Below are positions 1 to 63,735 of a stretch of DNA of 63,735 nucleotides, in pieces. The notes beneath the pieces were generated by a model. It had not been told where the DNA came from and ran no database searches. It saw only the letters and a program-made list of their open reading frames with translations. Where the stretch lies: the NCBI GenBank assembly GCA_035764005.1, contig DASTZZ010000078.1, positions 1 through 63,735 of the forward strand, read 5' to 3'. The stretch is from Terriglobales bacterium. GTDB taxonomy: Bacteria; Acidobacteriota; Terriglobia; Terriglobales; Acidobacteriaceae. Positions within the stretch are counted from its first letter, which is position 1. Every line of letters starts with the position of its first letter. A program made the position numbers and the translations under genes.

Positions 1-2
1 AC

Positions 3-473
3 ATCCTCGAACCTGTGCGCGCCAGCTATCGCAACGGCACTCCGATCTGGTGGACGAAGCTGCACGATTTGCCCGATTACGTTTATTTCAATCACGAGAT
101 TCACATCAATAAGGGAATCGGCTGCGCCTCGTGCCATGGCCCGATCGACGAGATGCCGCTCACCTATCAGCATGCCAGTTTGCAGATGGAGTGGTGCCTC
201 GATTGCCATCGCAATCCGGCGAAGAACATTCGTCCGGTAGGCGATCCGATTTTCAATATGGGCTGGAAGGGGCCGAGCACAGCGAGTCCGGTGTACTGCG
301 AGGACGGCACAGGGAATTGTTCCCTGAATGGTCCTTATTACCAGACCACCGGCCAGCCAATGCAGCACTGGAAGAAGTTTGAAGATCAGATGTCGATGGG
401 CAAATACCTGGTGGCGCAGTATCACGTGCGCACTCCAAACGAAATTCAAAGTTGCGATACCTGCCACAGATAA
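3..473 (+). CDS. actA: ActA, multihaem cytochrome c subunit of alternative complex III (3' part only)
   Basis: The open frame enters from the left edge, so only the last ~157 residues are visible. Three c-type haem motifs are seen: CASCH, CLDCH and CDTCH, the last two residues before the stop. ActA is the periplasmic multihaem subunit that takes electrons from the iron-sulfur subunit ActB and passes them to the monohaem ActE or the oxidase. The assignment rests on the haem spacing and on the complete actBCDEF order that follows. The rest of the protein, including the N-terminal membrane anchor and the other haem sites, lies outside the window. Confidence 0.9.
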   Translation: MLEPVRASYRNGTPIWWTKLHDLPDYVYFNHEIHINKGIGCASCHGPIDEMPLTYQHASLQMEWCLDCHRNPAKNIRPVGDPIFNMGWKGPSTASPVYCEDGTGNCSLNGPYYQTTGQPMQHWKKFEDQMSMGKYLVAQYHVRTPNEIQSCDTCHR

Positions 474-545
474 CAGAACCGCCTGCGGTAGCGGGCGGCG
501 CAGTTGAGACGTGAGATCAGAACCACCTGCGGCAGCGGTGGAGCA
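474..545. repeat. Degenerate copies of a GC-rich palindromic repeat
   Basis: The actA-actB gap contains GAACCGCCTGCGGTAGCGG and, ~45 nt later, a second related block (GAACCACCTGCGGCAGCGG). Both resemble the outer arm of the larger nested palindrome found complete at 22220, 23016, 35306 and 57904. Here the blocks are direct rather than inverted and the inner hairpin is missing, so this is a remnant. Because of it the earliest possible start of actB (GTG at 511) is unlikely to be the real one. Confidence 0.5.
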
Positions 546-609
546 GTTGGACGACGACAGCACGACGAGCATGACGGCCTATGGGCTGGAAATTGGTTTA
601 GAGAGAGAC

Positions 610-3600
610 ATGGAGAATCACCCCGAGTTGGTGCAGATCAAAACCTCACCAGCGCATAAAACCAAGTTGACGCTCCAGCAGGTGCGCGAGCGGCTCTCCG
701 CCGCAACCGGCAAGGCATATTGGCGGAGCCTCGAAGAGCTGATCGATGAACCTGGCTTTGAAGAGCTCCTCGAAAACGAGTTTCCCGAGGGCGTTGCCGA
801 GCTGAATCGAGCAGAGGACGGCGTCTCGCGGCGCAACTTCCTGAAGCTCGCCGGCGCGTCGATGGCGCTCGCCGGACTTTCGGCCTGCACGCGGCAGCCA
901 GCCGAAGCGATCGTTCCTTACATTCGCCAGCCCGAAGATCTGATTCCGGGAATCCCGAAATTTTTCGCCACAACGATGCCATTCCCGACCGGCGGCATTC
1001 CGCTGCTGGTAAAAAGCAACGAATTTCGCCCGACGAAGATCGAAGGCAATCCGCAGCATCCCGCATCGAACGGCGCGACCGACGTTTTCGCCCAGGCTTC
1101 CGTTCTCGATCTTTATGATCCAGATCGTTCGACGAGTTCGAGCTATCGCGGCGAGCAGCGCAACTGGGGAGATTTTGCCGGGGCAGTCGATGTCTACAAG
1201 ACCAAAGCCGCCGCTTCGGGCGGCGCGGGCTTGCGCTTTCTGAGCGAGACGGTTGTATCGCCGACGCTCGCATCGCAGATTCAGACGGTTCTGAAGAAGT
1301 TCCCCAATGCGAAGTGGTATCAGTGGGATCCAGTCAATCGCGATGCGGCGCGAGCGGCTTCGCAGACGCTCTTTGGGCAATACGCGGAGCCGATTTACAA
1401 ATTCGAAGCCGCGAATGTCGTGCTCTCGCTCGATGCCGATTTCCTGAACACGTCGGCGTTCCCCGGATTCATTCCTTACTCGCGCGCGTTTACCAGCCGT
1501 CGCAAGCTCGCGGAAGATGCGCCGATGAGCCGGTTGTACTCGGTTGAGAGCTTCCACACCACCGCAGGCGCGCTCTCGGATAATCGTCTGCCGCTGCGCG
1601 CATCTGACATCGTGCCTTTCGCTGCCGCTCTTGCCAGCGCTCTTGGGGCGGGCGGCGTCTCAGCTCCAGCACAGGAGTGGACGCAGGATCAGCAGAAATT
1701 CCTTACCGCGCTCGCGAAAGATCTGAAGGCGAACTCCGGTGCATCCATCGTGCTGCCGGGAGAGCAGCAGCCGCCTGCACTGCACGTTCTTGCTGCGCAA
1801 ATCAATCAGGCACTCGGGAATGTCGGTAAGACGATCGTCTACACCGATCCAGTCGAACTCGTGCCGACCGACCAACTCGGCGGACTCAAGCAGCTTGTCG
1901 CCGACATGAACGCCGGCAAGGTGGATTTGCTGGTCATCCTCGAGGGCAATCCGGCGTACAACACGCCAGTTGATCTCGGCTTCGAGCTGGCGATGCCGAA
2001 AGTCAAAGAGATCGCCCACCTCTGCAACTACCGCAATGAAACCACGCGGATGGCGCAGTGGCACATTCACAGCGCGCATTATCTGGAAATGTGGAGCGAT
2101 GCGCGCGCCTACGACGGGACGTGCTCGATCGTTCAGCCGCTGATCGCTCCTCTTTACGGTGGGCGCAGCGCGCATGAAGTCGTCGCGCTGTTTACCGACA
2201 CGCCCGAGTTGACGCCCTACGACGCCGTCCGCGCCTATTGGAAGCAAAACGGGAAAGCTGCCGGCGACTTCGAGACCAACTGGCGCAAGTGGCTGCACGA
2301 CGGCATCATTCCCAATACGGCATCGCCGGTGAAATCTTTGGCTCCGCGCGGCGGAGCGCCACAGGTCAAGACGCTCGACAAGAGCGCCATGGAAGTTGTC
2401 TTCCGTCCCGATCCGACGATTTACGACGGACGCTACAACAACAATGCGTGGCTGCAGGAATGTCCCAAGCCGCTGATTCGTCTGGAGTGGGACAACGCCG
2501 CGATGATGAGTATCGATACTGCGGCGAAGCACGGCTGGAATCAGGAAGACATCCTGCGCATCACCGTCGATGGCCGCACCATCGAAGCGCCGGTGCTCGT
2601 CGTCTACGGCATGCCCGACAACAGCATCACGCTGCATCTGGGCTACGGGCGCTCGTTCTCCGGACGCGTCGGCAATGGATTCGGATTCAACGCCTACGAA
2701 ATTCGCGGCATGAATGCTCCGCTGATCGCAACCGCGGAAAAAGTCGAGAACAGCGGCGGCACTTACAAGCTGGCGGTGGTGCAGAACTTTACCTTGATCG
2801 ATCCGCACGGCGACTCCAAGCTGATGAATCGCTCGGTGCAGGGCGCCGAAGCGGTACGACGCGACATTATCCGCGTAGGCTCCTACGACGAGTACAAGAA
2901 GAACCCCGACTTCGCCCACGGCGACAGGTTCGAGGAAGCGCCGGAAGAAAACGATTCGCTGTACCCCGGCTACGACTACACCAAGGGATACCAGTGGGGC
3001 ATGGCGGTCGACATGAACTCCTGTGTTGGCTGCAACTCGTGCGTGATCGCCTGCCAGGCGGAGAATAATTCTCCCGTTGTGGGAAAGGAGCAGGTGAAGA
3101 TCGGTCGCGACATGAAGTGGCTGCGCATCGACGCCTACTACGCCGGCGATCTGCTCAATCCGCGCGCATTTATGCAGCCGATGATGTGCCAGCACTGCGA
3201 GAACGCGCCCTGCGAGCCGGTATGCCCGGTGGGCGCAACTGTGCACTCGCCCGAAGGTCTCAATGTCATGGTTTATAACCGCTGCGTGGGCACTCGCTAT
3301 TGCTCGAACAACTGCCCATATAAGGTGAGGCGGTTCAATTTCATGCTGTTCGCCGACTACACCACGCCAAGTCTCAAGCCGCTGCGCAATCCCGACGTTA
3401 CCGTTCGCAGCCGCGGCGTGATGGAGAAGTGCACCTACTGCCTGCAGCGCATCAATGCTGCGCGCATTCAGGCAGAGGTTGAAGAAACGCGGCTGCAGGA
3501 GACAGATCCCAAAGCGGAACGCAAGATTCGCGATGGCGAAGTAGTGACGGCATGCCAGCAGGCCTGCCCGACCGATGCCATCGTTTTCGGCAACATCAAC

Positions 3601-3774
3601 GATCCTAATAGCCGCGTGACCAAGATCAAGGCGCAGCCCCGTAATTACGGCGTACTGACGCAGATCAACACGCGGCCGCGAACGTCTTATATCGCGAATG
3701 TGGTGAATCCCAATATGGAAATCGGCGATCGTACCGACATGCCGGGCAAGACTTATATCGGAGCCGAATCGTAA
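610..3774 (+). CDS. actB: ActB, molybdopterin-oxidoreductase-like and iron-sulfur subunit of alternative complex III
   Basis: This is the large periplasmic subunit of the quinol:electron-acceptor oxidoreductase. A twin-arginine stretch (SRRNFLKLAG) lies near residue 73, after an N-terminal segment typical of ActB. The middle is the molybdopterin-oxidoreductase fold, which in known ActB proteins holds no molybdenum. From about residue 805 comes a four-cluster ferredoxin-like module: CVGCNSCVIAC, CQHCENAPCEPVCPVG, a CVGTRYCSNNC block and CTYC, with a last CQQAC. ATG 610 is preferred because GAGAGAGA lies just upstream; GTG 511 and ATG 571 are in frame but begin in repeat-like DNA. The stop overlaps the actC start by one base (TAATG), showing translational coupling. 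Confidence 0.93.
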   Translation: MENHPELVQIKTSPAHKTKLTLQQVRERLSAATGKAYWRSLEELIDEPGFEELLENEFPEGVAELNRAEDGVSRRNFLKLAGASMALAGLSACTRQPAEAIVPYIRQPEDLIPGIPKFFATTMPFPTGGIPLLVKSNEFRPTKIEGNPQHPASNGATDVFAQASVLDLYDPDRSTSSSYRGEQRNWGDFAGAVDVYKTKAAASGGAGLRFLSETVVSPTLASQIQTVLKKFPNAKWYQWDPVNRDAARAASQTLFGQYAEPIYKFEAANVVLSLDADFLNTSAFPGFIPYSRAFTSRRKLAEDAPMSRLYSVESFHTTAGALSDNRLPLRASDIVPFAAALASALGAGGVSAPAQEWTQDQQKFLTALAKDLKANSGASIVLPGEQQPPALHVLAAQINQALGNVGKTIVYTDPVELVPTDQLGGLKQLVADMNAGKVDLLVILEGNPAYNTPVDLGFELAMPKVKEIAHLCNYRNETTRMAQWHIHSAHYLEMWSDARAYDGTCSIVQPLIAPLYGGRSAHEVVALFTDTPELTPYDAVRAYWKQNGKAAGDFETNWRKWLHDGIIPNTASPVKSLAPRGGAPQVKTLDKSAMEVVFRPDPTIYDGRYNNNAWLQECPKPLIRLEWDNAAMMSIDTAAKHGWNQEDILRITVDGRTIEAPVLVVYGMPDNSITLHLGYGRSFSGRVGNGFGFNAYEIRGMNAPLIATAEKVENSGGTYKLAVVQNFTLIDPHGDSKLMNRSVQGAEAVRRDIIRVGSYDEYKKNPDFAHGDRFEEAPEENDSLYPGYDYTKGYQWGMAVDMNSCVGCNSCVIACQAENNSPVVGKEQVKIGRDMKWLRIDAYYAGDLLNPRAFMQPMMCQHCENAPCEPVCPVGATVHSPEGLNVMVYNRCVGTRYCSNNCPYKVRRFNFMLFADYTTPSLKPLRNPDVTVRSRGVMEKCTYCLQRINAARIQAEVEETRLQETDPKAERKIRDGEVVTACQQACPTDAIVFGNINDPNSRVTKIKAQPRNYGVLTQINTRPRTSYIANVVNPNMEIGDRTDMPGKTYIGAES

Positions 3775-5189
3775 TGGCAACCAAAGGCCTTACAGATCTG
3801 CCTCCATCACAGCGGCCATACCTGGTCGATCCTCCTGTGATTGCGCCGGGGCACACTTTCACCTCGGTGACCGAGAAGGTGATGCGCACCGTGCTCACGC
3901 CGCATACGCCGATCGGCTGGATCTTCGGAATTCTGGTGACCTTCGGCATCGTGCAGATTCTGATGGTCGCCGCCGGATACCTCTTCTATCAGGGTGTGGG
4001 CATTTGGGGCATCACGATCCCGTCCGCATGGGGATTCGCCATCGTCAACTTCGTGTGGTGGATCGGTATCGGCCACGCCGGAACGCTGATCTCCGCCATT
4101 CTGCTATTGCTCAAGCAGAGCTGGCGCACGTCTATCAATCGCGCTGCTGAAGCCATGACGCTCTTCGCCGTCATGTGCGCGGGCATGTTCCCGATTCTGC
4201 ACACCGGTCGTCCCTGGCTCGCTGCTTACTGGCTCTTCCCGCTGCCGTTGACGATGGGAGTGTGGCCGCAGTTCCGCAGCCCGCTTATCTGGGACGTTTT
4301 CGCCGTCTCGACGTACTTCACTGTCTCGCTGCTGTTCTGGTTTACCGGACTTATCCCGGATATCGCCACGCTGCGCGACAACGCCAAGCATCGCGTGACG
4401 CGAATCATCTACGGTGTGCTTTGCATGGGGTGGCGCGGATCGGCGCGGCACTGGTCGCGCTATGAGACCGCATACTTGTTGCTGGCTGGTCTTTCCACGC
4501 CGCTGGTGCTCTCAGTCCATACGGTGGTGAGCTGGGATTTCGCGATCGCCGTTCTGCCCGGCTGGCACACGACGATCTTCCCGCCATACTTCGTCGCTGG
4601 CGCGATCTATTCCGGCTTCGCGATGGTGCTCACGCTGCTGATTCCGATCCGCGCGGCCTACGGCATGAAGGACTTCATCACCACGCGTCACCTGCAGAAC
4701 ATGGCCAAGGTGATGCTCGCGACGGGATTGATCGTCGCCTACGGCTACTTCTTTGAAGCGTTCATGTCGTGGTACAGCGGAGACGTCTTCGAGATGTTCC
4801 AGTTCAAGAATCGCGCGACCGGTCCGCTGGGCGCGTTCTACTGGATGCTGATCACGTGCAACATCGTCCTGCCGCAATCGCTATGGTTCCGTAAAGTGCG
4901 CAGCTCGCCGGTGCTGCTGTGGATCGTCTCCATCATCGTCAACATCGGCATGTGGCTGGAGCGCTTCGTGATCGTCGTGATCAGTCTCCACCGTGACTTC
5001 CTGCCGTCATCGTGGGGAACTTATAAAGCCACGCGCTGGGACTATGCGACTTTCCTCGGCACGCTCGGATTCTTTACCTTTGCATTCCTGATGTTCATTC
5101 GCGTGTTGCCGATGATTTCCATTTTTGAACTGCGAGCCTTGCTCCCGCAATCAAGGCTGCAGCCGCTGCTCGAGGAGAACCTGCAATGA
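3774..5189 (+). CDS. actC: ActC, NrfD-type quinol-binding membrane subunit of alternative complex III
   Basis: This 471-residue polytopic protein has about ten hydrophobic helices and the NrfD/PsrC look (for example the FVWWIGIGHAGTLISA stretch near residue 88 and SWYSGD near residue 330). ActC forms one of the two membrane cores and is thought to bind menaquinol and provide a proton path. It starts on the TAATG junction with actB and ends on an ATGA junction with actD, so the four genes around it are translated as one unit. The cytoplasmic N-terminal tail of ~55 residues is rich in proline and charge. Confidence 0.93.
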   Translation: MATKGLTDLPPSQRPYLVDPPVIAPGHTFTSVTEKVMRTVLTPHTPIGWIFGILVTFGIVQILMVAAGYLFYQGVGIWGITIPSAWGFAIVNFVWWIGIGHAGTLISAILLLLKQSWRTSINRAAEAMTLFAVMCAGMFPILHTGRPWLAAYWLFPLPLTMGVWPQFRSPLIWDVFAVSTYFTVSLLFWFTGLIPDIATLRDNAKHRVTRIIYGVLCMGWRGSARHWSRYETAYLLLAGLSTPLVLSVHTVVSWDFAIAVLPGWHTTIFPPYFVAGAIYSGFAMVLTLLIPIRAAYGMKDFITTRHLQNMAKVMLATGLIVAYGYFFEAFMSWYSGDVFEMFQFKNRATGPLGAFYWMLITCNIVLPQSLWFRKVRSSPVLLWIVSIIVNIGMWLERFVIVVISLHRDFLPSSWGTYKATRWDYATFLGTLGFFTFAFLMFIRVLPMISIFELRALLPQSRLQPLLEENLQ

Positions 5190-5722
5190 TCCGCGAGGGC
5201 ATCTACGGACTAATGGCCGAGTACGACACCGTTCCCGATTTGGTAAATGCCGCCGAGAAGGCCCACGAAATCGGCTATCGGCGCATGGATACGTATTCGC
5301 CATTCCCGATCGAACCCGCCGCTGAAGCGATCGGCTTCCATAAGAACCGCGTTGCGCTGGTGGTGTTGATCGGCGGGTTGTTGGGCGGCACTGGAGGATA
5401 CTCGCTCGCTTACTGGATTTCCGTACTGGCATATCCGATCAACACCGGCGGAAAGCCGTGGCACTCATGGCCGGCCTTCATTCCTCCGACGTTTGAATGC
5501 ACGGTGTTGGGAGCATCGCTGGCTGCTTTCATCGGCATGCTGGCAATGAACGGATTGCCGATGCCCTATCATCCGGTCTTTAACGCGCCGAATTTCGCGC
5601 TGGCCAGCAAGGACAAATTCTTCCTGTGCATCGAAGCCGCAGATCCGCAATTCGATCTTACGAAGACTCGGCAATTCCTGGAGCAAACCAATCCGCGCGT
5701 AGTCACGGAGGTGCCGAATTGA
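5186..5722 (+). CDS. actD: ActD, small membrane subunit of alternative complex III (DUF3341)
   Basis: The 178-residue protein has a soluble N-terminal half followed by two hydrophobic helices (residues ~55-80 and ~105-130) and a short C-terminal tail. Its opening, with IYGLMAEYDTVPDLVNAAEK, is characteristic of ActD/DUF3341. It sits between actC and actE as in other Act operons and overlaps the end of actC by four bases (ATGA). Its role is structural in solved complexes; no cofactor-binding residues are evident. Confidence 0.9.
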   Translation: MIREGIYGLMAEYDTVPDLVNAAEKAHEIGYRRMDTYSPFPIEPAAEAIGFHKNRVALVVLIGGLLGGTGGYSLAYWISVLAYPINTGGKPWHSWPAFIPPTFECTVLGASLAAFIGMLAMNGLPMPYHPVFNAPNFALASKDKFFLCIEAADPQFDLTKTRQFLEQTNPRVVTEVPN

Positions 5723-5736
5723 ACGGCGGCTCCCAG

Positions 5737-6516
5737 ATGCGGAATAAAGACATGCGTACGAAGCTGAAGCTTGCCTCGCGGCTGGCGATCCTGACTGGCG
5801 TGGCCCTGGCCACCGGCGCGTGCCGCCAGGACATGCACAATCAGCCTAAGTACATTACCTATCGCAGCAGCGAGTTCTTCCGCGATGGCCTCTCCGAGCG
5901 TATGCCCGTTTCGGGAACCGTGGCGCGCGGCGACCTCCACGCCGATACGTACTTCTACACTGGCAAGATGGGCGCCAAGGAAGGCGACCAGTTCCCCTTC
6001 CCCATTACGCAGCAGGTCATGGAAAGGGGGCGCGAGCGCTATGACATCTACTGCTCGCCCTGCCACTCGCGTGTAGGTGATGGTAACGGCATGATCGTCA
6101 AGCGGGGATATCGCCAGGCGGCCAACTTCCACCTGCCGCGCTATCTCGCGGAGCCGGTCGGACACTACTATGACGTGATCAGCCACGGCTGGGGCGCGAT
6201 GCCCGATTATGCCGCGCAAATCGAGCCCGCGGACCGCTGGGCGATCGCGGCTTACATTCGCGCTTTGCAGTACTCCCAGGCGGGGACGATGGCCGATGTG
6301 CCTGCCGATCAGCGGGGGAATCTGCAGGATGCCTCGCAGATCAGCGTCGAAGGCGTGCCGCTCAACCAGGCGCTGGCTTCAGGAGGAAAAGGCAGCAGCG
6401 AAGAGATCTCTCCCGCGGGAGCGAACCCCATTCCGGCAATGAATAAGGAGATCGGAGGCGCGTCGCGTCCCGAGCAGCAAGCTCCGCCGAAGGAAGAAGG
6501 GACACAGAAGAAGTGA
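5737..6516 (+). CDS. actE: ActE, monohaem cytochrome c lipoprotein of alternative complex III
   Basis: ATG 5737 (or 5752) opens a lipoprotein signal ending in a lipobox-like ATGAC, so the protein should be anchored by a lipid on its cysteine. One haem motif, CSPCH, is visible, with a likely methionine ligand in GWGAMPDYA. ActE hands electrons from the multihaem ActA to the oxidase. The C-terminal ~70 residues are low-complexity (Gly/Pro/Ala/Glu). The start lies 14 bases beyond the actD stop; the longer in-frame extension upstream overlaps actD and is rejected. Confidence 0.88.
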   Translation: MRNKDMRTKLKLASRLAILTGVALATGACRQDMHNQPKYITYRSSEFFRDGLSERMPVSGTVARGDLHADTYFYTGKMGAKEGDQFPFPITQQVMERGRERYDIYCSPCHSRVGDGNGMIVKRGYRQAANFHLPRYLAEPVGHYYDVISHGWGAMPDYAAQIEPADRWAIAAYIRALQYSQAGTMADVPADQRGNLQDASQISVEGVPLNQALASGGKGSSEEISPAGANPIPAMNKEIGGASRPEQQAPPKEEGTQKK

Positions 6517-7760
6517 GTATGGAAGCTCACCTGAAAACAATTCCCCAGGACCGCATGGCGCCGGCGTGGCTGCTCGATCGCTATCAGGCGCGCGCGCTCG
6601 TGGTCGGCGCAATCGGCTACATCGCGCTGATCATCGGCAGCTTCATCGGTCCCGACGCGCTCGATCACGCGCTACGCGCATATTTGGCGGGGATCGTCCT
6701 GTGGGTTGGCGCCAGCCTGGGATGCATGGCGCTGCTGATGACCAACCATCTCTCGGCGGGAAAGTGGGGACTGATCATCCGGCGCGCGCTCGAAGCCGGC
6801 GCAGGACAGTTCCCTCTGCTGTGGATACTCTCCATTCCTATCGTTCTGGGAATGCATCATCTCTTTCCCTGGACGGAGCCGCGTTTCTCGCAGCTTTCCT
6901 GGGACGCGCAGAAGATCATCATCCACAAGCACCACCTGATGATGAACGAGCCGTTCTTCGTCATCCGTTGGGCTCTGTACTTCATTATCTGGTGGTGGTT
7001 CTCGGCGACGCTGCGTCGCTGGTCGATCCAGCGCGATGAAAATCCTTTAGCTCGCGACTGGCAGCGCATTCTTGAAAATGTGAGCGGTCTGGGCATCGTA
7101 GTGTATTCGCTCAGCATGAGCTTCGCCGTGATCGATTGGATCATGTCGCTCGATGCGACCTGGTTCTCGACGATCTTCGGCTTGATCTTCCTCGCCGGTC
7201 AGGGACTGACGTCGCTCTCGATCTGCCTGATCACCGTGTTGCTGTTGTCGCAAGAAGAGCCCATGCGCTCCATGTTGCGCAAGACCGAGCTGCACGACCT
7301 GGGCAAGCTGATGCTCGCCTTCACCATGCTCTATGCATATCTATCGTTCTCGCAGTGGCTGATTACCTGGTCTGGAAATCTGCCGCAGGAGATCAGCTTC
7401 TATCTGAACCGCATGAATGGCGGCTGGCTGAATCTGTCACGCTTCTTGATCTTGTTTGAGTTTGCCGTGCCCTTCGCGCTGCTGCTGTCGCGCCGCCTCA
7501 AGAAGCAGCCGGGATTCATGGTACCGCTCTGCGCAGGATTCATCGTGATCCGCATGATCGACCTTTACTGGCACGTTGAGCCGAACTTCCAGGCTCGCCA
7601 GTCGCAGTGGACATTTAACTGGATGTACCTGGCGGCGACCGCCGGTATTGGTGGCATCTGGACGTTCTTCTTTATTCGCAGCCTGAAGTCGCGGCCGATT
7701 CTGGTCGGTTACGATCCGCAGATGGAAGAGCTATTGGAGCATGAACATGCAACCGCCTAA
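6513..7760 (+). CDS. actF: ActF, second NrfD-type membrane subunit of alternative complex III
   Basis: A 415-residue polytopic protein with about ten helices, paralogous in fold to ActC. The start is the GTG of a GTGA junction with actE, or the ATG two codons further in. Histidine-rich EPRFSQLSWD and IIHKHHLMMNEPFF segments, conserved in ActF, lie near residues 113-145. It completes the membrane core of the complex. The 3' end overlaps the next gene by up to 20 bases. Confidence 0.92.
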   Translation: MSMEAHLKTIPQDRMAPAWLLDRYQARALVVGAIGYIALIIGSFIGPDALDHALRAYLAGIVLWVGASLGCMALLMTNHLSAGKWGLIIRRALEAGAGQFPLLWILSIPIVLGMHHLFPWTEPRFSQLSWDAQKIIIHKHHLMMNEPFFVIRWALYFIIWWWFSATLRRWSIQRDENPLARDWQRILENVSGLGIVVYSLSMSFAVIDWIMSLDATWFSTIFGLIFLAGQGLTSLSICLITVLLLSQEEPMRSMLRKTELHDLGKLMLAFTMLYAYLSFSQWLITWSGNLPQEISFYLNRMNGGWLNLSRFLILFEFAVPFALLLSRRLKKQPGFMVPLCAGFIVIRMIDLYWHVEPNFQARQSQWTFNWMYLAATAGIGGIWTFFFIRSLKSRPILVGYDPQMEELLEHEHATA

Positions 7761-8376
7761 GCCGATGCAGCCGCAAGGCGTGGAGCGGCACCTCGATGAT
7801 CCGCGCATTCGTCACGAACGCACCGACATCAGCGTGACCGGCGTGGTGGCATTCATCATTACGCTCATGTTCTCCGGCGCGGTGATCTTCACCGTGCTCT
7901 GGGCGGTCTTCCACTTCGCCAATAACTACGCGCAAAATCAGGATCAAAAGGATCTGCGCGATCCCTGGGTGCGCAGCGAAGAAACGCAGGTGGATGCCGC
8001 AGCGGCAAAGTTGAGGACGCGCCAGAGCCACTCGCAGGAGCCCGGCTCGATGGAGATGGGCGACTCGGAGTCGCGTGTTCGTATATCCCGCATGCCGCAG
8101 CCGCGCCTGCAGACCGATGACGTTCGCGATCTGGCTGTCATGCGCGAAGCTGAAGACGTTTATTTGAACGAGTATTTCGTGATCGACAAGAACTCCGGCA
8201 AAGTGAACATTCCGATTCAGGCGGCGATGAACGCCGTCGTGCAAAAGGGATTGCCTGCGATGCAGGCGCAGCCGGGAGTGCCGTTGCCTCCAACTGCGGA
8301 GAGTACAGGTATCGTAAGGCCCTCGATTGGCAGCTCGCACGCGAAGCAGCGCGGGTCACCGATTCGGGAACGATAA
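7741..8376 (+). CDS. Single-helix membrane protein between actF and the SCO gene, function unknown
   Basis: The 211-residue product (209 if ATG 7747 is used) has a polar N-terminus, one transmembrane helix at residues ~35-60 (VTGVVAFIITLMFSGAVIF), then a periplasmic region that ends in a stretch resembling a subunit tail (EYFVIDKNSGKVNIPIQAAM near residue 145). It overlaps actF, so it is co-translated with the complex. The DRN..G..NIPI-type motif recalls peptides accompanying respiratory complexes, and it may be an accessory subunit of the Act-caa3 supercomplex; this is inference from position and topology only. No cofactor motif is visible. Confidence 0.75.
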   Translation: MNMQPPKPMQPQGVERHLDDPRIRHERTDISVTGVVAFIITLMFSGAVIFTVLWAVFHFANNYAQNQDQKDLRDPWVRSEETQVDAAAAKLRTRQSHSQEPGSMEMGDSESRVRISRMPQPRLQTDDVRDLAVMREAEDVYLNEYFVIDKNSGKVNIPIQAAMNAVVQKGLPAMQAQPGVPLPPTAESTGIVRPSIGSSHAKQRGSPIRER

Positions 8377-8445
8377 AGTTTAGAAGGGATGTGGGTTGTG
8401 AGTAGTGCAGTCGTTAATTCGGACGAGAAAGGGACGAACGTTTTG

Positions 8446-8624
8446 AGATCTGTCATCCTGAAGCGCTTCTTTTGCGCGAAGGATCTCCGGGAATTTTTCG
8501 GACTGAAACGCCGTGTCTTGGCTCCTTCACGAGGACTCTCGCTGAAGAGCCTGGCTAGTGCATTCAAGTCCGAGACATCGCGGGAGATTCTTCGGCCAAA
8601 AGCTGGCCTCAGAATGACAGATCT
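8446..8624. repeat. MITE-like element with 16-bp terminal inverted repeats
   Basis: The left end AGATCTGTCATCCTGA (8446-8461) is matched, inverted, by TCAGAATGACAGATCT (8609-8624) with one mismatch. The interior contains GAAGCGCTTCTTTTGCGCG and GAAGGATCTC-type motifs. The right end supplies the ATG of the SCO gene (8614). A related element with the same CTGT-ATTC / GAATGACAG ends lies at 29001-29175. No transposase frame is present inside, so it would be non-autonomous. Confidence 0.7.
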
Positions 8625-9498
8625 TAGAGTTGCATTCGAGACAATTGGCATCGCTTTGGCATTTGCCTTCGTCTGCACCCTTCCCCTGCACGCCCAAGGC
8701 GCGAACGCCGGATTAGAGCAGTCCGCCGGCCCGACTTCAACCCAGCAACCCTCGATCCTTTCCAAAGTGGGAATCGATCAGCACTTAAACGATCAGCTTC
8801 CGCTCGACCTCCGCTTCCGCGATGAGACCGGCAAGGACGTTCGCCTTGGCGACTACTTCGGCAAGCGCCCGGTGATTCTCTCGCTCGTTTATTACACCTG
8901 CCCCATGCTGTGCGGCCAGGTGCTGAACGGCATGACCAGCGCGCTCAGTATCGTCAGTTTCGATTTGGGAAAAGACTACGACATCGTTACCGTCAGCATC
9001 AACCCGAGCGAGACGCCTGCCGATGCTTCCAAGATCAAGGAGGTTTATCTACGCCGCTATAACCGGCATTCGCCGACCGCGGCGCAGGGATGGCATTTCC
9101 TCACCGGGCAGGAAGACCAGATCGAGAAGCTTGCGGCTGCCGTCGGCTTCCGCTACGTTTACGATCCGCGCATCAAGCAGTATGCGCACGCCAGCGGGAT
9201 TCAGGTCGTCACGCCCGAGGGCAAGCTGTCGCAGTACTACTACGGAATTGAGTACTCCCCCAAAGATCTTCGTCTCGGATTAATTCAGGCTTCACAGAAC
9301 CATATTGGCACTGTCGTGGACGCCCTGGTTCTCTACTGCTATCACTACGATCCGGCGACGGGCCACTACGGCGCGATCGTGATGCGCATCGTGCGGCTCT
9401 CCGGCATCGCGACCGTGCTTTTGCTCGGAGGATTCATTTTCATTATGGTGAGACGCGACGTGCGCGCCGGGAAAATTGACTCAGGAAGGGCCGCCTAG
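8614..9498 (+). CDS. SCO1/SenC/PrrC copper chaperone for cytochrome oxidase
   Basis: The 294-residue protein has an N-terminal export signal ending near LHAQG, a thioredoxin fold with the copper-binding CPMLC motif near residue 95 and the conserved histidine in GWHFLTG. A hydrophobic C-terminal helix (ATVLLLGGFIFIMV) anchors it, an arrangement seen in Acidobacteria. SCO proteins load the CuA centre of subunit II, which is the next gene three bases downstream. The start ATG lies inside the right end of a repeat element; longer in-frame starts read through the repeat and are rejected. No clear ribosome-binding site precedes the ATG. Confidence 0.88.
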   Translation: MTDLRVAFETIGIALAFAFVCTLPLHAQGANAGLEQSAGPTSTQQPSILSKVGIDQHLNDQLPLDLRFRDETGKDVRLGDYFGKRPVILSLVYYTCPMLCGQVLNGMTSALSIVSFDLGKDYDIVTVSINPSETPADASKIKEVYLRRYNRHSPTAAQGWHFLTGQEDQIEKLAAAVGFRYVYDPRIKQYAHASGIQVVTPEGKLSQYYYGIEYSPKDLRLGLIQASQNHIGTVVDALVLYCYHYDPATGHYGAIVMRIVRLSGIATVLLLGGFIFIMVRRDVRAGKIDSGRAA

Positions 9499-9501
9499 CT
9501 C

Positions 9502-10698
9502 ATGCTGCCTCGCTACTTTCCGTTGTTCCCGGAATCGGCATCAACGCTGTCAACGCGGGTAGATCTGCTCTACTTCTTCATCCTCGCCGTGACCATCTTC
9601 TTTACTACGCTGGTCGCGCTGCTGATCTGCGTCTTCGCCGTCAAATATCGCAAAGACAAGCACCCGGTTCCGGTACAGATCCATGGCTCCATTCCGCTGG
9701 AAATTTTCTGGACGCTCGTGCCACTGGGAATCGCCATGATCATCTTCGCCTGGGGCGCGGTGCTCTTCTTCCAACAGCGACGTCCGCCTAAGGCGGCGAT
9801 GACCATCTACGGCGTGGGCAAGCAGTGGATGTGGAAGTTCGAGCATCCCGGCGGACAGCGCGAGATCAACAACCTGCATGTGCCCGTCGGCTATCCCGTG
9901 CGCATGACGTTGATCTCGCAGGACGTGGTCCATGACTTCTACGTGCCCGTTTTCCGCACGCAAATGGACGTGCTGCCCGGGCGCTACACGCAAGTCTGGT
10001 TCCAGGCGACCAAGCCGGGCACCTATCATCTATTCTGCAATCAATATTGCGGGACCAACCACTCGCAGATGGTGGGCGAAGTGACCGCCATGCCCTACGA
10101 CGATTATCAGCAATGGCTGCGCGGCTCCGGAGCTTTCGGGTCACTTGCAACCGAAGGCCAGAAAGTCTTTGCTTCCATGGGATGCCCCACGTGCCACACC
10201 GGCGCGGACAACGCGCGCGGTCCGAACCTCTACAACCTCTACGGACACCTTGCGCGCCTCTCTGACGGCAGCGCAGTCTCGGTCGACGAAGCCTATATTC
10301 GCGAGTCGGTGCTGAATCCCAGCGCGAAGATCGTTTACGGATTCCAGAACATCATGCCCACGTTCCAGGGGCAGTTGAACGAAGATGAGATGATTCAGCT
10401 CATCGAGTACATAAAGTCGCTGACTTATAACGGACAATTACTACAGCTACAAACCAACACGCAGCAGGAGCCGCCGGTAAACCTCGACAAGATTCAGAAG
10501 GGTATCGACGTTACTAAACCCGGAACCAACACGATTCAAATGCCGCGCACCAGCGCTGTGCCACCCGCCGAACCGGCCGTTGAGCCGAGTCCGACAGAGC
10601 CGGCGCCGCGAGGCGCAGTCGTGCCCGGACGCAAGAACGCTCCGGCGAAGCCAAATGCCGCAGGTAAGGGTGCGGCGCCCCAAGGGGAGCAGCAATGA
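9502..10698 (+). CDS. coxB: Cytochrome c oxidase subunit II with fused cytochrome c domain (caa3 type)
   Basis: The 398-residue chain has two N-terminal helices (residues ~20-95), then a cupredoxin domain with the CuA ligands His (VVHDF), CNQYC, His and Met (NHSQM). After it comes a cytochrome c domain with CPTCH and a likely Met ligand in IMPTF. The C-terminus is a proline/alanine-rich tail of ~60 residues. It accepts electrons from the Act complex and passes them to subunit I. It overlaps the coxA start by four bases. Confidence 0.93.
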
Positions 10699-12338
10699 GT
10701 ACCGCAACCGTAGCACCGGCAGCGCTGGAGATGCCGGCCGATACTTATCTAAATTCCAGCTTCGGCATTAAGTCATGGTTTCTGACCAAGGACCACAAGC
10801 GTATTGCCATGCTGTACCTGGTGTCGATCACCCTGTTCTTCCTCTTCGGAGGAACCATGGCAATTCTCATGCGTCTCGAATTGCTCACGCCCGCCGGTGA
10901 CCTGTTCCAGTCTGACACTTACAACAAGCTGTTCAGTATGCACGGCATCGTCATGGTGTTCTTCTTCCTGGTGCCGTCGATTCCGGCGACGATTGGCAAT
11001 TTCGTATTGCCCATGATGATCGGCGCGCGCGACCTGGCCTTCCCCAAGATCAACCTGGCGAGCTGGTACATCTTCATGATCGGCGCCTGCTTCACCTTCT
11101 CCGCGATCATCAGCGGCGGCGTCGATACCGGCTGGACTTTCTATACTCCCCTCAGCACGCAGTACCTGAACACGCATGTGATAGCTGCGGCGCTCGGCAT
11201 TATGATCGCGGGCTTCGCCTCGATCTTTACCGGGCTGAACTTCATCGTCACTACGCACCGGATGCGCGCGCCGGGCATGACGTGGTTCCGTCTCCCGCTG
11301 TTCGTCTGGTCGCAATACGCCGTCAGCGTGGTGATGGTCCTGGCGACTCCGGTGCTGGCGATCACGCTCCTTCTCGTCGCGGTGGAGCGCGGGTTCCATA
11401 TCGGGATCTTCAATCCGCAGCTTGGCGGAGATCCCGTGCTCTTCCAGCACATGTTCTGGTTCTACTCGCACCCGGCGGTGTACATCATGATCCTGCCCGG
11501 GTTCGGCGTGATCAGCGAGATCATCCCCTGCTTCTCGCGCAAGCGCATCTTCGGATACAGCGCAGTGGCCTTCTCCAGCATGGCCATCGGAGTCTTCGGC
11601 TTCCTGGTATGGGCGCACCACATGTTCGTCGCTGGAATCTCGACCTACTCCGCTCTGGTCTTCTCGCTGCTCAGCTTTATCGTCGCCATTCCATCGGCCA
11701 TCAAGGTTTTCAACTGGACCGCTACGATGTACAAAGGATCGATCCACTTTGATACGCCGATGCTCTACGCTATCGCCTTCATCGGCCTGTTCACGATCGG
11801 TGGACTCACTGGGCTCTTCCTCGCCAGCCTCGGCGTCGATGTACACGTGACCGCGACTTACTTTGTCGTCGCGCACTTCCATTACGTGATGGTCGGAGGC
11901 ATGCTTGTTGCGTATCTTGCGGGACTGCATTTCTGGTGGCCGAAGATGACTGGCCGCATGTATCCGGAACCGCCGGCGAAGCTCTCGGCGCTGATCACCT
12001 TCATCGGCTTCAATCTGACGTTTTTCCCGCAGTTCGTGCTCGGCTACATGGGCATGCCGCGGCGCTATCACGTCTATCCGCCGGAGTTCCAGGTGTTGAA
12101 CGTGCTCTCAACCGCAGGGGCGTCGGTGCTCGCCGTCGGTCTGCTGATGCCGATGTTCTACATGCTGTGGTCGCTCAAATATGGCGAGATCGCGGGCAAT
12201 AATCCGTATCGCGCGACCGGACTCGAGTGGCAGACGACGTCGCCCCCACCGACACACAACTTCCACGAGACGCCGATCGTCACGCAGGAAGCCTACGACT
12301 ATGAAAGCCTGACCGAGGAGGTCGAAGTTGTCGGATAG
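10695..12338 (+). CDS. coxA: Cytochrome c oxidase subunit I, A2-type haem-copper oxidase
   Basis: The 547-residue protein has twelve helices and the haem and CuB ligands: His in [10 protein letters not shown], the cross-linked His-Tyr in YSHPAVY, the His pair in WAHHMF and HFH in VVAHFHYVM. The YSHP motif in place of GHPE marks the A2 subfamily, where the acidic residue of the D channel is replaced by a Tyr-Ser pair. It reduces oxygen and pumps protons. It starts four bases before the end of coxB and its last codons carry the ribosome-binding site of coxC. Confidence 0.95.
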
Positions 12339-13050
12339 CACAATCGCCGCCGACCAGCTCCATCATCATCACGAACCTGAGCTGGTGGAACAGTTCGATA
12401 CCCTGGAGCAGCAGAAGGACGCTTCCCAATTCGGGATGTGGGTCTTCCTCATCACCGAAATCATGTTCTTCGGCGGACTGTTCGCCGCTTACCTGATCTA
12501 TCGCAACCTGTACAACCCTGCCTTCGTCATCGCGAGCTCGTCAATCGATGTCACGCTGGGCGCCATCAACACGGCGGTCCTGATCTGCTCCAGCTTGACT
12601 ATGGCGATGTCGGTCCACAGCGCCGCGGTGGGCGCGCGCAAGCTGCTGATCTTTTTCCTGGTGTTCACGCTGGCGCTGGGCTGCGTGTTCCTGAGCATCA
12701 AAGGCGTCGAGTACCACCAGAAGTGGGTGGAGCACCACGTCCCCGGCTCCCATTTTGATTTTAACTATGAGCGCGCGGACAAGGGCGAAGTCCTCGCTCC
12801 GCCGGACGTCGCATCGCAGACGTCGATTTTCTTTTCGCTCTATTTCCTGATGACCGGCATGCACGCGCTGCACATGGTAATCGGAGCCGGAATTCTGATC
12901 GCGCTCATCTGGAAGTCGTATCGCGGCGCATATCCGCCGCATCATTACACGATGGTCGAAAACTTCGGACTGTACTGGCACTTCGTGGACATCATCTGGA
13001 TATTCCTGTTCCCGTTGTTGTACCTGATCAGTCGAAGTCCGGTGCATTAG
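12328..13050 (+). CDS. coxC: Cytochrome c oxidase subunit III
   Basis: The 240-residue membrane protein has the five-helix core of subunit III, with [18 protein letters not shown] near residue 32 and the [19 protein letters not shown] signature near the C-terminus. The start is an unusual TTG at 12328, chosen because a very strong GAGGAGG (12315-12321) lies six bases upstream. This site is within the 3' end of coxA, so the two genes overlap by 11 bases. A charged 30-residue N-terminal tail contains a histidine run. Confidence 0.92.
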
Positions 13051-13099
13051 GGAAAAAGCGTTTCAGGTTTCAGGAGAGGCGTTTCAGAGAAACAGATCA

Positions 13100-13178
13100 G
13101 TCAGTACCGTTCGCGGTAGCGAATGGGTGCTTCTTTAGATATCAGATGAACCCATCCGCTACCGCGGACGGTACTGAC
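13100..13178. repeat. Palindromic element between coxC and coxD
   Basis: Two 29-nt arms (13100-13128 and 13150-13178) are inverted copies with two mismatches; they begin GTCAGTACCGT and end ATGGGT, with GCGGTAGCG in the middle. The spacer is 21 nt. Related elements are at 35196-35274 and, in a short form, 50479-50515. It would fold as a long hairpin in the cox mRNA and could limit read-through or degradation between subunits III and IV. Confidence 0.8.
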
Positions 13179-13202
13179 CTTTTAATCGAAGAGGAATAAG
13201 GA

Positions 13203-13499
13203 ATGGCAGAGCACGGCGGCGAGCATATCGTTTCACCCACGATTTACGTCATCATCTGGATTACCCTCCTCTTCTTCACCGGGCTCACCACTTGGGTCGC
13301 ATTTTACGACTTCGGCATCTGGAACCCTGTCATCGCCCTGCTGATCGCCTTTACCAAAGCCAGCCTGGTCGTGCTCTTCTTTATGCACGTCAAATACTCG
13401 AACCGCATGATCGCTCTCGTGGTGGGTTGTGGGTTGTTTTTTCTATCGATTCTCATAACTCTCAGTTGCTCGGACTACATTACGCGACGGTTTAGCTGA
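13203..13499 (+). CDS. coxD: Cytochrome c oxidase subunit IV (caa3 type)
   Basis: The 98-residue protein has three helices and the family pattern of a short N-terminus, FTGLTTWVAFYDFGIWNP and KASLVVLFFMHVKYS. It stabilises the caa3 oxidase. GAGGAATAAGG lies just before ATG 13203. It is the last gene of the respiratory block; the gap to coxC is filled by the palindrome described at 13100. Confidence 0.9.
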   Translation: MAEHGGEHIVSPTIYVIIWITLLFFTGLTTWVAFYDFGIWNPVIALLIAFTKASLVVLFFMHVKYSNRMIALVVGCGLFFLSILITLSCSDYITRRFS

Positions 13500-13859
13500 A
13501 GAATTCGCATCCCACATCGGAACGCGTTTGCCGATTTCGATTCCTCCCCTCTGTTCATCCCTAAAACGGTCCTGACAATCCCAGCCTTTTTGATCTTCAA
13601 ACGATCAGGCTATGCACTCCGCCCCGCCAGTCTGTGAAAAACCTGGGATGAAGATACAGAATCCCGGTGAATTCTACGGATATTCATAACCGATTGGGCC
13701 AAAAGATATGTTATCGCGGATAGAGTGGTGTATCCCATGGATGAACACCCGACTTTTCAGCAGATTACGATGGGACAAACAACGGACACATAGTTGCAAA
13801 ATGACTCTGTTTTGCAACGAGTCGTTAAGAATTGTTTTTGAGAGGTGAACAGAGTGTTG
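13500..13859 (+). promoter_or_regulatory. Long leader region upstream of the first Oar-like receptor
   Basis: No protein frame of quality is present in these 360 bases. At 13794-13817 TTGCAAAA and TTTTGCAA are perfect inverted repeats separated by eight bases, which could be an operator or an mRNA hairpin close to the start codon. No convincing -35/-10 pair stood out. The end of the cox transcript must also lie here, but no U-tract hairpin is obvious. Confidence 0.4.
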
Positions 13860-16800
13860 ATGCAAAAGAAGAATCTGTGGGTCGTTCTGACAATCGGCCT
13901 GATGATCGCAAGTTTCAGTGCATCGATCTGGGCCGCCGACGTAACTGCGCGCATTCGTGGAACGGTTACAGACCCAAGCGGGGCAGTTGTGCCGGGAGCC
14001 GAGTTAACCGCGACCAACGTACAGACTGGAGTCGCGTACACCGCCAAGGCGCAAAGCAATGGAAATTATGAGCTTCTCAATCTCCCGGTTGGAACCTATA
14101 ACCTCGCCGCGACCGCTCCTGGGTTTCAGGCCTTCTCCGCAAGCGGCATCAAGCTGAATATCGATCAACAGTACGTTCAGGATGTGAAGCTCGCGGTCGG
14201 CAGCACCGGTGAGAAAGTCGAAGTTGTTGCCAACCAGGTACAGGTCGACACCACAAGCATCCAGCTGAGTAACGTCGTCGAATCCAAGCAAATCGTCGAT
14301 CTTCCGCTCATCGGCCGCAATTGGACGCAGCTCGAACTCATCTCACCTGGAGTGCAGGCCGCAAGCGACCGCTTTGGCACCTTCTCGGCAAATGGAAGTC
14401 AGGCGCAGCAATCGAGCTATCTGATCAATGGCACCGACACAAACGACCTACCTCTGAATACTGCACTTTACATTCCCAGTCCGGACGCGCTTTCTCAATT
14501 TAATCTGGTCAGCAGTTCGCTAAATCCGGAGTATGCGCGCAATTCGGGAGCGATCGTCAGCGCCTCAATCAAGAATGGAACGAACCAATACCACGGCGAT
14601 GTGTTTGAGTTCTATCGAGACACATTCCTGAACAATCACAATTTCTTTCAATTGACCGCTCCCAAATTCCACCAGAACCTGTTTGGCGGAACCTTTGGTG
14701 GCCCCGTTCTCCACGATAAGCTGTTCTTTTTCCTGTCGTACCAGGGCAATCGAGCGTCACAGCCGCAGACGGTCGCTAATAACACCGTGTTCACATCCGC
14801 AGAGCTCGCCGGCAATTGGGCATTATCACCTACTGGGTCAGCCGTTAACTTCTGGAACAAGCCTGATCCCAAGACTCCGACTGATTTGAAATCTGGTAAG
14901 AGCAATCCAATTCCGGGGAGTTTAGTCGCCAAGGTCGGTTGCGCGCCTGGTTCAACTTGGGGAGATTGCTTTCAGCCCGGAGGCTTCGGAACTCCGATCG
15001 TAGCTTCTATTCCGACCTCAGCGTTTAATCCCATCGCAACTGCGCTAGTCCAGAAGTACGTACCGCTCGCCAACGCAGCGAACAATCAGTTCCTGTTCAA
15101 TCCGACGCAGCAAACGATTCAGGATCAGGGCATCGCGAGAGTGGATGCTAATGTGACCGCGAGCGATCAGCTTCTGGGAATCATGGTCTTCCAGCATGCG
15201 CCATCGAGCCGCACTCTTCCCTTTACAGGAGCGACTTTGCCGGGCTTCGGAGACCAGAATAAGTCAGAGGTGCGCCAATACACTGCCTCCTGGACCCATC
15301 TGTTCGGTTCGGCAACGCTGAACGAACTCCGCCTGGGATATTCGCGGTTGAATTTTGATGCTGTCGAGCCTCAAAATCCTGTGCTTCCGTCTTCCGTTGG
15401 CTTCCAGATCAATCCGCAGAACTCCAAGTCGGCGGGTCTGCCGCTGATGAGCGTGACTGGCATGTTCACGTTGGGATTCAGCAATAACGGGCCTCAACCT
15501 CGTGTGGATCAGACCTATCAGGTGACGGACAACTTCTCCAAGATCGTCGGCAATCACTCCTACAAATTCGGATACGAAGGGCGGCGATTCAACGTTGACA
15601 ATCCTTTCTTCGGCAATAACAACGGGAACTATTCCTTCGGCGGAACGGGCGGATTCAGCACGCTAAACGCAGGGCTCGATTTTCTTCTGGGGAATCCCGA
15701 TACTTATGGCCAGGGAGCAGGAGGCGTAATCAACGCTAACGCTTACGAGCATTACCTCTATGCTCAGGACCAATGGAAGTTCCGCGACAATTTGACCATA
15801 ACTTACGGAGCGGGATGGCAGGTCGATACTCCGTTCCACAACCGGCAGTTCAAAGGTGAAGGCACCAACTGCTTTATTCCGGGCCAGACCTCAACCATAT
15901 TCCCGACTGCTCCCACCGGCCTGAACTATCCCGGAGATAAAGGGTGCAACGATGCCAGCGGAGCAACGACCGCTTGGAAGGACATCGGACCCCGCGTTGG
16001 CTTCGCCTATGCTCCGAATTTCGGATTCCTTTCCGGTGGCGACTCGCGAAAGCTCTCAATTCGCGGCGGTTATGGGATCTACTTCAATCGTACGGAAGAG
16101 GAAACTTCACTGCAGAACCTGGGAGCTCCTCCTTTCGGATTGGGATCGGCAGGCGCTGCTGACTTCACCGTCGCGCCGAATGTTTCGGGAACGCCATCGT
16201 TTGCGAATCCGTACGTGGACATCGACACTGGCCAATCATTTACAAACAAATTCCCATTTACTTTCCCATCACCCGGACAGCCGGTCGATTTCACTCCCTT
16301 TGAACCGATCAGTATCAGCCTCTACAGCCCACACTTCCGAATCCCGTATTCGGAAAACTTCAATTTGACCATTGAGCGGCAGTTACCAAGCAACATCGTG
16401 GCAAGAATGAGCTATGTTGGTGCGCTTGGTCGTCACGAACAGATCACGTACGAAGGCAATCCGATCACGCAGGCCGGGCACGACGCTTGCCTCGCGAGTT
16501 CGACTTGCTCCTCGGCTAAGAACCGCATCAATCAATCGGTCTTGTTCCCGACGCATACGGCTTTTGCCCCCGGGGACCAGATAGCCAGTGTTGGCACTAT
16601 CGACACGATCGGATCTTCCAATTACCATTCGCTGCAATTGAGCGCCACCAAGGGCTATACACATGGACTGCTGTTCCAGGCAAGCTACACCTGGAGCCAC
16701 GCAATCGACAACGGATCCAGCTTTGAAAACTCCGGATTCGGTGGCGCAAATCGTGGATACAACCAGTTCGTGCCCGGCTTGAACATCGGTGACTCGGGAT

Positions 16801-17387
16801 TTGACGTTCGTCATCGATTCGTCATTAGCCCGGTATACGACATCCCGAGCTGGAAGAGTCTCCCCGGACTGCACTGGCTCCCCGATGTGGTCGGGAAAGG
16901 CTGGGAAATTAGTGGAATCATGACCTTTGCCACTGGCTTCCCGGTGGACATCCGCACAAGCTCTGGATCGCTGTCGTTGTTCTGCACGTCCAACTTCCAG
17001 TTCTACGCTTGCCCCGATGTTCCGAACCAGGTCGCGCCGATCCGGTTCGAGGATCCGCGCGTGGGAAAGAATTTCTGGTTCGATCCTACGAGCTTCCAGA
17101 CCGAAGCAATTGGTACCTTCGGGAACACGCATCGAAATCCGCTGCATGGACCGGGTATCAACAGCACAGATGCAGCGATCTTTAAGAATATTTACTTCTG
17201 GCCTGGAAATGAGAGCAGGTACATCCAGCTCCGGTTAGAGAGCTACAACGTGTTTAACCATACCAACTTCTACAATCCTGCTTCGGTAAACAACATCTCG
17301 AACTCGATCACGAGCGGAACGTTCGGGCGCGTCACCTCTGCGGCTCCCGGACGCCAAACTCAGCTCGCGGCGAAGATTTACTTCTAG
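13860..17387 (+). CDS. Oar-like TonB-dependent outer-membrane receptor
   Basis: The 1175-residue protein carries a signal peptide ending at SIWA-ADV, a carboxypeptidase-regulatory-like immunoglobulin-type domain (residues ~30-110, RGTVTDPSGAVVPGAELTA), a plug domain (~115-225) and a large beta-barrel ending in phenylalanine (AAKIYF). Such proteins are very numerous in Acidobacteria and are thought to import large substrates such as oligosaccharides; the ligand cannot be told from sequence. ATG 13860 is preferred, GTG 13845 and GTG 13854 are alternatives, since GAGAGG overlaps the 13845 codon. It is followed by a terminator at 17410. Confidence 0.88.
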   Translation: MQKKNLWVVLTIGLMIASFSASIWAADVTARIRGTVTDPSGAVVPGAELTATNVQTGVAYTAKAQSNGNYELLNLPVGTYNLAATAPGFQAFSASGIKLNIDQQYVQDVKLAVGSTGEKVEVVANQVQVDTTSIQLSNVVESKQIVDLPLIGRNWTQLELISPGVQAASDRFGTFSANGSQAQQSSYLINGTDTNDLPLNTALYIPSPDALSQFNLVSSSLNPEYARNSGAIVSASIKNGTNQYHGDVFEFYRDTFLNNHNFFQLTAPKFHQNLFGGTFGGPVLHDKLFFFLSYQGNRASQPQTVANNTVFTSAELAGNWALSPTGSAVNFWNKPDPKTPTDLKSGKSNPIPGSLVAKVGCAPGSTWGDCFQPGGFGTPIVASIPTSAFNPIATALVQKYVPLANAANNQFLFNPTQQTIQDQGIARVDANVTASDQLLGIMVFQHAPSSRTLPFTGATLPGFGDQNKSEVRQYTASWTHLFGSATLNELRLGYSRLNFDAVEPQNPVLPSSVGFQINPQNSKSAGLPLMSVTGMFTLGFSNNGPQPRVDQTYQVTDNFSKIVGNHSYKFGYEGRRFNVDNPFFGNNNGNYSFGGTGGFSTLNAGLDFLLGNPDTYGQGAGGVINANAYEHYLYAQDQWKFRDNLTITYGAGWQVDTPFHNRQFKGEGTNCFIPGQTSTIFPTAPTGLNYPGDKGCNDASGATTAWKDIGPRVGFAYAPNFGFLSGGDSRKLSIRGGYGIYFNRTEEETSLQNLGAPPFGLGSAGAADFTVAPNVSGTPSFANPYVDIDTGQSFTNKFPFTFPSPGQPVDFTPFEPISISLYSPHFRIPYSENFNLTIERQLPSNIVARMSYVGALGRHEQITYEGNPITQAGHDACLASSTCSSAKNRINQSVLFPTHTAFAPGDQIASVGTIDTIGSSNYHSLQLSATKGYTHGLLFQASYTWSHAIDNGSSFENSGFGGANRGYNQFVPGLNIGDSGFDVRHRFVISPVYDIPSWKSLPGLHWLPDVVGKGWEISGIMTFATGFPVDIRTSSGSLSLFCTSNFQFYACPDVPNQVAPIRFEDPRVGKNFWFDPTSFQTEAIGTFGNTHRNPLHGPGINSTDAAIFKNIYFWPGNESRYIQLRLESYNVFNHTNFYNPASVNNISNSITSGTFGRVTSAAPGRQTQLAAKIYF

Positions 17388-17409
17388 ACAGTTCAGTACT
17401 CGCTACAAA

Positions 17410-17437
17410 GGCACCGCTTCGGCGGTGCCTTTTGTTT
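17410..17437 (+). terminator. Rho-independent terminator of the first Oar-like gene
   Basis: GGCACCGC pairs with GCGGTGCC around a TTCG tetraloop, followed by TTTTGTTTT. It lies 22 bases after the stop at 17387. An eight-base GC-rich stem, a stable tetraloop and a U-tract make this a textbook example. Confidence 0.92.
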
Positions 17438-17681
17438 TGCGCCACAAAGTCACTACCTGTTTTGAGCGAGATTGCTTGAGCAACAACGGAATCGGGCCTG
17501 AAAACGCAAATCGCGGGCTGAACCGCGATAATACTGGGACCAACATACAGATTTCTGAATTTATTTGGCGCAACAATCCGCTTTTCTGTACCAACTTCCG
17601 AGTTGTTGCTCGTAACATGTTGAAAATCCGAGTGAAAGGGATGGAATTCCAGATGCACTTCACTATCGTTTGGTCTTGAAT

Positions 17682-20600
17682 ATGGAGAATTCAAAAGAAA
17701 TGAAGAGTGTATTGAAGTCGATCATTTTTGCTTTTGCGGTCTCGGCCATGGTGTGGCTTGTTCCGCAATCCGGGGTTGCGCAGGTCACGAGCGGCGATAT
17801 CGTTGGCGTCGTAACTGACACGACCGGCGCTGTTGTTCCCAATGCCGACGTTCTAACGACGAATATTGATACCGGCGTGCAGGCCAGCACGAAGACAAAC
17901 GCAAACGGCGAATATCGTCTGCCTAATCTTCTTCCAGGCCGCTACAGAATCAGCGTCAACGGCCAGGGATTAAAGGGCGAAGTTGCGCAGGTGATGGTGC
18001 GCCTGAACCAGACGATTACGGCCAACGTGACTGCCGCCGCGGAAGCCACCTCGACGACCGTTGAGGTCTCAGCACAAGCCGCGCCGATTGACACCACGAC
18101 ACCTCAGATCCAGAGCACCTTTGAAGCGAAGCAGATGGCAGACTTGCCGGAGGCAGCCACCGGATCGGGAGTATTGAACCTGTCGCTCCTCAACGCAGGC
18201 GTGGCGTCGGCTGGCGGCATTGGTGTTGGTACCGGACCGTCGGTTTCAGGGCAGCGCCCGCGCAACAACAACTTCATGATTGAAGGCGTGGACAACAACT
18301 CCAAGTCGGTAACCGGACCTGTTGTGCAGGTTCCCAATGATGCCGTCGAAAACTTCACGGTTCTTCAAAACCAGTTCAATCCGGAATTTGGACATTCCTC
18401 CGGTGCGCAGTTCAACCAGACGATTAAGAGCGGCACCAATCACTTCCACGGCATGGCATATGAGTTTTTCCAAAACAGGAATCTCAACGCCATTGACGCG
18501 AACGACGCACGCACGCAGCAGCCGGGTCCGTTCATAAATCCGCGCTACGACAACAATCGGTTCGGAGGCAACCTCGGCGGCCCGATCGTAAAAGACAAGC
18601 TCTTCTTCTTCACCAACACCGAGTACAACAACATCGGCCACGATACTCGCTATTTTGCATGCGCCCCGACCTCACAGGGCTATGCGGAGATCGCGGCGCT
18701 CGGTGGCGGCGCAATCAATGCCAACAACCTGCAGCAGTACCAGAAATACGTTGGCAGCGCTGCCTCTCCTACCGGACCTGATTGCGGATTTTCGGATTCC
18801 AGTCTGAATACGCCGTCAAATGAGCTGAACGACTTTTTCGATGCCAGCGGGACTCTCACCGGCACCTATCACGTCGGCGAAATCCCGGTAGGTGCTTCCA
18901 ACTTCACCAACACACTTACGACTGTAAATAGTGTTGATTTCAATCCTGGCCAGTCTGACCAGATTCGCTTCCGCTACATCTATCAAAAGCAGGACACGCA
19001 GGACACCGCCGCGAACATTCCGACCTTCTGGACTCCGATTCCAGTTCGCAACCACATTTTTACCCTAGGCGAATTTCACACATTCTCACCAACTGTGACC
19101 AACGAATTTCGGCTGGGATATAACCGGAACTCGCAATTCTTTCCTGTGGGCCCGCAGCAGTTCCCCGGCCTCGACAGCTTCCCGAATTTGAACTTCGATG
19201 ACCTCGCAACCCAGGTTGGACCCGATCCGAACGCTCCCCAGTTCGGCATCCAGAACGTTTATCAGGCGACCGAGAACATTTCCTGGGTGAAAGGCGCACA
19301 CAATCTGAAGTTCGGAATCGAAGGTCGAAAGTACATCTCGCCTCAGGGCTTCACGCAGCGTTCGCGGGGCGACTACGAGTGGAGCAACTTCAGCCAGTAT
19401 CTGCTCGACGTTGTGCCCGATGTATTTGCGCAGCGCTCCACCGGCAATAACACCTACTACGGCGATCAAAGCGCGATTTACGTTTACGGCGCCGACTCGT
19501 ATCGGGTCAGCCAGAACCTCACCCTCGATCTCGGTCTCCGGTACGAATTTACTTCCGTACCCTTCACCGAGCGTCTGCAGACGCTGAATTCGATCGCCAG
19601 CGCGCCTGGAGTCCTCACCTTTAGCGAGCCACAGCCGCAGTACAAGAATTTCGCACCCCGCGTGGGCTTCGCTTACTCGCCCGGAAATTCGGGAACGACC
19701 TCTATTCGCGGCGGCTTCGGCATGGCCTATGACGTCCTCTTCGATAACTTCGGACTGCTGACGGTTCCGCCAGAGTTCGGCGGCACCTGCGATGTTCAGC
19801 AAAGTGTGAATGGGACTTCCGGTTGCGCCTGGAGCGATACGGGATTCCTTTCCAAGGGCGGATTGCCTCCTGGAAGCGGTAGCGGCTTGAAGACCTTCGC
19901 AAGCGCTGCTAAAGCTCGCGCGGCTACCACTGGCTATGTTCCCAACCAGACGCTACCCTACACCGAAACTTGGGACTTCGGTGTTCAGCATAGCTTCGGT
20001 GGAAAGTACACTGCCGAGATCCGGTATGTGGGGACACGTGGTATTCACCTGCCGGCACAGATTCAGCTGAACAAGCAGCCAAAGGTGACTCCCACCAATT
20101 TCCTGCCCACTTATCTGAGCGCTCCCACGCCAGCGCAACTCGATGCACTCACCACCACCCTCGCGAGCATTCAGGCTCTGAGCAGTACCTTGCCCGCGTA
20201 CGCTGCGGCAGGATTTACTTCCGGAATCACCTCTTATCAGCCGTTTGGTGCGTCGGTCTACCATGGCCTGCAGACGCAGCTGAATCGGTCATTCACCAAT
20301 GGTCTTCAATTCCAGGCAGCATGGACGTGGAGCCACGCAGAAGACAACTCAACTGCCGAGGTGTTCAGCACTCAGTTGACGCCGCGTCGAGCTCAGAACT
20401 CGCAGAACCTTGCGGCCGATTGGGGCACGTCTGCCCTGGACCGCCGTCATCGCGTGAGCCTCGAACTGATCTACGATCTGCCGTTCTTCAAGAACGCCAA
20501 TTGGTTTGCGAAGAACCTGGTGGGTAATTGGGAGATTGCTCCCGTTTGGCAGTTCCAAACGCCGGAGTACTTCACTGCTCAGAGTATTACCGATAGCAAC

Positions 20601-21056
20601 CAGAATGGTGATTCCGCTCCCGATCGTACCATCTTCAACCCTGCGGGCGTTCCCGGAACGGGATCAAACGTTACAGCGTTGACGAACTCGGCCGGAGCAA
20701 CGGTTGCCTATCTGGCTACAAATCCCAGCGCTCAGTACATCAAGGCGGGACTCGGCGCGTTCGCCACCGCGCAGCGAAACACCATTCCGTTGCCTCGAAC
20801 CAACAACTGGGATCTCACTCTTCTGAAGCGCTTCAACATCACCGAAAGTACTGCGTTCGAGTTCCAGGCCCAGGCCTTCAACGTATTCAATCACTCGCAA
20901 TACATTCCCGGATACGTGAACGATGTTGCGCCGCTTGGGTACACCTCCATTACCAGCTTCGTCAACGCGGCGAATCCGACTCAGTTCAATCGTCCCGATT
21001 TGACGTTCCACAACAACGCCCGAACCATGCAGCTCGTTGCGAAATTCTCGTTCTAA
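17682..21056 (+). CDS. Second Oar-like TonB-dependent outer-membrane receptor
   Basis: The 1124-residue protein has the same order as the gene upstream: signal peptide (cleavage near VAQVTSG), regulatory-like domain with VVTDTTGAVVPNADV, plug, and barrel ending in QLVAKFSF. Overall it is only distantly similar to the first receptor, so this is not a recent duplication. ATG 17682 is chosen; ATG 17700 and TTG 17670 are possible. It has its own 5' region of ~240 bases with an inverted GCAACA/TTGTTGC pair and its own terminator, so the two receptors are probably separate transcripts. Confidence 0.87.
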   Translation: MENSKEMKSVLKSIIFAFAVSAMVWLVPQSGVAQVTSGDIVGVVTDTTGAVVPNADVLTTNIDTGVQASTKTNANGEYRLPNLLPGRYRISVNGQGLKGEVAQVMVRLNQTITANVTAAAEATSTTVEVSAQAAPIDTTTPQIQSTFEAKQMADLPEAATGSGVLNLSLLNAGVASAGGIGVGTGPSVSGQRPRNNNFMIEGVDNNSKSVTGPVVQVPNDAVENFTVLQNQFNPEFGHSSGAQFNQTIKSGTNHFHGMAYEFFQNRNLNAIDANDARTQQPGPFINPRYDNNRFGGNLGGPIVKDKLFFFTNTEYNNIGHDTRYFACAPTSQGYAEIAALGGGAINANNLQQYQKYVGSAASPTGPDCGFSDSSLNTPSNELNDFFDASGTLTGTYHVGEIPVGASNFTNTLTTVNSVDFNPGQSDQIRFRYIYQKQDTQDTAANIPTFWTPIPVRNHIFTLGEFHTFSPTVTNEFRLGYNRNSQFFPVGPQQFPGLDSFPNLNFDDLATQVGPDPNAPQFGIQNVYQATENISWVKGAHNLKFGIEGRKYISPQGFTQRSRGDYEWSNFSQYLLDVVPDVFAQRSTGNNTYYGDQSAIYVYGADSYRVSQNLTLDLGLRYEFTSVPFTERLQTLNSIASAPGVLTFSEPQPQYKNFAPRVGFAYSPGNSGTTSIRGGFGMAYDVLFDNFGLLTVPPEFGGTCDVQQSVNGTSGCAWSDTGFLSKGGLPPGSGSGLKTFASAAKARAATTGYVPNQTLPYTETWDFGVQHSFGGKYTAEIRYVGTRGIHLPAQIQLNKQPKVTPTNFLPTYLSAPTPAQLDALTTTLASIQALSSTLPAYAAAGFTSGITSYQPFGASVYHGLQTQLNRSFTNGLQFQAAWTWSHAEDNSTAEVFSTQLTPRRAQNSQNLAADWGTSALDRRHRVSLELIYDLPFFKNANWFAKNLVGNWEIAPVWQFQTPEYFTAQSITDSNQNGDSAPDRTIFNPAGVPGTGSNVTALTNSAGATVAYLATNPSAQYIKAGLGAFATAQRNTIPLPRTNNWDLTLLKRFNITESTAFEFQAQAFNVFNHSQYIPGYVNDVAPLGYTSITSFVNAANPTQFNRPDLTFHNNARTMQLVAKFSF

Positions 21057-21063
21057 AGATGTA

Positions 21064-21102
21064 GATAGTGTTGGCGGGAGCTCTGCTCTCGCCAACGCTA
21101 TC
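21064..21102 (+). terminator. Hairpin terminator of the second Oar-like gene
   Basis: The arms 21064-21081 and 21085-21102 pair over 18 bases with two G-U wobbles (core GTTGGCG/CGCCAAC) and a TCT loop. It begins seven bases after the stop. The U-tract that follows is weak (GATATGTTTCT), so termination may be partial. Confidence 0.7.
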
Positions 21103-21455
21103 GATATGTTTCTATTGAAAGTCGTTGCTGGTTTAGGGAAACGCAATCCATCACCGATGTTTGTAGCTTGCCCAAGATAATCCGAGGCGGCCCAGGCACA
21201 CCGTACTAACTCGCCGGGGTAACAGATTCCCCAAAATTTGAGAGCGACGGATAAAATTCCGTCGCTCTTAACTCCTATTGCCGGAAGATGATTTGAGCGC
21301 CTTGGGAATGTATTTCCCGTCTCCTGCCTGGGTTTGGCTGCTTACCTGCTCACGATTCCCGAAATGAAACTATACCTGCACCTCTACATTCCTATTGACT
21401 TTTCTTTGCTTTCGTCATAGCACAGAAGTAGAGAGTAAGTGAGGAACGAACTGTT
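21103..21455 (+). promoter_or_regulatory. Non-coding stretch with a strong hairpin and a candidate promoter
   Basis: No credible protein frame is found. AGAGCGACGG (21241-21250) pairs perfectly with CCGTCGCTCT (21259-21268) around an eight-base loop. Upstream of it is an unassigned stretch with GGCGG, GCACACC and CGCCGGGG blocks that could fold. A possible promoter, TTGACT (21395-21400) with a 17-base spacer and TAGCAC (21418-21423), would serve the gene starting at 21456. I could not match the region to a known riboswitch. Confidence 0.4.
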
Positions 21456-22103
21456 ATGACGTCAGCAGAACATTCGCAATTGAACTCCGAAATAAGACGC
21501 TCTGAGGAAACGGCAATCCAGACTGCCGAAGTTGTTGCGGTAGCTCCCATGTCCGCTCAGCTGCTTCTGCGACAAAGAATCAAGGAGTTAAACGAATTGA
21601 ACGACAGGCTTGCGCAGCTCGATCCGGACTATGCATCGCGAAGAGGCTCCCGGCGGGCGCTTGCGAAAGCGACCAGGACGTTGCTCCCGATCGAGGACAT
21701 ATGCCAGGGGTTAACGGACGTTGCCGACACCACCGAACAACTCGATCAGCAGGTTATGTTGCTCGAGGAAGGTCGCAAGATGGAACGTAAGGCCAGAAGG
21801 CTTGAAGCTCTGCGCGCAGCGCGCCTGGCGCCGCGCTGTGAGCACATCAAGTCCAATGCACAGCGATGTGGATCGCCGGCGGTCGGAGGGCAGAAGTTTT
21901 GTTTCTTTCACAACCTCGCGCGCAGTGGAGCGGTCGAGTTTCCAGTGCTGGAAGATCGGCGAGCCTTGCAGATCGCCATTCTGCGCGTTTGTGAGCGCCT
22001 GGCCAACGGCACGATCGCTCCGGCGAATGCCAAGGTTCTGCTGGAAGGGCTGACCATGGCTGAGAAGAATGCCGAGCGCATGGCATGTGAGCAAGAAGCA
22101 TGA
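21456..22103 (+). CDS. Hypothetical protein with coiled coil and C-x9-C-x10-C-x2-H zinc-finger-like motif
   Basis: The 215-residue protein has a charged, probably helical region (residues ~35-60 and ~90-125, rich in Glu, Arg and Leu), followed by C128, C138, C149 and H152 in RCEHIKSNAQRCGSPAVGG then FCFFH. The RC-GxPA-G--FC--H pattern is like small zinc-binding modules seen in several uncharacterised and phage-related proteins. The C-terminus is again helical. I do not recognise the family; DNA or RNA binding is a guess. It stands alone, with a candidate promoter 33 bases upstream and hairpins downstream. Confidence 0.72.
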   Translation: MTSAEHSQLNSEIRRSEETAIQTAEVVAVAPMSAQLLLRQRIKELNELNDRLAQLDPDYASRRGSRRALAKATRTLLPIEDICQGLTDVADTTEQLDQQVMLLEEGRKMERKARRLEALRAARLAPRCEHIKSNAQRCGSPAVGGQKFCFFHNLARSGAVEFPVLEDRRALQIAILRVCERLANGTIAPANAKVLLEGLTMAEKNAERMACEQEA

Positions 22104-22146
22104 GATCGGATGGGATCTCAGGAGATTAAATGAGATCGCGCGATGG

Positions 22147-22175
22147 GATATCTCGTCGGGGATCGACGAGATATC
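22147..22175. repeat. Perfect hairpin within GAGAT-rich spacer
   Basis: GATATCTCGTCG (22147-22158) and CGACGAGATATC (22164-22175) are perfect inverted repeats with a five-base loop. The surrounding 22104-22215 is built from degenerate GATGAGATC/GACGAGATC units, a simple-sequence-like tract following the gene stop. It has no U-tract. Confidence 0.65.
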
Positions 22176-22219
22176 TGATGGGATTTGACGAGATCAGATG
22201 AGATCGGACGAGACCAAAC

Positions 22220-22350
22220 GAACCGCCGGCGGTAGCCGGTGGGGCAGCCGCGGGTTTTGCGGCTGCGCTTCTTCTGGCACTCAGGTTCACTCTTGCTCGG
22301 TGCTGGGCGAAGCGCCCAGCACCGACCCACCGCCTATCGGCGGTGGTTCC
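22220..22350. repeat. Nested palindromic element, copy 1
   Basis: The outer arms begin GAACCGCCGGCGGTAGCC and end as its inverse (CTATCGGCGGTGGTTCC). Inside are a GCAGCCGC/GCGGCTGC hairpin around a GGGTTTT loop and a second hairpin, GGTGCTGGGCG/CGCCCAGCACC. It ends one base before the inverted stop codon of the YceH-like gene. Other copies are at 23016, 35306 and 57904. Confidence 0.85.
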
Positions 22351-22351
22351 G

Positions 22352-22993
22352 TCACTGCTTCTTGAGGTCACTGAACTCCTGACGCAGACTGTGCACTTCC
22401 CGCCGGAGTTCCGCTAATTCAGCTTCGAGTCTGCCGATGCGATCGCCATCGACCGAAGTTGCCGCTGGACTGGCAGACGTGATGGCATCCTGCTGAGGTT
22501 CGCCCGAGAGCAGATGCGCGTAGCGTGCTTCTTTGGTCCCCGGCTGGCGCTGCAAGATCTTTGCCAGGGGAGGCTCGCGTTCGATGAGGCGATGCAGCGC
22601 GGCTTCGACGTCGTCGAGGTGTTCGAAGCGGAACATGCGTTCGGTACGTCCGCGCAGCTCGCCGGGAGTTTGTGGACCGCGCAGCAACAGGACGCACAGT
22701 AACGCGGTTTCACCGCGCGTGAGATTAAACACCTCCTGCAGGCGGTGTTCGTACTTGATCACGCGGCTATCGGCGCCACGGGCAGGACCAGCCAGACGCT
22801 GATCCTGCAAGCCGGCGAGGGCGTCGCGTACAGCGTTCTCGCCAAGATTCATGACCGGCTCGCGATTGTTCTTCTGGTTGCATGCGTTCACCAGCGCGTT
22901 CAGCGACAGCGGATAGTAGTCGGGCGTGGTGATGTCTTTCTCGATCAGCGAGCCGAGAACGCGAGCTTCAACTGGAGTGAGATGAATCTCCAT
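22352..22993 (-). CDS. YceH-like protein (DUF480, UPF0502)
   Basis: The 213-residue protein opens MEIHLTPVEARVLGSLIEKD and contains the LSLNALVNACNQKNNREPV motif of the DUF480 family: two winged-helix domains (residues ~1-85 and ~90-170). A C-terminal coiled-coil segment follows (LEAELAELRREVHSLRQEF). The family is widespread and its function is unclear; a DNA-binding or regulatory role is suggested by the fold. It lies upstream of nothing on its strand, and palindromic repeats touch both its 5' and 3' flanks. Confidence 0.88.
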   Translation of the reverse strand: MEIHLTPVEARVLGSLIEKDITTPDYYPLSLNALVNACNQKNNREPVMNLGENAVRDALAGLQDQRLAGPARGADSRVIKYEHRLQEVFNLTRGETALLCVLLLRGPQTPGELRGRTERMFRFEHLDDVEAALHRLIEREPPLAKILQRQPGTKEARYAHLLSGEPQQDAITSASPAATSVDGDRIGRLEAELAELRREVHSLRQEFSDLKKQ

Positions 22994-23015
22994 GTAGTCA
23001 GACTAAAGCATTCCG

Positions 23016-23168
23016 CAATCACGAACAGAACCGCCGCCGGTAGACAGTGGGGCAGCCGCGTGTTTTGCGGCTGCGTTAATCGACAGTTCGCGCTTCAACG
23101 AGTCTCGGAGCTGGCCATCCGGCCATCTCCGACCCACCGGCTACCGGCGGCGGTTCTGTTCGTGATTG
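23016..23168. repeat. Nested palindromic element, copy 2, with 28-bp perfect arms reaching into a coding region
   Basis: The arms 23016-23043 and 23141-23168 are exact inverse copies (28 of 28). The inner GCAGCCGC/GCGGCTGC hairpin and a GAGCTGGCC/GGCC pair lie between. The right arm contains the stop codon and the last codons (HEQNRRR) of the histidine kinase on the minus strand. The outer part of the left arm is thus a copy of kinase-coding DNA. Confidence 0.88.
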
Positions 23169-25081
23169 GGCTGATCGAGAATCTGTCGAATACGTTCAGC
23201 GAGGTCGCGGAAGCGATAGGGCTTCTGCAGGAACGAAGCGTTCTCGATGGCTTCGACGATTGAGGTAGCGGCATAGCCAGAAGTGAAAAGAACGCGGACT
23301 TCCGGATGGAGTTCCTTAACTCGGCGCGCGAGATCGTCGCCGCGCATTTTAGGCATGACTACGTCGGTAATCATGAGGTCGATGGGTCTGGAATGACTCT
23401 GGCACAGAGCGAGCGCCTCATTCCCATTTGGGGCTTCGAGCACGTCGTAGCCGCGGGCGACAAGGGCCTCGCGAGTAAGTTCGCGCAAAGCTGCTTCATC
23501 CTCCACCAGCAGGATGGTACCGTGGTGCGTTTTTTCGCGCGTTGCCGCATGTTCGTCATGCGTAGACGGCTGCGCAATTCCGGAAGCCTGGGGGAGATAC
23601 ACCTCGAACGTGCTGCCCTGGCCCACTTCGCTTTGCACGGTGATGAAGCCTCCGCTTTGCTGCACGATGCCATAGACGATGGAAAGGCCAAGCCCAGTGC
23701 CCTTGCCGAATTCTTTGGTGGTGAAGAATGGTTCAAAAATTCGTTGCTGCGTATTGGCGTCCATTCCCATTCCGGAATCACGGATGGAGAGCAACACATA
23801 CTCTCCCGCCTGTACGCGATGCGCGCGCGCGGCCGAGTTCTGCGTATCGATAGTTGCATTCGCCGTGCGGATCTCCAGCACGCCGCCTTGAGGCATGGCG
23901 TCGCGAGCATTCACCACGATGTTCATGATCAGGTGCTCGAGCTCACCTCGATCCACTTTGATCGGCCGCAGCTGCGAATCGAAGGACGTGTTGAACTCAA
24001 TCGTCGGACCAATCACGCGCCGGAGCATCTCAGACATTTCTTCAACTACCTGATTCAGGTTCAGCACCGTCGCCTCGAGCAGTTGCTGGCGGCTGAATGC
24101 AAGCAGGTGGCGCGTAAGCGAGCCTCCACGCTCCACCGCTTGGCGGATGCCTTGCAGATAGCGGGCGATGGGATCGTCAGCATGGATCCGCATCAGCGAA
24201 AGCTCGCCGTAGCCGCCAATCACGTTGAGGAGATTGTTGAAATCATGAGCGATACCGCCGGCGAGACGTCCGACTGCGTCCATCTTCTGCGCATGGCGGA
24301 ATTGGCGCTCCATCTCGCGGCGCTCGGTCAGATCCTCGCAAATGCTGACCACGCCCAGCACACGGTTCTGAGAATCGCGAATGGGATCACGAGTCACGTA
24401 AAACACCTTGGTGCGGCCCGGCTTTGTGCGCAGCGCGACTTCTCCGTGCCACGAAGCGCCGGCTCGATCGGCTGCGCGGATCTGCAGCTGAAGAGCTGGA
24501 TCGATGATCAAAGCGGGAATACCGCCGATGGGCTTAATGCTTTCTATGTCGTATCCAGTGAGCTTGATGAAAGCAGGATTATGGTAGAGCGAATTTCCCG
24601 GCGGATCGGCGATCACGATGCCATCACTCGAGTGTTCGACGGCCGTACTGATTCGCGTGAGATTCTCTTCGGCGCGCTTGCGTTCCGTGATGTCGAGCAT
24701 CAGCCCGCGCAGCACAGGACGCTCCCCAGGATCGTTGACTACAGTGACGACATCGCGGAGCCACACGACGCGATTATCGGGTCCAACCATTCGGTACTCG
24801 AAAACATGATCGACGCCGCGCGCTGTGCAATCGCGGCAAAAGGCTGCGCACCATTCGACGTCGTCGGGATGCGTGTGCTTGCGCCAGAAATCAGGTTCGC
24901 TGATCCACTGCTCCGGACGAAACCCGAGGATGCGCTCGGCTTGCGGACTTACGAATCGAAATTGAAAAGTTTTGGCGTCGGCTTCCCAGATGATGGCATC
25001 GAGCGAGTTAATGAGCCGCGAGCAGAAGTTCGCGTCGAACGAATCTTCGCGAGGAGGCTCGATGTTCGGCTGACTGCTCAT
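23141..25081 (-). CDS. Hybrid sensor histidine kinase (PAS-PAS-HisKA-HATPase-receiver)
   Basis: The 646-residue protein has no membrane helix. A first PAS domain spans residues ~22-133 (HPDDVEW motif), a second ~140-255, then a HisKA domain with the phospho-acceptor H279 in GGIAHDFNNLL, a Bergerat ATPase (NARDAMPQGG, GMGMD, GKGTGLGLS) and a C-terminal receiver with the acceptor Asp in ITDVVMP. Cytosolic PAS input suggests redox, light or ligand sensing. No partner regulator is adjacent. The stop codon comes from the repeat element at 23016, which encodes the final Asn-Arg-Arg-Arg. Confidence 0.9.
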   Translation of the reverse strand: MSSQPNIEPPREDSFDANFCSRLINSLDAIIWEADAKTFQFRFVSPQAERILGFRPEQWISEPDFWRKHTHPDDVEWCAAFCRDCTARGVDHVFEYRMVGPDNRVVWLRDVVTVVNDPGERPVLRGLMLDITERKRAEENLTRISTAVEHSSDGIVIADPPGNSLYHNPAFIKLTGYDIESIKPIGGIPALIIDPALQLQIRAADRAGASWHGEVALRTKPGRTKVFYVTRDPIRDSQNRVLGVVSICEDLTERREMERQFRHAQKMDAVGRLAGGIAHDFNNLLNVIGGYGELSLMRIHADDPIARYLQGIRQAVERGGSLTRHLLAFSRQQLLEATVLNLNQVVEEMSEMLRRVIGPTIEFNTSFDSQLRPIKVDRGELEHLIMNIVVNARDAMPQGGVLEIRTANATIDTQNSAARAHRVQAGEYVLLSIRDSGMGMDANTQQRIFEPFFTTKEFGKGTGLGLSIVYGIVQQSGGFITVQSEVGQGSTFEVYLPQASGIAQPSTHDEHAATREKTHHGTILLVEDEAALRELTREALVARGYDVLEAPNGNEALALCQSHSRPIDLMITDVVMPKMRGDDLARRVKELHPEVRVLFTSGYAATSIVEAIENASFLQKPYRFRDLAERIRQILDQPNHEQNRRR

Positions 25082-25207
25082 GGCGCCGCACCTCAGCGCG
25101 GGGGCCGGTCATACGCTGCTGCGCTGCGTAGGATGCGCGATGCGCCCGTTTCGTTGCGCGCGCAGAATACATTCCAGCGGCACTGGCCGAGTACAAAATT
25201 GGAACTG

Positions 25208-26635
25208 TTATTTGTAGTCCTCCGAAGTAACTTGTTTCAAGTAGCGATAGTAGAAATCCACGCCGTCGTAAAACGACTTGATCGGCAGGCGCTCATCTTT
25301 GCCATGCGCACGAATATCGTTGTTTTCCAGCGCCAGGCCGGAGACGCCATAGGTCGGCAGCCCGGCCGGAATCGTGTACACCGCGTCAGAAGCTCCGGTC
25401 GCCATCGAGGGCACAACCGGTGTGCCCGGCCACATCTGTTGCGTGATCTGCTCGAGCGGTTTCATAACCTGCGGCAGCAACGGAGGCGGCGGAAACGATT
25501 TTCGCTGGGACGGTCCGGTTTCGATCTCACCGTTATTGGCTACGTCATTTACTGTGACCTTTGGATCGTTGAAAACTTTGATCAGCGTCGCGCGCGTCTC
25601 GTCGATTCCGTGGCCAGGAAGAATGCGACAGTTCACATTCGCGTGAGCGGTCTGGGGAAGTGCATTGTTGGCATGGCCACCATCGATGCGTGTCGCAACG
25701 CAAGTCGTGTGCATCAGTGCGTGGTTGATTGGATCCTGCGAGAGCCGCGCAAGTGCTTGCTGGTCCGGAGGATTGGAGAGGATGGCTTTCATGTCTGCCG
25801 CTCGCTGCCCGCTCTCTATCTTCGACATCTCCGCGAAGTACGCGCGCGTGACGTTGTTCAGTTCGAAGGGAAATTGAAATTTCTCGAGTTGCGAGAGCGC
25901 GTCAGTGATGTGATAGATGGCGTTGTCGGGAACCGGAAGAGAGCTGTGTCCGCCAGGATTGGTCGCGGTGAGGCGATAGTCGGAATAGAGCTTCTCCGTG
26001 GCGTCCATTTCCATCATCAGCGGCTTACCGCCTTCCAGCTGCACTCCGCCGGCATCGGGATTGAGCACGAACTCCGCATCGATCAAGTCGCGATGGTTTT
26101 TCACCAGCCATTCGACTCCGTTGGAGCTTCCGCCTTCTTCGTCGGCGGTCAAGGCGAGAATGATGTCGCGATCGGGACGATACCCTTCTTTCTTGAAGCG
26201 GATCATCGTGGTGACAAGGACGGCGTCGGCGCCTTTCATGTCCTGCGTGCCGCGTCCGTAGAAATAGCCGTCTTTCTCGACGAACTGAAACGGATCAGTG
26301 GTCCAGTCGCTCCGCTTGGCTTCGACGACATCGAGATGTCCGATCAGCAGTACAGGTTTATGTTTGCCGCTTCCGTGCAGACGTGCCACCATGTTTTTCT
26401 TGCGATCATTTGGACCGATTACCTGAATGTCCGAATCGGGAAAACCAGCGTCGCGCAGCCGCTGCGCCATGGCTTCAGCGGCCGTGGTCACGTTCCCGAC
26501 AGAATCGGTTGTGTTGATCTCGATCAGTTGCTTGAAGATGTCGCGTGAGAGTTCGCGAGTAGAGCTATCGATCTGCGCGGTTGAAAGGCTCACCGCAAGC
26601 AGCACGAACAGGACTGCGCGTTTTGCGAAGTTCAA
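25208..26635 (-). CDS. Secreted M20 family metallopeptidase
   Basis: The 475-residue protein has a signal peptide (VLFVLLAVSLSTAQ) and the M20 metal-site motifs: GHLDVVEAKRSDWTTDPF, GRGTQDMKG and the glutamates of TADEEGGSSNG. A dimerisation domain follows (GGHSSLPVPDN). M20 enzymes remove amino acids from peptides or acyl groups; the substrate is unknown. The length is usual for the long M20 dipeptidase-like branch. It is convergent with nothing and is transcribed away from the NlpC/P60-like gene. Confidence 0.9.
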   Translation of the reverse strand: MNFAKRAVLFVLLAVSLSTAQIDSSTRELSRDIFKQLIEINTTDSVGNVTTAAEAMAQRLRDAGFPDSDIQVIGPNDRKKNMVARLHGSGKHKPVLLIGHLDVVEAKRSDWTTDPFQFVEKDGYFYGRGTQDMKGADAVLVTTMIRFKKEGYRPDRDIILALTADEEGGSSNGVEWLVKNHRDLIDAEFVLNPDAGGVQLEGGKPLMMEMDATEKLYSDYRLTATNPGGHSSLPVPDNAIYHITDALSQLEKFQFPFELNNVTRAYFAEMSKIESGQRAADMKAILSNPPDQQALARLSQDPINHALMHTTCVATRIDGGHANNALPQTAHANVNCRILPGHGIDETRATLIKVFNDPKVTVNDVANNGEIETGPSQRKSFPPPPLLPQVMKPLEQITQQMWPGTPVVPSMATGASDAVYTIPAGLPTYGVSGLALENNDIRAHGKDERLPIKSFYDGVDFYYRYLKQVTSEDYK

Positions 26636-26686
26636 TCGGCTCTCCTGAAGGAAATTGGGAGTTCAGTGTAAATGAGGCTGGTTCGG

Positions 26687-26832
26687 AAAACCGCCACGGA
26701 TCGCACGGATGCTACGGACGATCTCAGGATCAAAGACGAGCTTTGAGCGTGGCCGAATCATTCTCGTGGCCGAATCGTTTTCCCTATCTGATCCGCGCAA
26801 TCCGTAAAATCCGTGTGATCCGTGGCGGTTTT
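26687..26832. repeat. Palindrome with arms of ACGGATC-type units
   Basis: The arms 26687-26710 and 26809-26832 match inverted at 23 of 24 positions; they start AAAACCGCCACGGATC. The arms consist of degenerate 8-9-nt units (CACGGATCG, CACGGATGC). GTGGCCGAATC is directly repeated in the middle (26752, 26767). The rest of the ~317-base gap between the M20 gene and the NlpC-like gene shows nothing else. Confidence 0.8.
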
Positions 26833-26952
26833 TGAGTCGGTTACTCCCAAGTACATACCTGGTAATCGACTTTGATCCAAAGCCGCAGGCACTTTCGTTA
26901 TGCTCGCTTTACGAGATTTCGGCATCAAACTTGGGTTGGATTCAGAGTAGCT

Positions 26953-27990
26953 ATGAAGTCTCTTTTCCTGGTTTTCAATTTGCTGGTCGGATGTGCTCTG
27001 TGCGCGCAAGTCTCACCCGAATCAAGCACGAGCGCGCGCAGCGAAAATGATGCGCGCCCGCTAACTTGGCGCGAAGGAGCCGCGATCGTAGAGAATGCGC
27101 GGCAGAATAGTTCCCAAATCGATCCGGAAGAGGACTGCTCGCATTTGGTGCACGATATCTACGATCTTGCGGGATTGCACTATACGTACGCGCCTTCCAT
27201 GGATCTTTATCGTGGCGTGGACACCTTCGAGCGAGTACGGACACCGCAGCCCGGCGATCTGATCGTGTGGCGCGGTCACGTCGGTCTCGTCGTGGATCCC
27301 AGCGAGCATTCCTTCTACAGCGCTCTCAGCACTGGGCCCAAAGTGGACATGTACGATTCTCCGGTATGGCGCAGACGGGGCCCGGTGCGGTTCTTTCGTT
27401 ATCTGCTGCATGCGGGCGAGCGCGTTCGCGCGTTCAGTGCCAATACGTTGCGAGCCGCGGCCGACGAGTCATCCTCTGCGACGCCGGAACTCGATTCGGA
27501 TGAGCCAAAGTCAGCGGCGAAGGCAGTGCAGGCGCCTCTAAAACCGGAGTACACAGAAGTCATTTTCCTGAATCGGGAACGGCCGACAAAGGCTGCATTC
27601 GAGCAAGCCGTTTTGCAGCTCTGGAGCAACCCTTCAGACGAGCGGCAGGATCGATGGGAGGAAGCAAGCGACCTGGTCATCGTCGAGTCGCTCAAAATCG
27701 AGCGGCTACATCTGCAGGGAAGCTCAGGAACAGTCGATGCAAAGATTCGAGTAGCCGGTCATCTTACGGCCGATGCCGCGGATGGAAAGTCGTCAACCCA
27801 GGCTGTCCGTTTTCATCTGATTCGCTACAAAAACGGATGGCGCATCGATGATCCGTCGGCACGGATGTATTTGAGCGGGAACGCCGCAGTGATTGCCGTC
27901 TCCGATCACCTGTCGGGAATCGCGCGAGAAAATGCTTCGCGGAACGAGCAGATACAAACAGCAAATCTGCTGAGAACGATCTTGCGGTGA
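26953..27990 (+). CDS. Secreted NlpC/P60-like protein
   Basis: ATG 26953 gives a 345-residue protein with a signal peptide ending near ALCAQ. Residues ~35-150 look like an NlpC/P60 cysteine peptidase: EEDCSHLVHDIYDLAG has the nucleophile cysteine and GDLIVWRGHVGLVVD the histidine. Such domains cut peptidoglycan stem peptides. The second half is separate: a proline/serine linker, then a globular region of ~130 residues ending in KNGWRIDDPSARMYLSG, recalling NTF2/SnoaL-like folds. The longer start at 26872 adds a basic stretch ahead of the signal and is rejected. Confidence 0.75.
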   Translation: MKSLFLVFNLLVGCALCAQVSPESSTSARSENDARPLTWREGAAIVENARQNSSQIDPEEDCSHLVHDIYDLAGLHYTYAPSMDLYRGVDTFERVRTPQPGDLIVWRGHVGLVVDPSEHSFYSALSTGPKVDMYDSPVWRRRGPVRFFRYLLHAGERVRAFSANTLRAAADESSSATPELDSDEPKSAAKAVQAPLKPEYTEVIFLNRERPTKAAFEQAVLQLWSNPSDERQDRWEEASDLVIVESLKIERLHLQGSSGTVDAKIRVAGHLTADAADGKSSTQAVRFHLIRYKNGWRIDDPSARMYLSGNAAVIAVSDHLSGIARENASRNEQIQTANLLRTILR

Positions 27991-28014
27991 AGACATTTCC
28001 CAACATGTGATTTG

Positions 28015-28049
28015 AATCACGAAATCGCGAAATCAGGAAAGCGCGAAAT
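28015..28049. repeat. CACGAAATCGCGAAATC-type short tandem repeat
   Basis: Degenerate nine-base units (CACGAAATC, GCGAAATCA) lie between the NlpC-like gene and maf. The same units recur as a palindrome at 36770-36842 and as a short run near 59445. No function is evident. Confidence 0.55.
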
Positions 28050-28083
28050 ATCAGATCTTGCCGCGCCCAATTTAGAGTAGGTC

Positions 28084-28683
28084 ATGCTCATTCTCGCATC
28101 TGCGTCTCCGCGTCGACAGCAGCTTTTGCGAAACGCGCTGATTCCTTTTTCGGTACAACCATCCAATGCGCCGGAAGAACATCGGCCAGGGGAGACGCCG
28201 GAAGCGTGTGTGCGTCGGCTAGCACGCGAGAAGGCGAGCGCAGTCGCTCAGCATTCGAATGACGATAATGCCATTCTTGCTGCAGACACCGAAGTCGTAC
28301 TCGATCTCAAAACGGGAACTCCGCTGGGAAAACCGCGCGACGCCGACGATGCCGCACGTATGCTGCAGATGCTGAGCGGCGGCAGTCACTATGTGATTAC
28401 GGGCGTGTGTCTGATGTGGAAGCAGGGCAGCACATGGCAATCGCACGACGCTGCCGAAATCACAACCGTATTCATGCAGCCGATCAGTAAAGAGGAGATC
28501 TACACATACGTCGCGACAACCGAGCCGATGGACAAGGCAGGCGCATACGCGATCCAAGGCATCGCATCGCGATGGATCTCGCGCATCGAAGGTTGCTACT
28601 TCAATGTAGTGGGATTGCCGGTGCCGCTGGTGTATCGCATGCTCCGCGAGCATGCACCGGAAGCGCTTGGAGCGCAGCAGTAG
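28084..28683 (+). CDS. Maf-like nucleoside triphosphate pyrophosphatase
   Basis: The 199-residue protein opens with LILASASPRRQQLLR, the Maf signature, and has the acidic ADTEVVLD motif and the conserved lysine in GKPRDADDAARML. The family hydrolyses non-canonical dTTP/UTP-like nucleotides to monophosphates. The C-terminus contains GAYAIQGIASRWISRIEGCYFNVVGLP split across the substrate pocket. It is convergent with tatA. Which subclass (YhdE or YceF type) cannot be decided by eye. Confidence 0.9.
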   Translation: MLILASASPRRQQLLRNALIPFSVQPSNAPEEHRPGETPEACVRRLAREKASAVAQHSNDDNAILAADTEVVLDLKTGTPLGKPRDADDAARMLQMLSGGSHYVITGVCLMWKQGSTWQSHDAAEITTVFMQPISKEEIYTYVATTEPMDKAGAYAIQGIASRWISRIEGCYFNVVGLPVPLVYRMLREHAPEALGAQQ

Positions 28684-28707
28684 AGCGTCAGGAGGGAAAG
28701 AGTACGA

Positions 28708-28887
28708 CTAGCTCTTCTTCTCTTCCGTCGTGGTGCTGTGCTCGCCTTCTTTTACCGCGCTCTTGAAATTCTTGATGCCTTCGCCGAGACCTTTGCCGAA
28801 GTCGGCCAGCTTGCCCGGTCCAAAAATCAGGAGGGCAATGCCGAGCAGAAGCAGAAGCTCAGGAATGCCTAATTTGCCGCCAAACAT
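28708..28887 (-). CDS. tatA: TatA, twin-arginine translocase pore subunit
   Basis: This 59-residue protein begins MFGGKLGIPELLLLLGIALL, followed by IFGPGKLADFGKGLGEGIKN, the transmembrane helix, FGP hinge and amphipathic helix of TatA/TatE. The C-terminus is short and acidic. GGGGG precedes the ATG by six bases. The Tat pathway it belongs to would export ActB (1 kb region) and the Tat protein at 39663. No tatC is in the window. Confidence 0.92.
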   Translation of the reverse strand: MFGGKLGIPELLLLLGIALLIFGPGKLADFGKGLGEGIKNFKSAVKEGEHSTTTEEKKS

Positions 28888-29000
28888 GAACTACCCCCAA
28901 ATGAATGCTGTATAGCTGATGATAGGCGGTTTATGCCGCCTGCGTCAAAGTAAACCCGGGTTCGTCGGAAAAGATGCGAGCAATTGAACGCGGCCCGGAG

Positions 29001-29175
29001 GCTCTGTTTTGTTATTCCGAACCGCTGGTCTTAGGGTGAGGAATCCCTTTTGACGAGCTATGTGTCCTCATTTAGCTAGCTCAAAGAGACTACCGGAAGC
29101 GGTGCCAATTTCCTCAACCTCACGGCTGTGCATAGAGATTCCTCCGCCAAAATCAGGCGTTCGGAATGACAGAGC
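29001..29175. repeat. MITE-like element related to the one at 8446
   Basis: The left end GCTCTG(TTTT)GTTATTCCGAAC (29001-29021) and right end GTTCGGAATGACAGAGC (29159-29175) are inverted, with a short insertion in the left one. Inside is GAGGAATCCC and AGAGATTCCTCC, which are also inverted to one another. It abuts the stop codon of the CPG2-like gene at 29176. Confidence 0.65.
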
Positions 29176-30306
29176 TTATAGCGAAGCGATCAGTCCCGCC
29201 AGCAATGCCGTTCGCGGGGCGATCTGGTCCAGCAGGATCGACTCGTTGGTCGCATGGGCCCCTTCGCCGACTGCTCCGAGCCCGTCTAAGGTAGGGACTC
29301 CCAAAGCGGCCGTGAAATTCCCGTCCGAACCGCCTCCAGTCGATTGTTCATCGACTTTGAAGCCGAGCGACTGGGCTACCTGGGCCGCTTTGCGATACAG
29401 AGCTACTCCTCTTTCCGTGCGTTCCATGGGCGGTCGGTTGATTTGTCCTGTGACTTCGATCTTGCAGCGCGAGTCTCGTGGACGTAAGGCCTTCATTTTC
29501 TGGTCGATGTCTTTGCCGTCGGCGGCGGTCTTGACGCGAACATCGATCTCGGCCCAGGCCTCGGCTGCGATCACATTGCTGCGGGTGCCACCCCGGATCA
29601 GGCCTACATTGGCGGTCATTCCACGCTTGATGTCAGTAAACGTAGAGATGGTTTGAATTTGATGAGCGAGTTCGTGAATGGCACTGGCGCCCTGTCCGGG
29701 ATCAACTCCGGCGTGCGCCGCTTCTCCCGTGACTTTGATCTCGTACACGCCTACACCTTTGCGCGAAGTCTTGAGTGCGCCTTCGAGTCCCTGCCCGGGC
29801 TCGAGCACGAGCACGGCTTGAGACTCCAGCGCGAGCCTCTGAGTGATCGTGCGAGACACGTGGCTGCCGATTTCCTCGTCGGAAACAAACAACATGCGAA
29901 CGGGAGGATGAGGGCTGTGGTGCTCCCGCAGCAGGGCCATCGCATGCAGAGCGATGGCAACGCCGCCTTTCATGTCGAGTACGCCTGGTCCCCAGACACG
30001 TCCGTTACTGACTCGAAACGGCATCTGCTTGAGCGTGCCCAAGTCCCACACAGTATCGATGTGACCCAGCAGCAGCACGGGCTTGCCATCCGTCACTCCG
30101 GGAAAGTCGGCTTGAACGTGATTGCCGGTTTCGACAGCGGAGTGGATCTGGGCATGGCCTCCATAATGTTCGAGTCTGGAAGCTAGGAATTCAGCGAGAT
30201 GATCGAGCGCGGCCTTATCGCTGCTGGGAGATTCCATCTCGACCATTGCTTTCAGGTCGGAGAGGAGCTGCTCCTGGCGCGCGCGTGCGTGGGCAAGCGA
30301 AATCAT
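29176..30306 (-). CDS. M20 family carboxypeptidase, glutamate carboxypeptidase (CPG2)-like
   Basis: The 376-residue protein has the zinc-site motifs LLGHIDTVWDLGTL, WGPGVLDMKGG and FVSDEEIGS and the dimerisation-domain motif TGEAAHAGVDPGQGASAI. This set is typical of carboxypeptidase G2-like enzymes, which release C-terminal glutamate from folate-type or peptide substrates. No signal peptide is visible, so it is probably cytosolic. It is divergent from the fabZ operon. Confidence 0.9.
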   Translation of the reverse strand: MISLAHARARQEQLLSDLKAMVEMESPSSDKAALDHLAEFLASRLEHYGGHAQIHSAVETGNHVQADFPGVTDGKPVLLLGHIDTVWDLGTLKQMPFRVSNGRVWGPGVLDMKGGVAIALHAMALLREHHSPHPPVRMLFVSDEEIGSHVSRTITQRLALESQAVLVLEPGQGLEGALKTSRKGVGVYEIKVTGEAAHAGVDPGQGASAIHELAHQIQTISTFTDIKRGMTANVGLIRGGTRSNVIAAEAWAEIDVRVKTAADGKDIDQKMKALRPRDSRCKIEVTGQINRPPMERTERGVALYRKAAQVAQSLGFKVDEQSTGGGSDGNFTAALGVPTLDGLGAVGEGAHATNESILLDQIAPRTALLAGLIASL

Positions 30307-30386
30307 GCGCTGTTGAGCTTACCATCCAGCGTCGATTCGCCAACTAGTCCGGCGAGAAACTATAATTCCCCGCTTAGGAAAAGAGC

Positions 30387-30516
30387 GAACACGGAGGGCA
30401 CAGAGGAGACGAAGGTTTTCTCTCTGTTCGTGAACTGCCTCGCCGATTCTCAGCTCGACGGGAGCGATTCGGAAACCAGAAGAAGAAGCCTCTGTGTCCT
30501 CCGTGACCTCGTGTTC
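30387..30516. repeat. Palindrome of ACGGAGGACACAGAGG-type units upstream of fabZ
   Basis: The left arm (30387-30406) reads GAACACGGAGGGCACAGAGG. The right arm (30489-30516), inverted, reads GAACACGAGGTCACGGAGG and onward, with one extra nine-base unit. The centre is ~80 bases of unrelated DNA. Its right end lies ten bases before the fabZ ATG. It belongs to the same style as 37962-38109 and the arms of the GxxExxY cassette at 53906. Confidence 0.75.
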
Positions 30517-30526
30517 AATCCGTACC

Positions 30527-31030
30527 ATGAATGCAGAAGAACAAGATAGCGTCTCGACGATAGAAGCTGAAGCTCCCGCGATCGAAAAGAAGACGCTCGA
30601 CATCACGGAAATTCAGGCGATTCTGCCGCATCGCTACCCGTTTCTGCTCATCGATCGCGTGATCGAGATCGAGCGCAAGAAGCGGATTGTCGCCATCAAG
30701 AATGTCACGGCGAACGAGCCGCACTTCATGGGACACTTCCCCGGTTATCCCATCATGCCTGGCGTGCTCATCGTCGAAGCGATCGCACAGGCTGGAGGCG
30801 CTCTGCTGCTCACCGAGATTCCCGATCGCGATCAGAAGCTGATGGTCTTCACCGGCATTGAGCGTGCGAAGTTCCGCAGGCCGGTTACACCTGGTGATCA
30901 GCTTCGCGTCGAAGTTGATGTACTCGCATGGCGTTCCACTGCAGTAAAGATGCAGGGCAACGTTTACGTTGGCGACAAGCTCGCCTGCGAGGCGACGGTC
31001 ACATGTCAATTGGTGAGCCGGCCTGCGTGA
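30527..31030 (+). CDS. fabZ: 3-hydroxyacyl-ACP dehydratase FabZ
   Basis: The 167-residue protein carries the hot-dog-fold hallmarks LPHRYPFLLIDRV and the catalytic His and Glu in HFPGYPIMPGVLIVEAIAQ. It dehydrates 3-hydroxyacyl-ACP in fatty acid elongation, and pairs with lpxA, which uses the same 3-hydroxyacyl-ACP pool. About 20 acidic residues precede the core. The ATG at 30527 has no visible ribosome-binding site, since the bases before it belong to the repeat at 30387; the gene continues into lpxA with a four-base overlap. Confidence 0.93.
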   Translation: MNAEEQDSVSTIEAEAPAIEKKTLDITEIQAILPHRYPFLLIDRVIEIERKKRIVAIKNVTANEPHFMGHFPGYPIMPGVLIVEAIAQAGGALLLTEIPDRDQKLMVFTGIERAKFRRPVTPGDQLRVEVDVLAWRSTAVKMQGNVYVGDKLACEATVTCQLVSRPA

Positions 31031-31809
31031 GCGCCAGAATTCATCCGACTGCAATCGTCGATCCCGCTGCGCGCATTCCTGAGAGCTGCACGATTGGCCC
31101 CTTCTGCATTGTGGGCGACGATGTCGAGATCGGCGAAAACTGCGAACTACTCTCCCACGTTGTGCTGAAAGGTCCGACTCGCATCGGGCACTCCAATCGC
31201 GTGTTCCCGTTCACCACGCTTGGTCTTGAACCGCAGGATTTGAAATTCAAAGGCGAGAAGACCCGCCTTGAAATCGGCGACAACAACACCATTCGTGAGA
31301 GTGTGACCATCCATCGCGGCACGCCGGCAGGTGGAGGAGTGACCCGCGTCGGCAGCAATTGTCTGATCATGGCCTATACGCACATTGCGCACGATTGCAC
31401 GATTGCCGATAACGTGATCATGGCCAACGCAGCAACACTCGCCGGACATGTGACGGTGGAGGAGTACGCGGTAGTCGGCGCGCTCTGCCCGGTGCACCAG
31501 TTCGTCCGCATTGGCGCTTACTCGTACATCGGTGGTGGCACGACCATTACTCAAGACGTGCTTCCTTTTTCCCTGACCAGCGCCAAGCGCGATGTTCATG
31601 CCTTTGGCATGAACTCAGTGGGACTGCAACGGAAAGGGTTTACAAAAGAGCGTTTGCGCAAGATCCATTCCGCATATCGACACCTGCTCAGTTCCAAAAT
31701 GAATATCGGTGAGGCCGTGGCAAAACTGAAAGCCGAAGGCGATTTGGGCGAAGATGTTGAGCGGCTGGTGAAATTCGTCGAGGCTTCTGAGCGGGGAATC
31801 CTGAAGTGA
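31027..31809 (+). CDS. lpxA: UDP-N-acetylglucosamine acyltransferase LpxA
   Basis: GTG 31027 gives 260 residues starting MSARIHPTAIVDP, the usual start and length of LpxA; ATG 31003 (eight residues longer) is the alternative. The left-handed beta-helix hexapeptide repeats run to ~190, with the catalytic His in MAYTHIAHDC and the helical C-terminus after VGLQRKGF. It transfers a 3-hydroxyacyl chain to UDP-GlcNAc, the first lipid A step. GTGA overlap with fabZ shows coupling. Confidence 0.93.
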   Translation: MSARIHPTAIVDPAARIPESCTIGPFCIVGDDVEIGENCELLSHVVLKGPTRIGHSNRVFPFTTLGLEPQDLKFKGEKTRLEIGDNNTIRESVTIHRGTPAGGGVTRVGSNCLIMAYTHIAHDCTIADNVIMANAATLAGHVTVEEYAVVGALCPVHQFVRIGAYSYIGGGTTITQDVLPFSLTSAKRDVHAFGMNSVGLQRKGFTKERLRKIHSAYRHLLSSKMNIGEAVAKLKAEGDLGEDVERLVKFVEASERGILK

Positions 31810-31811
31810 AA

Positions 31812-31990
31812 TCGGGCAGTCGGCATTCGGCAATCGGCATTCGGCCAACGGCGCCTTTGCGTGAACGAAGCGAGAGTGACACTGCGGTCGCTGGCCGAAC
31901 GCCGACAGCCGAACGCCAAGAGCCCGATTTCGATGACCCGATCACCCGATGACCCGATCACCCGATTCCTCGACCCGATCACCCGATGCT
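31812..31990. repeat. Compound short repeats between lpxA and lpxI
   Basis: GGCATTCGGCAATCGGC-type units (31820-31856) are followed ~30 bases later by their inverse, GGCCGAACGCCGACAGCCG (31890 on). Then comes a tandem of GACCCGATCACCCGAT units (31931-31987). The lpxI start codon (ATG 31949) and first ~13 codons lie inside the tandem, giving the odd N-terminus TRSPDSSTRSPD. Confidence 0.8.
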
Positions 31991-32857
31991 CCCGGCCCGC
32001 TTGGCCTGATTGCCGGCAACGGCCGCTTTCCCTTTTTGGTTCTCGATGCTGCCCGCGCCAGAGGCGAGCGAGTAATCGTTGCGGCAATCAAGGAAGAAAC
32101 GGAACCGGAGATCAAGGACCGCGCTGCGCATGATTCAGAAATTCGTCTGCACTGGCTTTCGCTTGGGGAGCTATCGAAACTGATTGAGACGTTTCACAAG
32201 GAGGGCGTGGCTCGCGCCATCATGGCGGGCCAAGTGAAGCACAAACAGATATTCTCCAGCATTCGTCCTGATTGGAGGCTGGCGAAGTTGCTGCTGTCAC
32301 TCGGAACTCGCAATACCGATTCGCTGCTCGGGGCCGTGACCAAGGTTCTCGCTGACGAAGGCATTACCATGCTGAGTTCGACTTCTTATCTCGATCCGCT
32401 TCTGGCGAGAGAAGGTGTTCTCACGCGTCGCGCACCGAATGAAGCCGAGCAGAGAAATATCGAGTATGGCCGGAAAGTGGCGCGCGAGCTGGCGCAGCAC
32501 GACATCGGGCAAACCGTAGTGATTGCGGAATCAGCGTGTGTGGCTGTCGAAGCAATGGAGGGAACCGACGCAACTATTCATCGTGCCGGCGAGATCATGC
32601 GCACGCTGCACCATGATGAAACTCCGGAATCGTTTTTGAGCCGCGCGCTGACAGTCGTGAAGGTCGCCAAGCCGAATCAGGATTTGCGCTTCGATGTTCC
32701 GGTGATTGGAGTGGCAACGATCGATTCGATGCGACAAGCAGGAGCCACATGTCTCGCCGTCGATGCACAACGCTGCCTTTTTCTCGATGGTGACCGCATC
32801 ATCGAGGCCGCCGATTCGGGAAGCATCGCCATCCTGAGTTCCCCGACTGCAAATTAG
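31949..32857 (+). CDS. lpxI: UDP-2,3-diacylglucosamine pyrophosphatase LpxI
   Basis: The core begins at GLIAGNGRFPFLVLDAAR and has the DUF1009 features GQVKHKQIF, LGAVTKVLADEGI, and TVVIAESACVAVEAMEGTD in the C-terminal half. LpxI cleaves UDP-2,3-diacylglucosamine to lipid X, the step done by LpxH in other bacteria. The 302 residues include an N-terminal ~15-residue segment coded by tandem repeats; the true start may be the ATG at 31949 or another codon in the tandem. No ribosome-binding site is clear. It completes a fabZ-lpxA-lpxI cluster without lpxB or lpxD. Confidence 0.92.
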   Translation: MTRSPDSSTRSPDAPGPLGLIAGNGRFPFLVLDAARARGERVIVAAIKEETEPEIKDRAAHDSEIRLHWLSLGELSKLIETFHKEGVARAIMAGQVKHKQIFSSIRPDWRLAKLLLSLGTRNTDSLLGAVTKVLADEGITMLSSTSYLDPLLAREGVLTRRAPNEAEQRNIEYGRKVARELAQHDIGQTVVIAESACVAVEAMEGTDATIHRAGEIMRTLHHDETPESFLSRALTVVKVAKPNQDLRFDVPVIGVATIDSMRQAGATCLAVDAQRCLFLDGDRIIEAADSGSIAILSSPTAN

Positions 32858-33008
32858 GTTAGGGCCTGTTCTCGCCGTGTTTGATGAATGGAATTGCCGA
32901 GCCGCACCTCTTCTCGTGGTCGGTCTGAAGGCCTGCACCTGTTTCGACGCAAGGCATCCCAGTCATCAAATCACGTTGAGTGGCCCACCGAATTCGAAAG
33001 GTCCAGAG

Positions 33009-33422
33009 TTAAGCGGCTTCAAGAATTTCCTCTTCGTGTTGTTGGGCAGCTTTGGATTTCAAGCCTGCTAGTGTCGCTAGGGTAAAAGCTTCGAGCGCCA
33101 TGTTAAGGTCGCGTGCGGCGACATCGAGGTGCTCTGGCTTTGTTAGCAGATTGCCGGTAATGCCTAGTAACCACGCGGAGCACACATATCCTGCTGGCCT
33201 TTCATATCCCAGCAACATGCCCGCTCCCACCGCCATTTCGATCACGCCGACGATACGCATGAATGCGCCTGGGCTCATCGGCAGACGCTCCGCTACCATC
33301 GGAGACAGATACTTCTCCCAATCGGTAAGCAGGTTAAAAAATTTATCGGCACCGGCGGCGCAGGCAGTCGCTCCCAGGGTGAAGCGTAGAGCTTTGGTTA
33401 ATCTTTCGAGATCTTCGTGCAT
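33009..33422 (-). CDS. DoxX-like small membrane protein
   Basis: The 137-residue protein has about four hydrophobic segments and the DoxX-type pattern FTLGATACAAGADKFFNLL at the start, followed by ERLPMSPGAFMRIVGVIEMAVGAGMLLGYERPAG. DoxX proteins are four-helix membrane proteins often linked to quinol or thiol redox chemistry; the role here is unknown. It is divergent from nothing and lies 34 bases downstream of the small gene at 33457 on the same strand, so it may end the ribosomal-protein transcript. Confidence 0.8.
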   Translation of the reverse strand: MHEDLERLTKALRFTLGATACAAGADKFFNLLTDWEKYLSPMVAERLPMSPGAFMRIVGVIEMAVGAGMLLGYERPAGYVCSAWLLGITGNLLTKPEHLDVAARDLNMALEAFTLATLAGLKSKAAQQHEEEILEAA

Positions 33423-33456
33423 GGCTATCGAGTCTCCCCGATAGTGCGATGCGAGA

Positions 33457-33636
33457 TCAGCGGTGCTGGTGGGATGCTGCGACAGCGCTGGAGGAAGGTT
33501 CTGTGGGACCGTCGTCCACGGAGGCTCCGGTCCCGAGTTCCTGCTGTTCCGACGATTCGGAGAAAGCTTCGATCTTTTTTAGAGCTTCGAGGCGATGCAC
33601 TTCGGCTCGCCTCTCCAACTCGTGCAGCGACTGCAT
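33457..33636 (-). CDS. Small charged protein downstream of rplI, unknown
   Basis: A 59-residue product starting MQSLHELERRAEVHRLEALKK, with an amphipathic charged N-terminal helix and a low-complexity Ser/Glu/Thr C-terminus. The rplI stop overlaps its possible GTG start (TAGTGATG), which is why I list it. I do not recognise a family, and it could be a chance frame, so confidence is moderate. Confidence 0.4.
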   Translation of the reverse strand: MQSLHELERRAEVHRLEALKKIEAFSESSEQQELGTGASVDDGPTEPSSSAVAASHQHR

Positions 33637-33638
33637 CA

Positions 33639-34100
33639 CTAGGCCCCCGCTTCGCCGCCCTCGCGATTCACTGTGACCTTCACATGGGCGGTGACTTCGC
33701 GATGCAGCTTAATCGGCACGTGGAATTCGCCCAAGCTCTTAAGCGGATCATCGAGGTGAATCTTGCGACGATCGACGGTGAAGCCCTTAGTCTCGAGGGC
33801 AGACGCGACATCCGCCGATGTTACAGAGCCGAAGAGGTGATCCTTCTCGCCGACTTTGCGCTGGAAGGTGAGCTGCACGTCGTTGAGCTGCTGAGCCAGA
33901 GCCTCGGCGCCGGTCTTCTCCTTCGCTGATTTGCGGACAGCAGCAGCTTTCATCTGCTCGATGACCGCCTTGTTGGCGCGGCTCGCTTCAATCGCAAGCT
34001 TGCGCGGTAGAAGGAAGTTACGGCCATATCCTTCAGCGACTTTGACGATCTCGCCGCGATGGCCGAGCTTTTCGACATCTTCTTTGAGAATGACTTCCAT
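33639..34100 (-). CDS. rplI: 50S ribosomal protein bL9
   Basis: MEVILKEDVEKLGHRGEIVKVAEGYGRNFLLPRKLA is the bL9 N-terminal signature; a long helix and the C-terminal domain follow (153 residues). TAGGAGTTTTC directly precedes the ATG at 34100. A longer frame reaching 34139 adds residues coded by a repeat and is rejected. It is the last ribosomal gene of the rpsF-rpsR-rplI group. Confidence 0.96.
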   Translation of the reverse strand: MEVILKEDVEKLGHRGEIVKVAEGYGRNFLLPRKLAIEASRANKAVIEQMKAAAVRKSAKEKTGAEALAQQLNDVQLTFQRKVGEKDHLFGSVTSADVASALETKGFTVDRRKIHLDDPLKSLGEFHVPIKLHREVTAHVKVTVNREGGEAGA

Positions 34101-34107
34101 GAAAACT

Positions 34108-34272
34108 CCTAGGGCTGCTGGCTGTTGGCCACTGGCCACCGGCTAACTTCGCGCAGTTCCAAGCCTCTCATTTGCGCAGCAGCAGATTGGTTTCGAATAG
34201 TCACGCAGCCAGCAACGAGTTGGCAAAACTTCCAGACCTAAGCCGGAAGCCAGCAGCCAGTGGCCAGCAGCC
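34108..34272. repeat. Palindrome of GCTGGCCACTGGCC-type units, rpsR-rplI gap
   Basis: GCTGCTGGCTGTTGGCCAC-type units at 34110-34145 are inverted relative to GCCAGCAGCCAGTGGCCAGC at 34250-34270. They fill the rpsR-rplI gap apart from ~100 bases of unremarkable DNA. Such a long gap is unusual within a ribosomal operon. Confidence 0.7.
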
Positions 34273-34277
34273 TCTTC

Positions 34278-34598
34278 TCACCTCGCCGCGAACGGCAGCA
34301 AGGCGATGTTGCGCGCCTGCTTAATGGCGGCGCTCAATCTGCGCTGATGCGGCGTGCAAACGCCGGTCAACCTGCGAGGGACGATCTTGCCGCGTTCGGC
34401 TACGAAGCCCGAGAGCAGGCGAACGTCTTTGTAGTTGATGGCGTCGATCTTTTCGACGCAGAACTTGCAGACTTTTTTGCGGCGGAAGAATTTGCGTCCG
34501 CCCTCGCGTCCGCCAGGTCCGCCTGGACGTCCTTCACGACGAGGTCCGCGATCTTGACTTGGGCCGGCTGTGCCGGCTGGTGTTGGTGTGTCTGACAT
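34278..34598 (-). CDS. rpsR: 30S ribosomal protein bS18
   Basis: The 106 residues consist of an arginine/glycine-rich N-terminal tail of ~33 residues and the conserved bS18 core ([47 protein letters not shown]). The CKFC and CTPH residues form a possible zinc site, i.e. the C-plus form. AGGAGATCT precedes the ATG. It binds bS6 in the 30S platform. Confidence 0.96.
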
Positions 34599-34604
34599 AG
34601 ATCT

Positions 34605-34778
34605 CCTAAGAGCTACTAGCGGCTAGCTACTAGCCTCTAGCTCGCTCGGTAAATTCAACGGTGCGCCGGTGGTTATGCTTCTCCTTCGACGCCGAGAACT
34701 GCACAACTGCGAATTCGACGCAGCGGTTTGCAACTTGAATGCGCAGGCTAGAAGCTAGCAGCTAGTAGCCAGCAGCTT
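34605..34778. repeat. Palindrome of GCTAGCTACTAGCC-type units, rpsF-rpsR gap
   Basis: AGCTACTAGCGGCTAGC and onward (34611-34642) is inverted relative to GCTAGAAGCTAGCAGCTAG and onward (34746-34770). The units are eight to nine bases and degenerate. The stretch between the arms contains no gene. Confidence 0.75.
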
Positions 34779-34780
34779 GT

Positions 34781-35185
34781 TCACGCCGTTGCCGCCGGTG
34801 CCGGTGTCGCTTCCGCCGGTGCTGGCGCTGGTTCTGACGCCGAGCGCTTTACTTTCGTCGCGCGGATTTTAGCGATCTTCTCCAGCCGCTTTTGCTCTTC
34901 GTCCACGCGGACGCTGATGAACTTGATCACCGGTTCCGAGACGCGCAGACGGCGCTCAATCTCATGGATCGCTTTGCCATCGGCTTCGACGGTGAGAAGC
35001 ACGTAAAAACCATCCGTGAACTTGCGCACCAGATACGCGAGGCGTCTTTTGCCCATGCGTTCCACGTTTTTTACAGTTGCTCCAGCGTTAGTCGCCTGCG
35101 ATTCGAGGTTGGAGATCAGCTTGTCGAGATCTTCCTCCTGCAGGTCGGGCCGGATAATAAACATCACTTCGTATGTACGTTGCAT
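34781..35185 (-). CDS. rpsF: 30S ribosomal protein bS6
   Basis: The 134-residue protein opens MQRTYEVMFIIRPDLQEEDLD and has the ferredoxin-like bS6 fold with GKRRLAYLVRKFTDGFYVLL. The C-terminus has an Ala/Pro-rich tail of ~20 residues. It binds 16S rRNA with bS18. The bases before the ATG carry no clear ribosome-binding site because a palindrome begins ten bases upstream (35196). Confidence 0.96.
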   Translation of the reverse strand: MQRTYEVMFIIRPDLQEEDLDKLISNLESQATNAGATVKNVERMGKRRLAYLVRKFTDGFYVLLTVEADGKAIHEIERRLRVSEPVIKFISVRVDEEQKRLEKIAKIRATKVKRSASEPAPAPAEATPAPAATA

Positions 35186-35195
35186 TCTGTTTCGG

Positions 35196-35274
35196 TCGGT
35201 GCCGTCCTGGCTAGCCGGAGTGGGTGATCAACCCTCATCGGCTGACCCATCCGCTACCGCGGACGGTACTGACT
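35196..35274. repeat. Palindromic element, family of 13100
   Basis: The right arm (35246-35274, ACCCATCCGCTACCGCGG and on) is identical in its 29 bases to the right arm at 13150-13178. The left arm (35196-35226) is diverged (GTCGGTGCCGTCC). It sits just upstream of rpsF. Confidence 0.8.
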
Positions 35275-35305
35275 CTTCCTTCCTCTCTTTCGAAACTCGT
35301 CTACA

Positions 35306-35436
35306 GAACCGTCGGCGGTAGCCGATGGGGCAGCCGCTTGTTTTGCGGCTGCGCTTCACCTGGATTGCGTGAGCATCGCGTCTCCCGGAGCTGGCCTCCG
35401 GCCATGTCCGGCCCACTGGCTACCGCCAGCGGTTCC
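35306..35436. repeat. Nested palindromic element, copy 3
   Basis: GAACCGTCGGCGGTAGCC opens it and the inverted end is GGCTACCGCCAGCGGTTCC. Inside are the GCAGCCGC/GCGGCTGC hairpin and a GAGCTGGCC/GGCC pair. It ends one base before the inverted stop codon of pth. Confidence 0.88.
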
Positions 35437-35437
35437 G

Positions 35438-36010
35438 TTACTTCAGGCGTTGGTTGAAGCGATTCATCGCTGCAGCCACCCCATCTTTCAAAATCGCTTC
35501 AACGGCATCGGCTCCGCGATCGACTAAGTCGCTCGCCGCTTCGAGCTGCGATTTCTTGAACTGACCGAGCACAAACTTCGCGCCGTCGCGCACCGGATGA
35601 TCGGGCTGAATTCCCAATCTGACCCTGATGAACTCATCAGTTCCCAGCGAGCCGACCAGCGATTCGACGCCGTTATGCCCTGCCGTTCCGCCGCGCTGCT
35701 TAATGCGCAGCGTACCGAAAGGCAGATCAAGCTCGTCGTAAACCACGATCAATCCATTTGCCGGCTCGATCTCGAACTCATCGACCAGCTTGCGCACCGA
35801 GAGACCGCTCAGGTTCATGAACGTCTCTGGTTTGGCCAGCATGACCTCGTGTCCGGCGATCTTCGTTCGTGCGGTTGCCGCCTGACATCTGCGGCTCGCG
35901 ACATCGACGTTCGCCCCTTCCGCAAGGCGATCGATAGTCAGAAATCCGAGATTGTGCGGCGTGAACTGGTACTCGATACCCGGATTGCCGAGACCGACAA
36001 CCAGCTTCAC
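35438..36010 (-). CDS. pth: Peptidyl-tRNA hydrolase
   Basis: MKLVVGLGNPGIEYQFTPHNLGF contains the catalytic histidine motif; KPETFMNLSG and the GGTAGHNGVESL motif follow. Pth frees tRNA from stalled peptidyl-tRNAs. The 190-residue length is usual. It starts two bases after rplY stops, so the two are coupled; the rplY-pth pair is common. Confidence 0.96.
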   Translation of the reverse strand: MKLVVGLGNPGIEYQFTPHNLGFLTIDRLAEGANVDVASRRCQAATARTKIAGHEVMLAKPETFMNLSGLSVRKLVDEFEIEPANGLIVVYDELDLPFGTLRIKQRGGTAGHNGVESLVGSLGTDEFIRVRLGIQPDHPVRDGAKFVLGQFKKSQLEAASDLVDRGADAVEAILKDGVAAAMNRFNQRLK

Positions 36011-36012
36011 TC

Positions 36013-36738
36013 CTATTTCTTGCCCTCGGTCTTCTTACCGCCTTCGGCCTTGGCGCCCGCTTCAGGCGCAGCTTCCTCGGTCTCCTGCTTGCCCTTCTTG
36101 ATGACTTCAGGCTCAGCCGGAGCTGCAGCCGCCGCTTCTGCACCAGCCTCAGCCGGAGCTGCCTCGACGACTTCTTTCACCGAGGTAATGTGCGCAACAG
36201 GCTGCGTCTCGTCAGTCACGAACTTGATCTTGTCGCTGTGCGGCAGATCGGAGACGCGCAGCACCTGTCCGAAGACGAGTGCTGTGACATCCAGATCGAT
36301 CTGATCCGGAATGTCTCCGGGCAGGCACTCGATTTCCACTTCGCGCAGCATCTGCTCGAGGATTCCACCCTGTGTCTTCACGCCTTCAGGAACGCCGGTC
36401 AACTGCACGGGCACGCCCACCCGCAAGGCTTGGTCCATGGCGATGCGCTTCAAGTCGATGTGCATGAGCGTTCCCTTAATGGGTTCGTACTGCCAATCGA
36501 CGATCATGGCCTTGGTCTGCTCGCCGCCGACCTTCAGGTCGAATACGGTGTTGTGTCCGCTGTCGGAGTGGAGGATGCGGCCGATCTGCTTGGGATCGAC
36601 CGTCACAGGAACCGAGTCCTTCTTGGCGCCATAGACAATGGCGGGAATACGTCCGCTGGCCCGCACACGACGCGCCGCGTTCTTCGTCCGCGCCTGCTCC
36701 GGCCGCGGTTGCGTTTCTACTAGTTCTTGAGTTGCCAT
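36013..36738 (-). CDS. rplY: 50S ribosomal protein bL25 (Ctc type)
   Basis: The 241-residue protein has the 5S rRNA-binding domain (RVRASGRIPAIVYGAKK, near residue 25) and the TL5/Ctc C-terminal domain (GILEQMLREVEIECLPGDIP). The last ~45 residues are low-complexity Ala/Glu/Lys. It is encoded after prs and before pth. Confidence 0.95.
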   Translation of the reverse strand: MATQELVETQPRPEQARTKNAARRVRASGRIPAIVYGAKKDSVPVTVDPKQIGRILHSDSGHNTVFDLKVGGEQTKAMIVDWQYEPIKGTLMHIDLKRIAMDQALRVGVPVQLTGVPEGVKTQGGILEQMLREVEIECLPGDIPDQIDLDVTALVFGQVLRVSDLPHSDKIKFVTDETQPVAHITSVKEVVEAAPAEAGAEAAAAAPAEPEVIKKGKQETEEAAPEAGAKAEGGKKTEGKK

Positions 36739-36769
36739 AAAGTCCTTCTAAGTTCGAAACTGCTTAGGA

Positions 36770-36842
36770 ATTTCGTGATTTCGCGATTTCGTGATTGCGT
36801 GATTTTCAATCGCGAAATCACGAAATCACCCAATCGCGAAAT
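36770..36842. repeat. Palindrome of ATTTCGTG units, prs-rplY gap
   Basis: TTTCGTGATTTCGCGATTTCG and onward (36770-36807) is followed at once by its inverse, AATCGCGAAATCACGAAATC and onward (36808-36842). The nine-base unit CGTGATTTC recurs about seven times, counting both orientations. The same unit appears at 28015 and near 59445. Confidence 0.8.
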
Positions 36843-36854
36843 CCTCCGAACTTT

Positions 36855-37904
36855 CTAACTGAAAAGACTACTTACCGACGTCTCTTCGTGAATGCTCTCA
36901 ATCGCCCTGGCCAGCAGGCCGGCGATGGATCGCACTTTAATTTTTGGCTCGGCTTTCGCCGCTTCGCCGAGCGGGATCGTGTCGGTCACGACCACCTGTT
37001 CCAGTCGCGACTTGTGGATTCGCTCCACTGCCTGGCCCGACAGCACTGGATGTGACGCGCACGCGAGAACTCTGCTCGCGCCGGCATCGAGCAGCGCATC
37101 GACGGTTTTCACCAGCGTGCCTGCCGTGTCGATAATGTCGTCGAGAATCAGTGCAGTGCGCCCCTTCACGTCGCCGATCACGTGCATCACTTCGGTCACG
37201 TTGATGTCTGTGCGGCGCTTATCGACGATGGCCAGCGCTGCGTCCATTTTTTTGGCGAAGAAGCGCGCGCGCTCCACGCCGCCCGCATCCGGTGATACCA
37301 CCGTGAGGTCGGGTAAATTCAATTCCTTCACCGCCGACACCAGCACCGGCGAGGCAAACAGGTGATCCACCGGGATGTTGAAGAATCCCTGGATCTGCGG
37401 CGCGTGAAGATCAACTACCAGCGCGCGATGCGCGCCGGCGGTAGTCAGCAAATCCGCTACCAACTTTGCCGAGACTGCTACGCGCGGCTTGTCTTTGCGA
37501 TCCTGCCGCGAGTATCCGTAATACGGAATCACCGTCGTGATACGCCGCGCCGAAGCTCGCTTGAGCGCGTCGATCATCAGCAGCAACTCCATCAGGTGCT
37601 GATCGACCGGATAACACGTGGGCTGCACGACGAACACGTCTGCGCCGCGCACGTTCTCCAGCAACTGAAAATAAACTTCGCCGTCGGAGAAGCGCTGCAA
37701 ATGCGCCTGTCCGCGGGGGATCTCGAGAAACTTGCAGATATCGTCTGCCAGTTTCTCATTGGCCGAACCACAGAAGATCTTGAAACGATCATTATCACGA
37801 TGCCGCTGCGGCTTGCGCTCCACCTTGGGCGCCGGCGGCGTCTGCACGTTCGTCTGACCCTTCTGCTGCTGTTGCTTCTCTACTGCAATTGCGGTCGTCG
37901 TCAT
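36855..37904 (-). CDS. prs: Ribose-phosphate pyrophosphokinase
   Basis: From KIFCGSANEKLADDICKFL the protein is a standard PRPP synthetase, with YYGYSRQDRK, the VVDLHAPQIQGFF metal-binding region, the flexible VVSPDAGGVERARFF motif and the PRPP loop LDDIIDTAGTLV. It makes PRPP for purine, pyrimidine, His and Trp synthesis. The first ~40 residues are a Gln/Lys/Pro-rich extension not usual in the family (349 versus ~315 residues). It follows the tRNA-Gln and ispE. Confidence 0.95.
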   Translation of the reverse strand: MTTTAIAVEKQQQQKGQTNVQTPPAPKVERKPQRHRDNDRFKIFCGSANEKLADDICKFLEIPRGQAHLQRFSDGEVYFQLLENVRGADVFVVQPTCYPVDQHLMELLLMIDALKRASARRITTVIPYYGYSRQDRKDKPRVAVSAKLVADLLTTAGAHRALVVDLHAPQIQGFFNIPVDHLFASPVLVSAVKELNLPDLTVVSPDAGGVERARFFAKKMDAALAIVDKRRTDINVTEVMHVIGDVKGRTALILDDIIDTAGTLVKTVDALLDAGASRVLACASHPVLSGQAVERIHKSRLEQVVVTDTIPLGEAAKAEPKIKVRSIAGLLARAIESIHEETSVSSLFS

Positions 37905-37961
37905 TCCTCAAGCCTCGTGAAAGCTGGTTTTCTTTCCGATGGGGAACTACCAACTACCCTT

Positions 37962-38109
37962 GGATTGAACACGGAGGACACGGAGGAAACGAAGGTGGGT
38001 TCCGTCTTAATCTTGAATTTCTCGCTAATCCAAAAATGATGGCAGGAACCCCAATGCACATTTCGTTCTGCTTTTCCTCTGTGTCCTCTGTGCCCTCCGT
38101 GTTCAATCC
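37962..38109. repeat. Palindrome of ACGGAGGACACGGAGG units between prs and tRNA-Gln
   Basis: The left arm begins GGATTGAACACGGAGGACAC (37962-37995). The right arm (38074-38109), inverted, begins GGATTGAACACGGAGGGCAC. Both arms read in the same frame give N-T-E-D/G-T-E-x-T-E. The ~80-base centre has no gene. It is a relative of 30387 and of the GxxExxY cassette arms. Confidence 0.8.
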
Positions 38110-38117
38110 GGTTTTCC

Positions 38118-38191
38118 TGGCTGGGCGGCTAGGATTCGAACCTAGACAAAGTGCTCCAAAGGCACTTGACCTACCATTAGTCGACCGCCCA
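38118..38191 (-). tRNA. tRNA-Gln (anticodon UUG)
   Basis: On the minus strand TGGGCGG (38185-38191) pairs with CCGCCCA, followed by discriminator G and an encoded CCA. The anticodon loop is CTTTGGA within an AGTGC/GCACT stem, giving UUG for glutamine; the T loop is GGTTCGAATCC. It lies between ispE and prs, the usual acidobacterial and proteobacterial order. Confidence 0.95.
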
Positions 38192-38327
38192 AGAATTCCT
38201 ACGCTGACTAAAACTTGTTTTCGGTTACCTGCGTTTGACTGGAACAATGAGTCTTCAATCAAGCTTCAGCTATTCATCGAGGTTCTGCTGATTGCCGAAT
38301 GCCGACTGCTGAGTGCCACCGCGAGCG

Positions 38328-39362
38328 TCAGCGGCTAACTAACATTGTCTCCCAGTATTGGTTTCTTGTCAGCGTAGTTGTTACATGCGCGGCGTGGCCC
38401 ATGGCCTGCACTCTTTCCGCTGCAGCCTCGGCCTTCTGCTTCGAGTCAAACAATCCGTAGACCGCCGAGCCCGAGCCAGAGAGCGAAGCATAACGCGCTC
38501 CATCTCCGGCTTGGCCGTAGAGCACACGCTTAACGTCACGCAATTCGGGATGTTGAGGGAATACGACGCGTTCGAAGTCGTTCTCAATCCCGGTACGGAC
38601 GAGGTCGAGAAGCTGTGTCTCGGCTCGGTCCCCGCCTCGTGCGGGAACACCGGATACTGGAGTCTTGTAACCGCTACTCAGCCACGAATACACAGCGCGG
38701 CTGAACGATACGATTTTAGCGGATTGCGGAACAACGGTCAAAGTAGCTGTCCGCGACGAAGATGCCCGCGAGCCCGTGATTTCCATGGTCTCGCGCTCCG
38801 CCAGCGCATCCCAATCCGCGAATGCCTGCGGTGTGGCAACCCCGATCTCGGGCGTAACCACCACGCAATCCACGCTGGGGAGACCTTCGATAGGAAGTAC
38901 CTGCTCTCCGCGTCCTTGGCCGTAAATGGTGCCGCCGATCAAGAAGAGAGGGAGGTCGGAGCCAACTTCTTCGCAAATCCGCAGCCGATCCTCTGCATCG
39001 AGTGCTCGCTGAGCTTCTCGCTCCAAAGCCAGCAAGCTTGCAACCGCGTTCGATGAAGCTGCGCCCAATCCGCCCTGCAAAGGCAGGTTCTTCTCGATCG
39101 TGATCGCCACTTTCCCACGCTGCCCGATGGACTTCATGAACCGATCTGCAATGCGATAGCAGGTGTTCGTTTCGTCGGTAGGAACGCGCGGGTTCTTGCA
39201 GCGAATCTCGATGCCGGTCCCCCGCCCTATCTCCACTTTCACCAAATCGTGGAGCGATATGATCTGATACACCGTCCGCAGTTCATGAAATCTATCTTCC
39301 CGCAATGGGCCAATCGCCAATCCAAGGTTGATCTTCGCGTATGAGCGGACGGTGACCGGCAT
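38328..39362 (-). CDS. ispE: 4-diphosphocytidyl-2-C-methyl-D-erythritol kinase IspE
   Basis: ATG 39362 gives 344 residues, MPVTVRSYAKINLGLAIG being the GHMP-kinase start. The ATP-binding GGLGAASSNAVA motif lies near residue 95 and the C-terminal SGSGSAVYGLF motif near 305. It phosphorylates CDP-methylerythritol in the MEP isoprenoid pathway. It is ~50 residues longer than usual, mostly in a loop around residues 185-240. The extension to 39404 is rejected because MPVTVRS is the family start. Confidence 0.92.
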   Translation of the reverse strand: MPVTVRSYAKINLGLAIGPLREDRFHELRTVYQIISLHDLVKVEIGRGTGIEIRCKNPRVPTDETNTCYRIADRFMKSIGQRGKVAITIEKNLPLQGGLGAASSNAVASLLALEREAQRALDAEDRLRICEEVGSDLPLFLIGGTIYGQGRGEQVLPIEGLPSVDCVVVTPEIGVATPQAFADWDALAERETMEITGSRASSSRTATLTVVPQSAKIVSFSRAVYSWLSSGYKTPVSGVPARGGDRAETQLLDLVRTGIENDFERVVFPQHPELRDVKRVLYGQAGDGARYASLSGSGSAVYGLFDSKQKAEAAAERVQAMGHAAHVTTTLTRNQYWETMLVSR

Positions 39363-39662
39363 TGTGACATTGTAAAGTCGCGGCTGAGAGACTAACCCTG
39401 GCATCTCTGAAAGAATTTGTTTGACACTGGCGCAATGCGGGTCTAGGCTACGTGCCGCTACTCACCTAAGCACTTCACACTCCTGGCGAGCACGCCATCG
39501 CTGCCGCACCCCCGCAGCGACGAATACGGTCCTTGGGTCCTGGGACGAACTCTCGGAACAAATCTAAATACGCTCATTTGCGTATCAAGGCACGTCCTGT
39601 GTCGCAGCAATGCCGTGACACAGGCTGTGCCATGAACTCATGTGAGCGACAAGGAGGAAAAC
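39363..39662 (+). promoter_or_regulatory. Leader with candidate promoter for the Tat protein gene
   Basis: TTGACA (39421-39426), 17 bases and TAGGCT (39444-39449) form a good sigma-70-type promoter, which would give a ~200-base leader to the gene at 39663. No frame or strong hairpin is seen in the leader. AAGGAGG lies directly before the ATG. Confidence 0.5.
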
Positions 39663-40586
39663 ATGGATCGAGAGAGCTTTGGCGCATCGCCAAAACGGTG
39701 GCTGAGCCGACGCAATCTCCTGCGCGGAGCTGGCCTGACATTCGGCATCGGTTTGGCAAGCCCGAAATGGATTCATGCCGATGATGATGATCACGACAGA
39801 GAGCATGGCGCCTGCATTGGTCCGAATCCAATTCCCGGCGGGTTCACGGCTCTCAAACCTTTCGGGATCTTCGTTCACCACAATCCACTCAATCCGGCAA
39901 CGCCGCTGGCTAACATCAATGATCCTTCGCAGATCACCGATTTCGACGGCTTCGTTGGGCTCACCCACATTCGCGGAGGGGGGACCGGAACCAACACGAT
40001 GACCGGCGCAACCATGCCGCTTGCCTATCAGGCCGACATGGGCTTCAGTCAGGGCAAGTTCATAGGAACCGACGGACGGCAGCATCACCGAACCTTCGCT
40101 TTCGTTTGACTTGACCTGTACACCGGTCCGGCTGGATCGGCCAGTCTCCCGCAACAGATTCACGACTATAACGTTCACGTCGATAGCAACGACGTGTTCT
40201 GGATGATTCCGGTAAATCACGATGCTGTTGAAGTCGATTTTGACAGCGCCCAAGCCAGGCTGCGCGTGCGCGATATGGTGGTCTTCGACGATCACGATCT
40301 CGCCAACTCGCTCACCCAGGGGCTCGGCATTCCAACACCGCCGATTCCGGGAGTGTTCCCCGTGAAGGCGCGTGTGTCGTTCGATATCCGTTGGAATGGC
40401 GCGCTGCAAACCGCAACCATTAACAATCCGGCTCAAAGCTTCAAAGGAACGTTCTCAGCGACACAGACCACCATCGAATGGAGCTCGGAGCAGGAAGGCT
40501 TTGCCTTCAAATCCGAACCGCCGGATCCCACCCGCAACCTGATTTCCGTTTTGGGACGTGAGCAGAACGGTGTGTTCTTTACATAG
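39663..40586 (+). pseudogene. Tat-exported protein interrupted by one in-frame TGA
   Basis: AAGGAGGAAAAC precedes ATG 39663. The N-terminus has a clear Tat signal (SRRNLLRGAGLTFGIGLA) and a DDDDHD patch after the cleavage site. The frame meets TGA at 40107-40109, then continues without shift as LDLYTGPAGSASLPQQIHDYNVHVDSN and on to the stop at 40586. With the TGA read through the product would be 307 residues. I do not recognise the family. A substitution (for example from TGG or CGA) or a sequencing error are the simplest explanations; a recoded TGA is far less likely. Confidence 0.72.
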
Positions 40587-40653
40587 GCCTATCTCGGCAC
40601 AGCCGCGCAGCTAATTTCAGTGCCGGCTGTGTCGATAAACACAGCTCTTGCGC

Positions 40654-42879
40654 TCACATCTTGTTCTGACGCTGCACGTCGATGATGCCTGGAATCTTGC
40701 GGATTCCCGAAACGATTCTCTCCAGGTGCTTTACGTCTTCGATGTCGATGGTGATATCGATGGAGGCACGGCTGTCGCCGGTGCGGACATCCATGTTGCG
40801 GATGTTTGTGTGGTCGTCGCTGATGATCGCCGTTACTTGCTTCAGCATTCCCTGGCGATCATCGCACATGACGGTGAGTTTAACGGGATAAGTGGCCTTA
40901 GTTGGGCCTGATTTTGCGGCGCCTGGACGTCCCCAGGTGACGTTGATGCGGCGATCGGGTTCGTACATCAGATTGGTGACATTCGGGCAGGATTTCGCAT
41001 GCACCGCGACGCCTTTTCCGCGTGTCACGTATCCGACGATTTCCTCACCGCGAATTGGATTGCAGCAGCGCGCGCGATAGACGAGTAACTCGTCGTGTCC
41101 CTGCACCTTCAGCGATCCGCTGTCGTCACCGAAGACCTTGCGGATCATGCCGCCGATCAGGCTCTTGTCATCGTCTTCGTGATCCGGTTCGGCCGAGGTC
41201 ACTCCCGGTGCAAGTCTCTTGAGCACGGCGCGGGCGGAGAACTTGCCGTAGCCGACTGCAGCGAGAAGATCTTGTTCCGTTGAGCCGATGCCGTACTCGG
41301 TTGCGACCGCCTGATAATTCTCCGGCTTCACATCTTTGAGGCTGACTTTGTACTTGCGTGCTTCCTTCTCCAGAACCTTTCGGCCAATTTCGACCGCGCG
41401 CTCCCGCTGATGCACCAGGAGCCAATGCTTGATCTTGTTGCGCGCTCGCGAGGACTTTACGAAGCCGAGCCAATCACGGCTGGGCTGGTGACCGGTCTGC
41501 GTGATGATCTCGACAATGTCGCCATTTCGCAGCTTGTAGCGCAGCGGAACGATGCGCCCGTTGACTTTCGCTCCTACGCACGTGTTTCCCACTTCGGTAT
41601 GGATGGAATAAGCGAAGTCAATGCAGCAGGCATCTCGCGGCAAGATGACAACTTTCCCTTTTGGGGAAAAGGTATAGACCTCTTCAGGGTACAGATCGAT
41701 TTTGAGGGTGGAGAGGAACTCGTTGGGATCGGAGACATCGCGCTGCCACTCAACCACCTGGCGCAGCCATGAGAGTCGCTGCTCGTCTTTGGCCGTAACC
41801 GGAGTGCCGTCTTTGTACTTCCAGTGGGCCGCGATGCCGTCCTCGGCCATCTTGTGCATCTCTTCGGTGCGAATCTGCACTTCGAACTGCATACCGCCTT
41901 CCGCCATGACCGTGGTGTGCAGAGACTGATAAAGATTCGGCCTCGGCATGGCGATGAAGTCTTTGATTCGCCCCGGCACCGGGCGCCAGATACTGTGAAT
42001 CGCACCCAGGGCTGTGTAACAATCTTTTACCGATTTGGTAATGATGCGAATCGCCAGCAGGTCATAGACCTGATCGACGGAGATGCGCTGCCGCTGAAGC
42101 TTTTGCGCGATGCTGTAAAGGCGCTTGATGCGGTGATCGACACGGGCGTCGACCCCGTTTTCTTTCAGCTTTTCCTGAATGAATGCGACAGTCTTGGCCA
42201 GAAAAGCCTCGCCGGATTTTCTTCGTGCGTCGACTTGTTCTTTGATCTGCTGATAGCCGATCGGATCGACATACTGGAAAGCAAGGTCTTCAAGCTCGCC
42301 GCGAACCTTTCCCATTCCGAGACGGTGGGCAAGCGGCGCGTAGATGTCGAGCGTCTCCTGCGCAATGTGCAGTTGACGATCGGGCGGCAGATGCTCGAGC
42401 GTACGCATGTTGTGCAGCCGGTCGGCGAGCTTGATGAGGACGACGCGAATGTCGTCGGTCATCGCCAGTACCATCTTGCGGACGTTCTCCGCCTGGCGCT
42501 CCTCGCGGCTGGCGAGATTGATCTTGGCGATCTTCGTTACGCCATCAACGATGTGCGCGACTGAATCGCCGAACTTTTCGGAGATCTGCTTGTTGGTGAC
42601 ATCGGTGTCTTCAACCGCGTCGTGCAGCAAACCTGCGGCAATTGCCGTTGAATCGAGCTTCATTTCGGCAAGTACGAGGGCTACTTCGAGAGGATGGACG
42701 AGATAAGGCTCGCCCGAGGCGCGACTCTGACCTTCATGATGCTGAAGGGAAAACTCATAAGCCCGCCGAATAATTTCGAGGTCATCATTCGGGCGGTTCT
42801 CGCGAACTAACTTCAACAGCTCACGAAACTTCGTGGCTGTAAGCACATTGGTCGCGATCTGCTGGCGCAAGGTCGCCAT
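40654..42879 (-). CDS. Bifunctional (p)ppGpp synthetase/hydrolase, RelA/SpoT family
   Basis: The 741-residue protein has the HD hydrolase domain (LLHDAVEDTDV near residue 85, and an intact second Asp in LADRLHNMRTL), the synthetase domain (residues ~210-360, with VPGRIKDFIAMPRPNLYQSLHT), a TGS domain (LPRDACCIDFAYSIHTEVG) and a C-terminal ACT domain. Intact HD and synthetase motifs point to both making and breaking the alarmone in the stringent response. It is monocistronic and faces the Tat protein gene convergently. Confidence 0.94.
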   Translation of the reverse strand: MATLRQQIATNVLTATKFRELLKLVRENRPNDDLEIIRRAYEFSLQHHEGQSRASGEPYLVHPLEVALVLAEMKLDSTAIAAGLLHDAVEDTDVTNKQISEKFGDSVAHIVDGVTKIAKINLASREERQAENVRKMVLAMTDDIRVVLIKLADRLHNMRTLEHLPPDRQLHIAQETLDIYAPLAHRLGMGKVRGELEDLAFQYVDPIGYQQIKEQVDARRKSGEAFLAKTVAFIQEKLKENGVDARVDHRIKRLYSIAQKLQRQRISVDQVYDLLAIRIITKSVKDCYTALGAIHSIWRPVPGRIKDFIAMPRPNLYQSLHTTVMAEGGMQFEVQIRTEEMHKMAEDGIAAHWKYKDGTPVTAKDEQRLSWLRQVVEWQRDVSDPNEFLSTLKIDLYPEEVYTFSPKGKVVILPRDACCIDFAYSIHTEVGNTCVGAKVNGRIVPLRYKLRNGDIVEIITQTGHQPSRDWLGFVKSSRARNKIKHWLLVHQRERAVEIGRKVLEKEARKYKVSLKDVKPENYQAVATEYGIGSTEQDLLAAVGYGKFSARAVLKRLAPGVTSAEPDHEDDDKSLIGGMIRKVFGDDSGSLKVQGHDELLVYRARCCNPIRGEEIVGYVTRGKGVAVHAKSCPNVTNLMYEPDRRINVTWGRPGAAKSGPTKATYPVKLTVMCDDRQGMLKQVTAIISDDHTNIRNMDVRTGDSRASIDITIDIEDVKHLERIVSGIRKIPGIIDVQRQNKM

Positions 42880-43079
42880 GATTGATTATAGCTGGCGAAA
42901 AAAGCGGCTCTCCGGGGTACGCGCTTAGCATTCCTTCGCTGAATTATCGAAGAATCAGTGTGAGTCCAAGTACGCCGACAACTGGAAGCGATTTTCCTTA
43001 GGCAGGCATCACGGAGAATCCAGAGCACATCGCAGTTTCAGAGTGGCTGGGTGTGGCCACACTTTCTCCGCCTCTCTAT

Positions 43080-43613
43080 ATGCCTATGGCTGCACGCACG
43101 ACCTTGTTGCTCTGCCTTCTTACGAGTTGGGCGATTGCCCAAACCCCGATTCCAGCTGCCCATGGCGGTACGGGTGACGAATATTCTTATCTTGTTTCCG
43201 CCACTTACATGCACGTTCATACCGATTCCAGTTTTGGACGACCTCTGGGCCTCAACGGATTTGCAGGATCGTTCTCGCGCGCGATGTGGCCATCTACGCG
43301 TCTGACGGGTGAAGTGGGACATTACACGAAGAATGGAGTTTCCCTGACGTCGTTTCTTGCCGGGCCGCAAGCTGGGTTGCGTATCTGGCGCATTCAGCCG
43401 TACGTCAGCATTTTGGGTGGACTGTCACACATTAACCGCGGCAGCAGTAACGAATTCACCGTGGCCGCTGGGGGCGGAATCGATGTGCCGTGGACGAATC
43501 ACATCCGCATTCGTGCTCTGCAGTGCGACTACTACCGGCTATTCGGCGGCACTTATCCATCTGCCGATTACCTGCGCATTGGATTCGGCGTTGCCTATGC
43601 CTTTGGTGAGTAA
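43080..43613 (+). CDS. Putative small outer-membrane beta-barrel protein
   Basis: The 177-residue product (start ATG 43080; ATG 43086 possible) has a signal peptide (TTLLLCLLTSWAIAQ) followed by alternating hydrophobic strands (SYLVSATYMHVHTDS, RLTGEVGHYT, GLRIWRIQPYVSILGGLS, GGGIDVPW, RIRALQCDYYRLFGG) and the end LRIGFGVAYAFGE. This resembles eight-stranded OmpA/OmpX-like barrels that bind membrane or mediate adhesion. A terminator follows at 43632. Confidence 0.7.
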   Translation: MPMAARTTLLLCLLTSWAIAQTPIPAAHGGTGDEYSYLVSATYMHVHTDSSFGRPLGLNGFAGSFSRAMWPSTRLTGEVGHYTKNGVSLTSFLAGPQAGLRIWRIQPYVSILGGLSHINRGSSNEFTVAAGGGIDVPWTNHIRIRALQCDYYRLFGGTYPSADYLRIGFGVAYAFGE

Positions 43614-43631
43614 AGTTCTGTCTAAAACATA

Positions 43632-43659
43632 ACGACCGATTGCACCTGCAATCGGTCGT
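43632..43659. terminator. Bidirectional terminator between convergent genes
   Basis: ACGACCGATTGC (43632-43643) and GCAATCGGTCGT (43648-43659) pair over 12 bases with an ACCT loop. Flanking A-rich (left) and T-rich (right) tracts allow it to end transcripts from both the barrel gene and the PEP-CTERM gene. Confidence 0.88.
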
Positions 43660-43674
43660 ATGTTTCCCGAGCTG

Positions 43675-44361
43675 CTAAGGATTAGCTCGTTTCTTTTTGA
43701 TGCGGAAGATGCACGCGGCCAGTCCACTACCCAATAAAGCCAATGATGACGGCTCCGGCGCGGAAACGATCGTGATGTACTCCTGGGGCGATGTGCTGTC
43801 TGTCCATGGCGTTCCGTTGGTGTGCGCGACCGGAGTCAGAATCCGCACGTTCGAATAGTAGGAAAGATCATTCGGGGCATATTTCTGTGCCTGCGCAACA
43901 AGGCCTTGTGCCGTGCTATCCATCGTGAGCGACGGGTCGAAGAGGCTCCAGATCGCCCAGTTGTACTCGCCGACCATCGAAGGAGACTGCTGCGTTCCTC
44001 CCCAAAGCCCAGTCTGCATCGCGAGCCATCCGGCTTCTTCATACAGTCGCTGGGCATTGGGCATGGAATCGAAGCGCGTTTGCGTGAGTCCCGAAGTAGT
44101 GAGGTCGTTGATTTGTGCGATCCACCCTTCGCCTAAAGTAACGTCGTGGGTGTAGTCGTCGCAGATGACCGTCAGTGTGCCTGATTGGATCCCTTGCGCC
44201 GGATCGCCGCCGGAAACGTTGAGATAATACGGGGCGACATAGACATTATTTTGTACCGTTCCACCCGTGCCTGTGATCGTGACGCTGACACTGTCGGCCC
44301 ACGATGTTGACGAAATGAATAACCCAGCTACAACCACCCAGCGAATGATCGACTTATGCAT
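43675..44361 (-). CDS. PEP-CTERM sorted exported protein
   Basis: The 228-residue protein has a signal peptide (VVVAGLFISSTSWA) and a C-terminal PEP-CTERM tail: APEPSSLALLGSGLAACIF followed by a basic RIKKKR end. The archetypal PEP-CTERM/exosortase system cleaves such tails and sends proteins to the cell surface or extracellular matrix. The middle (about 170 residues, Tyr/Asn/Thr-rich) has TVICDDYTHDV and VGEYNWAIWSLFD, typical of the PEP-CTERM cohort, with no known enzyme fold. The exosortase gene is elsewhere in the genome. Confidence 0.85.
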   Translation of the reverse strand: MHKSIIRWVVVAGLFISSTSWADSVSVTITGTGGTVQNNVYVAPYYLNVSGGDPAQGIQSGTLTVICDDYTHDVTLGEGWIAQINDLTTSGLTQTRFDSMPNAQRLYEEAGWLAMQTGLWGGTQQSPSMVGEYNWAIWSLFDPSLTMDSTAQGLVAQAQKYAPNDLSYYSNVRILTPVAHTNGTPWTDSTSPQEYITIVSAPEPSSLALLGSGLAACIFRIKKKRANP

Positions 44362-44385
44362 GCAGTTTGTTCCGCGGGTTTATTC

Positions 44386-44401
44386 AGCAACTCTGCTTCC
44401 A
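44386..44401 (-). promoter_or_regulatory. Candidate sigma-54-type promoter of the PEP-CTERM gene
   Basis: On the minus strand TGGAAGCAGAGTTGCT keeps the GG and GC doublets ten bases apart, as the -24/-12 boxes of RpoN promoters require. It would start transcription ~15 bases before the ATG. Sigma-54 control has been proposed for PEP-CTERM genes in other bacteria. Only the doublets and TTGC fit the consensus, so this is tentative. Confidence 0.3.
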
Positions 44402-44579
44402 ATTACTCCGGTTATTTTTCAATAACATACAAGCCAAATATTCAAGCAGTGTGCACCGCTATGCACCCGATTCGGGGAAAGTTCCTTGCATCCGGCGCCT
44501 ACTTGAAAAATAGACTGCAAAGGATTGCGAGATCTCGGGATTGTGCGGACTTGGGAATAAGTCCGAAAATCGCGTGTCC

Positions 44580-44595
44580 GTAACTGACTAGTTAC
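44580..44595. promoter_or_regulatory. Palindrome GTAACT-N4-AGTTAC upstream of the PilZ gene
   Basis: GTAACT (44580-44585) and AGTTAC (44590-44595) are perfect inverted repeats. A second hairpin, CGGACTT/AAGTCCG, lies at 44546-44565. Similar GTAAC-type palindromes flank the small peptide gene at 63351. The gap from the PEP-CTERM gene to the PilZ gene (283 bases) holds nothing else I can name. Confidence 0.4.
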
Positions 44596-44644
44596 CTTTG
44601 TAATCCTGCCCGAGTCCCCCGACGTGAGGTACCCTCGGCCAGGC

Positions 44645-45616
44645 ATGGAACTGCGTCGAGAGGAGCGTGATGGGACGCGGCATCAGGTGTCGGTTTGGAG
44701 CCTTGATGCTGAAGGGAAGATCTATGTCCAGGAAGCGCATACCATTGACGTGTCCGGAACAGGAGCATGCCTCGCAGGACTGAATCGCCGCATCGAGCCG
44801 GGCTCGCTTATCGGAGTTCAGAATGGCAGCCGGCGGGGCCGATTCAAAGTCGTATGGACTGAGCGTGACGGCCAGCGCGCTCACCAGGTTGGAATCGAAC
44901 GCGCCGCCAGCGACACCGACGGTCCCACCCGCGTTTTGCTAGTCGACGATAGCCGAGAATCCATCGAGATTCGCAAGCCCATCTTGCAAGCGCTCGGGTA
45001 CGAGTGCTCAGTCGCGTCATCGACTTCGTCACTCTTCGACAGCCTGCAAAATTCCGATTTCAAAGCTGTGGTGCTTGTGCATCCTTTGCGCGATGTCGAC
45101 TCAATTGAACTGCTGGTAGGCATCCGCCGGAGCGGCAGCAAGGCCAAGGTAGTGGTGGTATCGGCGCACCCGCACGTCCACGAGTCATTGCGCTCGGTGA
45201 CCGACGCCTTTGTTTACGCCCGCGAGCCGCAGAGTGCGTTTGTGGGCGCGGTGGAAAAGGCCCTGGATCACATCCCCTCAAAGCTGCTTACTACCCGCAC
45301 CATTCATCGCCATGCCGTACGCGTGCCGCTGGTGATCGAAGTCCTTCGCTCCGGCGTGAAGACGAACCTGTATGGCGCTTCGGCTGATTTGAGTGAGCGT
45401 GGCATTGGAGGCAGCATCAAAGCACCCCTCATTCCCGGCGAAATGGTGAAAGTGATGTTTCCTCTGCCGAATGCCCACAGCGATCTGCAGGCATATGCAA
45501 TCGTGAGACATCGAAGAAGCGAATTTTATGGCTTCGAGTTTGTCTCGATTGATGACAGGACCCTTGAGATTATCCGGGCGCTTTGCGCGGTACTACCTCC
45601 ACTGCGGAATTCCTGA
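44645..45616 (+). CDS. PilZ - degenerate receiver - PilZ protein
   Basis: The 323-residue protein has a PilZ domain at ~1-88 (RREER and DVSGTG), a receiver-like domain at ~95-212 and a second PilZ at ~220-315 (RHAVR and DLSERG). Both PilZ domains keep RxxxR and DxSxxG, the c-di-GMP contacts. The receiver keeps the acidic pair (LLVDDS) but has VVLVHPLRD where the phosphorylatable Asp should be, so it looks like a pseudo-receiver. The arrangement suggests a c-di-GMP effector with two binding sites. ATG 44645 is chosen for the family start; no target gene is obvious. Confidence 0.82.
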   Translation: MELRREERDGTRHQVSVWSLDAEGKIYVQEAHTIDVSGTGACLAGLNRRIEPGSLIGVQNGSRRGRFKVVWTERDGQRAHQVGIERAASDTDGPTRVLLVDDSRESIEIRKPILQALGYECSVASSTSSLFDSLQNSDFKAVVLVHPLRDVDSIELLVGIRRSGSKAKVVVVSAHPHVHESLRSVTDAFVYAREPQSAFVGAVEKALDHIPSKLLTTRTIHRHAVRVPLVIEVLRSGVKTNLYGASADLSERGIGGSIKAPLIPGEMVKVMFPLPNAHSDLQAYAIVRHRRSEFYGFEFVSIDDRTLEIIRALCAVLPPLRNS

Positions 45617-45886
45617 TCGCGCCCAGTTACAACTCCAGACCGACTGAGCCCAAGAGGATGCAAGTTGCCGACCCGAAAATGCAAGTTGCTGCAACTGCGT
45701 CCAGGCAGGTTTTCCACAGCCTTGCATTTATTGTTGAAAATAGGCGAGTTGGTAGCAAGTGTCGCCGCTAAAGTTTGGTCTTCGGCGTGCCAATTGCCAC
45801 TGCAGCTTGGCATGTACTCGAGGAGTGTCTTCCAGTTAAGAGGAAGGGGCGAATCGAGCATCTCCAAGCTAAGAAAGAGCAAGACC

Positions 45887-46555
45887 GTGACCAAGACCAG
45901 TTTGCGACTTTCGCTGTTTGCACTCTCGGTCGCGTTTCTCTGCCTCTCGACTTCGGCTCGCGCCGACGCGATCTATCAGGTCGGAGGCGCATTTACGTGC
46001 CCAAACAATAGCTGTCTTGGGGGAGCGTACACATTGAACTTTGTGGGCGCGAACTCAGGAACAACCTTCGATGTGACACTTACTGCTACAACTCCGACGA
46101 GCGGGGCTGCTTTTGGCGATTACATCAGCAGTGTTGAGTTTGGCGATGGCAAGGCTATCGATTCAGCCAACCTCACGAACGCACCAGGCGGGGTAGGTAG
46201 TTGGGGGAATACCGTCTTCGGGAATCTGAACGATGCTGGTTGCCAGGCGGGCAACGCTCCGAACGCCTGCGACAATCAGGCGCTTGTGAACGGCGTGTAC
46301 ACGCTGGCAAACGCGAACGGTAACATGTACTCGTGGACTTGGCATGTTGTTTTCAAAACGGCCGGCCTGGATCTAAACGAGAGTGACATGCACATCGGAC
46401 TGCAGTATTCCAATGTCAACAACACCAGCAACGGCTTGATTGTTTCTGAGAGCGGCGCTTCCACACGAGCTCCGGAGCCCTCCGCTCTAGTTCTCCTGGC
46501 CACTGGATTCGTTGCTGCTGGTTTCTGGCGGCGACGCACAGGTGCTGTTCTGTAG
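45887..46555 (+). CDS. PEP-CTERM sorted exported protein, cysteine-containing
   Basis: GTG 45887 gives 222 residues with a signal peptide (LSLFALSVAFLCLSTSARA) and a C-terminal APEPSALVLLATGFVAAGFW ending in RRR, the PEP-CTERM sorting tail. The mature part has cysteines in CPNNSC, CQAG and ACDNQ and an Asn/Gly/Thr-rich beta-type sequence. AAGAAAGAGC lies upstream of the GTG. A longer frame back to 45665 has no signal peptide at its start. The 270 bases before the GTG show GATGCAAGTTGC direct repeats (45658 and 45678) but nothing I can name. Confidence 0.78.
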   Translation: MTKTSLRLSLFALSVAFLCLSTSARADAIYQVGGAFTCPNNSCLGGAYTLNFVGANSGTTFDVTLTATTPTSGAAFGDYISSVEFGDGKAIDSANLTNAPGGVGSWGNTVFGNLNDAGCQAGNAPNACDNQALVNGVYTLANANGNMYSWTWHVVFKTAGLDLNESDMHIGLQYSNVNNTSNGLIVSESGASTRAPEPSALVLLATGFVAAGFWRRRTGAVL

Positions 46556-46576
46556 CAATTCCGACTTCGGTTTTTA

Positions 46577-46607
46577 GAAAGGCGCACATTTGTGCGCCTT
46601 TCTTTTT
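46577..46607. terminator. Bidirectional terminator between the PEP-CTERM gene and punA
   Basis: GAAAGGCGCACA pairs with TGTGCGCCTTTC and is followed by TTTTT. The A-run on the other side allows use from the minus strand as well. It lies between the stop codons at 46555 and 46609. Confidence 0.9.
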
Positions 46608-46608
46608 C

Positions 46609-47466
46609 TTACTCCGCCAGTCGCGGCAGTATGGCTGTTAACAGGCGGGAAAACTCGCCTCTCACGCGAACTCCGATCGCAAGGACCTCAGCATGATTGA
46701 TTGGCTGATTAAGAATTCCCGCAGCCATGTTTGTCACAACTGAGATCGCCAGCACCTTCATTCCGCAGTGCCGAGCCACAATGACTTCTGCAACTGTTGA
46801 CATTCCCACAACGTCAGCACCAATTGTTCGGAGAAACCGGATTTCTGCCGGAGTTTCGTAGCTCGGTCCTGGAACGGCGGCGTAAACTCCTTCGAAGATA
46901 TTGAGCCCCTGCGTTCGTCCTTCCTCTAGGGCAGCCACGCGCCAGTCCTTTGCGTAGGCTTCAGTCATGTCGGGGAAACGCGGTCCAAAGCGCTCCTCAT
47001 TGGGCCCAATCAGGGCATTCGTGCCCTGCAGATTGATGTGATCGCTCAACACAACCAGGCTTCCTGGCGTGAGCTGCGCTCCGATTCCCCCCGCCGCATT
47101 GGTGAGCAGCACGCCTTTGATTCCCATGCGGCAGAAGACGCGCATAGGAAACGTGACGCGCAGCATGCTGTGGCCTTCGTAGTAGTGAACGCGCCCTTGC
47201 ATTACGGCCACAGGAGTTTTGTCGACGCTGCCGATCACCAGATTGCCCGCATGCCCTTCGGCAGCCGAAACGGGAAAATGCGGAATGGAGGCATAAGGAA
47301 AGACTGTGCGGGCTTCCAGTTCGTCAGCAAATGCTCCGAGCCCGGAACCCAGCACCAGAGCGAGCTTTGGCTGGAGAGACGTTTTGCTGCGGATGTAATT
47401 GGCCGCTTCTCCTGCTAGCGTCCATTGATCTGCAATTGCCTTACTGTCGTTTGCCGGCGTGCTCAT
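46609..47466 (-). CDS. punA: Purine nucleoside phosphorylase
   Basis: The 285-residue protein has LALVLGSGLGAFADELE, the phosphate-binding RVHYYEGHSM, TNAAGGIGAQLTPGSLV and the base-binding region with GMSTVAEVIVARHCGM. This is the trimeric purine nucleoside phosphorylase class I family that splits inosine and guanosine. The Asn in VVTNMAAG fits guanine/hypoxanthine specificity. A stand-alone salvage gene. Confidence 0.94.
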   Translation of the reverse strand: MSTPANDSKAIADQWTLAGEAANYIRSKTSLQPKLALVLGSGLGAFADELEARTVFPYASIPHFPVSAAEGHAGNLVIGSVDKTPVAVMQGRVHYYEGHSMLRVTFPMRVFCRMGIKGVLLTNAAGGIGAQLTPGSLVVLSDHINLQGTNALIGPNEERFGPRFPDMTEAYAKDWRVAALEEGRTQGLNIFEGVYAAVPGPSYETPAEIRFLRTIGADVVGMSTVAEVIVARHCGMKVLAISVVTNMAAGILNQPINHAEVLAIGVRVRGEFSRLLTAILPRLAE

Positions 47467-47581
47467 CTGATTCTTGCTCTTGAATCTGATTGTTTGCCTA
47501 ACGCGTGGAGATTCTCCAGTAAACCACAGCAGCGGTCCGTCGCCTCGTGTACTAGCCCTCGTGATTAAATAAAGTCTCGCT

Positions 47582-47866
47582 ATGATCTGCCTGACTGTTC
47601 ATCTCACCGTGAAGGCCGGCCGGGAGCAGGAGACGGCCGATATGTTCCGTTCCTATGTGAAACTCGTCCAAACAGAGCCTGGATGCATGCGCTTTGACGT
47701 ACATCAATCACGCAAAGACCCGCGGCGCTTCATGCTGTACGAGCTGTATCGCGACGACGCTGCGCTCGATGCCCATCGCCGCACTCCGCATTTCCTCGAC
47801 TACTCGCCGAAAATGCAGGACTTGACCGAGCAGCGCGAGTCTGAGCTGTACAACCACATCGCATGA
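47582..47866 (+). CDS. Antibiotic biosynthesis monooxygenase (ABM) family protein
   Basis: The 94-residue dimeric alpha-beta barrel-type protein has [29 protein letters not shown] and [22 protein letters not shown], the ABM/YgiN-like pattern. Members are quinol monooxygenases or stress proteins; the substrate is unknown. It ends in an ATGA overlap with tyrS, so the two are expressed together. Confidence 0.9.
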
Positions 47867-49107
47867 ACTTTCCTCCTGTCGAAGAACAGCTCGCATACAT
47901 AAAGAAAGGCGCGGTGGAGATCATCCGCGAACCGGATCTGCGCGAGCGTCTGGAAGACTCACGCAAGACGGGCAAGCCGCTGCGAGTCAAGATCGGGCTC
48001 GATCCCACCGCTCCCGATCTTCATCTCGGCCACACGGTCGTGCTGCGCAAGCTGAAACATTTTCAGGACATGGGTCACACGGTGATCTTCCTGATCGGGG
48101 ACTTCACCGGCATGATCGGCGATCCCACCGGACGCTCGGCAACTCGCCCGCCGCTCTCGCGCGAACAGATTCAGCGAAACGCGAGTACATACCTCGAGCA
48201 GTGCTACCGCATCCTCGATCGCAGTAAGACCGAGATTCGCTACAACAGCGAATGGCTCGACAAGCTCGGCTCAGAAGGGCTGATTCGTCTTGCTGCCAAG
48301 TACACGGTTTCGCAGATGTTGGAACGCGAAGATTTCCATAAGCGCTTCCAGGAGGAAAAACCTATAGCGGTGCATGAGCTCCTCTATCCATTAGCCCAAG
48401 GTTATGACTCCGTCGCTCTGGAAGCGGACGTTGAACTCGGCGGTACCGATCAGAAATTCAACCTTCTAGTAGGTCGCGAGTTGCAGCGCCAATACGGTCA
48501 GAGCTCGCAGATTGTGTTAACGACGCCGCTCCTGGAAGGACTCGACGGCGTGCAGAAGATGTCGAAGTCGCTGGGAAACGCCATCGGCATTCAAGATCCG
48601 CCAGTGGAGATGTACGGGAAACTCATGTCGCTTTCGGATGAGTTGATGTGGCGTTATTACACGCTGCTGACTGATCTGCAACTCGGCCAGATCGAGGAGA
48701 TGAAATCGAAGGTCCAATCGGGCACGCTGCATCCGATGCAGGCCAAGAAGGAGCTTGCGCGGCGCATCGTCGCGGACTTTCATTCCGAGCAGGCGGCGCG
48801 CGAAGCCGAGGAGAACTGGGCAAAACAATTCCAGAGGCACGAAACGCCAGATTCGGTTCCGGAATGTAACGTGCAGCTATCGGAAATTTCCAGCGCAGCG
48901 GCCGGCGAGAATATCGTGCGAATCGACAAGCTCCTGGTAGCTTGTGGGCTCAGTCCTTCCGGAACGGACGCTCAGCGCAAGATCAAGGAAAAGGCGGTTC
49001 ACATCGACGACCGCGTGGTAGAAACGCCGGCGTATCGTGAGAAGCTTCCGAATCCATTCCTGCTCAGACTGGGCCGAAGAATGTTACGGGTTCATCTGAG
49101 CGCGTAG
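47863..49107 (+). CDS. tyrS: Tyrosyl-tRNA synthetase
   Basis: The 414-residue class I synthetase has the HIGH-type motif HLGH ([11 protein letters not shown]), KMSKS (QKMSKSLGN) and a C-terminal S4 RNA-binding domain ([21 protein letters not shown]). It charges tRNA-Tyr. The longer spacing between HIGH and KMSKS puts it in the TyrRS Z-type group. It is coupled to the ABM gene upstream. Confidence 0.95.
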
Positions 49108-49120
49108 TCAGAACACAACC

Positions 49121-50464
49121 ATGACCTCCTTACGAAGGCTCGCTCTTCTGCTTACAAGTGTCGCACTGTTTTTGCCCACTCTGTCGGCTGCGCAGACGGC
49201 TCATAGCAACTACCAACCCTCTGCTGAAAATCTCAAAGCTCGCCGGCAATTCCAGGACGACAAGTTTGGAATGTTCATCCATTGGGGCGTATACAGCGTG
49301 CTCGGCGATGGCGAATGGGTCTTTCATAACCGCAAGCTCACCGTCCACGAGTACGATCGGCTGCCTGCGTTCTTCGATCCGGAGAAGTTCGACGCCAGGG
49401 CCTGGGTTGCGCTGGCGAAGTCGGCAGGAATGAAGTACATCACCATCACTTCGCGCCATCACGACGGTTTCGCGATGTTCGATTCCAAAGTTTCAGATTG
49501 GAACATCGTAAAGCGCACGCCTTACGGCAAAGACCCACTCAAGATGCTGGCCGACGAATGTCATCGCGAGGGCATCAAGCTGTTCTTCTATTACTCGCAA
49601 CTGGACTGGCACAATCCCGATTATTATCCGCGTGGGAGAACGGCGATCGATTGGGACAACGGTCGTCCGAATCACGGCGATTGGAACGCGTACATCAACG
49701 ATTACATGGACGGCCAGCTTCGTGAGCTGCTCACCAACTATGGACCAATCGGCGGCATCTGGTTCGACGGCATGTGGGACAAGCCCGATGCCGACTGGCA
49801 ACTCGAAAAGACGTACGCGCTCATTCATCAGCTTCAACCCGCGGCGCTCATCATCCCCAATCACCATGAGGCGCCGAAGCCCGGTGAAGATGTTCAGACC
49901 TTCGAGCGCGATCTTCCCGGCAGAAATACTGCGGGATTCAACACCACGGTAGTAGACACGGCGTTGCCCCTCGAGAGCAGTAACACTTTGAACAACTCAT
50001 GGGGATTCAATATCGGCGACAGCAAATACAAAAGCCCAGAGACCGTGGAAGAAATGCTGGTGCGCGCAGCGGGCAACAACTCCAATTTGCTGCTCAACAT
50101 CGGTCCAATGCCGAATGGCGAGATCCAGCAGGAGTTTGTTGATCGTTTACATGCGGTAGGCGAATGGCTTACGCGTTACGGCGATTCGATCTACGGCACA
50201 CGCGGTGGTCCGATCGCGCCGGCAGACTGGGGCGTTACCACGCAGAAGGCTGACAAGATCTTCGTCCACGTGCTCAATTGGAATGCTCCGCTTCTGGCAT
50301 TGCCGCCCATTCCGGGAACCATCAGCAGCGCTCAACTTCTTGTAAATGGCATGCGCGTGCCCTTTACTCAGCGTGACAACGGAATCGTTCTGAATCTACC
50401 TGCTGCGACGAAGGACGAAGTAGATCGTGTGGTGGTGCTGGTAATCTCTGGCGCACACAATTAG
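49121..50464 (+). CDS. Secreted alpha-L-fucosidase, GH29
   Basis: The 447-residue protein has a signal peptide (LLTSVALFLPTLSA) and the GH29 catalytic barrel: FHWGVYSVLGDGEW (here FGMFIHWGVYS), TSRHHDGFAMFDSKVSDWN and the nucleophile Asp in GGIWFDGMWDK. The general acid region and a small C-terminal beta domain follow. It releases alpha-linked fucose from glycans. It starts 13 bases after tyrS. Confidence 0.93.
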   Translation: MTSLRRLALLLTSVALFLPTLSAAQTAHSNYQPSAENLKARRQFQDDKFGMFIHWGVYSVLGDGEWVFHNRKLTVHEYDRLPAFFDPEKFDARAWVALAKSAGMKYITITSRHHDGFAMFDSKVSDWNIVKRTPYGKDPLKMLADECHREGIKLFFYYSQLDWHNPDYYPRGRTAIDWDNGRPNHGDWNAYINDYMDGQLRELLTNYGPIGGIWFDGMWDKPDADWQLEKTYALIHQLQPAALIIPNHHEAPKPGEDVQTFERDLPGRNTAGFNTTVVDTALPLESSNTLNNSWGFNIGDSKYKSPETVEEMLVRAAGNNSNLLLNIGPMPNGEIQQEFVDRLHAVGEWLTRYGDSIYGTRGGPIAPADWGVTTQKADKIFVHVLNWNAPLLALPPIPGTISSAQLLVNGMRVPFTQRDNGIVLNLPAATKDEVDRVVVLVISGAHN

Positions 50465-50478
50465 GAACCGTGGATCTA

Positions 50479-50515
50479 TCAGTGCCGTTCTATCTGCTGC
50501 GGCAGACGGTGCTGA
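50479..50515. repeat. Short palindrome between fucosidase and radical SAM genes
   Basis: TCAGTGCCGT (50479-50488) and ACGGTGCTGA (50506-50515) are inverted with one wobble pair. The sequence resembles a shortened version of the elements at 13100 and 35196. It lies between two convergent stop codons and may act as a bidirectional terminator. Confidence 0.6.
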
Positions 50516-50531
50516 CCAATCGAAACTGCAC

Positions 50532-51533
50532 CTATGCGGCTTGCTTCACCGTTCCCTTGCGTTTTGAACGGAGCTTGCGCAGTCTCGTTCCGATTCGATT
50601 CGAGATCGTGAACAGCTGCCCGGCGGTAACACCAAACGCCACGTGATGGTGTCCTACGGCAGCCATGCCCATCGAAGCCACGCACCCACACTGGGAGCAG
50701 TCGGGTCGGCCCCCGAGCTGGCAGGGAACTACCTGCGTTTTCAAATCGGCAGAGATGATCGTAGTGGTCTGAGCGAATATGCAGTCCTCCGGAGATTCCG
50801 GGGGATTCGCGAACTCCTGAATCTGGGCGTCGTACATATCGAGCTTTGGGTAGAGCATGCGTAAGCGACGGAGTTCGGCGATGCACTGTGCGCGCTGCGA
50901 CGGCGACAGTATCTCCTCAGCCTGCTCGCCAATCTGCGGCGTAAAGATGCTCATCCAGACCTTCCGCACCTCGGGCCTTTCCGTCCAAAACTGGAGAAAG
51001 CGCTCCAGATAAGTCGGATCACGCATCATCTGCGAGGTGATCGTGCAATGGACGGTCACTCGGTGGCCGGCAATGTTTTTCAAAATTCGTTCATACGTTG
51101 CCGGCTTGCGCCGTGCATCGTGCTCCGGCTGCAAGCCATCGATGGAAACAACGATTCCAACTTTGGAATACCGCGCCCACTCTCGGGGAATTGTTCGGAA
51201 GGCGCTGGTCACAATCTGGAGGAAAATACCTCGTTTGTGCAGTTCAGGAACAATCAGGCTGAGTTCCCGAAAGCGGACCAAAGGATCGCCCCCCACGATC
51301 GACACGTGCAACGGCCGGTAACTGTCCACGAGCTTGATGACCTTATCTACGAGCTCATTGGTTTTGTAATCGCTGAGGTCGCGCAAGTTGGTGCCTTCAC
51401 CCACATGGCCATCAGCAAAGGCGTAACATCCCGGACAGCGCAGCGGGCATTCCTTCGTAATCTCAATCGACAGCGATGGCTTCTGCCCTGTCAGAATCTT
51501 TCCCCATGCCTGAAAAACTTCTTTCGTCTGCAT
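50532..51533 (-). CDS. Radical SAM protein with extra C-terminal cysteine cluster
   Basis: The 333-residue protein has the [4Fe-4S]/SAM motif CPLRCPGC (C29, C33, C36), the glycine-rich SIVGGDPLVRF and a TIM-barrel-type run to about residue 210. The C-terminus has C251, C271, C279, C282 and C284 in CIFAQ, VPCQLGG and CSQCGC, a SPASM/twitch-like region that could bind one more cluster. AAAGGAG precedes the ATG. The substrate is unknown. A small membrane protein gene (51626) lies 92 bases upstream on the same strand. Confidence 0.85.
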   Translation of the reverse strand: MQTKEVFQAWGKILTGQKPSLSIEITKECPLRCPGCYAFADGHVGEGTNLRDLSDYKTNELVDKVIKLVDSYRPLHVSIVGGDPLVRFRELSLIVPELHKRGIFLQIVTSAFRTIPREWARYSKVGIVVSIDGLQPEHDARRKPATYERILKNIAGHRVTVHCTITSQMMRDPTYLERFLQFWTERPEVRKVWMSIFTPQIGEQAEEILSPSQRAQCIAELRRLRMLYPKLDMYDAQIQEFANPPESPEDCIFAQTTTIISADLKTQVVPCQLGGRPDCSQCGCVASMGMAAVGHHHVAFGVTAGQLFTISNRIGTRLRKLRSKRKGTVKQAA

Positions 51534-51625
51534 AACGCTCCTTTGTGTGGATGCGCGAATGTCATGCGCGTGCCGACAGCTTGTATTCCGTGTGTCTCGA
51601 ACTTGAGAAAAGGAGAGTGGAAGGA

Positions 51626-51868
51626 TTAACAGATCCGGGTGCAGAGAAGCGATCGGTCGAGCGGCGACCCACTCTCTAGCTGCTTACCGAACAAAACCGG
51701 GGCGAAGGGAGCGATGGTAAAGGTGAAAAACGGAAATAGCCACAGAACATAGCAGAAGCAAGACTGACTGGAACTCGTGGCCGCCATTTCCGGCAGCGGC
51801 GAAATGAGAACATACAAAACAGCTACTGCAACCACAACAACCACGACCGCCTTGGCTCGAGATGACAC
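51626..51868 (-). CDS. Small membrane protein upstream of the radical SAM gene, unknown
   Basis: An 80-residue frame with GTG start, two hydrophobic helices (VVVVVVAVAVLYVLISPLP and FCYVLWLFPFFTFTIAPFAP) and four cysteines, two of them in SCFC and two near the end (LLCTRIC). No family is recognised. The start codon is weakly supported (no good ribosome-binding site). The bases around it, 51534-51625 and 51869-51989, show nothing I can name. Confidence 0.45.
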   Translation of the reverse strand: MSSRAKAVVVVVVAVAVLYVLISPLPEMAATSSSQSCFCYVLWLFPFFTFTIAPFAPVLFGKQLESGSPLDRSLLCTRIC

Positions 51869-51989
51869 TATCTTTAACGATACGCCGCGAACAGTCGCTT
51901 TGTCATGCGCCCAACCGGCGGACGGTCGAAGCCATGTCCAGGTTTTGCCGCTGAATGAGAATAGAACGTTAGGAGATGGCTCCCGCCCG

Positions 51990-53234
51990 TTATTCCGTCC
52001 AGCGCCTGAAAATCAATGAGCCGTTGGTTCCGCCAAATCCAAATGAATTGGAAAGCGCGATCTCAATCTTGGTTTGCCGTGACTTATTCGGCACGTAGTC
52101 AAGGTCACATTCGGGATCTGGTTTGTCGAGGTTGATTGTCGGCGGGAGACACTGATCGCGCAGTGCCAAAACGGTAATGCCGGCCTCGAGACCGCCAGCG
52201 CCGCCGAGCAGATGGCCGGTCATAGATTTCGTCGAGCTGACGGCGAGACCGTTTTTTGCGTGCTCACCGAAGGCCCGTTTGATGGCTTTGGTTTCGAGAA
52301 CGTCGCCCAGCGGAGTCGATGTGCCATGGACGTTGATGTAGTCGATCTGTTCCGGTTTGACGCCTGCATCCGCCATGGCCGCCACCATCACGCGGTATCC
52401 GCCTTCCCCTTCTTCTGCGGGCTGCGTGATGTGGTACGCATCGGCGCTCATCCCATACCCGATGATCTCGGCAAAGATCGGAGCTCCTCGACGACGTGCA
52501 AAATCCAGCTCTTCGAGAATCAGGATGCCGGCGCCTTCGCCGATCACAAACCCATCGCGATCGACATCGAATGGGCGACTTGCTTTTTCCGGAGCATCGT
52601 TACGCGTGGAGAGCGCGCGCATGGCGGCAAATCCGCCGACGCCCATCGGCGTAATCGCCGCTTCTGTTCCCCCCGCGATCATTACGTCCGCAGCACCGCG
52701 CGCGATAATCTTGAACGCATCGCCGATCGAGTGCGCGCTGGTTGTGCAGGCCGTCGCCGTCGCCTCATTCGGACCTTTCGCGCCGTAGCGAATGCTCACG
52801 TGGCCGGCTGCAAGATTGATAATTGCGGCAGGGATGAAGAATGGTGAAATCTTGCGCGGGCCGCCCTGAATCAGATTCGAGTGCTCGCGCTCAATGATGT
52901 CGAATCCGCCGATGCCTGAGCCGATGTGAACGCCCACGCGCTCGGCGATGTCCGGCGTGATGCTCAGCCCTGCCATCTTGACCGCTTCATCGGTTGCGGC
53001 CATGCAGACATGAATGAAGCGGCCCATCTTGCGGGCTTCTTTTTTCTCGATGAAGTTGAGCGGATCGAAGTTCTTGACTTCGGCGGCGATGGTGCACGCA
53101 AAGCCAGTCGTGTCGAAGCCGGTAATCTGCGCAACGCCGCTCTTGCCGGCCAGCAGATTCGTCCAGACCTCCGGGCTGGTGTTGCCCACCCCGCAAATGA
53201 GGCCTATTCCAGTAACGACGACTCTACGGCTCAA
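51990..53234 (-). CDS. fabF: 3-oxoacyl-ACP synthase II FabF
   Basis: The 414-residue condensing enzyme has the active-site Cys in TACTTSAHSIGDA, His in NVHGTSTPLG and GHLLGGAGG, and the C-terminal NSFGFGGTNGSL. It elongates fatty acids on ACP. It lies three bases after acpP, which delivers its substrate. The family-typical start MSRRVVVTGIGLI is in place. Confidence 0.95.
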   Translation of the reverse strand: MSRRVVVTGIGLICGVGNTSPEVWTNLLAGKSGVAQITGFDTTGFACTIAAEVKNFDPLNFIEKKEARKMGRFIHVCMAATDEAVKMAGLSITPDIAERVGVHIGSGIGGFDIIEREHSNLIQGGPRKISPFFIPAAIINLAAGHVSIRYGAKGPNEATATACTTSAHSIGDAFKIIARGAADVMIAGGTEAAITPMGVGGFAAMRALSTRNDAPEKASRPFDVDRDGFVIGEGAGILILEELDFARRRGAPIFAEIIGYGMSADAYHITQPAEEGEGGYRVMVAAMADAGVKPEQIDYINVHGTSTPLGDVLETKAIKRAFGEHAKNGLAVSSTKSMTGHLLGGAGGLEAGITVLALRDQCLPPTINLDKPDPECDLDYVPNKSRQTKIEIALSNSFGFGGTNGSLIFRRWTE

Positions 53235-53237
53235 GTG

Positions 53238-53483
53238 CTACTTGCCGCCTTTCGCGTGTGCGTTGATGTAGTCGACGGCGTTCTTGACCGTCTTGATCTT
53301 CTCAGCTTCTTCGTCGGGAATCTCGATGTCGAAAGCCTCTTCGAAGGCCATGACGAGTTCGACGGTGTCGAGGGAGTCTGCGCCGAGGTCGTCCACGAAC
53401 GACGCATTAGGAGTAACTTCGCCTTCATCCACGCCAAGTTGTTCCACGATGATCTGCTTTACCTTCTCATCTACAGCGGCCAT
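53238..53483 (-). CDS. acpP: Acyl carrier protein
   Basis: ATG 53483 gives 81 residues beginning [32 protein letters not shown] holds the serine that takes phosphopantetheine. The upstream GAGAGG supports this start; the frame extends further but lacks a family start. It pairs with fabF. Confidence 0.95.
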
Positions 53484-53577
53484 TCGCGTTCCTCTCTCTG
53501 TTGGAGATGTGACTGCCACGACTTCAAAATAGCCTACTCCGCTACGGGCGGGCAGGTTCGGAGATTGCTTTGGGATT

Positions 53578-53826
53578 CTACTGCTTCGCTATCTTGGAGT
53601 TCTTCTCGATGTAGCTGACCGCGTCCTGCACGGTCTTGATCTTCTCGGCTTCTTCGTCGGGGATTTCGAGATCGAAGGCCTCCTCGAATGCCATGATGAG
53701 CTCGACACGATCGAGAGAATCGGCGCCGAGATCGTCCACAAACGATGCGCTGGGCGAGACCTCGCTCTCTTCCACGCTGAGCTGGTCCACGATGATCTGT
53801 TTGACTTTATCTTCAACCCCGGGCAT
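53578..53826 (-). CDS. Second acyl carrier protein, tandem paralogue
   Basis: ATG 53826 gives 82 residues, [20 protein letters not shown], with [16 protein letters not shown] as the phosphopantetheine site. CAGGAGGACCCTCG lies before the ATG. It is close to, but not identical with, the acp at 53238 and is translated just upstream of it. Two adjacent ACPs of primary-metabolism type are unusual. Confidence 0.93.
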
Positions 53827-53905
53827 CGAGGGTCCTCCTGTTTGCGCCAATTGCGCGCAACAAACCTCTCAGTCTATATGGGGCTGGGAAATACTGGCAA
53901 GGACC

Positions 53906-54430
53906 GGGGAACGGCGAACACGAAGGTCACGAAGTTAACTGAGAGAGGTCACGACGAGTGGGGGAATTTATCTCCAGCTATACCCATTTACGACTCGCCG
54001 GATACCGTCTTTCAGGCGTTCAACATGGAAGTTGATTAGAAGGCCGAGCGGCTTGCCGTTTAGCCGGAGGTAAGAGAGAAGCTGCGCTTTGTGAACTGGA
54101 AGAATGGCTTCGACGCACTTCAGCTCAACGATGACCATGTTCTCAACTAGCAGATCGACTCGATAACCCAGTTCCAGCCGAACTCCCTCGTAAACTGCTG
54201 GAAATCCAACTTGCGACCGAACACTCAATCCCGACCGTTGCAGCTCGAACGAGAGAAACGCCTCGTACGCACTCTCCAATAAGCCCGGGCCGACGGCGGT
54301 ATGTACTTTCATAGCGGCACGAATGATCTCTCGACTGATTGAGTCTGGAGTTCTTATCGCTCGTGCCGCAGTCCCCATTCGTCGTGACCTCTCTAAGTTG
54401 ACTTCGTGGCCTTCGTGTTCGCCGTTCCCG
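53906..54430. mobile_element. GxxExxY cassette bounded by ~58-bp inverted repeats
   Basis: Left arm (53906-53963) and right arm (54373-54430) are inverted copies with about four mismatches; both begin GGGAACGGCGAACACGAAGG (right) or the like, contain AGAGAGGTCACGACGA, and end TGGGG. The GxxExxY gene lies between them and starts inside the right arm. The right arm abuts the stop codon of the amidohydrolase at 54432. Gene-less relatives are at 57262, 37962 and 30387. No transposase is present, so mobility is inferred from structure only. Confidence 0.6.
53968..54378 (-). CDS. GxxExxY protein (PD-(D/E)xK nuclease-like)
   Basis: The 136-residue protein has the name-giving GPGLLESAYE motif, and the nuclease-like core YRVDLLV followed by VIVELKCVEAILPVHKAQLL, keeping a D and an ExK. 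The family occurs in many copies in several phyla and has no established role. The start codon lies in the right inverted arm, and the stop four bases inside the left arm. Codon choice looks much like the rest of the window. The enclosing arms, described at 53906, suggest a cassette. Confidence 0.88.
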   Translation of the reverse strand: MGTAARAIRTPDSISREIIRAAMKVHTAVGPGLLESAYEAFLSFELQRSGLSVRSQVGFPAVYEGVRLELGYRVDLLVENMVIVELKCVEAILPVHKAQLLSYLRLNGKPLGLLINFHVERLKDGIRRVVNGYSWR

Positions 54431-54431
54431 G

Positions 54432-55808
54432 TTATTTTCCTGGCACTGGAGGAACGCCGCCATACTCATCACGCAGCCGCGTCTGTCGGTTCTCCATGGG
54501 AATCTTGCGGCCTTCGATGAACACCTGCTTCACATCGGTTTTCACATCCAGTGGATCGCCGTTTGCGATCACGACGTTGGCGGTTTTGCCGACATCTAGT
54601 GAGCCGAGTTTGTCGGCTACTCCCCACATTTCGGCGGGATTGATGGTCACGGCTTTCAGTGCCTCTTCGTAGGGAAGTCCGAACGCAACTGCGTAGCCGG
54701 CAGCATACGGCAGGTTTCGGTTGTTCTCTACGTGATACGAGGCGAAGGCAATCTTCACGCCGCGTTTGTACAGCTCTGCTGGCAGCGAATACACGGCATC
54801 GTAGCGCTCGTCGCCTCGCGGAAAGTCGTAGATGGGGCCGACGATCACTGGTACCTTCCACGAAGCGATTTCATCCAGGACGTCCTGCGAATGCGTCACG
54901 TGGTTCAAAATGACTTTGAGATTGAACTCGTGCGCAAGACGCATTGCGTTTTCCACGTCGTAGCCATCTTTTGCTCCGATCACAACAGGCTTTTGACCAT
55001 GCAGGTAGGGAAGCAACGCCTCAAGCTTCAGGTCGCGCTTCTGCCCTCCTGCCTTGCTCGAAGCGCTGCTGGACGAATCGGAAGTGCGGCCTGCACCGCT
55101 CTTCTGCCGGGCTTCGTAGTCCTGCGCATCGAGGAATGCCTGACGCAGCTGCGATGCCAATCCCATGCGTGTGGATGGAAAGCGGCTGCTGATCCCTCCA
55201 CCCTCGCCGCGTCCACCACGGCGTCGCTGCTCGGCAGAGAAATTCAAGGGCATAGCGATGTCGCGCACAAGAATCATGTCGTCACGATCCTTGCCGTCGA
55301 GCTGAATGAAGATGTCCTGGCCGGGCAGGCTGTCTTCCGTGCCTGGCGCTACAATCGCATTGGTGATGCCATTGACGCGTACGACAGGAATGCGCTGCGT
55401 CTCTGCATGAAACGCATCGTACACGTGCATCTGCGGCATGATCTCGTCACTGGGTTCGACAAGGTCGTTGCTCATCTGATCGGCTTCCACTTCTACGAGC
55501 CCAATGTTCGTTTCTGAATCGATCAGACCCGGATAGACCGTCATTCCTGTCGCATCCACAACTGTCGCATTGCGTGGGATCGCTGTGCCTGACCCACCCA
55601 CAGCGGTAATCTTGCCCCCGTCCATGATGACAACGCCGTTCTCAATCACGCCATGAGTAATCGTGAGCAGCTTGCCTCCGCGAATCGCGATCGGACCAGC
55701 CTCTTCAACCTTTGAAGTCGCCATGCGCGTTTTCTGCCTGGAGCTTTGCGCCGGCGAGATGGCAACGAGAACCGAGAGAAAGCTGATCGCGAGTCGTCTG
55801 GTTTTCAT
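54432..55808 (-). CDS. Secreted amidohydrolase-family protein lacking the metal-binding HxH
   Basis: The 458-residue protein has a signal peptide (LAISFLSVLVAISPA) and the amidohydrolase barrel, with IRGGKLLTITHGVIENGVVIM at the start and TINPAEMWGVADKLGSLDVGKTANVVI at the end. Where family members have GLIDxHxH it reads GLIDSETNIG, and other metal histidines are missing too (IGAKDGYD). It is therefore probably inactive as a hydrolase. It overlaps the gene upstream by one base (TAATG) and may be a partner subunit. Confidence 0.85.
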   Translation of the reverse strand: MKTRRLAISFLSVLVAISPAQSSRQKTRMATSKVEEAGPIAIRGGKLLTITHGVIENGVVIMDGGKITAVGGSGTAIPRNATVVDATGMTVYPGLIDSETNIGLVEVEADQMSNDLVEPSDEIMPQMHVYDAFHAETQRIPVVRVNGITNAIVAPGTEDSLPGQDIFIQLDGKDRDDMILVRDIAMPLNFSAEQRRRGGRGEGGGISSRFPSTRMGLASQLRQAFLDAQDYEARQKSGAGRTSDSSSSASSKAGGQKRDLKLEALLPYLHGQKPVVIGAKDGYDVENAMRLAHEFNLKVILNHVTHSQDVLDEIASWKVPVIVGPIYDFPRGDERYDAVYSLPAELYKRGVKIAFASYHVENNRNLPYAAGYAVAFGLPYEEALKAVTINPAEMWGVADKLGSLDVGKTANVVIANGDPLDVKTDVKQVFIEGRKIPMENRQTRLRDEYGGVPPVPGK

Positions 55809-57175
55809 TAGTGCATCTCCCCGATTCCCATTTCGTCTTCGAGACTGCCATCGAAGTCGCTGCCCGACATGGGAGCGTTCTTCCAGTGCGTGAGTCCCAA
55901 ACCAGGAAGTGAGCTGTCGAAGTAAACTTCGCCGTCGATAATCGTCTTCTCTACTTTGGCGTAGCTGGAGAGCGGGTCTGTGTTCCAGATGGAGATATCC
56001 GCATCCTTTCCTACTTCGAGCGAGCCGACCCGATTATCGACGCCGATGATCCATGCCGGATTTAGCGTGATCATCTTCAATGCTTCTTCCTGCGTCGCGG
56101 CGCCATAACGAATGACTTTGCCGGCATCTTGATTCAGGCGCCGAACCACATCATTGGAATCGCTCTTAAGAGCAACTCGAACTCCGTGGCGGGAGGTCAT
56201 CACGGCATTCCAGGGCTGTGCGTCCCAAGCTTCGTCTTTGAAGCCCCACCAGTCGGGCCAGGTCGCCACGGCGATGCCCTCGGCGGCGATTTTGTCTGCC
56301 ACTTTGTAAGCTTCCAGCGCGTGATGGAATGCGCGGATGTGATATCCGAACTCGCGCGCCATTGCCATCTCGGTGAGGAACTCGTCGGCGCGATAGCAGT
56401 GAATCTGAACGTAAAGCTTGCCCCGAAGAACATCGGCGAGAGCGTCGAGCTTCAGATCGCGCTTGGGAGCGCGTATATCTTTTTCCCCTTTTTGCACTTT
56501 AGCGTTGTAATCATCCCAATCGCGCATATACTCGCGAGCCTGCTGCAGGGCCTCGCGCTGCACCTCAAAGTTGCCCATGCGGGTTGATGGGAGCTGATTG
56601 CGCGAGCCATAAACGCGCTTCGGATTTTCGCCGGTTGCGAACTTGATTGAGCGCGGCGCATTGGGGAAGAGCATTTGCTCGCGGCTCAGGCCGAACTTGT
56701 TCTTAATCACCACGGCCTGGCCGCCAATCACGTTCGCTGAGCCGTGCAAAAGCAGAAGCGACGTGACGCCGCCGGCGAGCGCCTGATACAGGCCCTTGTC
56801 GGTATTCACGAATGCATCGAGCATGTTCATCGACGGCGTGATCGGGTTGGTAGCTTCGTTCACATCGCTGTCAAGGGCCAGATGCGAGTGGCAATCGACA
56901 ATGCCGGGCATGACGAATTTGCCGTTGGCGTCGATCACCGTAGCTCCGGCAGGTGCAGAGATATTGGTTCCAATCTGCGCGATTTTGCCGTTGTGGACCA
57001 GCACGCTCCCGTTCTGAATCACGCCGTGAGTGACCGTCAGGATTGTGCCGTTGCGGATGAGCAGATCGGGCACGGCAGCTGGACCAGTCTGGGAAGTTGC
57101 AGTCTGAGCTGCAACCGAAGCCGTGATTGACAGCGCGACCAGGCCTGCACACCAGAGCCAGCGGAAGATCCCCAT
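55808..57175 (-). CDS. Secreted amidohydrolase (imidazolonepropionase-like)
   Basis: ATG 57175 gives 455 residues with a signal peptide (LWCAGLVALSITASVAA) and AGGAGAAATCTA directly upstream. The metal site is present: GIVDCHSHLAL, IHCYRADE and the FHHALEAYK region. The conserved C-terminal MITLNPAWIIGVDNRVGSLE matches the related protein downstream. The substrate is unknown; this family includes dipeptidase- and prolidase-like enzymes. A longer frame upstream reads into the repeat at 57262 and is rejected. Confidence 0.88.
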   Translation of the reverse strand: MGIFRWLWCAGLVALSITASVAAQTATSQTGPAAVPDLLIRNGTILTVTHGVIQNGSVLVHNGKIAQIGTNISAPAGATVIDANGKFVMPGIVDCHSHLALDSDVNEATNPITPSMNMLDAFVNTDKGLYQALAGGVTSLLLLHGSANVIGGQAVVIKNKFGLSREQMLFPNAPRSIKFATGENPKRVYGSRNQLPSTRMGNFEVQREALQQAREYMRDWDDYNAKVQKGEKDIRAPKRDLKLDALADVLRGKLYVQIHCYRADEFLTEMAMAREFGYHIRAFHHALEAYKVADKIAAEGIAVATWPDWWGFKDEAWDAQPWNAVMTSRHGVRVALKSDSNDVVRRLNQDAGKVIRYGAATQEEALKMITLNPAWIIGVDNRVGSLEVGKDADISIWNTDPLSSYAKVEKTIIDGEVYFDSSLPGLGLTHWKNAPMSGSDFDGSLEDEMGIGEMH

Positions 57176-57261
57176 TAGATTTCTCCTGATTGATGCGATA
57201 AAGACAGAGCAGAGTAAATGGAGAACTTGCAATAGGCAATAAGCAGTAGCGATGGGAGTGT

Positions 57262-57400
57262 ACCGGGGACGGCGAACACGAAGGTCACGAAGGCAACGTC
57301 GAGAGGTCACGAAGTGAAAAGCTGCAACCTGCATCGTGGGTGATTTCTTTGTGACCTCTCGAAGGGACACTTCGTGACCTTCGTCTTCGCCTCTCTCGCC
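57262..57400. repeat. Gene-less palindrome with arms like those of the GxxExxY cassette
   Basis: The left part (57264-57318) has ACGGCGAACACGAAGGTCAC and GAGAGGTCACGAAG. The right part (57349-57400), inverted, has AGACGAAGGTCACGAAG and GAGAGGTCAC. Outside it lie inverted CAATAGGCAATAAGC/GCTTATTGCC-type units (57231 and 57400). The ~30-base centre holds no gene, so this could be a deleted or non-autonomous cassette. Confidence 0.75.
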
Positions 57401-57441
57401 GCCTATTGCTTATTGCTGTACCCTCATTCATTCTTCCAGTC

Positions 57442-57891
57442 ATGCGCGCCGTCGTTCAGCGAGTCAGCGAAGCGAGCGTCACCGTCGACGGACGAATCGT
57501 GGGACGGATCGGGAACGGACTGCTCGTGCTCCTCGGAGTCAGCAAAACTGACAATCAAACTTCCGCCGATTACATGATCGACAAGCTGCTTGGCTTGCGC
57601 GTTTTTCCTGACGCGGAAGGCAAGATGAATTTGAACGTGCGCGAGGCCGGTGGCGCTGTGCTGGTGGTGTCGCAATTCACGTTATATGGCGATGTACGTC
57701 GAGGAAAGCGGCCGTCGTTCGACGATGCCGCACGTCCGGAGCAGGCGAGGGCGCTTTATGAATACTTCGTGGCAACGATTCGCGAACAAAGCATTGAGTG
57801 TGCGACCGGAGAATTTCAGGCGATGATGAAGGTTGCTCTTGTGAACGATGGACCGGTCACGATTTTGATTGATTCGGAAAAGGCGTTTTGA
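57442..57891 (+). CDS. dtd: D-aminoacyl-tRNA deacylase
   Basis: ATG 57442 gives 149 residues, [20 protein letters not shown] being the family start. The active-site motifs SQFTLYGD and [10 protein letters not shown] are present. DTD removes D-amino acids from mischarged tRNAs. It is convergent with cca; a palindromic element (57904) separates the two. Confidence 0.95.
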
Positions 57892-57903
57892 CCCAAGACA
57901 ACG

Positions 57904-58032
57904 GAACCGCCGGCGGTAGCCGGTGGGCAGCCGCGTGTTTTGCGGCTGCGTTTTTCTTTATGTATACGGCATCGTTTGCCCGGAGCTGGCCATTCGGCCC
58001 ATCTCCGGCCCAGCGGCTACCGCCGCCGGTTC
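57904..58032. repeat. Nested palindromic element, copy 4, with terminator-like inner hairpin
   Basis: It begins GAACCGCCGGCGGTAGCC and ends GGCTACCGCCGCCGGTTC. The inner GCAGCCGC-GTGTTTT-GCGGCTGC hairpin is followed by GTTTTTCTTT, a good terminator for dtd. It lies between two convergent genes, its right end 13 bases from the cca stop. Confidence 0.9.
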
Positions 58033-58044
58033 TGTCGATTGTTG

Positions 58045-59421
58045 CTAGCGTGCGAAATTCGTTTCCACAAACGAAATCGCCTCTTCCCGCGTGTGTAACG
58101 TGCCTTCGAGTTGCGCGTCCTCGACAGCCTGCAGCATGGTGCGGAATTGCGGGCCGGGTTTCCAGCCGTGCTGAATGAGATCATTGCCGCTGATGAGCGG
58201 TGCCGGCCTCATTTCTTCTTCAGGCGTGCTCTCCAGCTTTTCCCGCACGAATTCGTACAGTGAGAGATCACGATGGCTGCCGGTGCAATCGAGTTTGTGA
58301 AGTTCGAGGTGCTCCTCAAAATGAGGCAGGCGCATAAAGCGTTTCAGCGTTGACTCTTTCATCTTCTTCGCGTCGCCAAAACGCATGTGATTGGCGACGA
58401 GCGCCGCAATCTGCTCAGTGGCTTCGTTCGAAAATCGTAGACGGTGGCAGATTTCCTCTGCCATGCGCGTTCCCACTTCGGCATGGCCGTCGAAGCGGAT
58501 ACGATCCGGTGCCACACGAAACGTAGGTGGCTTGCCGACATCGTGGAGCAAAACTCCCCAAGCCAAGGACTTCGAGCAGCCTTTTTCCAACCCTGCTAGG
58601 AGCAGCAAAGTGTGGATCCACACATCGCCTTCCGGATGGTACTGCGGCGGCTGCGCGACGCCTTTCATTGCGCTTATCTCCGGTAAAACCTCGATCAGCA
58701 GACCGGTTGCGTCCAGCAGTTCAAAGCATCGGCGCGCGTGTCCCTCGGTGAGCATTTTGTCGAGTTCATCGCGGATGCGCTCGCGGCTCACCTGGTGAAT
58801 GTCTCGCGCAAGTTCGCGGATCGCGTTCATGGTCCGCGATTCGATTTCGTAACCGAGGCGGGCCGCGAAGCGCACTGCTCGCATCATGCGTAACTTGTCT
58901 TCACGAAACCGCGTGCCCGGATCGCCAATGGTGCGGACAATCCTGCGTTCCAGATCGGAACGACCGCCAACGAAATCGAGGACCTCGTTCCTTATTGGAT
59001 CGAGCAGCAAGCCATTAATGGTGAAATCGCGGCGTTGAACGTCTTCTTCAGCCGTGTCGGAATAGCGAACCGCGTCGGGATGGCGGCCATCGCTGTAACC
59101 GACATCGCTGCGGTAGGTTGCGACCTCTACCTGAATTGGAGTAGCGTCGCGTGTTCCATTGGGACGAATGAGCACTAGAATCACGCCGAATTGAGCGCCG
59201 ACGGCGACAGTGTCAGCAAAAAGCGAGAGCACATCGTCTGGCCTGGCGCTGGTGGTGATGTCGTAGTCCTGAGGCGCAACGCCGAGCAGCAGATCGCGAA
59301 CGCAGCCTCCAACGAAATACGCGGAGTGACCAGCCGCACGAATCCGTTCCAAAACGGAAAGAGCCGCAACGCGCGCTTTTTGAGAGCGGGCATGTGAAGC
59401 CGAAATGGTTTCGGTGGTCAT
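58045..59421 (-). CDS. cca: CCA-adding enzyme / poly(A) polymerase family
   Basis: The 458-residue protein has the class II nucleotidyltransferase motif GGCVRDLLLG with catalytic acidic residues in DYDIT, followed by RRDFTINGL, the RxxDKLRMMRAVRFAARLG neck and an HD domain (LLHDVGKPPTF). The HD domain is typical of the form that can also process damaged 3' ends. It repairs or completes tRNA 3' CCA ends; the tRNA at 38118 has an encoded CCA. It faces tsaD divergently. Confidence 0.93.
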   Translation of the reverse strand: MTTETISASHARSQKARVAALSVLERIRAAGHSAYFVGGCVRDLLLGVAPQDYDITTSARPDDVLSLFADTVAVGAQFGVILVLIRPNGTRDATPIQVEVATYRSDVGYSDGRHPDAVRYSDTAEEDVQRRDFTINGLLLDPIRNEVLDFVGGRSDLERRIVRTIGDPGTRFREDKLRMMRAVRFAARLGYEIESRTMNAIRELARDIHQVSRERIRDELDKMLTEGHARRCFELLDATGLLIEVLPEISAMKGVAQPPQYHPEGDVWIHTLLLLAGLEKGCSKSLAWGVLLHDVGKPPTFRVAPDRIRFDGHAEVGTRMAEEICHRLRFSNEATEQIAALVANHMRFGDAKKMKESTLKRFMRLPHFEEHLELHKLDCTGSHRDLSLYEFVREKLESTPEEEMRPAPLISGNDLIQHGWKPGPQFRTMLQAVEDAQLEGTLHTREEAISFVETNFAR

Positions 59422-59555
59422 GGCTGCATGTCGCTTTCAAACTCACGAAATCACGAAATCATACAATCGGAAAATTGCTATGTAACAGCCGGCCGACTCG
59501 ACTGAGACTGCGGCCGCAGAAACCGATCCTCATCTGTCTTTATCATAAGGACTGC

Positions 59556-60692
59556 ATGGCCTTGATTCTTGGCATCGAGAGTTCCTGCGACGAGACCGCG
59601 GCGGCGGTGGTTCGAGATGGCGAGGAGCTGCTTTCGAACGTTGTCTCATCGCAGATCGCGACGCATTCTCCGTATGGCGGAGTTGTTCCCGAACTGGCAT
59701 CGCGCGAGCATCTGCGCGCGATTGTGCCGGTCGTGCGCAAAGCTGTTTTGGATGCAGACCTCGAGCTAAACGCGATGGATGCTTTTGCCGTGACTCAGGG
59801 CCCAGGCCTGGCTGGCTCGCTGCTGGTGGGGATCACGTACGCCAAGGCACTTGCGTTTGCTCTCTCGAAGCCGCTAATCGCGGTCAATCATCTTGAAGGA
59901 CATATCCACGCCGTGTTGCTAGAGCATCGGCGTTCCCAGTCAGTGGAACTCGCGATGCCTGCGCTCGCGCTCGTCGTTTCGGGCGGCCATACGCATCTAT
60001 ACCTTGTCACCAAATCTGATAGTGGCTGGTCGTACCGCAATATCGGACGCACGCTCGACGATGCTGCAGGTGAGGCTTTCGACAAAGTGGCCAAGTTGTT
60101 GGGACTCGGCTATCCCGGCGGCCCGATCATCGAGGAGCTTGCAGTTCGAGGGGATCCAAGAGCAGTCGCGATGCCCTTATCGCAGATCAAAGCTAATCAG
60201 AAGCGGCACGGCTCCGATGCTGCAGAGAGCTACGACTTCTCCTTCAGCGGAATCAAAACTGCGGTACTGCGATTCGTGGAAACGCACGGGATGAGCAACG
60301 CGACTGAAAACCGCAGAAATGCGCTTGGCGGCATCCACGAGCCCAGGCTAGAGGACTACCTGCACAATCTAGATCAGCTCACACTCGATCTCGTCGCCTC
60401 TTTTCAAGAAGCCGTGGTTCAGGATTTGGTGCGGAAGACTCTGCGTGCCGCACAGCGGTTTGAAGTCGAATTGCTGATTGTCAGCGGTGGAGTCGCCTCA
60501 AACAAGCGCCTGCGCGATGAGTTCACCTCGCGCGCAAAGGCGAAGGGATTGCAGGTCTTCTTTCCCGGCCGGGGACTCTCGACCGACAATGCAGCCATGA
60601 TCGCCGCTGCGGCGTTTCCCAAATACCGCGCGCGAGATTTCGCCGATATTCACGTGTCCGCAGAGGCTTCGTTGCCGTTAGGAACCCGCTGA
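59556..60692 (+). CDS. tsaD: tRNA N6-adenosine threonylcarbamoyltransferase TsaD
   Basis: ATG 59556 gives 378 residues with MALILGIESSCDETAAAVV, the metal-binding HLEGHIHAVLLE and SGGHTHLYLV and the ATP-binding region with ISGGVASNKRLR. AAGGACTGC precedes the ATG. TsaD makes t6A37 in ANN-reading tRNAs with TsaB/E/C. The ~35-residue insert around 250-285 (THGMSNATENRRN and on) is not usual. The last 15 bases overlap the receiver gene on the other strand. Confidence 0.95.
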   Translation: MALILGIESSCDETAAAVVRDGEELLSNVVSSQIATHSPYGGVVPELASREHLRAIVPVVRKAVLDADLELNAMDAFAVTQGPGLAGSLLVGITYAKALAFALSKPLIAVNHLEGHIHAVLLEHRRSQSVELAMPALALVVSGGHTHLYLVTKSDSGWSYRNIGRTLDDAAGEAFDKVAKLLGLGYPGGPIIEELAVRGDPRAVAMPLSQIKANQKRHGSDAAESYDFSFSGIKTAVLRFVETHGMSNATENRRNALGGIHEPRLEDYLHNLDQLTLDLVASFQEAVVQDLVRKTLRAAQRFEVELLIVSGGVASNKRLRDEFTSRAKAKGLQVFFPGRGLSTDNAAMIAAAAFPKYRARDFADIHVSAEASLPLGTR

Positions 60693-61070
60693 GTATGCGT
60701 TTTCCGGCGTAAGCGTCAGCTCAAGTACTTTCAACAGCTCGGCGTGGATGTCCGCTTCCTTCTTCATGCAGATATCGGCGCGAGGCTCGTCTGGGCTGCG
60801 TTTCGCAGAAAGAACCACAATGGGAATATCAAAGGTCTCGGCCTTTGACTTCAGAGAGCCGATCAATTGATGGCCATTCATCTTCGGCATCTCAAGGTCG
60901 GTAAAGATTACGCTCGGACGGAGGCGCGAGAGCACGCGCAGTGCGTCGAGGCCGTTGCTTGCCGACTCCACTTCGAACCCGTATTTCTCGAGCAGACGGC
61001 GAACGGTGTGGCGTATGAGCATCGAGTCATCGACCACGAGCGCACGTCGAATTGAGAGGCACTGCAGCAT
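60678..61070 (-). CDS. Single-domain response regulator (receiver only)
   Basis: The 130-residue protein is a lone receiver: D14/D15 (LVVDDS), phosphoacceptor D58 in FTDLEMPKMNG and a switch Ser in VVLSAK. A C-terminal ~10-residue tail extends beyond. Such proteins relay phosphate or bind another protein; the partner is not in the neighbourhood. Its 3' end overlaps tsaD convergently by 15 bases. Confidence 0.9.
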   Translation of the reverse strand: MLQCLSIRRALVVDDSMLIRHTVRRLLEKYGFEVESASNGLDALRVLSRLRPSVIFTDLEMPKMNGHQLIGSLKSKAETFDIPIVVLSAKRSPDEPRADICMKKEADIHAELLKVLELTLTPENAYSAGS

Positions 61071-61168
61071 GGGCGCAAATCTGCCTGTTGCTGTTCTATC
61101 GGCTGAATGATGGATTTCTTTAGGGTCCTTGTGTTGTTCCGGTCGCGTGATAGATTAGAAATTTCCAG

Positions 61169-62320
61169 ATGAACTCCCGCAGCCTGCGGTTTGAGATTCA
61201 CCGAGCGCAAAAGATTGCGGCTGCGTTCCTTGTCATCTTCCTCATACAAAGCCTCTGGCTAGCCGCTCATCTGCCGCTTACGATGGCGGAAACGCGCAAT
61301 GCTCTTGCAGGAGAGGCGCTATGGTCGCAGCGTCAACTGAGCAATGCACGTTCACCGCTGATACCCGGCGATAGCATATTGACTCTGCGTTGCGCTGGAT
61401 TTCTTCCCTCCATTGCGCGGTGGTTTCAGCAGGACGCGCGTGAGTTTAGCATCTACGCGGCTCCCAATCGCTGGCTCGTCCGGCTTCCCTTTGTGTTCTT
61501 TGGGCTATGGCTTGGGGGAGCCTTATGGTGGGTTGCGCGGCGGCTCTTTGGCGACTCCGGCGGATACATCGCGCTGGCGCTTTATTGCTTCAGTCCCCCA
61601 ATATTGCTCGCGAGCGCCACGGTAGACTCAGCGATTCTTGCGTCCTGGGGCCTCTTCGGCCTTGTATTCACCGCGATCGGAGTGGCTCACACCCTGTACG
61701 CTCCCGCAGAAAAATGGCGCCCGCGCATCATTCTTCTCGGTGTTGCGATCGGACTCACCGCTGCAGCGAGTGTCAGCGCGGCGATTGCGGGCCTGGCGAT
61801 CGGTGGGATCTTCATGTTTTACTTGGCGCCTGGACGCCGTCTCCACACGTTGGGAATACTGCTCGTTAGCTGCGCAATTGGAGTTCTGATACTCCTGGCC
61901 TGCTTCGGCTTTAATTTCCGCGATGTTTCCGCAGCAGCTCTTCTCCCAAATTCGGAATATCTGGCGCTCACATCGCGACGAATGCGGCAATTCCTTAGCC
62001 TGCCTGGAGGACTGCTGGAGGTTCTAGCCTTCCTTTCGGCTGTCTTTGTGCTCTGTCTTTGGTCCAGGAGCCGTTATTTTGGAAATCTTGCTGCTCTCCT
62101 CGTTGCCATCGTTGTGCCATGGTGGCCAGGGCAGTTCAGCTCGGCATCGGCCTTGCGCGCTGTGCCTTTCGCGCTGGTGTTTGTAGGCGGGATCTACGCC
62201 GATCTACTGGAACCTCGCTTCTTTGCCGGCCGATTTCATCGCCTTGTGGCAGCCACCGCATTCGTGCTGGTCGGAGCGAGCGCGGTTCTCAGCGTGATGG
62301 TGGTTACAAGCTCGTCGTAA
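61169..62320 (+). CDS. Polytopic membrane protein, GT-C glycosyltransferase-like
   Basis: The 383-residue protein has about nine to ten hydrophobic helices. An early MAETRNALAGEALWSQRQLS loop is similar in place to the acidic loop of ArnT/PMT-type glycosyltransferases, which use polyprenyl-linked sugars. Beyond that the sequence gives little, and no acceptor can be proposed. A strong terminator follows at 62334. Confidence 0.6.
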   Translation: MNSRSLRFEIHRAQKIAAAFLVIFLIQSLWLAAHLPLTMAETRNALAGEALWSQRQLSNARSPLIPGDSILTLRCAGFLPSIARWFQQDAREFSIYAAPNRWLVRLPFVFFGLWLGGALWWVARRLFGDSGGYIALALYCFSPPILLASATVDSAILASWGLFGLVFTAIGVAHTLYAPAEKWRPRIILLGVAIGLTAAASVSAAIAGLAIGGIFMFYLAPGRRLHTLGILLVSCAIGVLILLACFGFNFRDVSAAALLPNSEYLALTSRRMRQFLSLPGGLLEVLAFLSAVFVLCLWSRSRYFGNLAALLVAIVVPWWPGQFSSASALRAVPFALVFVGGIYADLLEPRFFAGRFHRLVAATAFVLVGASAVLSVMVVTSSS

Positions 62321-62333
62321 GCAGATATAAACC

Positions 62334-62363
62334 AAAAGCCGTCCCGAATCGGGACGGCTTTTT
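62334..62363. terminator. Bidirectional terminator between two membrane-protein genes
   Basis: AAAAGCCGTCCCG pairs with CGGGACGGCTTTTT around a three-base loop. It lies between the stops at 62320 (+) and 62377 (-). The A and T tracts on both sides allow use in either direction. Confidence 0.93.
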
Positions 62364-62376
62364 CGAAAACCGAATT

Positions 62377-63261
62377 TTACACAACACGTGGCTGCCGCTG
62401 ATCAACCAGCATTTCCTTCTGCATGACCTGCTCGACCATGCGCTCAACCGTAGGCATAAACGGCTCAGGAACACCATTGATGGCAATCTTGGTGTTGTGG
62501 CCAAGGGCAAGCGCAACCTCGTTCCAGCGCAGCAGCGGAGAATCCAACGGAATGTGCGTAGATTCACGCGCTGGCTCCGGTTGTGCGAGGTACACCACCC
62601 ACAGGAGCAGTGAAGCGTAATAAACCATCGGCAGCAGTTGCGCCAAGGTGGGCATCTTGCTGAGGTGTGCATTTGCGATCGCACTGTAGACAATCAGTTG
62701 GAAGAATGCATCCACTCCAAAGCCCAACGCAAAACCAAAGACTCGATTTCTCTTGGCCACCCCAAGGTGTTGAGAACCGATGAAGAGGAATATGAGTAGG
62801 GCACATTCCATCACGCGAACAATACGTTCGAAATCATTCACTCCCACAATCAGCCAGCTAAGCTTCATCTGCTGCTGGGGGCTGGGCATAGTGAAGAAGA
62901 CCAGGAATCCAACAAACAAAATCGAAGCCGCTGCCCATTTGAAAACCACTTTTGCCAAGTCTTGTAGACCGACAAATGGCTTAAACGCGGCGCAGAATAT
63001 CTCGTACAGCACCGCGATTTTGAACATGTCCGACATCGCGGCCATGCTCCAGTAAGCGCCGTAGTAGGTCCATCCGTGCGGGTCCGAGTAGTGATAGCAA
63101 AAAAAGAGAATAACGGCCTTAGCCGTCATGAAGACGAGGAAGGAAGCAAAAAACTTGAATTGTTGCAGTAGTTTACGGCGATACAGCAAATAGACACAGA
63201 GTAGCTGCAGGATCGGGCCGGTTATCCAGATCAGCGCAGATTGCAGGCTTAAGGCGGGCAT
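62377..63261 (-). CDS. Seven-helix membrane protein, unknown
   Basis: The 294-residue protein starts MPALSLQSALIWITGPILQL and has about seven hydrophobic helices, with a soluble C-terminal tail of ~60 residues (EVALALGHNTKIAINGVPEP, then a charged helix). Repeated patterns of aromatic residues occur, but I recognise no family. It lies downstream of the small secreted peptide gene on the same strand, 89 bases apart, and ends at a terminator. Confidence 0.7.
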   Translation of the reverse strand: MPALSLQSALIWITGPILQLLCVYLLYRRKLLQQFKFFASFLVFMTAKAVILFFCYHYSDPHGWTYYGAYWSMAAMSDMFKIAVLYEIFCAAFKPFVGLQDLAKVVFKWAAASILFVGFLVFFTMPSPQQQMKLSWLIVGVNDFERIVRVMECALLIFLFIGSQHLGVAKRNRVFGFALGFGVDAFFQLIVYSAIANAHLSKMPTLAQLLPMVYYASLLLWVVYLAQPEPARESTHIPLDSPLLRWNEVALALGHNTKIAINGVPEPFMPTVERMVEQVMQKEMLVDQRQPRVV

Positions 63262-63350
63262 AGAAGTACCTATTCGGGAGGAGAATAGCCTCTAACCCGC
63301 CCCACATCAAGCCAAAATATTGACCAAAAGTAACCGTGACTGGTCGGTTA

Positions 63351-63497
63351 CTAGTTGATGGCGCAAGTGCCGGGAGGGCAGATCGGCACAGGCTCACAGC
63401 CGCTGCTCAACTGGTGCTTGGTGCTGGAGGTTGCGGCAGAGGCCACAGCAGCGGCCATAACGATGGTAGCGAACAGCAGACGGAGCGACTTCTTCAT
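63351..63497 (-). CDS. Small exported cysteine-containing peptide (48 residues)
   Basis: The peptide has a typical signal sequence (MKKSLRLLFATIVMAAAVAS) and a short mature part with CEPVPICPPGTC and an end CAIN, i.e. three cysteines within twelve residues. GGGGG lies five bases before the ATG. It is too short for a known family to be assigned. AGTAACC/GGTTACT inverted repeats (63329-63352) touch its stop codon and more GTAA-type palindromes lie upstream. It is real in the sense of signal plus RBS, but the function is unknown. Confidence 0.65.
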   Translation of the reverse strand: MKKSLRLLFATIVMAAAVASAATSSTKHQLSSGCEPVPICPPGTCAIN

Positions 63498-63735
63498 GGG
63501 ATCCCCCTAAGTAATGGCGAGTAACGTCATTACCATCGTAATCCAGTAATTGGTTACTTTGGTGACTGGACAATATCAAGAGGTACCGAATTTGAAAACA
63601 ATTATTTCTGTGGATCGCTGTGGAAAACCGGCGATCAGCATTAGAGTCAGTAGTCGTATCAGCTAGTCCATCACTGCTGGTTAATCAGAATGGCTGATGC
63701 TGGGGAAGGCAGAGTTGTCTTGCGCTTGTGCGCTC
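63498..63735 (-). promoter_or_regulatory. Upstream region of the small peptide with several GTAAT/C palindromes
   Basis: GTAATG/CATTAC (63513-63533) and AGTAA-TTGG-TTACT (63547-63560) are inverted repeats directly upstream of the peptide gene. The rest up to the right edge holds no gene or repeat I can name. A -35/-10 pair is not clear. Confidence 0.35.

Follow-up and report, generated by a model that had tools for sequence, protein, structure and literature searches.

A REPIN-like doublet of REP-type hairpins at gene ends in a Terriglobales genome, most likely mobilised by a class-3 HUH/Y1 transposase

A stretch of 63,735 nucleotides from a Terriglobales bacterium, hereafter called the window, contains a palindromic element that recurs at the 3' ends of genes, and its position raises the question of whether it belongs to the transcripts that end there, as terminator or stabiliser of the mRNA, or is a mobile sequence that settles beside stop codons. 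The reading that we favour, with a probability of roughly 0.8, is that the element is a REPIN-like doublet of REP-type hairpins, most likely mobilised by a class-3 HUH/Y1 transposase, the placement at gene ends being included in this explanation. The identity as a class-3-type doublet follows from a transposase gene lying between two copies, from feet of the CnGA type and from the repeats shared by the flanks of related transposase genes.

The members of the family are ~135 nt long and are built, in this order, of an arm, inner hairpin 1, a variable spacer, inner hairpin 2 and an inverted arm (Table 1). Inner hairpin 1 is GCAGCCGC/GCGGCTGC, and inner hairpin 2, which had been overlooked when the repeat was originally noticed, is CCGGAG...CTCCGG. 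The original prediction had listed four copies in 36 kb, each with the arm sequence and the GCAGCCGC/GCGGCTGC hairpin; all four are present in the window, the start of the second having been set about 10 nt too low, but the family is far from limited to them. In fact, a covariance model built from 26 copies and run on the whole genome (5.10 Mb, 131 contigs) gave 137 rows at E<=1, corresponding to at least 100 distinct genome places after removal of opposite-strand duplicates, and at least 74 of these places score 60 bits or more; the counts are lower bounds, 150 of 3500 first-look candidates having been scored. The patterns are specific to these places: the inner-hairpin pattern has 4 matches in the window at <=3 mismatches and 0 in 100 shuffles, and the arm pattern has 8, including a single arm at 476, with a shuffled mean of 0.09. 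Between pth and rpsF, where two elements are found, the spacing is 252 nt here and 12, 82, 117 and 188 nt in four congeners. A known RNA family was ruled out as the identity of the element, a tRNA being the sole match in the window at the Rfam gathering score.

Table 1. Positions of the element copies, their parts and the related features. Positions without a locus or contig name refer to the window; an offset of -1 means that the end of the element coincides with the last base of the stop codon.
Feature	Position	Strand	Remarks
Copy 1	22217..22352	+	end on the side of inner hairpin 2 makes the TGA stop, offset -1, of a DUF480/yceH-like gene, 22352-22993 (-)
Copy 2	23025..23159	+	histidine-kinase gene, 23141-25081 (-), stops at a TAG within the right arm, offset -19, tail EQNRRR
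Copy 3	35303..35438	+	forms the TAA stop of pth (35438-36010, -) at offset -1; rpsF (34781-35185, -) lies on the other side
Copy 4	57901..58035	+	lies where a dtd-like gene (stop 57891, +) and cca (58045-59421, -) converge, each stop 9 nt from the element
Left arm, example (copy 4)	57902..57927	+	foot CGGA; hairpin CC-G-CCGGC / GGTA / GCCGG-T-GG
Inner hairpin 1 (copy 4)	57927..57949	+	GCAGCCGC/GCGGCTGC, then GTTTTTCTTT on the + strand
Inner hairpin 2 (copy 4)	57980..58008	+	CCGGAGCTGGCC...GGCCCATCTCCGG; paired changes across copies keep the stem
Right arm, example (copy 4)	58009..58034	-	inverted, foot CAGA
Single arm of the same kind	474..499	+	CAGAACCGCCTGCGGTAGCGGGCGGC, directly 3' of the TAA of a predicted ORF, 15-473, offset -1
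Sister-family doublet, CAGTACC type	13101..13177	.	~77 nt, the two inner hairpins absent; arms at 13102 and 13151
Sister-family element beside copy 3	35196..35272	.	arm 35246-35271 (-) intact, other arm degenerate
P0001 transposase gene	L073 3125-3628		flanking copies at 2946-3129 and 3644-3846
Second class-3-like gene	L295, G000:C25:75131-75562		sister-family arms (CAGTACC) on its flanks

The element had been described as a nested palindrome, and the arms are indeed inverted around an inner hairpin; covariation, however, argues for reading the outer arms as two separate hairpins. This distinction bears on a second identity, a MITE of a DDE transposon with long terminal inverted repeats pairing together, which would agree with free-energy folding, since this favours a single long stem joining both arms, and with the arms being inverted repeats of ~26 nt. 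Among the 26 copies, covariation amounts to 0.211 for each arm folded on its own, a value as high being reached in 0/500 shuffles, and to 0.103 for arm-with-arm pairing (9/500). In a 65-copy alignment, Watson-Crick pairs are found in 49/62 cases at positions 13-20 of the left arm (28 expected) and in 55/61 at positions 118-125 of the right arm (30 expected), whereas positions 13-125, across the arms, pair in 23/61 (29.5 expected). It is the own hairpin, at the expense of the cross-arm pair, that the most variable arm positions preserve; the pairs 7-131, 9-129, 14-124 and 23-115, which join the two arms, likewise lie above independence, as a MITE would have it, so the arms are not wholly independent. 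Summed over all positions, Watson-Crick pairs are 797/998 for arm-with-arm pairing and 757/990 for the own hairpins, this total being slightly lower because the own hairpins count a fixed mismatch, without which it becomes 746/865. The 65-copy alignment was fitted to the arm-with-arm model, a bias that runs against the own-hairpin conclusion. Consequently, the arm-with-arm stem was discarded as the main conserved structure, its covariation falling below that of the own hairpins. Furthermore, none of 16 registers shows an outstanding target duplication of 2-8 nt, on which ground the DDE MITE was rejected, and the transposase gene enclosed by two copies belongs to HUH/Y1 rather than DDE; we consider this identity extremely improbable.

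The arms are best explained, from their sequence and its variation, as one hairpin each, with a foot C[AG]GAA followed by CC-G-NNNNN, a GGTA loop and NNNNN-T-GG. The foot reads CAGAA or CGGAA in 53/65 left arms and 58/65 right arms, and a G.T mismatch, read inward, is kept in both (47/65 and 52/65). In the congeners G002, G003 and G004 and in G051, a genome of the same class and another family, five stem letters vary while pairing persists: among the arms listed from these four genomes, at least 47 of them distinct, on average 4.28 of the 5 pairs are formed, the shuffled mean being 3.08 and the shuffled maximum 3.49.

A candidate for the enzyme acting on these arms comes from the 12 Y1_Tnp matches of the same genome, of which one intact gene, P0001, lies directly between two copies of the element (Table 1). 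Its product has 167 aa and the motifs NHVH and YVVNGQ, passes the Pfam Y1_Tnp cut-off of 23 narrowly, with 24.2, and remains far short of that of NCBIfam REP_Tyr_transpos (25.1 bits, cut-off 80). When it is aligned with 16 relatives, N92, H93, H95, Y154, Q159 and the GTWLHG motif are invariant in 17/17 sequences, and conservation extends from about residue 6 to 159; a search of solved structures with the profile of the transposase family gave none at E<=0.01. Within the best 80 of 295 relatives, 76 have titles naming Acidobacteriota or Planctomycetota, and 71 of 79, one locus being too short for the flank test, show a shared repeat on both sides of the gene, compared with 4/61 for control windows located 1.1-1.45 kb away. 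The shared repeats of these 71 relatives contain C[AG]G[AT]ACC in 48 cases and the looser C.G[AT]A.C in 69. A loose scan for hairpins with a foot separates the loci moderately, with both sides positive in 31/63 class-3 relatives vs 10/63 at 1.1-1.3 kb. In the mechanism that these data suggest, the transposase would bind the arms as single-stranded hairpins, would cut beside the foot and would paste the doublet elsewhere.

Eleven further Y1 genes are present in the genome: 7 have different shared repeats, one of just 16 nt, 2 have none, and the remaining 2 include the second class-3-like gene. Several of the further Y1 transposases at L061-L071 have their own distinct inverted repeats, which suggests more REP-like families. 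The second class-3-like gene, on contig C25, departs from its frame ahead of the expected Y motif and looks broken, or else reflects an assembly error. At G000:C62:10199-10682, a class-3-like transposase seems to have decayed, its match being broken into three pieces.

Transposases flanked by REPs have been described (Nunvar et al., 2010, PMC2817692), and the class to which P0001 appears closest is class 3 of the TnpA-Y1 proteins, a rare HUH-Y family introduced in one paragraph and perhaps standing midway between REP systems and the IS200/IS605 transposons; its members have NHVH and Y....Q motifs, and the gene lies between structures with a CnGA foot (Quentin et al., 2018, PMC6006769). In that description the structures were found by manual inspection, about 600 of them in Solibacter usitatus, and experiments are called for. 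The present system shares with it NHVH, Y....Q, a core of ~155 aa, a conserved N-terminus, CnGA-footed flanks, high copy number and occurrence in Acidobacteria and Planctomycetes; it departs from the motif as printed there, P0001 having YVVNGQ and not YV[VI][AENY]EQ. It goes beyond that paragraph in the covariation of the arms, the doublet with two inner hairpins, the two transposase-arm pairs in one genome and the stop-codon register described below (PMC6006769). Like REPINs and BIMEs (Bertels and Rainey, 2011, PMC3116915; PMC6006769), the element holds two inverted REP hairpins within one repeated unit; unlike them, and unlike canonical REPs of class 2 RAYTs, it has no GT[AG]G foot, the foot being C[AG]GAA and the GTA lying within the GGTA loop, and it carries two extra conserved hairpins between the arms. 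A further likeness is to the TIRYT/TIRtrons, including ORF1552 of Koribacter versatilis, in which an acidobacterial Y1 transposase is flanked by a family of long inverted repeats (Di Nocera et al., 2013, PMC3733652), but 20/26 TIRYTs are placed in subclass 2.1, with other motifs (PMC6006769), and the arms here are self-complementary.

Beyond this genome, a general arm pattern finds 208 arms in the genome itself, both families included, where the reversed-pattern control finds 2. The five congeners contain 80, 76, 52 (G003), 8 (G004) and 31 arms and G051 contains 39, so that arms exceed the control in 6/6 genomes of the genus and in G051; the remaining 54 genomes have at most 2 arms each, as in the reversed-pattern control. 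Class-3 hits at E<=0.001 occur in 7/61 genomes, 4 of them among the genus's 6. A simple one-to-one rule is contradicted by arms without such a hit (G003, G004 and G051) and by divergent class-3 hits with at most 2 arms (G054 and G059). The 39 arms of G051 (L329-L348) have a longer fixed end, TTGTCAG. In the genome under study, a sister family of CAGTACC type has 64 exact arms listed and its probable class-3 gene on C25. GT precedes the foot in 89-100% of the arms in G002, G051 and the sister family, G003 is mixed, and the main family has RA at these two bases (A 95%, R 87%).

The placement at gene ends, which had been proposed from the window, is borne out both there and across the genome. The right ends of the four copies are all found at minus-strand stops, with offsets -1, -19, -1 and +9 for the DUF480/yceH-like, histidine-kinase, pth and cca genes, respectively (Table 1). 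Genes were called elsewhere by a simple codon-usage script in place of a standard annotator, 573 in 655,866 bases. With these calls, 47/74 copies have an end <=20 nt from a stop, above all three placement controls: uniform intergenic placement gives 6.5 (maximum 16), placement over gaps 26.4 (maximum 39), and placement restricted to the gap that a copy occupies 30.4 of 70 (maximum 40), for which the observed value is 46 of 71. The bias resolves to a single base. At offset -1 there are 23/148 ends, 17 TAA and 6 TGA, vs about 2 ends at each offset from 0 to +10, and in the null no offset gathers more than 5 ends; under stricter arm matching in the same stretches, 13/98 arms stand at -1. Eight genes stop at position 19 of the element (offset -19; 7 TAG, 1 TAA), in the same frame as -1, and one end, at offset -5, belongs to the transposase gene itself. 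With this exception, the ORFs that enter an arm end just at -1 or -19.

This register is not a trait of the class as a whole, a possibility that was discarded: it is absent from the sister family (0/33 and 0/13 arms, in partly overlapping sets), from G051 (0/33), from G003 (0/29) and from G002 (0/18). In these five sets, 15, 7, 12, 14 and 13 arms, respectively, face a stop, and three use the TAG at -19.

A register of this kind would be expected if, as we propose, the gene-end position reflects insertion at or just past stop codons together with the loss of harmful insertions, and if the terminal (R)A turned a host T into TAA or TGA. The placement could also have arisen, for an element of the same identity, from insertions that occur at random, without a preference for stops, and are then purged from coding sequence and promoters, and to this we give only slightly less than even odds. 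Gaps are short (median 89.5 nt with the element removed), uniform placement within the own gap already accounts for 30.4 of 70, and ends away from stops have no preference for a T before RA; moreover, the -1 and -19 stops belong to an early-stop frame, as if insertions in other frames had been purged. However, purging of random insertions does not predict the excess of ends at -1 over the neighbouring offsets, where the null maximum is 5, and insertions into ordinary codons should, we infer, favour -19 over -1, whereas the counts are 8 and 23.

Comparison with orthologs speaks on the same point. Of the 23 genes at -1, 19 could be compared: 9 of them stop exactly where their orthologs do, 2 differ by at most one codon, and 8, which count against our reading, by two or more; a stop position kept in 9/19 genes is again not what purging from coding regions would produce. 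The six comparable genes out of the eight at -19 all have a QNRRR-like tail that is missing from the orthologs (6/6). Of 51 C-terminal segments, 28 were compared (8/8 at -19 and 20/23 at -1), and 3 of these 28, the kinase and two others, have no congener match at >=55% identity. An arm occurs within 200 nt past the stop at 0/4 yceH ends and at 0/70 congener gene ends, 67 of them distinct, the 70 including 3 pth loci counted twice, one paralogous hit and one pth locus with an internal stop. This absence would fit a doublet that moves as a unit.

Which partner supplies the bases of the stop codon can be read from its composition. The stops of 392 sampled genes with no element within 60 nt are TGA in 159 cases, TAG in 125 and TAA in 108, and under this usage the 17:6 ratio of TAA to TGA at offset -1 has a one-sided P=0.0012. 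Element ends elsewhere are AA in 66 cases and GA in 17. Because 17:6 matches these ends and departs from the sampled stops, it seems from the sequences that the host gives the T and the element supplies the RA of TAA or TGA; a plain host preference for an RA target was dismissed on the same figures. In addition, the arm contains an in-frame TAG 18 nt beyond the terminal stop, so that, with the RA of the element, a working stop would survive insertion at a stop codon.

RA before the foot provides two bases of TAA or TGA, while GT would provide just the G of TAG, and no GT-ended arm was seen to supply the G of a TAG. Since RA is found here and GT in the sister family, G051 and G002, and since the register is seen in the RA-ended family, we tentatively consider, with the odds somewhat against it, that one lineage exchanging GT for RA gained a safe niche, inserting after the T of a stop and rebuilding TAA or TGA, with the TAG as insurance. 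The lack of a preferred T before RA away from stops places the excess at stops outside what this idea accounts for. A related behaviour is described for the GTAG REPs, which lie near ORF 3' ends and whose termini often give a TAG stop (Di Nocera et al., 2013, PMC3733652). The present elements resemble them in lying downstream of genes, mostly unidirectional or convergent, close to the ends of ORFs; there the terminal GTAG is the stop, whereas here RA completes TAA or TGA at 23 ends, and, unlike what is reported in those passages, an internal TAG is used at 7 of the 8 ends at -19 and a TAA at the eighth (PMC3733652). In the openly searchable REP, TIRYT and class-3 literature, no description was found of an RA-ended, stop-rebuilding class-3 element.

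The position at gene ends had also suggested a role as terminator or stabiliser, that is, a domesticated 3'-end RNA element selected to end transcripts or to protect the mRNA as a 3' hairpin. REPs of E. coli are known for Rho-dependent effects and for stabilising mRNA, and a role of this kind here would suit the finding that both strands fold very stably (z -6.9 to -9.9) and an enrichment in convergent gaps, which make up 25/70 of those with an element vs 68/443 of those without. The T-tract noticed in copy 4 exists, at 57950, but on the + strand, where it could serve the dtd-like gene and not cca; the terminator scan finds this one site, although shuffles give a mean of 1.2. The terminator role as such found no support. 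A T-tract (at least 5 T among the 8 nt that follow inner hairpin 1) is found in 2/59 copies, the 59 being those of the 65 aligned copies ungapped there, and, the element being asymmetric, stops show no side bias, lying near the side of inner hairpin 1 in 29 copies and of inner hairpin 2 in 31; a general intrinsic terminator was rejected on these two counts. The lack of arms at the congener gene ends also goes against selection for a 3'-end function, and a G.T kept in the same inward reading in both arms is more easily explained by an enzyme that reads the DNA strand than by an mRNA, which is read in one direction. We therefore regard such an RNA element as unlikely, and the reading as REP-type hairpins with a cognate-looking transposase explains more of the anatomy than a terminator does.

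The anatomy of the element is worked out here through covariation, two transposase-arm pairs are found within one genome, and the bias to gene ends narrows to one base of the stop codon, a register open to direct testing. The system offers a concrete route by which a repeat may settle at gene ends with the gene left unbroken, and it would explain the short additional C-termini (QNRRR), which would pass for ordinary protein sequence in an annotation. If the exchange of GT for RA did open a niche, the host's translation stop signal would be what this transposable element has adapted to.

Two other repeats were seen near these loci. Degenerate GATGAGATC-like repeats occupy positions 22100-22215 of the window, between a + strand ORF and copy 1, and short palindromic repeats resembling GGCGTTAACGCCG lie at L073 4095-4240, ~1 kb upstream of the apparent start of a 16S rRNA gene.
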